Assembly (NCBI GenBank): GCA_949294785.1
Contig: CASFIQ010000140.1
Location: forward strand, 1 to 54,786
DNA from: an uncultured Collinsella sp.
Lineage (GTDB): Bacteria > Actinomycetota > Coriobacteriia > Coriobacteriales > Coriobacteriaceae
Length of the DNA: 54,786 nt
Reading direction: 5' to 3'
Below, one piece after another: positions 1 to 54,786 of the stretch. The notes beneath the pieces were generated by a model, which worked only from the letters and a program-made list of their open reading frames with translations, was not told the DNA's origin and ran no database searches. Each line of letters opens with the position of its first letter. Position 1 is the stretch's first letter. Made by a program: the position numbers and the translations under genes.

Positions 1-1
1 C

Positions 2-304
2 GTCGCGGTGAACGGCCTGGTGCTCCTGCGCCTGATCGAGGCGCTCGCCCCCGCGGGGGGCGCCCTCCCGGCGGGCCTGCGGGTCGCGTCGTTCGACGAC
101 TACCCGTGGAACCGCGTCCTGTTCGGCGGCATCACCACCGCGGTGCAGGATACGGATGCCATCGCCGCCGCTGTGATCGACCGCGTGATGCTGCGCGTGG
201 AGCGCTCGACGCGCGCGGTGGGGGAGCACGCCCGCCTGGACGCGACCGTGATCGAGGTGCCGGGTAGCGTGGCGTACCGCGCCTCCACGCGCCCGCGCGC
301 GTAA
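2..304 (+). CDS. LacI-family transcriptional regulator, C-terminal fragment (cut by window edge)
   Basis: The reading frame is open from the first bases of the window, so the N-terminus and the HTH lie outside. The visible ~100 residues look like the last part of a LacI/PurR periplasmic-binding-like effector domain: a VNG...LLR helix, then the 'ASFDDYPWN' strand typical of the 'GFDD' segment, then a hydrophobic helix with VMLRVE and a short tail. It would be a sugar-responsive repressor, but the ligand cannot be inferred. It is followed by a 187-bp gap holding the glnA promoter region. Function is assigned from pattern recognition of the C-terminal half only. Confidence 0.65.
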   Translation, partial: VAVNGLVLLRLIEALAPAGGALPAGLRVASFDDYPWNRVLFGGITTAVQDTDAIAAAVIDRVMLRVERSTRAVGEHARLDATVIEVPGSVAYRASTRPRA

Positions 305-381
305 GGGGCGCTGCCCCGCCTCCCGAAGGGGAGCGCGCCGCCGCCCCGCCCGCCGTGCGGCGAAACGGGGACGGCGCGCGG

Positions 382-397
382 GTAATCGCCGCGAAAC
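382..397 (+). promoter_or_regulatory. GlnR-box-like site upstream of glnA
   Basis: GTAAT (382-386), six bases, GAAAC (393-397). This reproduces the a-site/n6/b-site layout of the actinomycete GlnR box (GTnAC-n6-GAAAC) with one mismatch. After a further six bases comes a weak second unit (GTGCG). A TATCAT -10-like hexamer lies at 414-419 without a convincing -35, as expected of an activator-dependent promoter. A GlnR-like gene sits just downstream of glnA. The consensus is recalled from Streptomyces; binding is inferred. Confidence 0.45.
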
Positions 398-491
398 AAT
401 CGTGTGCGAAAGTTATCATCCATATGGACATCCGCATGGATGCCGTCCGGGCGCAGCCCGGCGTCCGCGGTCTCAGCAGGAGGTAGCCCCC

Positions 492-1832
492 ATGGACCAG
501 ACCCAGAACATCGATTTCGTCATGCGCACCGTCGAGGAGCGCGATATCCGCTTCATACGGCTGTGGTTCTGCGACGTGCTCGGTCGCCTCAAGAGCTTCG
601 CGATCGCCCCGGAGGACCTCGAGGTCGCGTTCGAGGAGGGAATCGGCTTCGACGGCTCGGCCATCGAGGGCTTCACCCCGCTCGAGGAGGCCGACATGCT
701 GGCCTTCCCCGACCCGTCCACCTTCCAGGTGCTCCCCTGGCGTCCCAAGCACAACGGTGCGGCGCGCGTCTTCTGCGACGTGTGCACGCCCGACCGCAAG
801 CCCTTCGAGGGCGATTCGCGCGAGTGCCTGCGCCGCATGTTCTACCGTGCGGAGGAGCGCGGCTTCCTTATGAACGTCGGCGCCGAGCTCGAGTACTACT
901 ACTTCCCGGACGACCATACGCCCGAGCCGCTGGACGAGGTGGGTTACTTCGACCTCACGCCGGATGACTCCGCGCGCGACCTGCGCCGCGAGACCGTGCT
1001 TCTGCTCGAGAAGATGTCCATTCCCGTGGAGTACACCTTTCATTCGTCGGGCAACTCGCAGCACGGCGTCTCGCTGCGGCACGCCGAGGCGCTCACGGCC
1101 TCGGACGCCATCACCACGGCCAAGCACATCATTCGCCTGGCCGCCTACGAGGCGGGCATCCACGCCTCGTTCATGCCCAAGCCCATCGCGGGCGGCGCGG
1201 CGAGCGCGATGATGCTGCACCAGTCGTTGTTCGACCACCAGGGCAACAACGTGTTCTACGGCGAGGACGACCCCGTCTACCACCTCTCGGATATCGCGAA
1301 GCACTACATGGCGGGCATCCTCGCGCACGCGCCCGAGATCTGCGCCATCACCAATCCCACCATCAACTCCTACAAGCGCCTGCTGGGCGACGAGGGCCCC
1401 ACGCCCAAGGCGGCCACCTGGGGTCTGCGCAACCGCGCCGCGATGATCCGCGTGCCCATCTACAAGCCGGGCAAGCCGCTCGCGAGCCGCATCGAGCTGC
1501 GCAGCCCCGATCCCATGGCGAACCCCTACCTGGTGTGCGCCGTGACGCTCGCCGCCGGTCTCGACGGCATCGAGCGCGGGCTCGAGCTGCCGCCCGAGGC
1601 AACGGCGGAGACGCTCGCCCTGCCCCCGCGCGAGCTCGCGCGCGCCGGCTACCAGCTGCTGCCGGCGAGCCTGGACGAGGCGCTCGATATCTTCGAGCAG
1701 TCCGCGTTCATGAAGGACGCTCTGGGCGAGCACATCCACTCGTTCTTCCTGAAGAAGAAGCGCGGCGAATGGGCGAAGTTCTCGACCCATATCACCGATT
1801 GGGAGCTCAAGCACTACCTCGCGAACTCGTAG
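492..1832 (+). CDS. glnA: glutamine synthetase family protein with altered metal site
   Basis: 446 residues, the size of a type I-alpha glutamine synthetase (ATP-dependent glutamate + ammonia to glutamine). The start at 492 has AGGAGG at 478-484. Beta-grasp and catalytic domains are recognisable: FDGSAIEGF near residue 55, an E-x-E pair (E132, E134), SFMPKPI, NPTINSYKRL, RNRAAMIR and RIELRSPDP with E335. Compared with the classic fold, three metal or active-site residues differ: the HHE glutamate is Ser185, the QHE glutamate is Gly192, and the GSGMH histidine is Met241. The E-x-E pair, the ATP-site His243 and the arginine motifs remain. It may be a catalytically altered ligase or a regulatory pseudoenzyme rather than the housekeeping enzyme. 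The next gene is a GlnR-like regulator, supporting a nitrogen role. Confidence 0.8.
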   Translation: MDQTQNIDFVMRTVEERDIRFIRLWFCDVLGRLKSFAIAPEDLEVAFEEGIGFDGSAIEGFTPLEEADMLAFPDPSTFQVLPWRPKHNGAARVFCDVCTPDRKPFEGDSRECLRRMFYRAEERGFLMNVGAELEYYYFPDDHTPEPLDEVGYFDLTPDDSARDLRRETVLLLEKMSIPVEYTFHSSGNSQHGVSLRHAEALTASDAITTAKHIIRLAAYEAGIHASFMPKPIAGGAASAMMLHQSLFDHQGNNVFYGEDDPVYHLSDIAKHYMAGILAHAPEICAITNPTINSYKRLLGDEGPTPKAATWGLRNRAAMIRVPIYKPGKPLASRIELRSPDPMANPYLVCAVTLAAGLDGIERGLELPPEATAETLALPPRELARAGYQLLPASLDEALDIFEQSAFMKDALGEHIHSFFLKKKRGEWAKFSTHITDWELKHYLANS

Positions 1833-1917
1833 GGGTCGTGTGCGCGCCGAACGGCGCCGTCGGGCGGGCAGTCCGCGCCCGATGCGGTAAGATACGTCAC
1901 ATCTAAGGAGGTGCGGC

Positions 1918-2580
1918 ATGGCGGAGAAGAGCATCTTGTTCATGGCGCGGACCACGCGGTTCCATGAGTTTGCCAACACGCTCACCTCGACCATGGGCGT
2001 CGAGGTGAACCTTGCCACCCCCGATTCGCCCAACGCCACCCACGATTTCGACCTGCTGCTGCTCGACGCCGACGGCGTGCGCAACGACCGTATCGAGCAG
2101 ATCTCGAAATGGCTGGACAACCGCGGCAACATCCCCATGCTCGTCATCGTGGACGCCGACGCGCTGCCGGGCCTGCGCCTGCCCGCGCACTCCCGTTCCG
2201 ATTTCATCTGCGCCACCGCGAGCCCGACCGAGCTGGAGGTCCGTACCCGGCGCCTTCTGGGCCAGGAGGACAGCTTCGCGGTCGACGACATCCTGCATGT
2301 GGACAACATGGTCATCAACCTGGCCACCTATCAGGTGTATCTGGATGAGGAACCGGTCGATCTGACCCTTATGGAGTACTCGCTGCTCTCCTTCCTCGCG
2401 ACGCACCCCAACCGCGCCTACTCGCGCGAGGTGCTGCTGCACCGGGTATGGGGTTTCGAGTACTGCGGCGGCACCCGCACCGTGGACGTGCACATCCGCC
2501 GTATCCGCTCCAAGGTGGGTCCGCAGATCGCGGCGCACATCTCCACCGTGCGCGGCGTGGGCTACCTGTTCAAGGAGTAG
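1918..2580 (+). CDS. OmpR/PhoB-type orphan response regulator, GlnR-like
   Basis: 220 residues with AAGGAGG just upstream of ATG 1918. An N-terminal receiver-like domain (about 1-115) is followed by a winged-helix Trans_reg_C domain (about 125-220) ending in the characteristic 'TVRGVGYLF' wing. The phospho-acceptor position is Asp50 (LLLLDADG), but the acidic pair expected near residues 8-10 and the conserved Lys near the end of the receiver are missing. This matches the atypical receivers of actinomycete GlnR, whose Asp50 is structural. No sensor kinase is adjacent. The position 85 bp after the glutamine-synthetase-like gene and the GlnR-box-like site upstream of that gene suggest nitrogen regulation. 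A different orphan OmpR-type role is possible. Confidence 0.75.
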
Positions 2581-2729
2581 CTCGGGCGCCGCGCCCCTTC
2601 GGCGGTGCGGCCCCGCCTGCTTCGCGGGATCTGCTTAATACATACTGAAGGTGCGTTCGCGAGCGCTCCCCGAGGGCGGTTCTTGGGGTACAACGGTCTT
2701 GAACCGCAATGGGAGAGGAAAGGACCATC

Positions 2730-4202
<1,473 letters not shown>

Positions 4203-4236
4203 GAACCCCGTAGGCAGGCATTCGAAGCGCGCTCGG

Positions 4237-4273
4237 TGCGGGCTCGCGACCACAGGGTCGCGGGCCCGCATTT
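4237..4273 (+). terminator. rho-independent terminator after htrA-like gene
   Basis: A 15-bp stem (4237-4251 with 4256-4270, one G-U pair) and a four-base loop are followed by TTT. It lies 35 bp after the protease stop. The U-tract is short, so efficiency is uncertain. Confidence 0.6.
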
Positions 4274-4346
4274 CGCGCTGGTGCCGGGGGCTTTGCGCGG
4301 GTAGAATGGCGCTACCCGCGTTGCATACGATCTTGAGGAGGCGGCT

Positions 4347-4817
4347 ATGCCGGGCAAGCGCCAGGACGTGATCAGCTGGGACGAGTTCTTCATGCGCGTC
4401 GCGATCGCGGCGAGCATGCGCAGCAAGGACCCCAACACGCAGGTGGGCGCCTGCATCGCCGACACCAACCACCGCATCCTCTCGGTGGGCTACAACGGCA
4501 CGCCCTCGGCGCTGAACGATGACGAGTTCCCCTGGGACACCGCCGACGACCCGCTGCATGACAAGCACAGCTACGTCATCCATGCCGAGGCGAACGCGAT
4601 CTTGAACTACCGCGGCTCGCTCAAGGATATGTCCGGTGCCACCGTCTACGTGACGCTCTTCCCCTGCCACGAGTGCGCGAAGACCCTTGTCCAGGCAGGT
4701 ATCGGCGAGGTCGTGTACCTCGACGACAAGTACGAGGGCACCGAGGACAACCTCATCTCCAAGAGCATCCTCGACCGCTGCGGTATCACGTACCGCGCCG
4801 TCACGGTGGAGGACTAG
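4347..4817 (+). CDS. deoxycytidylate (dCMP) deaminase
   Basis: 156 residues with GAGGAGG before ATG 4347. It is a cytidine-deaminase-fold zinc enzyme: HAE (in [10 protein letters not shown], about residue 79) gives the first ligand and the proton-shuttling glutamate, and PCHEC (about 107-111) gives the two cysteine ligands. The N-terminal [12 protein letters not shown] and YNGTP segments are typical of the dCMP deaminase/ComEB family, which produces dUMP for thymidylate synthesis. An 8-bp inverted repeat (GCGGGTA/TACCCGC around 4298-4321) just upstream includes a TAGAAT -10-like hexamer. Confidence 0.9.
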
Positions 4818-4963
4818 GTTCCGCCATCCCCCTGCGGTATCGGTAGCCGATGGCCGGAGTCGACGGCGCTGCGAAGAAGGGCGGCTCGTCGACCGGTGGC
4901 ATAACTATTCTCAAAAAAGAATAAAGGGGCATGCGGCACGCGCTTCGCGATGGGGAAACGCGT

Positions 4964-4993
4964 GTTCAAATTGTGGAGCCAAAAAGCTAAAAT
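4964..4993 (+). promoter_or_regulatory. possible promoter of the rnf operon
   Basis: TTCAAA (4964-4969) and TAAAAT (4988-4993) are separated by 18 bp in an AT-rich patch of an otherwise GC-rich gap, 85 bp upstream of rnfC. The match to sigma-70 consensus is moderate. Confidence 0.3.
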
Positions 4994-5077
4994 AGACCGC
5001 AGGCATGTGACGATACCGTGCCGCGTGCGATGGGAGGCGCCACTCCCGCCCGCGCGAAGAGAGGGGAAGGGGAGTTG

Positions 5078-6415
5078 ATGTTCTCTCTGCACAAGACGCT
5101 GGGCGGCGTTCATCCGCCCCAGTGCAAGGACACGCGTGACTGCCCCGTCACGTCGATCGACCCGCCGAAGCAGGTGCGCATTCCGCTGAACATGCACATC
5201 GGCGCTCCGGGGAAGCCGTGCGTGAACGTGGGCGACCACGTCTACATCGGCACGCTGATCGGCGATGGCGAGGGGCTCTGCGCGCCCACGCACGCCACCG
5301 TTTCGGGTACCGTGACCTCGGTTGCGACCGAGACGCTGCCGACCGGCCAGACGGCCCCGGTGATCGAGATCGCCTCGGACGGCAAGATGGAGAACGATCC
5401 GGCCATCGTGAAGCCGACGTACTCCGACAAGGACGAGTTCATCGAGTGCGTGCGCAAAAGCGGCGTGGTGGGTCTCGGCGGCGCATCGTTCCCGTCGTGG
5501 TTCAAGATGAAGTGCCCGCCGGGCAAGAAGTTCGAGTTCCTCGTCGTCAACGCCATGGAGTGCGAGCCCTTCATCACGAGCGACTACCGCCAGATGATCG
5601 AGCACTCCGAGCGCGTGGTCGACGGCGTGGCGCGCATCGCCCGCGCCCTCGGCATCCCCGCCGCCGTGATCGGCGTGGAGGACAACAAGCCCGAGGCCGT
5701 GGACAAGCTCCGCGAGGCCATCGCGGAGAAGGGCGTGGGCGACCTCGTCGAGGTCCTCATGGTCCCCACGCGCTACCCCATGGGCGGCGAGAAGGTGCTC
5801 ATCCAGACCTGCACGGGCCGCGCCGTGCCCGCCGGCGGGCTTCCCGTCGACGCCGGCTGCCTGGTGCTGAACGTCACCACGGTCTCGCGTATCGAGGAGT
5901 ACTTCCGCTACGGCGTGCCGCTGGTGCGCAAGACCGTCACCATCGCCGGCGACTGCGTCGCGAACCCCGGCAACTACCGTATCCCGATCGGTATGAGCGT
6001 GAAGGATGTCATCGAGACCACGGGCGGCCTCGTGAAGGAGCCGCGCAAGATCATCATGGGCGGCCCCATGATGGGACGTACCATCACCGATATCGACTGC
6101 CCGATCCTGAAGGCCAACAACGCGATCCTGTGCCTCGAGTCCAAGGCGATCCTGCCGGACGAGACGCCCTGCATCCGCTGCGGCCGCTGCGTGCGCGTGT
6201 GCCCGCTGGGCCTCATGCCGTTCCAGCTCGACGCGGCGAGCCGCGCCCACGATGTGGTGAAGCTCGACGAGTTCGCGGTCATGAACTGCATGGAGTGCGG
6301 CAGCTGCGCCTACACCTGCCCGGCGCACCGCCGCATCACCGCGTCGATCCGCGAGGGCAAGGGCTTCTACCGCTCCGAATCCGCCCGGCTCACCCAACCT
6401 GCGAAGGAGGCGTAG
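5078..6415 (+). CDS. rnfC: Rnf complex subunit RnfC
   Basis: 445 residues from ATG 5078 with a GGGGAG ribosome site; the longer in-frame ORF from 5018 has no good start. RnfC is the peripheral NADH/FMN- and iron-sulfur-binding subunit of the ferredoxin:NAD+ oxidoreductase that couples electron transfer to Na+ or H+ pumping. Visible are the N-terminal barrel-sandwich segment (HPPQCKDT), the Gly-rich 'GLGGASFPSWFKM' and 'NAMECEPF' motifs of the Complex1_51K-like domain, and two 4Fe-4S motifs near the C-terminus (CIRCGRCVRVCP at about 365 and CMECGSCAYTCP at about 404). It is the first gene of the rnfCDGEA operon. Confidence 0.95.
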   Translation: MFSLHKTLGGVHPPQCKDTRDCPVTSIDPPKQVRIPLNMHIGAPGKPCVNVGDHVYIGTLIGDGEGLCAPTHATVSGTVTSVATETLPTGQTAPVIEIASDGKMENDPAIVKPTYSDKDEFIECVRKSGVVGLGGASFPSWFKMKCPPGKKFEFLVVNAMECEPFITSDYRQMIEHSERVVDGVARIARALGIPAAVIGVEDNKPEAVDKLREAIAEKGVGDLVEVLMVPTRYPMGGEKVLIQTCTGRAVPAGGLPVDAGCLVLNVTTVSRIEEYFRYGVPLVRKTVTIAGDCVANPGNYRIPIGMSVKDVIETTGGLVKEPRKIIMGGPMMGRTITDIDCPILKANNAILCLESKAILPDETPCIRCGRCVRVCPLGLMPFQLDAASRAHDVVKLDEFAVMNCMECGSCAYTCPAHRRITASIREGKGFYRSESARLTQPAKEA

Positions 6416-6418
6416 GAC

Positions 6419-7351
6419 ATGAACCTCATCAACGAGGCATCGCCTCACTTCCACGGTGACTCCCAGACCACCAAGATCATGGGCGCCGTCTGCCTGGCGC
6501 TCCTCCCGACGCTCATCGCCGCCATCGTGCTGTACGGCCTCGGCTCGGCGGTCGTCACGCTCGTGTGCGTCGCTACGGCGCTCGTCTGCGAGCATCTGTG
6601 CTGCATCATCATGAAGCGCGAGTCCACCGCGGGCGACTTCTCCTGCGTGGTCACGGGCATGCTGCTCGCCTTCACCCTGCCGGCGACCTGCCCGTGGTGG
6701 GTGGCCGCTTTGGGCACGGCATTCGCGATCGTGGTGGTGAAGATGCTCTTCGGCGGCATCGGCACGAACGTGTTCAACCCGGCGGTCGCCGGCCGCGTCT
6801 TCATCATGGTGTGCCTGCCCAGCGCCCTCTCCAGCTACCCCGACGTGCAGGGCAAGGCGCTCGACGCCATCACCGGCGCCACGCCGCTCGCCATGAACGC
6901 CGCGGGCGCCGAGCCCTACAGCTACCTGGATATGCTGTTGGGCAACCATGCGGGCGCGCTCGGCGAGACCTGCATCCTGACGCTGCTTTTGGGCTACATC
7001 TTCCTGCTCGCGATCAAGGTCGTCGACGGCTGGGCCACGGTGCCCTTCATCGCCACGGTGGCCATCGTGACCGGTTGCGCCGGCGAGGACATCATCTACC
7101 AGCTGCTCTCGGGCGGTCTGGCACTCGGTGCGTTCTTCATGGCGACGGACTACACCACGACGCCCATGACGCCCAGGGGCAAGATCATCTTCGGTATCGG
7201 GTGCGGCCTCATCACCGCGCTCGTGCGCCTGTTCGCCTCCGCCCCCGAGGGCGTGGCGTTCTCCATCCTCTTCATGAACATGTTCGTTCCGCTGATCGAC
7301 CGCTATACGCGGACGCAGCCGGTGGGAGGTGTCAAGAATGCCCTCATCTAA
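6419..7351 (+). CDS. rnfD: Rnf complex subunit RnfD
   Basis: 310 residues starting three bases after the rnfC stop. It is an integral membrane protein with many hydrophobic helices and the conserved S/T-G-A-T flavinylation motif (DAITGATPL, about residue 158), where FMN is attached covalently through the threonine. It forms the membrane core with RnfA, E and G. Confidence 0.93.
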   Translation: MNLINEASPHFHGDSQTTKIMGAVCLALLPTLIAAIVLYGLGSAVVTLVCVATALVCEHLCCIIMKRESTAGDFSCVVTGMLLAFTLPATCPWWVAALGTAFAIVVVKMLFGGIGTNVFNPAVAGRVFIMVCLPSALSSYPDVQGKALDAITGATPLAMNAAGAEPYSYLDMLLGNHAGALGETCILTLLLGYIFLLAIKVVDGWATVPFIATVAIVTGCAGEDIIYQLLSGGLALGAFFMATDYTTTPMTPRGKIIFGIGCGLITALVRLFASAPEGVAFSILFMNMFVPLIDRYTRTQPVGGVKNALI

Positions 7352-7946
7352 CGAGAACCAGAAGCTCTCCTGGATCGCCCGCCATCGCAACGGCTCGCTC
7401 TATACCTTCGTGGTCGTGCTGGTCGCGGCGGCGGTGTGCGGCGGCGTGATGTCGACCGCGTACTTCGCGGGCCAGTGGGGCTCCACCGCCTTCGCCGACG
7501 CCGACGCGCGTCTCGACGAGGCCCAGGGCGGCGCCCAGCGCGCGCTGCTCTTCCCGGAGGCGTCCTCGTTTACCGAGGTCGCGGCCCCCTCGATTGAGGG
7601 CCTGAACTCCGTCTACCAGGCCGATACGGGTGGTTACGTCTTCGACGTGACCTCCACGGGCTATGCCGGCGACGTCGAGCTCATGATCGGCATCTCGGGC
7701 GGTGCGGTCACCGGCATCCAGGTCGTCGCCGAGAACGAGACCGATGGTATCGGTTCCAACGCGCTCACCGACGATTACTTCGCCACCTTCACGGACCTCT
7801 CCGCCACCGGCACCCTCACGGTCGAGGAGGCCGGCTCGGGCGAGACCCATGTCGACGGCGTCTCCGGTGCGACCTTCACCTCCAAGGCGGTTGTCGCCAA
7901 CCTGAACATCGCCTTCGAGGCCTATGCGCAGCTGGGAGGTAACTAA
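7338..7946 (+). CDS. rnfG: Rnf complex subunit RnfG
   Basis: 202 residues. ATG 7338 is chosen because GGGAGGT lies 7 bases upstream; the gene overlaps rnfD by 14 bp. One N-terminal membrane anchor (about 20-42) is followed by an extracytoplasmic FMN-binding domain with the covalent FMN motif SGATFTS near residue 180. Length is typical of RnfG. Confidence 0.93.
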   Translation: MPSSNENQKLSWIARHRNGSLYTFVVVLVAAAVCGGVMSTAYFAGQWGSTAFADADARLDEAQGGAQRALLFPEASSFTEVAAPSIEGLNSVYQADTGGYVFDVTSTGYAGDVELMIGISGGAVTGIQVVAENETDGIGSNALTDDYFATFTDLSATGTLTVEEAGSGETHVDGVSGATFTSKAVVANLNIAFEAYAQLGGN

Positions 7947-7947
7947 C

Positions 7948-8616
7948 ATGGCACTCAACGAGAACGTGGTGCGCGCGCAGGACGAGCGCATCTCCAAACT
8001 CGTCCGCACGCCTGCCTTCCTGGCGGTCGCGGGTTCTCTTACGGGCCTCGCCGCGGCGACGTCGGTCGAGAACGGCATCGGCATCGGCCTGGTGAGCGCC
8101 GTCTCCATCATCGCGATGGCGCTGATCGCCCGTCCGCTGCGCTCCATTACGGGCGTCTTCGCCCGTATCCCGGTGCTCCTTATCGTGAGCGCCACCATCG
8201 TGACGCTCGTCTCGTTCGTCGCGCGCGTCATCGACCCGGTTGTGACGCAGAATCTGGGCATCTACCTGCCGCTCGCGAGCCTGAACGGTATCGTCGCCTG
8301 CTTCATCTTCGATGACGGCTTCACCGGCGGTCCGCTTGACGGCTCGCCCGTCGCCACCGCCGTCTTCAGCGCGGTGTGCGCCTTCGCGTCGCTCGCGTTC
8401 GTGGGCTTCATCAACGGGATGCTCTCCACCGGTGCGGTCTTCGGCCTCACCATGAACGAGCTCGCGGCCTCGCCCTTCGCGATCTTCGGCACGCCCGCGG
8501 GTTCGCTTCTGGTCCTCGCGCTCGTCGCGACGTTCATCAACTCGGTGGTCGACGCCGCGCGCAAGAGCCGCGAGCTCGCCGAGGCTCCCGCCGACACGGA
8601 AGGGAGTGAGCGCTAA
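7948..8616 (+). CDS. rnfE: Rnf complex subunit RnfE
   Basis: 222 residues, ATG 7948 with GGGAGGT upstream. A polytopic membrane protein of the RnfA/RnfE (NqrD/E) family with repeated 'FxxG' helices, a 'GIYLPLASLNGIVACFIF' helix in the usual place and a hydrophilic C-terminal tail. The stop overlaps the start of rnfA (TAATG). Confidence 0.92.
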   Translation: MALNENVVRAQDERISKLVRTPAFLAVAGSLTGLAAATSVENGIGIGLVSAVSIIAMALIARPLRSITGVFARIPVLLIVSATIVTLVSFVARVIDPVVTQNLGIYLPLASLNGIVACFIFDDGFTGGPLDGSPVATAVFSAVCAFASLAFVGFINGMLSTGAVFGLTMNELAASPFAIFGTPAGSLLVLALVATFINSVVDAARKSRELAEAPADTEGSER

Positions 8617-9212
8617 TGGAGTTTCTGAACGCGCTCTTCACCGCCGCGCTCGATAACAACATCGTGTTCGGTCAGCTTGTCGGCATGGTCGCGGTTATGC
8701 TCGTCGCCGAGCGCCCGCAGGATTCGCTGCGCTTCGGCGGCATGCTCGCCCTTGCCGCCGCCGCGTCCGGTGCCATCGGCTGGCCCGTGTACGCCGGTAT
8801 CCTCGCCCCGTGGGGCGTGACCTACCTGGCGCCGATGGTCTACCTGCTTATCAGCTCGGCCGTCATCTTCATGGTCGGCACCGTCATCGCGGCGCCCAAG
8901 GCGCGCGCCGCGCGCCAGGGGATCTACCGCGTCTGCGCGCTGCTCGCCATCAACGCCTGCGTGCTCGCCGTGCCGCTCGCGATGGCCGCCGCGCCCGATG
9001 TCGCCACCTACGACGTGGCGCTCGGCACGGCGATCGGCTCCGGCCTCGGTGTCTTCATCGCCGTGGTCGCCTTCGCCTACATCCACGACCGCATCGACGA
9101 GACGCTCGTCCCGGGCGTCCTGCGCGGCATGCCCATCTCGCTCATCACGGCCGCCCTTATGGCGCTCGCCTTCACGGGTGTCGCGGGCATCGCCGGCGGC
9201 ATGTTCGTCTAA
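8616..9212 (+). CDS. rnfA: Rnf complex subunit RnfA
   Basis: 198 residues, the usual RnfA length, with about six transmembrane helices: an N-terminal 'AALDNNIVFGQLVG' helix and the 'YRVCALLAINACVLAVPLAM' helix that carries one of the conserved membrane cysteines. The start overlaps the rnfE stop by one base, indicating translational coupling. RnfA and RnfE are inverted-topology paralogues at the heart of the pump. Confidence 0.93.
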   Translation: MEFLNALFTAALDNNIVFGQLVGMVAVMLVAERPQDSLRFGGMLALAAAASGAIGWPVYAGILAPWGVTYLAPMVYLLISSAVIFMVGTVIAAPKARAARQGIYRVCALLAINACVLAVPLAMAAAPDVATYDVALGTAIGSGLGVFIAVVAFAYIHDRIDETLVPGVLRGMPISLITAALMALAFTGVAGIAGGMFV

Positions 9213-9224
9213 GGGGGTACTCGC

Positions 9225-9380
9225 ATGGGAATGTATCTGATCGCCCCGCCGCTGCTCGTCATCCTGCTCGCCGTCGTGCCGGCCGCCGTCATCGGCATCG
9301 CGTCGCGTCTGGCACGTCGTGCCGACTGGCTTGAGGAGCAGGCCGCCGCATCCAACGACGAAGGTGCGCCGCAAGAGTAG
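9225..9380 (+). CDS. 51-residue single-pass membrane protein at the rnfB position
   Basis: A small ORF 12 bases after rnfA, with GGGGG upstream of ATG 9225. One hydrophobic helix (about residues 4-27, LIAPPLLVILLAVVPAAVIGI) is followed by a basic patch and a short acidic tail. In most rnfCDGEAB operons the next gene is rnfB, which also begins with a membrane anchor but continues with ferredoxin-like 4Fe-4S domains. None of those cysteines are present here, and the operon terminator follows at 9414. It could be a remnant of RnfB's anchor or a lineage-specific accessory subunit. Confidence 0.6.
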   Translation: MGMYLIAPPLLVILLAVVPAAVIGIASRLARRADWLEEQAAASNDEGAPQE

Positions 9381-9413
9381 GCTTCTTTACAGCTTCGGCG
9401 TGAGCCTATACCT

Positions 9414-9449
9414 AAGGAGGGCGGAAGCGATTCCGTCCTCCTTTCTTGT
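9414..9449 (+). terminator. rho-independent terminator of the rnf operon
   Basis: A 13-bp stem (9414-9426 with 9431-9443, one G-U pair), a GCGA loop and a T-rich tail. It ends the rnf operon 34 bp after the small membrane protein. Confidence 0.85.
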
Positions 9450-9450
9450 C

Positions 9451-9484
9451 TGCAGCAATATATAATAAAACATATATTGCTGCA
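9451..9484 (+). promoter_or_regulatory. 13-bp perfect palindrome enclosing a TATAAT box
   Basis: TGCAGCAATATAT (9451-9463) is perfectly repeated in inverse at 9472-9484 across 8 bases. A consensus TATAAT lies at 9461-9466, partly in the left arm and the spacer. It lies just upstream of a small ORF and an HTH protein, so it is a likely autoregulatory operator. Confidence 0.6.
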
Positions 9485-9546
9485 GTTTAGTGAACGGTGA
9501 ACTATGGGCCAACGTGATATAACCAGAAAGCTCCAGGATTAACGGC

Positions 9547-9813
9547 TTGTCACTTGTGGCGCCCTATGGCGATGATCTGGAGCGCATCGAGGCGTTCAGC
9601 CCGCTGTCCCCGGTAGCTACGACGAACTTCATCGGTTCACGGCTGCTCGTGGAGAACGTTCGCGCGATCGCGCCGGTGCCGGGCATACACCCGCTTACGG
9701 AGGATAGCCGCAGGATTCTGCTGGATGGGCTGAACGATACCGCTCCCGTGCAGGTGCTCGATAAGATTTGGGAGATCATATGGGAGCGGTGGCGGTGGTA
9801 TGAGGCGCTTTGA
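9547..9813 (+). CDS. small hypothetical protein, probably frameshifted at its N-terminus
   Basis: An 88-residue ORF with only a TTG start and no ribosome site, overlapping the downstream HTH gene by 14 bp. It is recognisable as coding by its sequence character (DDLERIEAF, then SRLLVENVRAIAPVPG, ending in a Trp-rich WEIIWERWRWYEAL). A better start, ATG 9504, lies in another frame and reads MGQRDITRKLQD before a TAA at 9543. Skipping one base near 9536 joins it to this frame, giving ...RKLQ-INGLSLVAPYGDD. The locus (short upstream protein, HTH partner, palindromic promoter) looks like a toxin-antitoxin pair, but I do not recognise the family. Confidence 0.45.
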   Translation: MSLVAPYGDDLERIEAFSPLSPVATTNFIGSRLLVENVRAIAPVPGIHPLTEDSRRILLDGLNDTAPVQVLDKIWEIIWERWRWYEAL

Positions 9814-10375
9814 GCTTATCGATGGAGAACGGGCAGGCGCGATTCCATGCGGGTTGCTGCGTTACGATCCGTCCAAGCAGGAGTTCGCATTCGAGGCGGC
9901 GCCAGATGCGGGGCCTTTGGATGTGCCGATGATGTTCGCACCGTTCATCGAAGCGGGCGAGCGCGAGGTGCCCGCGCGTTGGGTGCGTGCATGGGTGGAT
10001 GAACGCATCGCGCCGCCCTCGCGTCAGAACATCGGCGAGATTCTGCGCGCGCACGACCTCTCCGAATACGATCCATGCGAGCTTCTGACGTCTGGTGAGG
10101 GGCGCAGTACGCAGGACGGTTTCTATCTGCGGGAGATCGGGGACGGTTATCGGGGGGCCGTAGAACTTGGGAGGGCGCTTTTGCGGGCACGTGAGACGTG
10201 CGGCATGACGCAAGAAGAGCTGGCCCGTCGCGCGGGTATCTCACAAGAGGTCATCAGTAAGCTGGAGCGCGGCGGCAGCAATCCGACGATGCGCACGCTC
10301 GAGCGCCTTGCCCGCGCGATGGACATGTGCCTCATCATCAAGTTCGACCGCCCGGAAGCCGGTCCCACAGACTGA
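9800..10375 (+). CDS. HipA-N-like/Xre-type HTH protein (antitoxin-like)
   Basis: 191 residues. The N-terminal ~110 residues carry a WVRAWVDERIAPPSRQN...ILRAHDLSEYDPCELL segment, similar to the domain seen in HipA-like and related toxin-antitoxin proteins. A DGFYLREIG stretch follows, then a clear Xre/HTH_3 domain (about 122-180: TQEELARRAGISQEVISKLERGGSNPTMRTLERLARAM). It is translated with a 14-bp overlap from the preceding small ORF and probably represses the palindromic promoter at 9451-9484. The HTH is certain; the system assignment is inference. Confidence 0.7.
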   Translation: MRRFELIDGERAGAIPCGLLRYDPSKQEFAFEAAPDAGPLDVPMMFAPFIEAGEREVPARWVRAWVDERIAPPSRQNIGEILRAHDLSEYDPCELLTSGEGRSTQDGFYLREIGDGYRGAVELGRALLRARETCGMTQEELARRAGISQEVISKLERGGSNPTMRTLERLARAMDMCLIIKFDRPEAGPTD

Positions 10376-10477
10376 GCGCGATTCTGTCGATTGCAGTCCG
10401 AGGATGATGTCGGTACCGAATTACGCGCTGTTGTGGGAGAATCGGCTGCGAGGTCCACCAGGAGGGAGGTACGCGCT

Positions 10478-10849
10478 ATGACATCCGGCGTGCGCGGCTC
10501 GGACCGCCGAAGGACTGCGATCGCGGGTGCGTCGGCCGAGGTCCGCCGCAACGAGATTATCGCCCGGATCGCGCAGACGGGTTCGATCACCGTCGCCGAT
10601 GTCTGCGCGCGGTACGGCGTCTCGGAGGTCACGGCGCGCAACGACCTCACGGCGCTGGCGGAGCAGGGGCTCGTACGGCGCGTCCGCGGGGGTGCGTGTT
10701 CGATCGACCAGCTCTCCAACCCGTCCGATCCCGAACGCCGCCGCAACGTCCGCGGCCGTGCCCACCACGTTCTCAGATTCACGAAGGAGCGCGCTTCATG
10801 GGAATCCGCCGTGCGTACAACGACTTCCTCGATTCCAGCACGCAGCTGA
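10478..10849 (+). CDS. DeoR-type HTH protein lacking the effector domain
   Basis: 123 residues from ATG 10478 (GGAGGGAGG upstream). Residues about 22-78 form a DeoR-like winged helix (RRNEIIARIAQTGSITVADVCARYGVSEVTARNDL...GLVRRVRGGA), with the GGA that normally closes the HTH_DeoR domain. The sugar-phosphate-sensing domain (about 150 residues) is absent. The basic tail runs 52 bp into the next gene's coding sequence, which suggests truncation or a stand-alone HTH. It may regulate the downstream membrane protein. Confidence 0.55.
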   Translation: MTSGVRGSDRRRTAIAGASAEVRRNEIIARIAQTGSITVADVCARYGVSEVTARNDLTALAEQGLVRRVRGGACSIDQLSNPSDPERRRNVRGRAHHVLRFTKERASWESAVRTTTSSIPARS

Positions 10850-11628
10850 ACGATTTCGACCGCGTGCGCCGCGCCGCGGCCGATGTACGCCGCGGCCACG
10901 TGCCCGGCCTGCTGGGCGTCCTCGTCGCCAGCAGCGTTTGCTCGCTCTTCCTCTCGCTGCTCTCCTCGATCCTTGGTTACGGAAGCACCTTGGGCACGTT
11001 GGGATGGACCGTGGCGGCGTCGGTGGTGAACATGTTCGTGAGTCAGCTTGCGTTCTCGGTCTTTTTGCTCCGCGTGCGCGGCGAGCGCATGACGCAGGAC
11101 GCCGTCCTCCGCTTCCTGTGGGCGCTCCCGCTGCTTGCCGTCATCGTGCTCGTGCTCTCGGTCGCGCAGACGCTTCTCTCGAACCTGGTGCTCATCGCGC
11201 TCTCGTTCAACGCGCAGCTCGCCTACTTCGCCGCCATGTGCGTGTCTATGGTGTTCACGCTGGTGAACGCCGCGATCTCGTTTTGCGTGCTGGACGGCCG
11301 CCGCGGACTCGCCTCCTGGCTTGCCGGCTCCTTCAAGCTGCTCGCGCGCAACTGGGCACCGCTCCTGGGCCTCTCGATCCTCTTCGTCGCGTGGATGGTC
11401 TTCGCCAACAACGCCTACAGCGCCCTGCTCACCGGCTTCACCGCGCCCGAGGGCATCGGCAACATCATCCATGCCCTGCTGAACCAGCACGAGTTCTCGC
11501 TGCTATGGCAGGTGCTCGCGTTCTACGCCATCAACTACGTGGTGGGCGGCCTGTTCGAGATTGCACCGCTTCTGGGTCTTGCCATCTGCTACGAGCAGGA
11601 CGGCGACACCGTGTACGGCGAGCGCTGA
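10798..11628 (+). CDS. polytopic membrane protein of unknown function
   Basis: 276 residues starting at ATG 10798 with AAGGAGCG upstream; longer in-frame starts would overlap the HTH gene further. The N-terminal ~35 residues are soluble and charged, then about six hydrophobic helices, including LLGVLVASSVCSLFLSLLSSILG and LLGLSILFVAWMVFANNAYSALL. No catalytic motif is recognised. It resembles uncharacterised actinobacterial membrane proteins with glycerophosphodiester-phosphodiesterase-like membrane domains only in general character. Confidence 0.6.
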   Translation: MGIRRAYNDFLDSSTQLNDFDRVRRAAADVRRGHVPGLLGVLVASSVCSLFLSLLSSILGYGSTLGTLGWTVAASVVNMFVSQLAFSVFLLRVRGERMTQDAVLRFLWALPLLAVIVLVLSVAQTLLSNLVLIALSFNAQLAYFAAMCVSMVFTLVNAAISFCVLDGRRGLASWLAGSFKLLARNWAPLLGLSILFVAWMVFANNAYSALLTGFTAPEGIGNIIHALLNQHEFSLLWQVLAFYAINYVVGGLFEIAPLLGLAICYEQDGDTVYGER

Positions 11629-11773
11629 GGCCGAGGCGGATCTCGGCCCGGTTCCCGGTTTCGACCCGGTCTCCCGGTGCCGAACATCTCGAATAGGGGA
11701 TGGGGATCGAAGCGGGAACTGAATCGGAAACAGAAGCTGAAGCAGGCTTCATACAGAAGCTTTCCTCTGTTCA

Positions 11774-11805
11774 AACGGTGTGTCAAAGCTCTTTGACACA
11801 CCGTT
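11774..11805. promoter_or_regulatory. 32-bp perfect inverted repeat (operator candidate)
   Basis: Arms 11774-11788 (AACGGTGTGTCAAAG) and 11791-11805 are exact complements around a CT centre. Each arm carries TTGACA on one strand, so the site could hold -35 elements in both directions. No T-tract follows, so it is not a standard terminator. It lies 100 bp upstream of an HTH membrane protein. Confidence 0.55.
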
Positions 11806-11908
11806 CGGCGATTTGCGGGGTTCCTGCAGATCCGGGCGTGCAGAGGGTGTGCTACGGTACGGGCGACAAGGCGAGGAAGCTTCGGGGACGATTTGCCGGG
11901 AGGGCGCG

Positions 11909-15008
<3,100 letters not shown>

Positions 15009-15151
15009 CCTTGCCGCGAAGCCCCGTCTGACGATGCCGGTATCGCCGCGCTTGCCGGCTATCGGAAGCTCATCCTCCTGGGAAGCGCAACCCCAACGAC
15101 CGCACTTTAAGCTGAAGCGTCGGAGTCCTCCTTCGCTGGTCACGTGCGATA

Positions 15152-15176
15152 TTTACTAGTAAAGTTACTAGTAAAC
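15152..15176. promoter_or_regulatory. tandem TACTAGTA operators
   Basis: The 12-bp palindrome TTTACTAGTAAA (15152-15163) is followed at a 13-bp period by TTACTAGTAA (15165-15174). This is AT-rich in a GC-rich neighbourhood and 28 bp upstream of the AlbA/Schlafen-type regulator start. Likely dimer-on-dimer repressor sites. Confidence 0.6.
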
Positions 15177-15203
15177 TCTCACAAGGGTACGGGGGTGACG
15201 CAC

Positions 15204-16781
15204 ATGATGCCGGTTATGAACGAGCGCGCGCTGGTTGGTTTGGTGGCGCGCATGCGTGCGGCAAGAACGGATACCGGCCGCTGCGAGGTCAAGGCGTGCG
15301 CCGGCGGCCTTACCCGTGATATCGGCCGCACGCTCACGGGGTTTGCCAACGGGTGCGGCGGCATGCTTATCCTCGGTCTCGACGAGAAGGCGGGGTTCAC
15401 ACCTGCCCCGGGTTTCAATGCGAGTGCAATCCAAGACGCACTTGCTCGCGTATGCTGCGAGGAGTTGACGCCGGCGGTCCATCCCATGATGGATGTGGTT
15501 TTGTTTGAGGGCGCGCCGGTGCTTGTGGTGACCGTCGACGAGCTGCGCCCGCGTGATAAACCCTGCTTTGTCACGCGGCAGGGCAGGTACTCCGGATCGT
15601 ATATTCGCACCGGGGACGGTGATCGCCGGCTTTCTGCCTACGAGGTCGACCGGTTATTCGAGGAACGCGAGCAGCCGCGTCACGATTGCCGCATCGTGGG
15701 GGAGGCGGCGCTTTCGGATCTTGATGAGCAGGCGCTCTCTGGTGTGATTGCGCGAGAGAAGTCTCTGCATCCGCGCTATTTTGCCCAGCTCGACCGCGAC
15801 GAGACGCTTATCAAGCTCGGTATCGCCGCACGCGACGCTGCGGGAGACTTGCGCCCCACGCTCGGCGGCCTCGTGGCGTTGGGGCTGTACCCGCAGGAGT
15901 TCTATCCCGCGCTTACGATCGCCTTCACGAGCTACTACACATCGGTGCGCGACGAGCCGGCTCCGGATGGTCGGCGATTCGTCGATGCGCGCACCTGCGT
16001 AGGAGGGGCAGCGGCCATGATCGAGGAGGCGATGTCCGCGGTTGTGCGCAACATGCGCACCGGCGCGCGCATCGACGGGCTCTACCGGCGCGATGTTCCC
16101 GATTACCCGCTTGATGCGGTGCGCGAGGCGCTGGTGAACGCCGTCATGCACCGCGACTATTCTCCTGAGGCGCTGGGTAGCTCGATCCATGTCGACCTGT
16201 TTCCCGACCGCATGGAGATCGTCAACCCGGGAGGGCTGTTCGGCACGGTGACCATCGACGCCTTGGGTGGTGAGGTGCCCGGCTCACGCCGCAACAGCCG
16301 TCTCGCGGCAATCTTGGAGAGCACGCCGCAGGAAACCGGTGGATACCTGGCTGAGAATCAGGGGAGCGGTTTTCGCTCGATGCGCCGTGCCTTTGCCGAG
16401 GCAGGTCTGCCCGAGCCGCTGCCGCGCAACAGCATCTCGCGGTTCTCGCTCACGCTCTATGGGCCGGATGGCGTTCGTCCGGGTGACGGGCTCTTCCGCG
16501 ATGCCGAGCGTTCGGAGCCTAATCCGGCACGGCCGACGGGGCGCGGTGTGGTTCGCATGAGCGGCACCTATCATCTGCCCACGTTGATGAACGCGCTCGA
16601 GCGCGACATCCTTGAGGTCGTGAAGCGCGAAGGGGAGGCGGGCACCGTCGAGCTCGTGCGCGAGACAGGTAGGTCGCGACCGACCATCTTGAAAGCGCTC
16701 AAGAATCTTGTTGCCGAAGGCTGGCTCGCACCCACGAGCTCGGTGAAGAACAATCCCCATCTGCGTTATCGGGCGCTCTAG
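15204..16781 (+). CDS. Schlafen/AlbA_2 DNA-binding domain and ATP-binding regulator
   Basis: 525 residues from ATG 15204, with GGGGGTG at suitable spacing. The N-terminal ~130 residues match the AlbA_2 (Schlafen) domain: a CEVKACAGGLTRDIGRTLTGFANGCGGMLILGL core. A central region leads to an HATPase_c_4-like section (about 310-400) with VREALVNAVMHRDYS and the MEIVNPGGL motif of GHKL ATPases. A C-terminal winged helix follows (about 470-525, ERDILEVVKREGEAGTVELVRETGRSRPTILKALKNL). Such proteins are annotated as transcriptional regulators and some are found in defence settings. Tandem palindromes upstream suggest autoregulation. Confidence 0.85.
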   Translation: MMPVMNERALVGLVARMRAARTDTGRCEVKACAGGLTRDIGRTLTGFANGCGGMLILGLDEKAGFTPAPGFNASAIQDALARVCCEELTPAVHPMMDVVLFEGAPVLVVTVDELRPRDKPCFVTRQGRYSGSYIRTGDGDRRLSAYEVDRLFEEREQPRHDCRIVGEAALSDLDEQALSGVIAREKSLHPRYFAQLDRDETLIKLGIAARDAAGDLRPTLGGLVALGLYPQEFYPALTIAFTSYYTSVRDEPAPDGRRFVDARTCVGGAAAMIEEAMSAVVRNMRTGARIDGLYRRDVPDYPLDAVREALVNAVMHRDYSPEALGSSIHVDLFPDRMEIVNPGGLFGTVTIDALGGEVPGSRRNSRLAAILESTPQETGGYLAENQGSGFRSMRRAFAEAGLPEPLPRNSISRFSLTLYGPDGVRPGDGLFRDAERSEPNPARPTGRGVVRMSGTYHLPTLMNALERDILEVVKREGEAGTVELVRETGRSRPTILKALKNLVAEGWLAPTSSVKNNPHLRYRAL

Positions 16782-16822
16782 GCTCGATGGTCGGCCATGC
16801 CGCTATCGATGCGCGCAATCGG

Positions 16823-16851
16823 TTGACAAACAGAGGGAGTTGTCCTAATAC
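16823..16851 (+). promoter_or_regulatory. promoter of the marR-ABC operon
   Basis: Consensus TTGACA at 16823-16828, a 17-bp spacer and TAATAC at 16846-16851, immediately upstream of the MarR-type operator. Confidence 0.6.
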
Positions 16852-16878
16852 TTGACTTGTCAATTATTGATAAGTCAA
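16852..16878. promoter_or_regulatory. 27-bp MarR operator
   Basis: TTGACTTGTCAAT (16852-16864) and ATTGATAAGTCAA (16866-16878) form an inverted repeat about a central T with one mismatch. It directly follows the -10 and ends 15 bp before the MarR start codon, so a bound dimer would block transcription. Confidence 0.75.
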
Positions 16879-16892
16879 CAAAAGGAGGAGCC

Positions 16893-17408
16893 GTGGGAGA
16901 GACGGGCGAGCCTCCGGTGGACTACGCTGCCTACCGCACCCTGCTGTTTCGGGCGAGCCATGCGCAGAAGCAGCTCATGCACCCCTATATGGCAAGCATC
17001 GGGCTGGGTACCGGCCAGCCCAAGCTGCTGAGCTACCTGGACGAATACGGAGCCGCCACCCCGCGCCAGCTCGCCGACTACTACGAGCTTGACCCCGCGG
17101 GGGTGTCGCGCATGCTCGATGCGCTCGAGCGCAAGGGATTTGTGGAGATCACGCCCAGTGCGCGCGACCGCCGCTCGAAGGAGGTCGCGCTCACGCCGGA
17201 GGGCAAGCGCGTCTCGTGCGCGTGGAACGCCGCCTGCCGCGAGGAGGCCGAGGCGATGCTCACCGGCTTCACCCCGGCGGAGCGCGACGCCTTCGCCGAT
17301 TACCTGCGGCGCGCCCACACCAACCTGCGTGCGTACGGCAAGCGCCTCGCGGACGGCGCGGCGATGACGGGTGCAGACGCCGACGAGGGGGCGACCGACC
17401 ATGCATGA
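16893..17408 (+). CDS. MarR-family transcriptional repressor
   Basis: 171 residues from GTG 16893, with AAAGGAGGAG upstream; earlier in-frame ATG 16857 lies within the operator, so it is rejected. A MarR winged helix is clear: TPRQLADYYELDPAGVSRMLDALERKGFVEITPSARDRRSKEVALTPEGK, with the D-R-R wing at about 95-100. It overlaps the ABC exporter gene by 8 bp. It most likely represses its own operon, with a drug-like or membrane-active ligand relieving repression (inference from context). Confidence 0.9.
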   Translation: MGETGEPPVDYAAYRTLLFRASHAQKQLMHPYMASIGLGTGQPKLLSYLDEYGAATPRQLADYYELDPAGVSRMLDALERKGFVEITPSARDRRSKEVALTPEGKRVSCAWNAACREEAEAMLTGFTPAERDAFADYLRRAHTNLRAYGKRLADGAAMTGADADEGATDHA

Positions 17409-19152
17409 GATCCGTCGCATCCTGGGCTACCTGGGTCCCTATAAGCTCGACGCGGCGGCAGGCATGCTGCTCGTCGTCGTAGAGAGTTCGCTGGAGATGA
17501 TCATCCCGCTGCTCATGGCGGATATCATCGACGTGGGCGTGGCGAACCGCGACCTGGCCTACATCTTCAACCAGGGCGTGCTCATGGTGATCTGCGCGCT
17601 CGCCGCGCTCGCGACGGGTCTGGGCTACGCGCGGTTCGCGGCGCGGGCGACCTACGGCCTGGGCGCGCGCCTGCGCGAGGCCGAGTTCGCCTGCGTGCAG
17701 CGCTACTCCTTCGAGAACCTCGACCGCTTCGAGACCTCGTCGCTCGTCACGCGTATGACCACCGACGTCACCGTCATCCAGAATGCGCTCAACGCGGGCT
17801 TCAGGCCGCTCGTGCGCGGTCCCGTGATGCTGCTCATCGGCTTCACGTTCGCGTTCTGGCTCAACACCGAGCTCGCGCTCGTCTTCGTCTTCGTGGTCCC
17901 CGCCATGGCCGTCGCCGTGGCGGCGATCACCCGCTACGTGGGGCCGCGCTACGCGATCCTGCAGAAGACGGTCGACAAGCTGAACGACGTGGTGCAGGAG
18001 ATGCTCACCGCGGTGCGCGCCGTGAAGGCCTACGTGCGCGGCGACTACGAGTGCGAGGTCTTCGCCAAGGTCAACGAGGGCCTCGCGCAGACCAGCGAGC
18101 GCACCTTCCGTGTGGCGGTGCTCAACATGCCCGTGCTGTACACCTCGCTGTACACGGCGACCACCCTCATCATGTGGTTCGGCGGCCAGATGATCACGGC
18201 CGGGGGGCTCCAGGTGGGCGAGCTCACGGGCTTCCTTTCCTACGTGATGCAGATCATGAACTCGCTGCTCATGATCTCGAACGTCTTCCTGCTGCTCACC
18301 CGTTCGCTGGCGAGCATCCACCGTATCGCCGAGGTGCTGGACGAGCAGGTCACGCTCGAGTCCCCCGCCGATGCCGTCGACGAGGTGGCCACGGGCGAGG
18401 TGGTCTTCGAGGATGTCTCGTTCAAGTACCGCGCCGACGCCGGCGAGAACGTGCTCGAGCACATCTCGCTCTCCTTCCCGGCGGGCTCGACCGTCGGCAT
18501 CCTGGGCGGCACCGGCTCGGGCAAATCGACGCTCGTGCAGCTCATCCCGCGTCTGTACGACGCGAGCGAGGGACGTGTACTCGTGGGCGGGCGCGACGTG
18601 CGCGACTACGACCTCAAGGCGCTGCGCGACGCCGTGGCGATCGTGCTGCAGAAGAACGTCCTGTTCACCGGCACGGTGCGCGAGAACCTCGCATGGGGCG
18701 ATGCGGACGCCACCGACGAGGAGATGCTCGCCGCGTGCCGCGCGGCGCGCGTGGATGAGTTTTTGGATCGTCTGCCGGGAGGCCTCGACTACGACCTGGG
18801 CCAGGGCGGCGTCAACGTGTCGGGCGGGCAGAAGCAGCGCCTGTGCATCGCGCGGGCGCTCCTCAAGCATCCCCGGGTCATCATCTTCGACGACTCGACG
18901 AGCGCGGTGGATATGACCACCGACGCGCAGATCCGCGCCGCCCTCGCCGAGCTCACCGGCGTGACGAAGATCATCATCGCCCAGCGCGTCGCCTCGGTCG
19001 AGCACGCCGACCAGATCGTGGTGCTCGACGACGGCCGCGTCTCGGCTGTGGGCACGCATGACGAGCTCATGCGCGAAAGCGCCATCTACCGCGAGATCTA
19101 CACCTCGCAGATCTATGCCCCGGAAGGGGAGCAGGAAGGGGGCGAGCGCTGA
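17401..19152 (+). CDS. ABC exporter half-transporter, degenerate-site subunit
   Basis: 583 residues. ATG 17401 overlaps the marR stop. Six transmembrane helices (about 1-320) are followed by a nucleotide-binding domain with Walker A GGTGSGKST (about 369-377), the signature VSGGQKQR (about 474) and Walker B VIIFDDSTSAVD. The residue after the Walker B aspartate is Asp instead of the catalytic Glu. That substitution is typical of the non-hydrolysing site subunit in heterodimeric exporters such as TM287/288 and BmrCD. It pairs with the next gene, which has a normal site. Confidence 0.93.
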   Translation: MHEIRRILGYLGPYKLDAAAGMLLVVVESSLEMIIPLLMADIIDVGVANRDLAYIFNQGVLMVICALAALATGLGYARFAARATYGLGARLREAEFACVQRYSFENLDRFETSSLVTRMTTDVTVIQNALNAGFRPLVRGPVMLLIGFTFAFWLNTELALVFVFVVPAMAVAVAAITRYVGPRYAILQKTVDKLNDVVQEMLTAVRAVKAYVRGDYECEVFAKVNEGLAQTSERTFRVAVLNMPVLYTSLYTATTLIMWFGGQMITAGGLQVGELTGFLSYVMQIMNSLLMISNVFLLLTRSLASIHRIAEVLDEQVTLESPADAVDEVATGEVVFEDVSFKYRADAGENVLEHISLSFPAGSTVGILGGTGSGKSTLVQLIPRLYDASEGRVLVGGRDVRDYDLKALRDAVAIVLQKNVLFTGTVRENLAWGDADATDEEMLAACRAARVDEFLDRLPGGLDYDLGQGGVNVSGGQKQRLCIARALLKHPRVIIFDDSTSAVDMTTDAQIRAALAELTGVTKIIIAQRVASVEHADQIVVLDDGRVSAVGTHDELMRESAIYREIYTSQIYAPEGEQEGGER

Positions 19153-21128
19153 TGCCGGCACCGGGAAAGCGCCCCGAGCACCTGGGGAAGACCGCCCGCG
19201 AGCTCCTTGCCTACATGGGGCGCCATAGGCTGCTGTTCCTGGCGGTGGCGGTCCTCGTCGCGATATCGGCCGTGGCGAACCTGGTGGGAACCTACATGAT
19301 CCGTCCCGTGGTCGACGCGCTCGCGGAGGGCGATATGCAGGGCTTCACCGGCTGGATCGTCGTTACCGCAGCGGTCTACGCCACCGGCGTGATCACCGCG
19401 CTCGGCTACTCGCAGATCATGGTGCACGCCGCCCAGAAGGTGCTGGTGGATATCAGGCGCGACCTGTTCGCGCATATCCAGAGGCTGCCGCTCAGCTATT
19501 TCGACGCGCGCAACCGCGGCGACATCATGAGCTACTTCACCAACGATGTGGACACCGTGGCGGAAGCCATGAACAACAGCTTCGCCCTGGTCATCCAGAG
19601 CTTCATCCAGATGGTGGGCACGCTCGTCATGATTTTCATCCTAAGCTGGCAGCTCTCGCTCGTGGTGGTCGTGGGCTATATCGCCATGTTCGGCTACATC
19701 GCCTTCTCCACCCGTCGCAGCCGCCGGTACTACCAACGGCAGCAGACGGTCCTCGGCGAGATGGACGGCTACATCGAGGAGATGGTCACCGGCCAGAAGG
19801 TCGTGAAGGTCCACAACCGCGAGGCCGCCAACCTGGATGCCTTCCGCGACAAGAACGAGCGCCTGCGCGCGGCCGGCACCGGGGCCCAGGCGTATGCCGC
19901 ATCGATGATCCCGGCGGTCGTGTCAATCAGCTTCGTGAACTACGCCATGGTGGCGGTGCTGGGTGGCTGGATGGCGATCAGCGGCCGCATCGACGTGGGC
20001 GCCCTCGCGAGCTACCTGGTGTTCGTGCGCCAAACCTGCATGCCTATCAACCAGTTCACGCAGCAGTCGAACTTCCTGCTCTCGGCGCTTGCCGGCGCGG
20101 AGCGCGTCTTCGCCGCCATGCAGGAGGTGCCCGAGGTGGACGACGGCCGCGTAACGCTCGAGCAGACCGGTAAGGGAACCTGGGCCTGGCGAATCCCCGC
20201 AGGGTGGGGAGTCGGCGCCTGGGGTGCGCTCGTGCCCGTTGCGAAGGGGGCTTCAGGTGGCAGGTCGGATGCGTCGCCGTGTGAGACCGCCGCGGCGCCC
20301 GCAGCCGATGCCGCGGCGATCGAGGCGGGCGCTGTGGTGGAGAAGACCGCGCTCGCGGAGGACGGGACCGTCGTCGCCGTGGACGCGCTGCCGCTGCGCG
20401 GGGACGTGCGCTTCCACGACGTGAGCTTCGGTTACACGGCGGGTCACGAGGTCCTGCACGACATCAACCTCTTCGCGAAACCGGGGCAGACCATAGCCTT
20501 CGTGGGTTCGACGGGGGCGGGCAAGACCACCATCACCAACCTCATCAACCGCTTCTACGACATCCAGGCGGGCGAGATTACCTTCGACGGCATCAACGTC
20601 AAGAATATCCGCAAGGACGCGCTGCGTTCGTCGCTGGGCATCGTGCTGCAGGATACCCACCTGTTCACGGGGACAGTCGCCGAGAACATCCGTTTCGGCA
20701 AGCTCGATGCCACCGACGAGGAGGTCCGCGCCGCGGCGCGCGTCGCCAACGCCGATAGCTTCATCCGCCGTCTGCCCCGGGGGTACGACACGATGGTGAC
20801 CTCCGACGGAGCGAACCTCTCGGCGGGCCAGCGCCAGCTTATCGCGATCGCCCGCGCCGCGGTGGCCGATCCGCCCGTGCTCATCTTGGACGAGGCCACG
20901 AGCTCAATCGACACCCGCACGGAGATGCTCATCAGCCGCGGCATGAGGCAGCTTATGGAGGGGCGCACCACGTTCATGATCGCGCATCGCCTCTCCACCG
21001 TGCGCGATGCCGACGCGATCATGGTCCTCGACCGCGGCCGCATCATCGAGCGCGGCACGCATGACGAGCTCTATGCGCTTCATGGCGAGTACTGGCAGCT
21101 GTGCCAGGGCCTGAAGGAGCTCGACTGA
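19152..21128 (+). CDS. ABC exporter half-transporter, consensus-site subunit
   Basis: 658 residues starting at the TGATG junction with the previous gene. N-terminal transmembrane domain, then an unusual ~65-residue Ala/Gly-rich linker (about 335-410, nt 20155-20390) before the NBD. Walker A GSTGAGKTT (about 453), signature LSAGQRQL (about 556) and Walker B LILDEATSS with the catalytic Glu intact. It forms the asymmetric multidrug-type exporter with the preceding subunit under MarR control. Confidence 0.93.
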   Translation: MPAPGKRPEHLGKTARELLAYMGRHRLLFLAVAVLVAISAVANLVGTYMIRPVVDALAEGDMQGFTGWIVVTAAVYATGVITALGYSQIMVHAAQKVLVDIRRDLFAHIQRLPLSYFDARNRGDIMSYFTNDVDTVAEAMNNSFALVIQSFIQMVGTLVMIFILSWQLSLVVVVGYIAMFGYIAFSTRRSRRYYQRQQTVLGEMDGYIEEMVTGQKVVKVHNREAANLDAFRDKNERLRAAGTGAQAYAASMIPAVVSISFVNYAMVAVLGGWMAISGRIDVGALASYLVFVRQTCMPINQFTQQSNFLLSALAGAERVFAAMQEVPEVDDGRVTLEQTGKGTWAWRIPAGWGVGAWGALVPVAKGASGGRSDASPCETAAAPAADAAAIEAGAVVEKTALAEDGTVVAVDALPLRGDVRFHDVSFGYTAGHEVLHDINLFAKPGQTIAFVGSTGAGKTTITNLINRFYDIQAGEITFDGINVKNIRKDALRSSLGIVLQDTHLFTGTVAENIRFGKLDATDEEVRAAARVANADSFIRRLPRGYDTMVTSDGANLSAGQRQLIAIARAAVADPPVLILDEATSSIDTRTEMLISRGMRQLMEGRTTFMIAHRLSTVRDADAIMVLDRGRIIERGTHDELYALHGEYWQLCQGLKELD

Positions 21129-21164
21129 CGGCGCGCGTGGCGGTGCCCGCTGCCTATGACGCGC

Positions 21165-21360
21165 ACCGCACCTCTATAGGGGGTCGGTGTGCAGTTGGGG
21201 GCTTAGTGAGTGCGGTGTTCTGGAATTACGGGTGTGGCCGCCTTCGAAAAGGGGCGTTTTCGCAGGATTCTGCTCCTCGGCTTCTGCCGTTTTGCGACGA
21301 TTCGCTCGGGGCCGCACTCACTAAGCTCCGAATTGCACAGGAGGGCTCTATCGGTGCGGT
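21165..21360. repeat. MITE-like element with long imperfect hairpin arms
   Basis: A 196-bp block between the ABC operon and moaA. The ends ACCGCACC (21165-21172) and GGTGCGGT (21353-21360) are exact complements. Inside, TGTGCA/TGCACA (21188-21193, 21334-21339) and a perfect 15-bp pair (21201-21215, 21312-21326) are in register, so each arm folds over about 50 bases around a ~95-base core. No ORF of note. It could be a non-autonomous transposable element, or a structured leader RNA since moaA begins 66 bp downstream. Confidence 0.55.
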
Positions 21361-21426
21361 ATGATGCTCGGGTGAGTATAATTCGGCGCCGGTCGGCGGG
21401 CCGGTGCCGCGACGGAGGGCGAGCGT

Positions 21427-22566
21427 TTGGATACCTGCGCGCTACATGACGGCTTTGGCCGCACCATCACCTACCTGCGCATCGCCGTGACCGATAAATG
21501 CAACTTCCGGTGCGTGTACTGCATGCCGGAGGCGGGCGTGCCCCCGCGCGCACATGACGAGCTGCTCCGTGCCGAGGAGATCGCGCACTTCGTGGGGCTC
21601 GTCGCCGCCGAGGGCGTGCGCCGCGTGCGCCTGACGGGCGGCGAGCCGCTCGTCTCCCATCGCATCGTGCCGCTCGTGCGCGCGATCCGCGCGATCCCCC
21701 AGATTGAGGACATCTCGCTTACCACCAACGGGGCGCTCCTGCCCCGGCTCGCGCCCGCACTCAAGGAGGCGGGGCTCGACCGGGTGAACATCTCGCTCGA
21801 TACGCTCGACCCCGCGCAGTTCGGCGAGATCACGCGCCTGGGGCGCCTCGAGCAGACGCTTTCGGGCATCGATGCGGCGCTTGGGTACGGATTCCATCCC
21901 GTGAAGGTGAACTGCGTGGTGGTGCGCCGGCTTGACCAGGACGTCTTCGGCCTGGCCAGGCTCTCGCTCGATCGTCCCGTCCATGTGCGCTTCATCGAGT
22001 ACATGCCCATCGGTGACGAGACGACGGGCGCCGACCGCGCCCGCGATGTCTCCGAAGGAGCCGCCCCCACCTCCCCGATGGGCGAGGGCGACGGGCCGGG
22101 CATGGCCGGCGGGACAGGCGCCATCGACCCGCACTGCCCGGGATCGGTCGATGCCGCCGCGTGGGATGCAAGCGATACCGTGCCCTCCGCCGAGCTCCGT
22201 GCGCGCATCTCGGAGGCGGGGGTCGCTGCGGGTATCGGTGCCCTCGAACCGGTCGCATCGGGCGGCGAGCCGGCGGGCGCGGGCCCGGCTGCCTACTGGC
22301 GTTTCCCGGGTGCGGAGGGAACCGTGGGCTTCATCTCCGCCATGTCCAACCATTTCTGCAGCTCGTGCAATCGCATGCGCCTCACCGCCGACGGGGCCAT
22401 CCGTCCCTGCCTGTTCTCGGATGCGGAATACCAGGTGCGCGCGGCGCTCCGTGCCGGCGATGACGCGCGCGTGCGCGCGATCTGGCGCGACGCGGTCGCC
22501 CATAAGCCGCAGGAGCACCAGGCCATCGAGGGCACCGAGCGTTTCATGTCCCAGATCGGAGGCTGA
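21427..22566 (+). CDS. moaA: GTP 3',8-cyclase MoaA (radical SAM)
   Basis: 379 residues from TTG 21427 with GGAGGG upstream. It catalyses the first step of molybdenum cofactor synthesis with MoaC, GTP to cyclic pyranopterin monophosphate. The N-terminal radical-SAM cluster motif is CNFRCVYC (residues about 25-32), followed by RLTGGEPL. The C-terminal auxiliary cluster is carried by [20 protein letters not shown]. About 40-55 extra residues, low in complexity and rich in Gly/Ala/acidic residues, are inserted after [11 protein letters not shown] (about residue 199, nt 22021-22190), making it longer than the usual ~330. First gene of a moaA-moaCmobB unit. Confidence 0.94.
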
Positions 22567-22571
22567 TCCAG

Positions 22572-23810
22572 ATGACCGATACCGCGGGAACCCCGACCAC
22601 GAGAGACGCCTATCGCGACAAGCTCACGCACGTGGATGCGAAAGGCGACGTGCGGATGGTCGATGTGTCCGATAAGGCGGTCACCAAGCGCACGGCGATC
22701 GCCGAGGGGACCATCCTCATGCACCCCGAGACGCGCTCGATGGTGCTCGAGGACCGCGCCAAGAAGGGCGACGTGCTGGCCTGCGCACGCGTGGCGGGCA
22801 TCATGGCGGCCAAGCGCGCGAGCGACCTCATTCCCATGTGCCACCCGCTCCCCATCACCAAGGCGAAGGTGGAGATCGAGCCCATCGCCTCGCCCGAGGA
22901 GGCGGACGCGGCTCGGGCGGCGGGCCCTCATGCGGGCGGCCTCGGGGCGTCCGCGGGTTTCGCTCCCGCCCGCGCGGACAGCCGTGTGGGTTTCCGCGTG
23001 CGCGCGACCTGCGGCGTCACCGGCGTCACCGGGATTGAGATGGAGGCGCTCACCGCGGCGTCGGTCGCGTGCCTCACCATCTACGACATGTGCAAGGCGG
23101 TCGACCGCGGCATGGAGATCGTGGACGTGCGGCTGCTGCGCAAGGAGGGCGGTCGCAGCGGGCTGTGGGAGCGCGTGGCGGCCCCTGCGTTCACCGATGA
23201 GCTCGATGCCGCCCTGGCAGACGCCTCCGCAAAGATCGGGGGCGCACTCGAGGTCATGGAGCCGACTCCTGCCGCCCCGTGCCCGCCGGCGCCCGCCATC
23301 GCGTTCATCGGCTATCAGAACTCGGGCAAGACGACGCTCGTCGAGAAGGTCATCGCCGAGCTCTCCGCCCGCGGCGTGCGCGTGGGCACCGTGAAGCACC
23401 ACGGGCACGCGGGGTTCGACATCGATGTTCCCGGCAAGGATTCCTGGCGCCATGCCCGGGCGGGGAGCAAGCACGTGGGGATCGTCTCCGCGGACCGTTA
23501 TGCGGAGTACGCGGACACCGATTCCGAGCTGCCGCTCGAGCACCTGCTCGCGCGCTATACGGATGTCGACGTCGTGCTCGTCGAGGGCTACAAGGCGGCG
23601 GGCCTGCCCAACGTGGTGGTGGCGCGCTCCGGGGTCGACCGCTTGCGCGGTCGCGACTCGCTCGACCTGGTTGACGACGGCACCGTCGCGCTCGCCGCCA
23701 ACGACGCGCTCGCCGAGCGAGCCGGCGCGACGCCCTTCGTCGACATCAACGATGCCGCGGGCGTTGCGAATATCATCCAGCGATTCATCGACCGGCACCG
23801 GGCCCGCTAG
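22572..23810 (+). CDS. MoaC-MobB fusion protein
   Basis: 412 residues, start 5 bp after moaA. Residues about 15-195 are cyclic pyranopterin monophosphate synthase MoaC ([54 protein letters not shown]) with a ~30-residue Ala/Gly insertion near 115-140. Residues about 235-412 are MobB, the GTP-binding adapter of guanylyltransferase MobA (P-loop [17 protein letters not shown]). The two parts act at different steps, so the fusion physically ties early pterin synthesis to nucleotide attachment. Both domains appear intact. Confidence 0.93.
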
Positions 23811-23836
23811 GGTCGCGGCGCGATGGGAGGAGGCAC

Positions 23837-24412
23837 ATGTCGCGGATCTACCTTATGCGTCACGGGGAGACGCTCTTCAACGTGCTGCGGCGCAAGCAGG
23901 GTTGGTGCGATTCCCCGCTCACGGAACGGGGTATCCAGCAGGCGCGCGACGCCGGTGCCTGGCTGCGCGAGCAGGGGTATCGGTTCGACCATTTCTACTC
24001 GAGTACCTCGGAGCGCGCCTGCGACACCATGGAGCTCGCGTTCCCCGGGCAGCCCTATGAGCGCACGAAGGGCCTGAAGGAGTCCTACTTCGGCGCGTTC
24101 GAGGGGCTCACCGAGGATATCGACCGCCATCCGTTCCCGTCCGAGTTCTTCGTGCCCTTCGGCGGCGAGAGCGAGGAGCAGGCGCGCGAGCGCTACCTGG
24201 GAACGCTGCGCGAGATCTTGGGGCGTCCGGGCCACGACCAGGTGCTCTGCGTCACTCACGGCGGCATCCTTATGCGCCTCATGCGGGCCATGGGGGTGGC
24301 CGAGCACCTCGGCGGCAAGCGCATGGGCAACTGCAGCGTGCTCGTGCTCGAGCCCGCGCTCGGGGAGCGGTTCGGTTTCGCCTTCAAAGACCTCCTGAAT
24401 CCGCTGGGCTGA
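23837..24412 (+). CDS. histidine phosphatase family protein
   Basis: 191 residues, ATG 23837 with GGGAGGAGG upstream. Branch-1 histidine phosphatase: the RHG motif (LMRHGET, His8) holds the phosphorylated histidine, with a second Arg/His set in STSERACDT and VTHGGI. Substrates range from phosphoglycerate-like metabolites to nucleotides or cobalamin precursors and cannot be chosen from sequence. It is 26 bp after the moaC-mobB gene and may be cotranscribed. Confidence 0.88.
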   Translation: MSRIYLMRHGETLFNVLRRKQGWCDSPLTERGIQQARDAGAWLREQGYRFDHFYSSTSERACDTMELAFPGQPYERTKGLKESYFGAFEGLTEDIDRHPFPSEFFVPFGGESEEQARERYLGTLREILGRPGHDQVLCVTHGGILMRLMRAMGVAEHLGGKRMGNCSVLVLEPALGERFGFAFKDLLNPLG

Positions 24413-24618
24413 CCGGCACCGCCGCGTTGCCTGCGGGCAGCTCGGGGGAGCTCGTCGCGGACCCGTGCAACGGGATTCATTCGGGCAACGGGATCCGCCC
24501 ATCTTGCGGCAGCCGGGCGTCGATGTGCGAGAACTGCCTGCAATCGGGTACCATAGGAAGACCATCTCGTCTTCATGCGGGCGCGCCGCGCGCCCGTCAC
24601 CGTGGATAGGAGGCTCAT

Positions 24619-25320
24619 ATGAACGAGCTCGAACGCTACAACGGCCAGTATGACGGCCCCATCTACCAGGAGCGTCCCGCTCCCCGTCTGATCTCCCGCA
24701 GGATGTACAACCTGGTGCTCGCGGGGCTCATCGTCCTCTCCTTCGGCGTGATGGGCGTGTGCTCCACGCTCACCGGCACCATGCAGTTCATGGTTTGGCT
24801 GGGGCGCAACGCGTTCATGTTCCTGATGCTCACGCTCGCGGGCACGATCGGCGGCCTCATCACCATGAGCATCGGCCGCGCGAAGGAGAACCTCGTGCTC
24901 TCTGCGATCGGCTACATCCTCTTCAGCGTGACCTTCGGCTTCACCACCTCGTTCGCGCTGTCGATGTACTCGCTCGAGTCCATCCAGACCGCCTTCACCG
25001 CGACGGCGGGCATCATGGTCGTCTTCGGTATGGCGGGCATCGCCTTCCCGCGCGTCTTCGAGCGGATCATCGGGGTGCTCTGCCTGGCGCTTCTAGCGAT
25101 CGTCCTCATGGAGGTCGTGCTCGCGTTCATGGGCATTCAACAGTCTGTGACCGATATCGTGGTCGTTCTCATCTTCTGCGGGTTCATCGGCTACGACGTG
25201 CACCGCGCCGCGACCGCCGAGCCCACGCTCTCAAACGCGCTGTGGTTCGCGATCGACCTGTACCTGGACATCATCAACGTGTTCCTGCGCCTGCTGCAGC
25301 TGTTCGGCAACCGCGAGTAA
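24619..25320 (+). CDS. Bax inhibitor-1/YccA family membrane protein
   Basis: 233 residues, AGGAGG before ATG 24619. After a soluble N-terminus (about 1-30, ending RLISRRMYNLV) there are seven hydrophobic helices. The C-terminal part carries the family's conserved acidic loop and an NALWFAIDLYLDIINVFLRLLQLFGNR ending typical of BI-1/YbhL/YccA proteins. The family functions as pH-gated leak channels or FtsH modulators; the role here is unknown. A terminator follows. Confidence 0.9.
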   Translation: MNELERYNGQYDGPIYQERPAPRLISRRMYNLVLAGLIVLSFGVMGVCSTLTGTMQFMVWLGRNAFMFLMLTLAGTIGGLITMSIGRAKENLVLSAIGYILFSVTFGFTTSFALSMYSLESIQTAFTATAGIMVVFGMAGIAFPRVFERIIGVLCLALLAIVLMEVVLAFMGIQQSVTDIVVVLIFCGFIGYDVHRAATAEPTLSNALWFAIDLYLDIINVFLRLLQLFGNRE

Positions 25321-25353
25321 CGGCCCTTCCGAAAACCGTCGACAGGTTGGAAG

Positions 25354-25396
25354 CGGCGCCCGCCCGGATGAACCGGTGCGGGCGCCGTTCTGTTTT
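25354..25396 (+). terminator. terminator after the BI-1 family gene
   Basis: A 10-bp stem (25354-25363 with 25378-25387) with an inner CCGG/CCGG extension, followed by TTCTGTTTT. It separates this gene from the convergent rpiR-type gene. Confidence 0.75.
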
Positions 25397-25426
25397 CAGG
25401 CTCCGCCGTCTTGCCTGCCGCCTTGC

Positions 25427-26368
25427 CTACTTCGTCTGCTGCAGGAGGAAGAGCGTCGCGTCGCTCGATCCCGATGAGCCCTCGGCGTCCCCCGTGGGAC
25501 GCGGGATGCGGCCGGCGGCGAGCGAGAGGTTCGCGTAGGGGAGCGCCTGCTCGAGATAGGTTATATGACGCTGGTAGTCCCGCGCGAAGTAGCAGCTGAA
25601 CAGCGTGTCCAGCACGTATTGGACCGAGATGTGACTCGCGAATTGCGCGATGCGGTTGCTCAGGCTCTCGTGGTCGCTGACCAGCAGGTATTCGTCCAGA
25701 CCGGGATGACGTCGCTGGGCGTGCACGGTGCCCACCAGGATCACCGGGCAGCCGCGCTCGATAAGCAGGGGCAGGATGCGCGGGATGAACGGCGAGAGGC
25801 CGGAGTACGAGACGAAGAGTGCCACGTGAGCGCTGCCCGCAGCGAGCGCCATGCGGGTCTCGCGCTCCATATCGCAATAGAAGGCACTCTGCTTGCCCAC
25901 GCTGAGCAGGCGGTCGCTGAAGAGCTCCGCGGGATAGGCGTTGTGCGACCAGGCGTAGATATCCACCTGTTTGGCAGCATCGATGAGCCGGGCGGCGTGG
26001 TCGATGGCGCGAAGCGAGAGCACCTCGCGCGTCTCGCGCAGGGTCTCCTCGTAGAGCAGCGCCATGCGCGGTGCGATCGCGTCGGCGCGCTCGTCGGCGT
26101 TGAAGGGGAAGTCCACGTCCACATCGACCGGTGCCGCCGCGCCGCGCGCGTAGCCGCGCGCGAGCTCGACCTTGAGCTCTTTGAAGCCTTCGAGTCCCAG
26201 CTTACGGCAGAGCCGGTGGATGGTCGCCACCGAGGTGGCGCTCGTCTGGGCGAGCTCCTTGATGGTGTAGCCCTGCACGCGCTCGCCCAGGGTGAGTACG
26301 GTCATGGCAAGGTGCTGCTCGGTGGGGGTGAGGTTTCTCGCCCTGCGAATGCGTTGTGCGATGTCCAT
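25427..26368 (-). CDS. RpiR-family transcriptional regulator
   Basis: 313 residues. N-terminal HTH_6 domain (about 1-77: LTPTEQHLAMTVLTLG, TIKELAQTSATSVATIHRLCRKLGLEGFKELK) and a C-terminal SIS domain (about 125-260) with a YSGLSPFI phosphosugar-binding loop. It senses a phosphosugar, most plausibly a product of the adjacent 6-phospho-beta-glucosidase. The ribosome site is weak: a GGAGG lies 28 bp upstream of ATG 26368, with a TGA in frame between. Transcribed divergently from the first GH1 gene, sharing a 284-bp regulatory gap. Confidence 0.88.
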   Translation of the reverse strand: MDIAQRIRRARNLTPTEQHLAMTVLTLGERVQGYTIKELAQTSATSVATIHRLCRKLGLEGFKELKVELARGYARGAAAPVDVDVDFPFNADERADAIAPRMALLYEETLRETREVLSLRAIDHAARLIDAAKQVDIYAWSHNAYPAELFSDRLLSVGKQSAFYCDMERETRMALAAGSAHVALFVSYSGLSPFIPRILPLLIERGCPVILVGTVHAQRRHPGLDEYLLVSDHESLSNRIAQFASHISVQYVLDTLFSCYFARDYQRHITYLEQALPYANLSLAAGRIPRPTGDAEGSSGSSDATLFLLQQTK

Positions 26369-28098
<1,730 letters not shown>

Positions 28099-28111
28099 AG
28101 AAGGAGATGTG

Positions 28112-28960
28112 ATGTCCGACAAGAAAATCGTCTTCGTCGACGTCGACGGCACGCTCACCGACTACGAGGGCCAGGTGCCCGAGTCCGCGAAGCGCGCGAT
28201 CAAGCTCGCGCGCGAGCACGGCCACCGCGTGTACATGTGCACCGGCCGCTCCAAGGCCGAGAACCCGCTCGAGATCTGGGAGATCGGTTTCGACGGCATG
28301 ATCGGCGGCAACGGCTGCTATGTGGAGGATGCCGACGAGGTGGTGATGCACCAGCTCATCACCCCCGAGCAGTGCCGCCATATTGTGGACTGGCTGCACG
28401 AGCGCGGTCTGGAGTTCTACCTAGAGAGCAACAACGGGCTCTTCGCGAGCGAGCGGTTCCGCGAGGTCGCCCCGCCCGTCATGCACGCCTACGCCAAGGG
28501 CAAGGGCGCCGCGGACGACGATGCCGAGGAGACCTCGAGCAGGTTCCTCGACAAGCTCATCTACGGCGGCGAGCTCTACCGCGACGACCTCAACAAGGTG
28601 AGCTTCATCCTCTCGAGCTATCAGGACCATCTGGACTCGATCAAGGAGTTCCCCGATCTCAAGGCCGGCACCTGGGGCGGCAAGGGCGAGCACGCCCTTT
28701 TCGGCGACCTGGGCGTGCAGGACATCACCAAGGCGCACGCTATCGAGGTGCTCCTCGAGCACCTGGGCGCCGATCGGGCCGATACCATCGCGCTCGGCGA
28801 CGCCAAGGTGGATATCCCCATGTTCGAGTGCTGCGCGCAAAGCGTCTGCATGGGTTCGGGCGGAGAGGAGGCGAAGGCCGCGGCCGATTGGGTCACCACC
28901 GACGTGGATGACGACGGCCTTTGGAACGCGTTCGTGCACCTGGGCCTCATCGAGGCGTGA
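28112..28960 (+). CDS. HAD superfamily Cof-type sugar phosphatase
   Basis: 282 residues, AAGGAG before ATG 28112. Motif I is DVDGTLTD (nucleophile near Asp10), motif II a CTGRS segment, and motifs III/IV the conserved Lys region and IALGDAKVDIPMF. Cap type C2 as in Cof/YidA proteins that dephosphorylate sugar phosphates. Its place behind the 6-phospho-beta-glucosidase suggests relief of phosphosugar stress. The exact substrate is unknown. Confidence 0.9.
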   Translation: MSDKKIVFVDVDGTLTDYEGQVPESAKRAIKLAREHGHRVYMCTGRSKAENPLEIWEIGFDGMIGGNGCYVEDADEVVMHQLITPEQCRHIVDWLHERGLEFYLESNNGLFASERFREVAPPVMHAYAKGKGAADDDAEETSSRFLDKLIYGGELYRDDLNKVSFILSSYQDHLDSIKEFPDLKAGTWGGKGEHALFGDLGVQDITKAHAIEVLLEHLGADRADTIALGDAKVDIPMFECCAQSVCMGSGGEEAKAAADWVTTDVDDDGLWNAFVHLGLIEA

Positions 28961-29107
28961 CAACAGGGCGCGGGGGCCCGAAACACGGCTCCGCCGCCCT
29001 GGAGATAACCGGTGGAACGGTGGTTCGCACATAAACAATCCATCAGGCGAAACACCGTTCACCGCTCAAAACTGACCGTTCACCCCATGTCAGGGTGCGG
29101 GCTATAC

Positions 29108-29239
29108 AACTCCTCCATATTTCGCTAAACTCTCAACCGTGCTTAGCGCACTTGTTACTCCTCGGGAGGCATCACGCGCGCACGGACGTCGGGGGCCACT
29201 CGGGTTCCGGGCTATGCGCAGCGGATGACTGGAGGAGTT
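29108..29239 (+). promoter_or_regulatory. LicT/BglG-type RAT-like leader with anti-Shine-Dalgarno pairs
   Basis: The segment around 29149-29178 (TTGTTACT ... GGAGGCATCAC) resembles the ribonucleic antiterminator site bound by BglG/LicT proteins. In addition, AACTCCTCC (29108-29116) and ACTCCTC (29157-29163) are perfect complements of the ribosome site GGAGGAGTT (29231-29239) of the following antiterminator gene. Two alternative folds are therefore possible, one masking the ribosome site. Inference from sequence complementarity. Confidence 0.45.
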
Positions 29240-29245
29240 TTTTTC

Positions 29246-30091
29246 ATGCTCATCATCAAGAAGATCAACAACAACGTCGCCCTCGCCGAGGACGCCGGCG
29301 ACGAGATTGTTGTCTTCGGGCGCGGCATCGGGTTCCCCGAGATGCCCTATGAGCTTGAGGACGAATCCCAGATTCAGCGCGTCTTCAGATCAGTCGACGA
29401 GACCGTCGCAGGCGCCGCGAAGTCGCTGTCCGACGAGGTGCTGCTGGCGGCCTCCGATATCGCGGAGCTCGCCCGGGTGGTCCTCGACTGCTCGCTTTCG
29501 CCCAACCTGCCCTTCATCCTGGGAGACCACCTGCAGTTCTCGCTCAACCGCGAGGAGGGCGCGCCCGTCGCCGCCAACCCGCTGCAGTTCGAGGTCGCCT
29601 ACGTCTACCCGCGCGAGCACGAGGTGGGCCTGAAGGGCCTCAAGATCGTGGAGGACCGTTGCGGGGTCGAGCTCCCCGAGAGCGAGGCGACCTCCATCGC
29701 GCTGCATATCGTCAACGCCGAAATCGACGGCATGGGCAGAAGCCAGGACCTGCACTTCGTGATGAAGAGCACCGCCGCCATCCAGGCGGTGACCGAGATC
29801 GTGGAGGAGCAGATGGGCAAGCCCATCGACCGCTCGGGCTACGCCTACGTGCGCTTCGTGACGCACCTGCGATTCTTGGTGCGCCGGCTTATCGGCGGCG
29901 GCCTCAAGGCGACGGAGAACTCGTCGCTGTTCCGCCAGGCGTCGCGCGACTTCCCCGAGGCGTACCGCTGCGCCGCGGCGATCGACACGTACTTCCGCGA
30001 GGAGCACGGCTGGAGCTGCTCCAACGAGGAGCTCCTCTACCTCATGATGCATATCAACCGCTTGGAGTCGGGAGGCCCCAAGCGCGACTGA
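29246..30091 (+). CDS. BglG/LicT-family transcriptional antiterminator (copy 1)
   Basis: 281 residues, ATG 29246 with GGAGGAG upstream. An N-terminal CAT RNA-binding domain (1-57, MLIIKKINNNVALAEDAGDEIVVFGRGIGF) is followed by two PRD domains (about 65-170 and 175-281). The PTS-phosphorylatable histidines are in the expected places (LGDHLQFSL and ALHIVNAEI in PRD1, VTHLRFLVRR and MMHINRL in PRD2). It would bind nascent RNA and allow read-through when beta-glucosides are present. Directly upstream of a beta-glucoside EIIBC permease. Confidence 0.92.
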   Translation: MLIIKKINNNVALAEDAGDEIVVFGRGIGFPEMPYELEDESQIQRVFRSVDETVAGAAKSLSDEVLLAASDIAELARVVLDCSLSPNLPFILGDHLQFSLNREEGAPVAANPLQFEVAYVYPREHEVGLKGLKIVEDRCGVELPESEATSIALHIVNAEIDGMGRSQDLHFVMKSTAAIQAVTEIVEEQMGKPIDRSGYAYVRFVTHLRFLVRRLIGGGLKATENSSLFRQASRDFPEAYRCAAAIDTYFREEHGWSCSNEELLYLMMHINRLESGGPKRD

Positions 30092-30106
30092 CCACCATGG
30101 TTTGAA

Positions 30107-30139
30107 CGCATGGGGCTTCGGTGCTTAAAGCCCCATGCG
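30107..30139 (+). terminator. 12-bp hairpin between antiterminator and PTS gene
   Basis: CGCATGGGGCTT (30107-30118) and its exact complement 30128-30139 around a 9-base loop. There is no U-tract, so it is either a processing/stability hairpin or an attenuator of the EIIBC gene. Confidence 0.4.
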
Positions 30140-30183
30140 CTCAGATATTCGTAAGGGCCATGTTTAGGAAAAGGAGGACCAAC

Positions 30184-31641
30184 ATGGCAAGTAAGTATGA
30201 CGGCCTTGCCCGCATCATCATCCAGAATGTGGGTGGCAAGGACAACGTCAAGAGCGTCGCGCACTGCGTCACGCGCCTTCGCTTCAAGCTGAAGGACGAG
30301 TCGCTCGCCAACGACGAGGTGCTCGAGCAGACCGACGGCGTCATCAAGATCATGCACGCCGGCGGCCAGTACCAGGTCGTCATCGGTCCGCACGTGACCG
30401 ATGTCTACGACACCGTGCTCGCCATCGGCAAGTTCCAGGCCGGCGGCCTGGTCGACGAGGATGGCAACCTGATCGAGGAGGACGAGGGCTCCGGTCCGAA
30501 GAACCCGCTCGACTTCGCCATCGACCTCATCTCGGGCATCCTGCAGCCCACCCTGGGCGTCCTGGCCTCGTCCGGCATGTTCAAGGGCATCCTGACCCTG
30601 CTCACCATCTTCGGCGTGCTGACCGCCGATGACGGTGCGTACAAGATCTGGTACGCCTTCGCCGACGGCTTCTTCTACTTCCTGCCCATCGCGCTCGGCT
30701 ACACCGCTGCCAAGAAGTTCCGCATGAACGAGTTCATCGGCATGTGCATCGGTATGGCTTTGTGCTACCCGCAGATGACCGGCATCACCGGCGGCGAGGT
30801 CCTGGGCACCGTGCTCACCGGCACCCCGTTCGAGATGAGCTTCTACACCACGTTCTTCGGCATCCCGGTCATTATGCCGGCTTCGGGCTACACCTCCTCG
30901 GTCATCCCGATCATCCTCGCCTGCGCCGTCGCCGCGCAGCTTGAGAAGGGCCTCAAGAACGTCATGCCCTCCGCTATCTCGTTCTTCATGGTCCCGATGC
31001 TGACCCTCGGTATCATGGTGCCCGCGACCTACCTGGTCATCGGCCCCATCGCCACGATCATCACCAACGCCATCGCGTTCGTCTTCACCTCCATCCAGTC
31101 CATCCCGGTGGTCGGCGGTGCCTTCTACGGCGCGCTGGTCGGCTTCTTCTGGCAGATCTTCGTCATCTTCGGTATGCACTGGTCGCTCGTGCCGCTGTCG
31201 CTGGCTAACCTCGGCGGCCTCGGCTACGACAACATCCTGCCCCCGAACTTCCCCTGCACCTTCGCTCAGATCACCGTGTGCTTCGTCATGATGATCAAGA
31301 CCAAGGACAAGAACCTCAAGGACATCGCGCTCCCCGCGATCATCACCGGCCTGTTCGGCACCACCGAGCCCGCTATCTACGGTGTGACCCTCCCGAAGCG
31401 CATCCCGTTCATCATCTCCTGCGTCTGCTCCGCCATCGGCTCCGCTTGGATCGGCATGAACGGCGTCCTGTCCTTCACCTCCGGCTACTCCGGAATCATG
31501 GGCTTCCCGCGCTACATGGATCCCTCGGGCGATCCGGCCAACATCATCAACATGACGATCGGCGTCGTGGCTGCTATGGTGCTCGCCTTCGTGGCCACCT
31601 GGGTCTACTACAAGGACGACTCCATGAAGGAAGCCGCGTAA
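30184..31641 (+). CDS. PTS beta-glucoside EIIBC permease (copy 1)
   Basis: 485 residues, AAAAGGAGG before ATG 30184. Residues 1-90 form the EIIB domain with the phospho-cysteine Cys28 (VAHCVTRLRF). Residues about 105-480 form an EIIC membrane channel of the glucose/beta-glucoside superfamily, with the GTTEPAIYGVTLP substrate-site loop. No EIIA domain is attached. Expression probably depends on the antiterminator just upstream. Codon use is strongly biased to C-ending codons, as in highly expressed genes. Confidence 0.93.
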   Translation: MASKYDGLARIIIQNVGGKDNVKSVAHCVTRLRFKLKDESLANDEVLEQTDGVIKIMHAGGQYQVVIGPHVTDVYDTVLAIGKFQAGGLVDEDGNLIEEDEGSGPKNPLDFAIDLISGILQPTLGVLASSGMFKGILTLLTIFGVLTADDGAYKIWYAFADGFFYFLPIALGYTAAKKFRMNEFIGMCIGMALCYPQMTGITGGEVLGTVLTGTPFEMSFYTTFFGIPVIMPASGYTSSVIPIILACAVAAQLEKGLKNVMPSAISFFMVPMLTLGIMVPATYLVIGPIATIITNAIAFVFTSIQSIPVVGGAFYGALVGFFWQIFVIFGMHWSLVPLSLANLGGLGYDNILPPNFPCTFAQITVCFVMMIKTKDKNLKDIALPAIITGLFGTTEPAIYGVTLPKRIPFIISCVCSAIGSAWIGMNGVLSFTSGYSGIMGFPRYMDPSGDPANIINMTIGVVAAMVLAFVATWVYYKDDSMKEAA

Positions 31642-31703
31642 GCACATCGCTCGCGCTTAACAGCTTCGGCTCTGCCTGATTCCGAACGGCGGAATCGGCA
31701 ACG

Positions 31704-31740
31704 GGGGCCGCGGGGCGCAACCCGCCTCGCGGCCCCTTTT
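31704..31740 (+). terminator. terminator after EIIBC copy 1
   Basis: A 14-bp GC stem (31704-31717 with 31723-31736, one G-U pair), a 5-base loop and TTTT. It insulates the PTS gene from the next GH1. Confidence 0.85.
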
Positions 31741-31874
31741 CTCACTCGCCTTGAAATGGCCCGCGCTCGCCCGAAATGAGGCTGCGGGTCGGGCGCATTG
31801 GACGGTATCCTATATGTTGGGGTAGGGGCATCCGCTGAAGCCGGCCCCGACCTCGAAACGGGAAATCACGATAG

Positions 31875-37488
<5,614 letters not shown>

Positions 37489-37523
37489 AGTCGCGCGAAC
37501 GCAGTTCGGGTAGAGCTCGAATG

Positions 37524-37549
37524 AAAAACGCCCATCCTTGGGGATGGCG
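37524..37549 (-). terminator. minus-strand terminator
   Basis: On the minus strand, CCATCC-CCAA-GGATGG is followed by G, C, G and TTTTT (plus-strand AAAAA at 37524-37528). It implies a minus-strand transcript arriving from the right, where no recognised gene exists. Confidence 0.65.
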
Positions 37550-37672
37550 ATGGATGCGCCGGCCTGCCGCTTTTGCGACGGGTCGGCGCCCTTGTTGCAA
37601 CATTTCACCAACCTCAATCTTGTTCTGCTGATAATGCGGGCACTTCGTCACGGTTGCCCCGGCATCATGGCG

Positions 37673-37780
37673 GCCGCGTTCGGGTGAACACAGAGGCCTA
37701 GACTGTGTTTGCTTGCAAGGCTCGCACGGGTAACGCGGCACATCCTCCATAAGGCCGCAGGGGAGCACCGACCCTGCGGC
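37673..37780. ncRNA. candidate structured RNA (orientation probably minus)
   Basis: Three exact stems: GCCGCGTT/AACGCGGC (37673-37680, 37732-37739) enclosing AACACAG/CTGTGTT (37687-37693, 37703-37709), then GCCGCAGGG/CCCTGCGGC (37754-37762, 37772-37780). An AT-rich promoter-like patch (about 37900-37960) and the minus-strand terminator at 37524 would bracket a transcript of about 380 bases. No match to tmRNA, RNase P or SRP RNA motifs could be found by eye. Confidence 0.3.
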
Positions 37781-38547
37781 TCGTTTCGCATCGGCGGCAG
37801 GTTGTCGGCAGTAGGTTTTGCGGAAGGGCGATTTGGTGGAGCACGGCAGAGGGATGCTGCGGTTGACGCACGAGGCGGGCTCTCGCGGTATCGATTTTGA
37901 ATTAACAGATGCATAAAACCATATAAAAATCCATCTATAAGAATAATAAAGTAACCCAGCGTCTGTACCGCGCGATGTTCGAGGGCACTTTTTGCTCAAT
38001 TCGGAGAGCCCGAGTGGGCAGATCGGTCATTTTGCATCGGACTGGGAGCGTCATGTCGGTTTCGGGAGTGGGGAATTGGCCTGACGCGCAGTACTCCAGG
38101 CGTTTCCCATGTGTTTTCACCGTCGGCAGCCCGATAGCCACCATGTTGGTCGCCGGTTTCGCGGAGCGGTGGGGTGTGCATACGATTCGACTTCTCCAGA
38201 AACGGCGAAATTGACCAAGGAGTCGCCCGAGTGCCAAAGGAATCTTCAAATATGCCTCGAAAAGGTCAACGGCCGCAGAAGCTTTGGGTCCCTCGTTCGT
38301 CGCGGCGCAAAGCGCCGCAGTCCTGCCCAAATTGTCCGGCCCAAATATGCTCTCGGGCGGGCATAACCGTTCGAGCTGTTTGATACTATGGTGACCAGCG
38401 GCCAAAGCGGCCCGCGGCGACCGTCCGCAGGGACAGGGCGACGGTTTACGGTGCCGGATTCCCTGGATGACGGCGGCAAGGTGACAAGCCGGTTGGATGG
38501 CGCAGCCCAGCGCACCGCGCCGGCGGAAACGTGAAAGGAAACACGCG

Positions 38548-39369
38548 ATGGACGAGCGCTTCTCCCAGATCAAGATGGTGCTGTGCGATATCGACGGCAC
38601 GCTGCTCACGAGCGAGCACGCCTGCAGCTCCCGCACGGTGGAAACCGCTGCCAAGCTTCGCGAGCGCGGTATCCGCTTCGGCCTTTGCACCGGACGCGAC
38701 GTGATGGGTACCGAGGCCATGCTCGACGAGTGGGGCCTTACCGGCCTCATCGATGTCATCGTGGGTTCGGGCGGCGCCGAGGTGCGCGACTACGACGCCG
38801 AGGTGTTCGAGCTCTCGCATCCGCTTCCGGGCGACGCCATCAAGGAGGTCATGTCGCACTTCGAGGACATGCCCTGCAGCTTCGTCATCCCGTACCACGG
38901 CGTGCTCTACACGCCTGCCGACGATGCGCGCGTGCGGCGCCTCTCGAAGGTTGACGGCCTGCCCTACCAGGTGGTCGATTTCGACGAGTTCCTGACCGAG
39001 CCCCGCCCCAAGCTCATGCTCTCCTGCTACCCCGAGGACCTGCCGGCGATCATCGAGCACGCGCAGACCTTCTCGAGCGATCGCTACCGCTCGCAGTCGC
39101 TCCAGACCTCCGCGCGCCTCTACGAGTACATGGACCCGCGCATCACCAAGACGCACGGCATCGAGCGCGCGGCCGAACTCGCGGGCTTCGGGATCGAGTC
39201 GGTGATGGTGTTCGGTGACGCGGATAACGATGCCGATATGGTCGAGAACGCCGGCATCGGCGTCGCCATGGCGAACGGCAGCGAGAAGACCCGCGGTGCG
39301 GCCGACTACGTCTGCGGCGACAACGATCACGACGGCATCGCCGACTTCGTGGACGAGCACTTGCTCTAG
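38548..39369 (+). CDS. HAD superfamily Cof-type phosphatase
   Basis: 273 residues, AAAGGAA before ATG 38548. Motif I CDIDGTLL (nucleophile Asp14), motif II in CTGRDVMG, and a C-terminal FGDADNDADMVENAG motif IV. C2-cap Cof/YidA type; similar to but distinct from the HAD gene at 28112. Probably dephosphorylates a sugar phosphate. Followed 16 bp later by the metallo-beta-lactamase gene. Confidence 0.9.
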   Translation: MDERFSQIKMVLCDIDGTLLTSEHACSSRTVETAAKLRERGIRFGLCTGRDVMGTEAMLDEWGLTGLIDVIVGSGGAEVRDYDAEVFELSHPLPGDAIKEVMSHFEDMPCSFVIPYHGVLYTPADDARVRRLSKVDGLPYQVVDFDEFLTEPRPKLMLSCYPEDLPAIIEHAQTFSSDRYRSQSLQTSARLYEYMDPRITKTHGIERAAELAGFGIESVMVFGDADNDADMVENAGIGVAMANGSEKTRGAADYVCGDNDHDGIADFVDEHLL

Positions 39370-39385
39370 AGAGGTGCGTTCGACC

Positions 39386-40645
39386 ATGGAACCAAACGGG
39401 CTTCAGGGGGAGGCGGCGCTCGCCGCGTATGCCGAGCGGGCGTTCGCGCGCACGCGGACCGATGTGGGCGGGCGCGTCCACCACTATCTGGGCTGGGGCC
39501 ACAGCTCGGCGACGGTGATTGAGGGCGAGACCTCGCTCATCCTGGTCGATACGACGGAGAGCCCCGATGTGGCGCGCACGGTGATGGACGACGTGCGCAC
39601 CTATACCGACAAGCCGGTGAAGACCATCATCTACACCCACGGTCATCCCGATCACCGCGGGGGTGCGGGCGCCTTTCGCGACACGGTCGAGGAGGTCGTC
39701 TGCATGGCGCCCGCGGCGGCGCCGCTTCCCGGCTACGACTGTCTGGAGCACGTGCTCAATGCCCGTGGGCGACGCCAACACGGCTACGGCCTCACGGACG
39801 AGGAGGCGCTCTGCCAGGGCATCGGTATCCGCGAGGGGCATGCGCGCGGTCTGGCGCCCTATGATTTCCTGCCTCCGACGACGGTCTATTCCGGCGGGCG
39901 TGTTGCCCGCGTGATCGATGGCGTCGAACTCGAGCTCATCGCCGCCCCGGGCGAGACCGATGACGCGCTCATCGTCTGGCTTCCCGCCGAGCGCGCGGCG
40001 TGCTCGGGAGACGTCTACTACGCCTGCTGGCCCAACCTCTACGCCATCCGCGGGACGCAGTACCGCAGCGTCGCGCAGTGGGTCAACGCGCTCGATGCAC
40101 TCCTCTCCCTCGAGCCCGAGGTGCTGCTTCCCGGGCACACCCCGGCGCTCACGGGTGCTGCGCTCATCCAAGAGCAGGTGGGCACCTACCGCGATGCCAT
40201 CCGCTGGGTCTTCGACGAGACGCTTGCGTGCATGGACCGCGGCCTCACGCTGGAGGAGACGGTGCGAGCGGTGCAGCTGCCCGAGCGCTTCGCCGACAAG
40301 CCCTATCTGGGCGAGTACTACGGGACGGTCGAGTGGTCGGTCAAGAGCATCTACAACGGTTACGTCGGTTGGTTCGACGGCGCTCCCGAGCATCTCGCGC
40401 CGGTGCCCGAGGCGGACAGGGCGGCCGAGCTCGTCGCGCTCATCGGTGCCGGGCGCCTTTCCGCTCGCGTGCGCGAACTCGCCGCGGCGGGGGAGTACCA
40501 GATGGCGCTCGAGCTTTTGGCGCTGTTGCCTGCCGATGAACGCGACCGGGATCTCCGCGCCGAGCTGCTGCGGGCGCGCGCCCGGCAGATGACCTCGGCG
40601 AACGCCCGCCACTACCTGATCGCCTGCGCTAACGAGGGCGACTGA
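39386..40645 (+). CDS. alkylsulfatase-like metallo-beta-lactamase fold hydrolase
   Basis: 419 residues, GAGAGGTG before ATG 39386. MBL metal motif THGHPDH (about residues 92-98). The LEHVLNARG and YDFLPPTT segments and the C-terminal helical part (about 260-419, with YLGEYYGTVEWSVKSIYNGYVGWFDG) match the alkyl/aryl sulfatase (SdsA1/BDS1) dimerisation region. It is shorter than secreted SdsA1 and has no signal peptide, so it is cytoplasmic. It would cleave a sulfate or other ester, but the substrate is unknown. Confidence 0.82.
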   Translation: MEPNGLQGEAALAAYAERAFARTRTDVGGRVHHYLGWGHSSATVIEGETSLILVDTTESPDVARTVMDDVRTYTDKPVKTIIYTHGHPDHRGGAGAFRDTVEEVVCMAPAAAPLPGYDCLEHVLNARGRRQHGYGLTDEEALCQGIGIREGHARGLAPYDFLPPTTVYSGGRVARVIDGVELELIAAPGETDDALIVWLPAERAACSGDVYYACWPNLYAIRGTQYRSVAQWVNALDALLSLEPEVLLPGHTPALTGAALIQEQVGTYRDAIRWVFDETLACMDRGLTLEETVRAVQLPERFADKPYLGEYYGTVEWSVKSIYNGYVGWFDGAPEHLAPVPEADRAAELVALIGAGRLSARVRELAAAGEYQMALELLALLPADERDRDLRAELLRARARQMTSANARHYLIACANEGD

Positions 40646-40660
40646 CCGCGCTGGGCCTGC

Positions 40661-40707
40661 GCGGCGACGCCCCAGGTCGAGCAGCGAACGGCGAGGACCT
40701 GGGCTGG
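40661..40707 (+). repeat. second copy of the intergenic repeat
   Basis: GCGGCGACGC-CCCAGGTCGAGC (40661-40682) and GGCGAGGACCTGGGCTGG (40690-40707) match 37435-37456 and 37465-37482. It lies just after the stop of the sulfatase-like gene. Confidence 0.75.
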
Positions 40708-40754
40708 CCGTGCGGGGCCTGAGCTGCCGCGCGTAGAGAAAGCCTGTTTTTCGA

Positions 40755-40800
40755 GGGCGCCGCATCCGGGAGATCTCGGATGCGGCGCCCGTCTTCTTGT
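40755..40800 (+). terminator. terminator before gatCAB
   Basis: A perfect 14-bp stem (40755-40768 with 40777-40790) with a self-complementary GAGATCTC loop region, followed by GTCTTCTTGT. Confidence 0.7.
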
Positions 40801-40864
40801 TGGCGCGATGATTACCGGTGCGTGACCGCGTATGCGTTCGGTGCCTGCCTGCGCTCGCCTTTCG

Positions 40865-40870
40865 TATAAT
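40865..40870 (+). promoter_or_regulatory. -10 box of the gatCAB promoter
   Basis: Consensus TATAAT 31 bp upstream of gatC. No convincing -35 is visible at 17 bp (TGCCTG). Confidence 0.5.
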
Positions 40871-40901
40871 GATGCGGATTGACCGATCGAAGGGAAGCCC
40901 T

Positions 40902-41204
40902 ATGGCACTCACCGAAGACGACGTGCGCGGTATCGCCGACTACGCGCGCATCGCGCTCGAGGGCGAGGAGCTCGCCGAGATGACGTCGTACCTGAACGAC
41001 GCGGTGGCGATGCTCGAGCCCGTGCTCGCCTACAACCTGCCCGATGTGGAGCCGACGTTCCATCCCATCGGCGACTTGTCGAACGTCATGCGTGCCGACG
41101 CCATCGAGCCGGTGCGCGATCTCGCGCGCGACGCAGCGCTTGGGAACGCGGGCAGCGCGCGCGAAGAATACTTCCGCGTGCCCTCGATCTTGGGAGGGGA
41201 GTAG
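40902..41204 (+). CDS. gatC: Asp/Glu-tRNA amidotransferase subunit C
   Basis: 100 residues, start ATG 40902 (GGGAAG upstream). Typical GatC: N-terminal LTEDDVRGIADYARIALEGEEL helix and a C-terminal VPSILGG ending. It stabilises GatA in the transamidosome that converts mischarged Glu-tRNA(Gln) and Asp-tRNA(Asn). First gene of gatC-gatA-gatB. Confidence 0.93.
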   Translation: MALTEDDVRGIADYARIALEGEELAEMTSYLNDAVAMLEPVLAYNLPDVEPTFHPIGDLSNVMRADAIEPVRDLARDAALGNAGSAREEYFRVPSILGGE

Positions 41205-41205
41205 C

Positions 41206-42726
41206 ATGGCGAGAAACATAGACGCCCTCACGGCCGCTCAGGTATCCGCTGCCGTCGCCGCCGGCGAGCTCTCCGCCGTCGAGGTCGCGCGCGCCGCGCT
41301 CGCCGCCATCGAGGCGCGCGAGCCGCAGGTGCAGGCGTTTCTGCAGGTGACGCCCGAGCTCGCGCTCGAGGCTGCCGAGCGTGTGGATGCCGCCCGCGCC
41401 GCGGGCGAGAAGCTCGGGCCCCTGGCGGGCGTGCCCGTCGCCGTGAAGGACAACATGAACCTTATCGGCACGCGCACCACCTGCGCCTCGCGCATGCTTG
41501 AGAATTACGAGTCGCCGTATACCGCCACCTGCGTGCAGCGCCTGCTCGATGCGGGCTGCGTGCCCGTGGGCAAAGCGAATATGGATGAGTTCGCCTTCGG
41601 GTCCTCGACCGACAGCTCGGCGTTCCACCCCACCAACAACCCCTGGGACCTGGAGCGCGTGCCGGGAGGTTCCTCGGGCGGCTCGGCCGCCGCGGTCGCG
41701 GCGGGCATGGCGCCCATCGCGCTGGGGTCCGACACCGGCGGCTCCATCCGTCAGCCCGCCGCGCTTTGCGGTGTGGTGGGCATGAAGCCCACCTACGGCG
41801 CGGTGTCCCGCTATGGCGTGGTCGCTTTCGGCAGCTCGCTCGACCAGGTGGGGCCCTTCGGACGCACCGTGGAAGACGTCGCGCTCGCCATGGATGCGCT
41901 CGTCGCCGGCGGGCGCGACCTGTACGACTCGACCGCTCAGGACGTGGCGCCGAGCTTCGCCGAGGCGCTGCGGGCGGCCGAGGCGGGCCTTGACGGCAAG
42001 CGGATCGGCCTCGTTCCCGCCTTCATGGAGGCGGAGGGCCTGACCGGCGAGGTCAAGCAGGGCGTGCTCGCCGCCGCGCGCGCGCTCGAGGACGCCGGTG
42101 CGGAGCTGGTCGAAGTCGATCTCCCGCATGTTGACGCGGCGATCGCCGCCTACTACGTGATAGGGCCCTCGGAGGCGTTTTCCAACCTCGCGCGTTTCGA
42201 TGGTATCCGGTACGGGTATCAGGAGCCCGGTTGCGCCAGCCTGGCGGAGCAGAGCGCCCGCTCGCGGGCCCACGGTTTCGGCGCCGAGGCGAAGCGCCGC
42301 CAGATGCTCGGCGCCTACCTGCTCTCCTCCGGCGTGTACGACACGTACTACTATGCCGCCCAGAAGGCGCGCACCCTGATCACGGCGGACTATACCGCAG
42401 CGTTCTCGCAGGTGGATGCCATCCTCATGCCGGCGACGCCGCATGCCGCCTTCCGCCATGGCGAGATCAGCGATCCCACGCAGATGTACCTTTCGGATAT
42501 GTACACCATCTCGCTCAACATCGCGGGCAACGGCGGCATCTCGGTGCCGGTGGGCCTCGGTGCGGGCACGGGGATGCCCATGGCGGCGCAGCTGGTGACG
42601 CCGGCGTTCGCCGATGAGCGCCTGATTACGTTCGGCGCCGTGATCGAGCGCGCCCTCGCCGGCGACGGGGGCTCGGTTCTCGGCGTCGCCCCCGCCTTCG
42701 CGGGGAAGGGAGGTGAGCTCGCATGA
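41206..42726 (+). CDS. gatA: Asp/Glu-tRNA amidotransferase subunit A
   Basis: 506 residues, ATG 41206 one base after the gatC stop. Amidase-signature enzyme releasing ammonia from glutamine: catalytic Lys in VAVKDNMN (about residue 81), the cis-Ser in GGSSGGSAAAVAAG and the nucleophilic Ser in GSDTGGSIRQPA (about 177-185). It channels ammonia to GatB. Overlaps gatB by 4 bp (ATGA). Confidence 0.96.
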   Translation: MARNIDALTAAQVSAAVAAGELSAVEVARAALAAIEAREPQVQAFLQVTPELALEAAERVDAARAAGEKLGPLAGVPVAVKDNMNLIGTRTTCASRMLENYESPYTATCVQRLLDAGCVPVGKANMDEFAFGSSTDSSAFHPTNNPWDLERVPGGSSGGSAAAVAAGMAPIALGSDTGGSIRQPAALCGVVGMKPTYGAVSRYGVVAFGSSLDQVGPFGRTVEDVALAMDALVAGGRDLYDSTAQDVAPSFAEALRAAEAGLDGKRIGLVPAFMEAEGLTGEVKQGVLAAARALEDAGAELVEVDLPHVDAAIAAYYVIGPSEAFSNLARFDGIRYGYQEPGCASLAEQSARSRAHGFGAEAKRRQMLGAYLLSSGVYDTYYYAAQKARTLITADYTAAFSQVDAILMPATPHAAFRHGEISDPTQMYLSDMYTISLNIAGNGGISVPVGLGAGTGMPMAAQLVTPAFADERLITFGAVIERALAGDGGSVLGVAPAFAGKGGELA

Positions 42727-44417
42727 GGGAGCTCCAAGAGGTCCTGCAAGACTGGGAGGCCGTGATCGGCCTCGAGATCCACACCGAGCTCACGGCGCTC
42801 GAGACCAAGATGTTCTGCAACTGCAAGCTCACGCATGACGACGAGCCGAACACCCATGTGTGCCCGGTGTGTCTGGGGCTTCCGGGCGCGCGGCCCGTGC
42901 CCAACCGCCGCGCGATCGAAAGCATCGTGAAGGCGGGCCTCGCCACCAACTGCGAGATCCAGAAGCATTCGATGTTCTATCGCAAGCACTACTTCTATCC
43001 GGATATGGCGAAGAACTTCCAGACCACGCAGGGGCCGGTCGCCTTCTGCATGCACGGGCATCTCGATCTCGAGGTCACCGGGCGCGGCGCGGCCGAGCGC
43101 CCCGCATGCGCCTTCGGCGAGGCCGAGGCCGAGAGCCTCGCATCCTCATCCGCCGGTGCGGTCGGTCTTTCCGCCGACCTCTCCCGCATGGCGGGCGAGA
43201 AGGGCGCCCCTGCGTCCGCCGAGGGTGCGCTCGCGGGCCTTTCCAGCTACGATACCGCTTCGCTCGCCACCGCCGAACGGCGCGAGGACGGCTCGTACAC
43301 GGTACCCATCCGTATCCTGCGCATCCATATGGAGGAGGATGCGGCCAAGATGGTGCATGTGGGCGGCGAGGAGGGCCGCATCGGCGGCGCCGCGGAGTCG
43401 CTCATCGACTACAATCGCTGCGGCACGCCGCTGATTGAGCTCGTCACCGAGCCCGACCTGCGCACGCCCGAGGAGGCACGCCTCTTCATGGAGAAGCTCC
43501 GCCGCATCTTCGTGACGCTCGGCATCTCGGACTGCTCCATGGAGAAGGGTTCCATGCGCTGCGACGGCAACGTGAGCCTGCGTCGCCGCGGCGACACCAA
43601 GCTGGGCGTGAAGACCGAGCTCAAGAACCTCAACTCGTTCAAGGCGCTGCACGACGGCCTCGCCTACGAGATCTGCCGTCAAGCGGAGGTGCTTGAGGAG
43701 GGCGGCGAGATCTATCAGGAGACTCGTCACTGGGAGCCCAGCCGCCGTCGCACCGTGGTCATGCGCACCAAGGAGACGGCGGACGATTACCGGTTCTTCC
43801 CCGATCCGGACCTCGCGCCCTTCGACCTCACCGACGAGTTCATCGAGCGCTGCCGGGCAGAGATTCCCGAGCTGCCGGATGCCAAACGCGACCGCTACCA
43901 GCACGATCTGGCGATCAAGCGCGCCGATGCCGAGCAGATCGCCGGCGATCCGGCCACGGCGGATTTCTTCGAGGCGGTCATGGCGGTCGCGGACCGTGCC
44001 GAGGCGCAAAACGTCGCGAACCTCGTGGTGAACGACCTTGCCGCCTACCTCAAGGGCGATGCCGCCGCCACGCTTGCCGATGCGTTCGCGCCGGCGCAGG
44101 TTGCCGCGCTCGCGCATCTGCTCGCGACCGATGCCATCGCCTCCAACCAGGCGTCCGAGGTCATCGCCGCCATGGCGGGGACGGAGGCCGATCCGGAGGC
44201 GATCGTGGACGAGCGGGGCATGCGCCAGGTGAACGACGACGGTGCCCTGCAGACCGTCGTCGATGCCGTGCTTGCGCGCTGCGCCGACCAGGCTCAGCAG
44301 TACCGCGACGGCAACCAGAAGGTCATCGGCTTTTTGGTGGGTCAGTGCATGCGTGAGAGCAAGGGTTCGGGCAATCCCAAGCGCTTCAACGAGCTTCTGC
44401 GCGCGTCGTTGTCTTAA
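42723..44417 (+). CDS. gatB: Asp/Glu-tRNA amidotransferase subunit B
   Basis: 564 residues, about 70-80 more than typical GatB. The N-terminal kinase/amidotransferase domain is recognisable (GLEIHTELTALETKMFCNCK, CPVCLGLPGARPVPNR, a HMEEDAAKMVHVGG segment, SLIDYNRCGTPLIELVTEPDL). The C-terminal YqeY/tRNA-binding domain ends IGFLVGQCMRESKGSGNPKRFNELLR. The extra stretch is an Ala/Gly/Ser-rich insertion at about residues 119-190 (nt 43080-43290), between the DLEVTG and SYTVPIRILRIHMEEDA strands. Catalytic motifs appear intact. Confidence 0.95.
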   Translation: MRELQEVLQDWEAVIGLEIHTELTALETKMFCNCKLTHDDEPNTHVCPVCLGLPGARPVPNRRAIESIVKAGLATNCEIQKHSMFYRKHYFYPDMAKNFQTTQGPVAFCMHGHLDLEVTGRGAAERPACAFGEAEAESLASSSAGAVGLSADLSRMAGEKGAPASAEGALAGLSSYDTASLATAERREDGSYTVPIRILRIHMEEDAAKMVHVGGEEGRIGGAAESLIDYNRCGTPLIELVTEPDLRTPEEARLFMEKLRRIFVTLGISDCSMEKGSMRCDGNVSLRRRGDTKLGVKTELKNLNSFKALHDGLAYEICRQAEVLEEGGEIYQETRHWEPSRRRTVVMRTKETADDYRFFPDPDLAPFDLTDEFIERCRAEIPELPDAKRDRYQHDLAIKRADAEQIAGDPATADFFEAVMAVADRAEAQNVANLVVNDLAAYLKGDAAATLADAFAPAQVAALAHLLATDAIASNQASEVIAAMAGTEADPEAIVDERGMRQVNDDGALQTVVDAVLARCADQAQQYRDGNQKVIGFLVGQCMRESKGSGNPKRFNELLRASLS

Positions 44418-44460
44418 GCGCGGCTGATCGGACGATTCAGGCGGCCCGGAGGCCCCGCAT

Positions 44461-44532
44461 GCCGAGCGACCGATGCGTGCCGGGCGACCGATGCACGCCG
44501 AGCTGCCGGTGCGCGCCGGAAAGCTGCCGGGC
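44461..44532 (+). repeat. 18-bp tandem repeat after gatB
   Basis: Three clear copies (44461-44478, 44479-44496, 44497-44514) of GCCGRGCGACCGATGCRY-type sequence and a degenerate fourth. Confidence 0.6.
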
Positions 44533-44603
44533 GGGTATGTCGGTATGTCGATAAACCCGCTCGCCGACGGACGGGCGTGCTGCCGGGCATCAGCAGACGA
44601 CCG

Positions 44604-44781
44604 GGCATACACAATCTTGCGATTTGTGTATGCCCTCCCGAATTATGTATGGCAAGCCGCTGGAATGTGTATGCCAGTTCGCGTCCATTTCAGGGATGCG
44701 ATTTCAATACAAGCTCGCTACCAGCATGTTTCTTGCGATTGTCTGGAAGCGGTCAGTTGGGCCGGAATAGTTTGGCATACA
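44604..44781. promoter_or_regulatory. TGTATGSC motif cluster A (5 copies)
   Basis: Copies at 44604-44611 (inverted), 44627-44634, 44646-44653, 44668-44675 and 44774-44781 (inverted). The first two form a palindrome GGGCATACACAA...TTGTGTATGCCC. The same 8-mer recurs six times in cluster B. Probable binding sites for one regulator of the intervening GH1-LicT-PTS cassette. Confidence 0.55.
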
Positions 44782-44788
44782 TATTTTT

Positions 44789-44834
44789 ACGACTTGAGAG
44801 TTTTACGGCTTGAGAGTTTTTTCGGTTTGAGAGG
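44789..44834 (+). repeat. three TTGAGAG iterons
   Basis: CTTGAGAGTTTT at 44793-44804 and 44809-44820 and TTTGAGAGG at 44826-44834, at 16-17 bp spacing, each preceded by TTACG/TTCGG. Spacing near 1.5 helical turns. Confidence 0.5.
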
Positions 44835-45077
44835 TCGGTATCAAGCATCGGCCCTTCCCGTGTGACAGCGCGTCCGATGTGCGTCCGGTCAAGTCGGCAA
44901 CGCCGGGATTCGGCTGCATGCGACCGTTCGCAGACGTTTTCCGACCGTTTGTGGCGAATATGCGGTCCTGGAGTGCAAATCAACCTGGCGTCGCACATAT
45001 CGTTGCCACATAATCACTATCGCATATAGCGAGCCTGTTACCCGTGGCTGAGCTTTCCGGGGCAGAACTTGTCGTGA

Positions 45078-46589
<1,512 letters not shown>

Positions 46590-46635
46590 TCGCCTGCGAC
46601 GGCGCCGATCTCAGCTGTCCGGAGGATTAGCACCC

Positions 46636-47478
46636 ATGTCTTTTTATCGCCTGAGGCGCATACTCAACAACAACGCCGCCGTGGCGCGTAACGAGCACGG
46701 CGACGAGGTCATCATCACCGGCAAGGCCGTCGGGTTCTCGCATAGGACCGGCGACGTGCTGCGCGACGACGAGGTGAGCCGCGTCTACATCTTGAAAAGC
46801 GACGCTGCGGGTAAGCGCCTGCAGGCGCTTTTCCAGGAGATCCCCTACCCATGCATCGAGGTTGCGGAGAAGATCGTCGACTTCGCCTCCGCCGCGCTCG
46901 ACCGGCAGTTCTCGCAGAACCTCATCATCTCGCTTTCCGACCATATCAACTTCTGCATCGAGCAGCACGAGGCGGGGACCTATCAGAAGAACCTGCTGTC
47001 CGACGAGATCGAGCGCCTCTATCCGACGGAGTGCGTGGTGGGGCGCCAGGGCCTCGCGCTCATCGAGCGCGACCTGGGCGTCGTGCTCGACCCGTCCGAG
47101 GCCGCCTCGATCGCCTTCCATATCATCAACAACTCGGGCGCCGGCTCGGTCGACGTCGAGAAGATCATCAGCGGTGTCGAGGGCATGCTCGGCATCATCC
47201 GCTCCGAGATGGGAATCGAGCTGGGCGACGACACCTCGCATTACGCCCGGCTCGTGACGCACCTCAAGTTCCTCATGCGGCGCGTGATCGCCGGGGAGCA
47301 GCCGGAGGATGATGCCGGCAAGCTCTTCTTGAATATCGACGAGGGGCAGGTCGCGGGCATCAGCCGCTGCTTGGACGCCGTCGGAGCATATCTGGCGGAC
47401 GAGTTCGGCTACCGCATCTCCAACGCCGAGCGCCTCTATCTGTTCGTTCACATCGTCGCTATCACGCAGATGGGCTGA
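46636..47478 (+). CDS. BglG/LicT-family transcriptional antiterminator (copy 2)
   Basis: 280 residues, GGAGGATT before ATG 46636. CAT domain (1-58, RRILNNNAAVARNEHGDEVIITGKAVGF), PRD1 (about 65-170, with LSDHINFCIEQ and AFHIINNSG) and PRD2 (about 175-280, with VTHLKFLMRR and LFVHIVAI). PTS-controlled RNA-binding antiterminator lying between GH1 copy 5 and EIIBC copy 2, forming one cassette. Confidence 0.92.
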   Translation: MSFYRLRRILNNNAAVARNEHGDEVIITGKAVGFSHRTGDVLRDDEVSRVYILKSDAAGKRLQALFQEIPYPCIEVAEKIVDFASAALDRQFSQNLIISLSDHINFCIEQHEAGTYQKNLLSDEIERLYPTECVVGRQGLALIERDLGVVLDPSEAASIAFHIINNSGAGSVDVEKIISGVEGMLGIIRSEMGIELGDDTSHYARLVTHLKFLMRRVIAGEQPEDDAGKLFLNIDEGQVAGISRCLDAVGAYLADEFGYRISNAERLYLFVHIVAITQMG

Positions 47479-47585
47479 GGCGCGGTTGTCCGGCCGGAGC
47501 CGCACCGCATCGCATCTGCTTGATATAGGTAGTCGTCATAGGTAGCCAGCCGGCCTTGAGGGTCGGAAGGAGAAAGGGGTTTTCG

Positions 47586-48992
47586 ATGGCACTTGACTAC
47601 GCAAAGACCGCGCGCGATATCGTCGAGAAGGCGGGCGGCGAGGACAACATCACCACGGTGGCGCACTGCATGACGCGCTTGCGCTTCACGGTGAAAAACG
47701 AGAAGGCCGCCGACATGGATGCCATCAAGGGCATCAAGGGCGTGCTCGGCTGCGTGTACGCCGGAGACCAGCTTCAGGTCATCATGGGACAGAACCTGAT
47801 CGGCACCTATAACGAGGTGACCTCGCAGTTCAACTTCAAGGAGGGCGATGTTATCGACGAGAACCTCGATGAGGTCTCGCCCAAGGACATGCCGTTCAAC
47901 GAGCGCTTCTCGCCCAAGCGCCTGGGCAACCTTCTGCTCGGGTACGTCTCGGCATCCGTGACGCCCATGATCCCCGCGCTTATCGCGGGCGGTATGGTGA
48001 AGGTCATCCTGCTGCTCATCACGCAGGTCATGCCCGATTTCGCCAACACGTCGACCTATACGCTGCTCTCGATCGCCGACGATGCGCCGTTCTACTTCAT
48101 GCCCATCTGGGTTGCCTATGGCGCCTCGAAGAAGCTCGGTGCGACGCCGATCTACGCCATGACGGTCGCCGCGGCGATGATCGCACCCAACTTCCTCAAC
48201 CTGGTGAACGCCGACCCGCAGGTCTCGCAGGACCTCTTCGGCCTGCCGGTGACGCTGCGCGCCTACACCAGCCAGCTCTTCCCGTCGCTGCTGCTCGCCT
48301 ATGCCGCCGCTAAGTTCGAGAAGCTGTTCGACCGCATCGTCCCGGGCATCTTCAAGTCCATCCTCGTGGGCTCGCTCACGCTTGCGCTCACCTACACCGT
48401 GACCATGGTCGCGCTCGCCCCGATCGGCGGTTGGATGGGCGACTACCTCACCGCGGGCATCATGGCGCTCTACAACTTCGCCGGCCCCGTGGCGCTGTGC
48501 CTGCTTACGGGCGTGCTGCCCTTCGTGATCATGTGCGGCATGCACACCACCTTCGGTGCCTTCATGACCCAGCTTCTGGGCAGCGTCGGCTACGACGGCA
48601 TCTTCCGTCCGGCCCTTCTGCTCCACAACATGGCAGAGGGCGGCGCCTGCCTGGGCGTGTTCCTGCGTGCCAAGGATAAGGAGTTTAAGAGCGAGGCGCT
48701 CTCCATCGCCGTCGGCTGCATCTTCGCCGGCGTGACCGAGCCCGCGATCTACGGCATCACGCTCCGTTTGAAGAAGCCCATGATCGGCGTCTGCATCGGC
48801 GGTGCCGCGGGCGGTCTCGTGGGCGGCCTCATGGGCATGCGCGCCTATGTGATGGGCTACTCCAACGTGTTCGCGCTGCCCATCTTCCAGGACACGATCA
48901 TCGCCGCGGTCGCCGCCATCTTGACGGCCATCGTCGTGGCGTGCGTCGTCGCCTTCGTGCTCGGGTTCGAGGAGGACGAGGCGAAGGCCTAG
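47586..48992 (+). CDS. PTS beta-glucoside EIIBC permease (copy 2)
   Basis: 468 residues, GAAGGAG before ATG 47586. EIIB domain with Cys28 (VAHCMTRLRF), then EIIC (about 110-460) with GVTEPAIYGITL and the HNMAEGGACLGV loop. No EIIA. Only partly similar to copy 1 but very similar, over EIIC, to the EIIC-only gene downstream. It closes the GH1-LicT-PTS cassette and is followed by a strong terminator. Confidence 0.93.
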   Translation: MALDYAKTARDIVEKAGGEDNITTVAHCMTRLRFTVKNEKAADMDAIKGIKGVLGCVYAGDQLQVIMGQNLIGTYNEVTSQFNFKEGDVIDENLDEVSPKDMPFNERFSPKRLGNLLLGYVSASVTPMIPALIAGGMVKVILLLITQVMPDFANTSTYTLLSIADDAPFYFMPIWVAYGASKKLGATPIYAMTVAAAMIAPNFLNLVNADPQVSQDLFGLPVTLRAYTSQLFPSLLLAYAAAKFEKLFDRIVPGIFKSILVGSLTLALTYTVTMVALAPIGGWMGDYLTAGIMALYNFAGPVALCLLTGVLPFVIMCGMHTTFGAFMTQLLGSVGYDGIFRPALLLHNMAEGGACLGVFLRAKDKEFKSEALSIAVGCIFAGVTEPAIYGITLRLKKPMIGVCIGGAAGGLVGGLMGMRAYVMGYSNVFALPIFQDTIIAAVAAILTAIVVACVVAFVLGFEEDEAKA

Positions 48993-49073
48993 CCCGCAGC
49001 GGGCGCGTGCAGCTTGCGTGATTATACCGAAGCTGACGCACCCGAGCCCCAAGCGAATACCGTTCGTCGCACT

Positions 49074-49106
49074 GCGCCCGCGGGTTCCCTCCCGCGGGCG
49101 CTTTCT
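49074..49106 (+). terminator. terminator after EIIBC copy 2
   Basis: A perfect 11-bp stem (49074-49084 with 49091-49101) around TTCCCT, then TTTCT. Confidence 0.88.
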
Positions 49107-49307
49107 GTGCCCGACGGCATGCAGCCATCCTGCCGTCCAAACAGTGGACCTGTGCCAATTCTGCCGCCCAGGCGGTGTTCTCGGAAAGGCCAGGCTTCCT
49201 GCCTGGCTCTGGGTCGGGTTTCGCGGTCCTGTGTTCGCTCCCCATGCGTTTCCCTACGGAAGATTGAGGTTTTCTGCACGGCGAATCGGCGCGGCAAATC
49301 GATTATT

Positions 49308-49506
49308 TGTATGGCTAATCGATTTTTTGTATGGCAAGTCGAGGGAATATGTATGGCTTTCGGACGCCGGTCCGCGCGGGCCCTTCTTGTTCATGCATCT
49401 CTACCAGGGGTTTTAGCGGGACTAATATCCGACTGAGGCCTGAGCTAAGACAGAAAGCCATACACAATTTGAAACGCCATACAGAATCTTTCAAAGTTTG
49501 TATGGC
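49308..49506. promoter_or_regulatory. TGTATGGC motif cluster B (6 copies)
   Basis: Exact TGTATGGC at 49308-49315, 49328-49335, 49350-49357 and 49499-49506, and inverted at 49457-49464 and 49476-49483. Neighbours are spaced 19-22 bp, about two helical turns, so a protein could bind all on one face. Many copies are preceded by a T-rich half (TTTTGTATGGC). Confidence 0.6.
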
Positions 49507-49538
49507 ATTCCAGCTCTCGTCTGCTTGCGGCTTTCAGC

Positions 49539-49626
49539 CCCATCTGCTGTGCGGCCCCCGGTTCCCATCTGCTGCGCGGCCCCGGTTCCCATCTGCTGCG
49601 CGGCCCTGGTCCCCATCTGCTCCGCC
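49539..49626 (+). repeat. 24-25 bp tandem repeat
   Basis: CCCATCTGCTGYGCGGCCC-type units at 49539-49563, 49564-49587 and 49588-49611, plus a partial fourth at 49612-49626. Confidence 0.75.
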
Positions 49627-49885
49627 TGCATCTCGTGGGGCGCAGCAGCGCATCGGCGCGGGCGTGGGGCCGATTCGGGTACGGGTCTGCTCCGGATCCG
49701 ATGCGGGGCTGACCTGTATCGAGCCCGTCGTCTCTGGTGAGGTCTCATGTGTTGAAGTGAGGATTGCCTGATACGTTTTGACACCTCGGTGTGCATGGTC
49801 TATCGGGGATAATTCACGTTATGAGCAAGAGGGATGCGAGGCCTTCGCCACATGCGTTGGTTTTGCGGGAGAGAAGGGGAGTGCG

Positions 49886-51148
49886 ATGGCTGACGAGGAG
49901 AAGAGAACGCAGGCGGAGGACTCGAGTTCCGAGGCGCCCATGGGCGCGGAGGCCGCCGCGTCCGCACCGGCGAACCAGCTCACGCTTGCCCAGCGGCTCG
50001 ACCCGAGGCACTGGGGAAAGACGCTTCTTGATTACGTCTCGGGTTCGGTGACGCCGATGCTTCCGGGCATTATCTCGGCGGGCATGATCAAGGTGTTCTT
50101 GCTGCTTGCAACCGTCGCCGTCCCGGCATGGGAGCAGACCCCCACCTACACGCTCCTCGCGATCCTCGCCGATGCGGGCTTCTATTTCCTGCCCATCTGG
50201 GTTGCCTGGGGCGCGGCGCAGAAGCTCGGGGCCACACCGCTGTATGCCATGCTCGTCGCGGCGGCGATCTTCGCCCCCGATTTCATCGCGCTCGTCGAGG
50301 CGACGCCGCAGGTTTCGCAGGACCTTTTCGGGCTCCCCGTCATGCTTGCCAGCTATGGGAGCAGCCTGCTCCCGGCGCTTCTGCTCTCCTATGCAGCGTT
50401 TCGCATCGAGCGCCTTCTGGATCGCATCATCCCCGGCGTGATCAAGCCCGTGTTCGTGGGATCGCTCACGGTGCTTCTCACCTATACCCTCACCATGGTG
50501 GCGCTTGCGCCCATCGGCACGTGGCTGGGCAACGGGATCGTCGGCGTGATCATGGCGGTCCACGGCGTGCTCGGCCCCATCGCTCCGGCGATCCTCACCG
50601 GTGTCATGCCCTTCCTCATCATGTTCGGCGTGCACATGGCGTTCGTGCCATTCATGATCCAGCTGCTCGAGACCCCGGGTTACGATGCCATCTTCCGCCC
50701 GGCGTTCATCCTGCACAACATGGCCGAGGGCGGCGCCTGCCTGGGTGTGGCGCTGCGCACCAAGAACGCCGAGTTCAAGGCCGAGGCCATCTCGTGCGCG
50801 GTGAGCGCGATCTTCGCCGGCGTGACCGAGCCGGCGCTCTATGGTGTCACCTTCCGGTTGCGCAAGCCCTTGATCGGCACCTGCGTGGGCGGTGCGGCGG
50901 GCGGTCTCGTCGCTGGTCTTCTGGGGGCGCGCGGCTACGTGATGGGCTTCTCGAGCATCTTCGGCCTGCCGGTCTTCCAGGAGACCATCGGGGCCGCCGC
51001 CATCGGCGTGGCGGTGACCATCCTGGTGTCCGCCGCCGTCGCGTTCGTCCTCGGGTTCGACGAGGACGTCGTCGCGCGCGATATGGCGGCGGCGAACAAG
51101 GACGTGGAGCAGCTTCCCGCAAGCGAACCGGTGCCGCAACGGGAGTAG
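49886..51148 (+). CDS. PTS EIIC permease lacking an EIIB domain
   Basis: 420 residues from ATG 49886 (AAGGGGAG upstream). After a ~45-residue low-complexity acidic N-terminus it is EIIC from the 'LLDYVSGSVTPMLPGIISAGMIKVFLL' helix to the end, with GVTEPALYGVTF and HNMAEGGACLGV. Closely resembles the EIIC of the upstream EIIBC, but no EIIB cysteine domain is present. It would need to borrow EIIB (for example from the upstream permease) or function without phosphotransfer, perhaps as a sensor or channel. A paralogue derived by loss of EIIB is likely. Confidence 0.88.
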   Translation: MADEEKRTQAEDSSSEAPMGAEAAASAPANQLTLAQRLDPRHWGKTLLDYVSGSVTPMLPGIISAGMIKVFLLLATVAVPAWEQTPTYTLLAILADAGFYFLPIWVAWGAAQKLGATPLYAMLVAAAIFAPDFIALVEATPQVSQDLFGLPVMLASYGSSLLPALLLSYAAFRIERLLDRIIPGVIKPVFVGSLTVLLTYTLTMVALAPIGTWLGNGIVGVIMAVHGVLGPIAPAILTGVMPFLIMFGVHMAFVPFMIQLLETPGYDAIFRPAFILHNMAEGGACLGVALRTKNAEFKAEAISCAVSAIFAGVTEPALYGVTFRLRKPLIGTCVGGAAGGLVAGLLGARGYVMGFSSIFGLPVFQETIGAAAIGVAVTILVSAAVAFVLGFDEDVVARDMAAANKDVEQLPASEPVPQRE

Positions 51149-51213
51149 CCGTCGGGAAGGCCCGAGGCATCGGGGGACCCGTATGAGAGGCGTCCCTTGC
51201 CCGTTTGCGCCAC

Positions 51214-52131
51214 TTACAGCAGCATCTCCGCCGCGATCACGAGAAGCGGCATGGTCACCAGGCTGAACAGCGTCGTGATTGCCACAATGCCCGCCCCCAG
51301 GCGATAGTCGCGACCGAATTTCGCCGCGAACATGGCGGTCACGGCGGCGGACGGCGTGGCGAGCGCGATGATGACGGCGAGCGCCACCTCGAGCGGCACG
51401 AGCGGCACGAAGACCAGGATGGCGAGCGCGATCGCGGGGATCGCCAGCAGGCGCAGCGCGCTCACCAGATAGATGAGGCGGTGCTTGAGCAGGCTCCTGA
51501 TGTCGGCACCGGCGAGATAGGAACCCAGCACAATCATCACCAGACCGGTGTTGAGGTTCGCCAGGTCGTCGAAGATGTCCATCACGACCACGGGCGGCTC
51601 GTACGAGGTGAGAAAGCAGATGAAGCCCAGCACGAGCGCGATGATGCAGGGGTTGAGCACGATCTTCTTGATCGAGATCTGCTTCACGTCGTCCGTGACG
51701 AGCCAGATGCCGTAGGTCCACATGAAGGCAACGAGGCACGCGTTGCAGCAGGAGAGGTAGAAGACGTATTCGTCGCCGATCATGCCCTGGACGAGCGGGA
51801 TTCCCAGAAAACCGCAGTTGGAGAAGATGACGCCGAACTGCGCGATGCGCCGGCGGTCGCGCCAGACGCCGCGGGAGATCGCGATTGCGATGACGGCGAT
51901 GATGACGGTGACGACGGCGCAGTAGCCGGCGTACCCCAGCTTGACGGGGTCGAAGGGCATCATGAGCGACTGCATGATGATGATCGGGTTCGCCACGTAG
52001 AGCACCAGGTCGGAGAGCTGCGCGGTGCCCTGCTCGGTGACGAACTTCACGCGCCGAAGCGCGAATCCCAGCGCCATGAGCACGAACATGACGATGATCT
52101 GCTCGACAAGCGAGCCGATGATACCCTCCAT
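51214..52131 (-). CDS. AEC-family transporter (copy 2)
   Basis: 305 residues on the minus strand, with GGGGGAC before the start at 52131. About ten transmembrane helices with the family motif SNCGFLGIPLVQGMIGDEYVFYLSC. Downstream of GH1 copy 6 in the same orientation with an 81-bp gap that holds a 9-bp GC stem (52157-52165 with 52178-52186). The same GH1-AEC pairing is seen at 33433-37464. Confidence 0.87.
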   Translation of the reverse strand: MEGIIGSLVEQIIVMFVLMALGFALRRVKFVTEQGTAQLSDLVLYVANPIIIMQSLMMPFDPVKLGYAGYCAVVTVIIAVIAIAISRGVWRDRRRIAQFGVIFSNCGFLGIPLVQGMIGDEYVFYLSCCNACLVAFMWTYGIWLVTDDVKQISIKKIVLNPCIIALVLGFICFLTSYEPPVVVMDIFDDLANLNTGLVMIVLGSYLAGADIRSLLKHRLIYLVSALRLLAIPAIALAILVFVPLVPLEVALAVIIALATPSAAVTAMFAAKFGRDYRLGAGIVAITTLFSLVTMPLLVIAAEMLL

Positions 52132-52212
52132 CTGGCGTGTCCCCCTTCACGCGAGAGCGGCGCGGACGCCTCTGCGCCCGCGCCGCGGTTGAACAGTGCC
52201 TGTGGCCGCGCG

Positions 52213-53826
<1,614 letters not shown>

Positions 53827-53862
53827 TTATCCCATGGATGCCGCCGCCTCATCGTCTCGTTG

Positions 53863-53884
53863 TCTTCCCCACTGGTGGGGAAGA
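53863..53884. promoter_or_regulatory. 22-bp perfect palindrome between divergent genes
   Basis: TCTTCCCCAC (53863-53872) and its exact complement (53875-53884) around TG. It lies 142 bp upstream of GH1 copy 6 and 17-56 bp upstream of the regulator's possible starts. Likely operator of that regulator. Confidence 0.65.
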
Positions 53885-53939
53885 AAACGCTAAGCTGGAG
53901 GTGGAAAACGTAGCAGGCGGCAGGCAACGGGGAAAGGCG

Positions 53940-54786
53940 GTGGACGGCGTGCTCACCCAGCGGCAGCGGCGCCTCATCATGCTCCTCGTGCAGGCGGGGG
54001 ATTGGCGGACGAGCGCCGAGCTCGCCGAGCTGCTCCAGGTAAGCAGCAAGCTGGTGAAGCAGGAGGTCCGTGCGATCCGGTGCGGTTCGGCGGCCGGCCT
54101 CGTCGACATCAGGTCGAGCAACCGTCGCGGTTACCGGCTCGCGGGCATCGCCGACGGCCTGCGCGACGAGCTGCTGCACGAGTTCGACGTGCACGACGGG
54201 CACCACTCCATCACGCGCCGCTACACCCGCCTGTACCTGTACCTGCTTATCGAGGGCGGGCCGGTGAGCACCGCGGCGCTCGCCGCGCGCTTCTTCTGCT
54301 CGAAGGCGGCGATCGCCGACGAGGTCGACGTGCTGCGCTACCGGTTGGGCCGCATGGCGCACGTGGGGCTCGAGGTCAACGCGCGCCGCGGCCTATCCGT
54401 CGCGGGTGCGGTCGACGAGCGCTGGTACGAGGCGTCGAAGTGGCCGCTCGAGGAGCTTCTGGACGAGATCCCGTTCGACGGAGCCCGTGCGCACCGCATC
54501 CGCGCCGCACTCGATGCGGCGGTCCCCGTCGTCCGCGCGCTGCTTGCGCCCCTCGCCGGCGCCTGCCGGGTCTCGGGCGGGGACGTGCGCCGCATCACCC
54601 GCTACGTCGCGCTCGAGGTCGCCTGTGGCGGAGAGGGCGAGCCGGGCGAGGCGGTCGACGCCATGGTGGAGCGCGTCGTGCGCGGCCTGGGCGCCCTCGA
54701 GAACGCGGGCGCCCGCCGCGAGCCGCGCGATATGCTCGAGCGGCTCCTGGCCGACTGCGTAGTGCCCCTTGTTCCCAGCGACATCG
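53940..54786 (+). CDS. BglG/LicR/Mga-like multi-helix transcriptional regulator (cut by window end)
   Basis: Open frame running to the last base; start taken as GTG 53940 (an in-frame GTG at 53901 is the alternative; neither has ideal spacing). Visible are about 282 residues. A winged HTH_11-type helix (VLTQRQRRLIMLLVQAGDWRTSAELAELLQVSSKLVKQEVRAIR) leads to RGYRLAG, then a second HTH (LYLLIEGGPVSTAALAARFFCSKAAIADEVDVLRYRL). A PRD-like helical region follows, with no CAT domain. This is the layout of PTS-regulated DNA-binding activators (LicR/MtlR/ManR type). It is divergent from GH1 copy 6, which it probably controls. Confidence 0.75.
   Translation, partial: MDGVLTQRQRRLIMLLVQAGDWRTSAELAELLQVSSKLVKQEVRAIRCGSAAGLVDIRSSNRRGYRLAGIADGLRDELLHEFDVHDGHHSITRRYTRLYLYLLIEGGPVSTAALAARFFCSKAAIADEVDVLRYRLGRMAHVGLEVNARRGLSVAGAVDERWYEASKWPLEELLDEIPFDGARAHRIRAALDAAVPVVRALLAPLAGACRVSGGDVRRITRYVALEVACGGEGEPGEAVDAMVERVVRGLGALENAGARREPRDMLERLLADCVVPLVPSDI

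What the first reader, a model, noticed from the sequence alone, without database searches (positions are those of the whole stretch)
9213..9449. rnf operon without rnfB: a 51-residue membrane protein takes its place
The operon reads C-D-G-E-A and then a single-TM protein with no cysteines, followed by a terminator. RnfB normally carries the ferredoxin-type clusters that feed electrons into the complex. Either rnfB lies elsewhere, or this complex uses another electron entry point, with the small protein as a scaffold or RnfB anchor remnant.
Basis: partly seen in the sequence, partly recalled or inferred. Interest (0 to 1): 0.72.

Follow-up and report, generated by a model that had tools for sequence, protein, structure and literature searches.

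The report
Gut-bacterial Rnf pump missing electron-input half
Collinsella-type gut bacteria carry a version of the Rnf electron-transfer complex that has lost both its ferredoxin-reading subunit (only the membrane stub is left) and the buried iron-sulfur cluster that subunit fed, so it probably sends electrons from NADH out through the membrane instead of running the usual ferredoxin-to-NAD pump.

Summary
The operon is rnfC-D-G-E-A plus a 51-residue single-TM ORF, then a terminator; the genome has no RnfB. The arrangement is clade-wide: all 27 operons examined from this family (Coriobacteriaceae: Collinsella, Enorma, relatives) lack rnfB and carry a 43-70-residue single-TM ORF in its slot. All 73 other Coriobacteriia with an RnfD match encode an RnfB-type Fe-S domain. 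The small protein matches the N-terminal membrane anchor of RnfB better than any control and is under purifying selection, so it is a truncated RnfB. RnfC (two [4Fe-4S], NADH site), RnfD and RnfG (flavinylation threonines) are intact, and ApbE and EetB track the complex (each 23/23, versus 3/14 and 0/14 without it). Most likely this is a one-way NADH to RnfC to RnfD to RnfG to extracytosolic acceptor chain, with RnfA/E and the stub as scaffold. Direction and acceptor are inferred, not shown. New variant of a known kind.

The parts
4965..4993 (+). weak sigma-70-like promoter match upstream of rnfC
   Evidence: consensus scan, 9 of 12 matches; 2 found against 0.7 expected in the region; weak
5078..6415 (+). 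rnfC: NADH/FMN subunit with two [4Fe-4S] sites, intact
   Evidence: TIGR01945 450 bits over cut-off 246; all eight cluster Cys kept in 27/27 family operons
6419..7351 (+). rnfD: membrane subunit with the FMN-threonine motif, intact
   Evidence: TIGR01946 281 bits over cut-off 207; DAITGATPLA motif; model matches solved RnfD 7zc6_D, TM 0.89
7338..7946 (+). rnfG: single-TM protein with extracytosolic FMN domain, SGAT motif kept
   Evidence: PF04205 58 bits; SGAT in 27/27; only FMN_bind protein in the genome
7948..8616 (+). rnfE: divergent; both cluster cysteines replaced (Leu31 at 8038-8040, Gly114 at 8287-8289)
   Evidence: PF02508; alignment; model matches solved RnfE
8616..9212 (+). rnfA: divergent; both cluster cysteines replaced (Val25 at 8688-8690, Ala114 at 8955-8957)
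   Evidence: PF02508; alignment
9213..9217 (+). ribosome-binding-site-like GGGGG before the small ORF
   Evidence: sequence
9225..9380 (+). 51-aa single-TM protein: RnfB reduced to its N-terminal membrane anchor
   Evidence: rnfB slot in all 27 family operons; profile match to RnfB N-terminus above all controls; purifying selection; topology
9414..9443 (+). terminator-like hairpin ending the operon
   Evidence: 13-pair stem, 4-nt loop, T-rich tail

Best explanation
This is a half-Rnf. In the ancestor of the Collinsella/Enorma family a canonical RnfCDGEAB complex lost the Fe-S domains of RnfB and the [2Fe-2S] cluster at the RnfA/RnfE interface, that is, the whole limb that takes electrons from cytosolic ferredoxin to the outside face. 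The N-terminal TM helix of RnfB survives as the small ORF; it probably keeps its place in the four-helix bundle with RnfA, RnfE and RnfG, so RnfA, RnfE and the stub now act as a scaffold holding RnfG. The other limb is intact: electrons probably enter from NADH at RnfC (FMN, two [4Fe-4S]), cross via the RnfD flavins to covalent FMN on RnfG outside, and go to an unidentified extracytosolic acceptor. Shown by sequence: loss of the RnfB Fe-S domain and of the four cluster ligands, retention of the other cofactor sites, anchor homology, single origin, co-inheritance with ApbE and EetB. Inferred: scaffold role, direction of flow, extracytosolic acceptor, loss of ferredoxin chemistry.
For: RnfB Fe-S domain absent in 24/24 RnfD-positive family genomes and present in 73/73 RnfD-positive outsiders, absent in five named genomes. 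All four RnfA/RnfE ligands lost in 27/27, kept in essentially all outsiders. Invariant-position losses concentrated in RnfE (56%) and RnfA (47%) against RnfC 13% and RnfD 8%. RnfC, RnfD, RnfG cofactor motifs intact. Small ORF versus RnfB N-terminus: hhalign 26.8 against at most 20.4 in 184 control windows and 17.7 in 200 shuffles. ApbE 23/23 vs 3/14 and EetB-type PF07456 23/23 vs 0/14. Single origin. RnfB TM packs with RnfA, RnfE and RnfG helices in C. tetanomorphum (PMC9588780). RnfG FMN at -129 mV on the outer face in M. acetivorans (PMC4023990). One-way NAD(P)H to outside flow already proposed for Nqr/Rnf-like complexes (PMC8238504, PMC11334425).
Against: No acceptor is identified: RnfG is the only FMN_bind protein in these genomes, so the best-known class of flavinylated extracytosolic reductases is absent, and the operon neighbours are uninformative. 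ApbE and EetB also accompany canonical Rnf, so they show flavinylation, not direction. Retention of conserved RnfA/RnfE could mean an active role beyond scaffold. No biochemistry exists for this complex.
Confidence: 0.6

Rival explanations
1. The complex is a quinone reductase: electrons from NADH pass RnfC to RnfD and leave to a membrane quinone, with RnfG and RnfA/E accessory.
For: In the related NQR, electrons leave from the NqrB riboflavin to ubiquinone (PMC12174285), and RnfD is the NqrB homologue.
Against: RnfG keeps its flavinylation motif in 27/27 and the flavin-export and flavinylation genes are strictly co-inherited, which is unneeded if RnfG carries no electrons. Quinone synthesis in these genomes was not tested.
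Confidence: 0.15
2. The complex runs the other way: an extracytosolic donor reduces RnfG and electrons pass RnfD and RnfC to NAD+ inside.
For: This is the direction of the same limb in ferredoxin-driven Rnf (PMC12174285); all components are present.
Against: It needs an external donor near or below the NADH potential; none is known in these genomes, and RnfG measured elsewhere is at -129 mV, uphill to NAD+ without an ion gradient.
Confidence: 0.1
3. The ferredoxin route was rebuilt: an unlinked Fe-S protein docks on the stub, or a new cluster made by cysteines gained in RnfD or RnfC, restores ferredoxin:NAD+ chemistry.
For: RnfD gained family-invariant Cys25, 61, 76 and 91 and RnfC gained Cys124, 261, 293 and 341; Trp61 and Ala76 are near-invariant outside the family.
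Against: Gained cysteines are not enriched among gained residues (9 of 227, p = 0.15). No PF04060 protein and no NqrF. The old RnfA/RnfE cluster site is emptied, so RnfG could not be fed by the old route. Geometry could not be measured.
Confidence: 0.08
4. rnfB is present elsewhere in the genome, or the operon is a decaying remnant or an assembly error.
For: The window's genome is fragmented (223 contigs) and 85.6% complete.
Against: Same arrangement in 27 operons, isolates and a complete chromosome; all frames open; the small ORF is under purifying selection; flavinylation genes are co-retained.
Confidence: 0.02

Closest known systems
Canonical Rnf complex (RnfABCDGE, ferredoxin:NAD+ oxidoreductase)
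   Same: RnfC, RnfD, RnfG with their cofactor motifs; RnfA and RnfE by homology and fold; gene order C-D-G-E-A; direct descent.
   Different: No RnfB Fe-S domains, only its membrane anchor; no cysteine ligands for the RnfA/RnfE [2Fe-2S] cluster; so no ferredoxin input limb.
Nqr/Rnf-like complexes (Meheust 2021 PMC8238504; Huang 2024 PMC11334425)
   Same: Components for a single membrane crossing from NAD(P)H to an extracytosolic FMN protein; proposed one-way flow.
   Different: Those are two-subunit systems: an RnfG/NqrC homologue plus an NqrB/RnfD membrane domain fused to an NqrF-type NAD domain, without the RnfD flavinylation site. Here NADH is handled by a separate RnfC, the RnfD site is kept, and RnfA, RnfE and an RnfB stub persist.
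Na+-NQR
   Same: Also arose from Rnf by losing rnfB (PMC12174285).
   Different: NQR gained NqrF and kept the [2Fe-2S] cluster; here there is no NqrF and no cluster ligands.
Listeria flavin-based extracellular electron transfer (FmnB/ApbE, EetB, PplA, Ndh2)
   Same: Adjacent EetB-type PF07456 exporter and ApbE that load FMN outside the membrane (PMC9973259).
   Different: RnfG is the only FMN_bind protein, so there is no separate PplA-like carrier; the membrane crossing is by RnfC/RnfD.

Membership tests
Canonical Rnf complex | RnfC with NADH/FMN domain and two [4Fe-4S] sites | tested here: met
Canonical Rnf complex | RnfD with covalent-FMN threonine motif | tested here: met
   motif present in 27/27; fold; FMN itself not measured
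Canonical Rnf complex | RnfG with SGAT flavinylation motif | tested here: met
   27/27; ApbE and EetB present
Canonical Rnf complex | RnfA/RnfE with four cysteines for the intramembrane [2Fe-2S] cluster | tested here: not met
   0 of 4 ligands in 27/27 family operons
Canonical Rnf complex | RnfB with ferredoxin-type clusters | tested here: not met
Canonical Rnf complex | ferredoxin:NAD+ oxidoreductase activity coupled to ion transport | not testable with these tools
   needs biochemistry
RnfB (for the 51-aa ORF) | N-terminal TM anchor in the rnfB slot after rnfA | tested here: met
RnfB (for the 51-aa ORF) | PF04060 Fe-S domain and further [4Fe-4S] motifs | tested here: not met
   ORF ends after the anchor; no Cys in the window's ORF
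Nqr/Rnf-like complexes (Meheust 2021) | NqrB/RnfD membrane domain fused to an NqrF-type NAD domain (PF00175) | tested here: not met
   RnfD is 310 aa with PF03116 only
Nqr/Rnf-like complexes (Meheust 2021) | redox components for a single membrane crossing | tested here: met
   only the RnfC-RnfD-RnfG limb keeps cofactor sites
Na+-NQR | NqrF electron-input subunit | tested here: not met
   no TIGR01941 hit over cut-off in 60 genomes, no hit at all in the family
Listeria-type flavin EET | EetB-type exporter and ApbE | tested here: met
Listeria-type flavin EET | separate FMN_bind carrier such as PplA | tested here: not met
   RnfG is the only PF04205 protein
Listeria-type flavin EET | Ndh2 and demethylmenaquinone synthesis | not tested

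The most novel reading that the evidence does not exclude
Collinsella-type gut bacteria turned Rnf from a two-crossing ferredoxin:NAD+ pump into a one-crossing NADH-driven exporter of electrons, by cutting RnfB down to its membrane anchor and emptying the RnfA/RnfE cluster site. This would be a third outcome of rnfB loss, besides NQR and the two-subunit Nqr/Rnf-like systems, and an extracellular electron-transfer route in common gut commensals.
Probability: 0.45. Interest if true: 0.82.

Novelty: new variant of a known kind. Interest (0 to 1): 0.7.

Why it matters
Rnf is treated as a fixed six-subunit ferredoxin:NAD+ energy converter, and rnfC/rnfD in a genome is read as that function. Here a widespread gut lineage has the genes without the ferredoxin limb, so metabolic models that give these strains an Rnf would misjudge their energy budget. 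It is also a natural dissection experiment: RnfA/RnfE without their cluster and RnfB without its Fe-S domains, in a complex kept by selection, which bears on what those subunits do structurally and on which subunit moves ions. If electrons do leave the cell this way, it adds a flavin-based exit route in Collinsella.

Tried and rejected
rnfB elsewhere, misassembly or pseudogene: rejected. NqrF replacement: none. A second, canonical Rnf: only one RnfD per family genome. Acceptor gene next door: the conserved neighbours (a glnA-like gene, a response regulator, an HtrA-like protease, a deaminase, ligA) are not telling. Flavinylated reductase as acceptor: none, RnfG is the only FMN_bind protein. 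New Fe-S site from gained cysteines: not enriched, and no model coordinates were available to test geometry. Literature: no held paper describes an Rnf lacking RnfB, and the searches for Rnf or extracellular electron transfer in Collinsella gave nothing on point; most subscription journals are not held. The all-against-all neighbour clustering was mostly noise from shadow ORFs in this G+C-rich DNA.

Full report
Observation. The window holds rnfC (5078-6415), rnfD (6419-7351), rnfG (7338-7946), rnfE (7948-8616), rnfA (8616-9212), a 51-aa ORF (9225-9380) and a terminator-like hairpin (9414-9443). RnfC and RnfD pass the curated Rnf cut-offs, but RnfG (55 of 102 bits), RnfE (43 of 213) and RnfA (80 of 229) do not. 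The own genome has no RnfB over the cut-off and no RnfB Fe-S domain.

Not an accident of assembly. Among 60 genomes (own plus relatives) 25 have RnfD; 23 are in the window's family and none of those has RnfB over the cut-off, whereas G043 of another family has a canonical C-D-G-E-A-B operon. In 298 genomes of the class, the 24 family members with RnfD all lack PF04060, while 73 of 73 RnfD-positive genomes outside the family have it (two of the 73 RnfD matches are partial and below the cut-off). PF04060 also occurs in other proteins, so I checked a sample of loci: in the fetched outside operons not cut by a contig end, an rnfB follows. A scan of named genomes places the family as Coriobacteriaceae: Collinsella tanakaei, C. 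intestinalis, C. stercoris, C. ihumii, Enorma phocaeensis and relatives. Five of these, including the complete C. stercoris chromosome, lack PF04060.

The small ORF. All 27 family operons examined have a 43-70-residue single-TM ORF after rnfA, usually 6-15 nt downstream, where rnfB starts in outside relatives (mostly 8-24 nt). Its profile aligns from the N-terminus over 32 columns with the RnfB N-terminus at hhalign score 26.8; the best of 184 control windows from other Rnf membrane subunits scored 20.4 and the best of 200 column shuffles 17.7. Single sequences show it by eye: MDPLIQTVVPPIIAVMAVAVPAVVLAVVSGVARRAEYEER (L181) beside MDPIILTVALVAAIGLVGAIILVVASRALAVEVDERL (RnfB of L161). It has no Lys or Arg before the TM and, in most sequences, several just after it, as expected for an outside N-terminus and RnfB topology. 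dN/dS is about 0-0.24 in ten of eleven pairs and 0.36 in the most divergent. The profile match is between short hydrophobic segments and would be modest alone; the slot, start and conservation carry it.

In the C. tetanomorphum structure the intramembrane metal site is held by RnfA Cys25 and Cys113 and RnfE Cys26 and Cys109 (PMC9588780); the review PMC12174285 assigns there a [2Fe-2S] cluster that takes electrons from RnfB and passes them to RnfG. At these positions the family has Val/Ala, Ala, Leu and Gly/Ala: no Cys in any of 27 operons, while outside the family they are Cys in every sequence with a letter there. RnfE and RnfA also lost 56% and 47% of the positions invariant outside, against 13% and 8% for RnfC and RnfD. 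The RnfE model still matches solved RnfE. The loss is specific to the limb that carried ferredoxin electrons outward.

What remains. RnfC keeps its NADH/FMN domain and all eight [4Fe-4S] cysteines; RnfD and RnfG keep the flavinylation motifs. The machinery that loads FMN outside the membrane is co-inherited: ApbE in 23 of 23 RnfD-positive family genomes against 3 of 14 RnfD-negative ones (Fisher p = 4e-7), and the EetB-type flavin exporter PF07456 in 23 of 23 against 0 of 14. In the loci inspected the two are neighbours. EetB is required for flavin export and flavinylation in Listeria (PMC9973259). RnfG is the only FMN_bind protein found in each family genome searched, so RnfG and RnfD are the evident ApbE substrates. 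A flavinylated complex is therefore maintained by selection. These genomes are related, so the counts are not independent events. EetB and ApbE also accompany ordinary Rnf, so they speak for flavinylation, not for the direction of flow.

Mechanism. The simplest reading is one-way flow: NADH to RnfC to RnfD to RnfG to something outside. It is downhill if RnfG here resembles the M. acetivorans protein (-129 mV, outer face; PMC4023990). The stub helix and the cluster-free RnfA/E would be kept because the RnfB TM packs in a four-helix bundle with TMs of RnfA, RnfE and RnfG (PMC9588780). Shown by sequence: losses, retentions, anchor homology, single origin (RnfC+D tree, family monophyletic with support 0.949, canonical L114 as sister). 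Inferred: scaffold role, direction, acceptor. The acceptor is the weak point; I found no candidate.

Known systems. Meheust 2021 and Huang 2024 proposed single-limb, one-way Nqr/Rnf-like complexes, but those are two-subunit systems with an NqrB-NqrF type fusion and no RnfD flavinylation site (PMC8238504, PMC11334425). That survey scored RNF only where RnfB was present, so it would not have counted this complex as RNF. NQR came from Rnf by losing rnfB and gaining NqrF (PMC12174285); here there is no NqrF. I file this as a new variant: a descendant of Rnf that fails two defining features of Rnf and works, if the inference holds, like the one-way Nqr/Rnf-like complexes. That it is undescribed rests on the open-access library only.

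Noticed in passing
window 9547-10375: A small ORF and an Xre/HTH_3-type protein lie directly after the rnf terminator; they were not seen as a conserved neighbour in the relatives' loci. Possibly a recent insertion or a toxin-antitoxin-like pair.
   Followed up: no
window rnfD 6419-7351 and rnfC 5078-6415: Family-invariant cysteines gained in RnfD (25, 61, 76, 91) and RnfC (124, 261, 293, 341); RnfD Trp61 and Ala76 are near-invariant outside the family. Not enriched overall (p = 0.15), but a new metal or disulfide site is not excluded.
   Followed up: partly
L223-L229 (apbE loci): Most family genomes with this complex have two apbE genes, one beside an EetB-type gene and one elsewhere without it.
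   Followed up: partly
genomes G038 and G046 (same order, another family): 43 and 23 FMN_bind matches per genome, far more than in the window's family (one each): a large repertoire of flavinylated proteins.
   Followed up: no
window's family as a whole: 14 of 37 family genomes sampled lack the complex, together with EetB (14/14) and mostly ApbE (11/14): the module seems to be lost or kept as a unit.
   Followed up: partly
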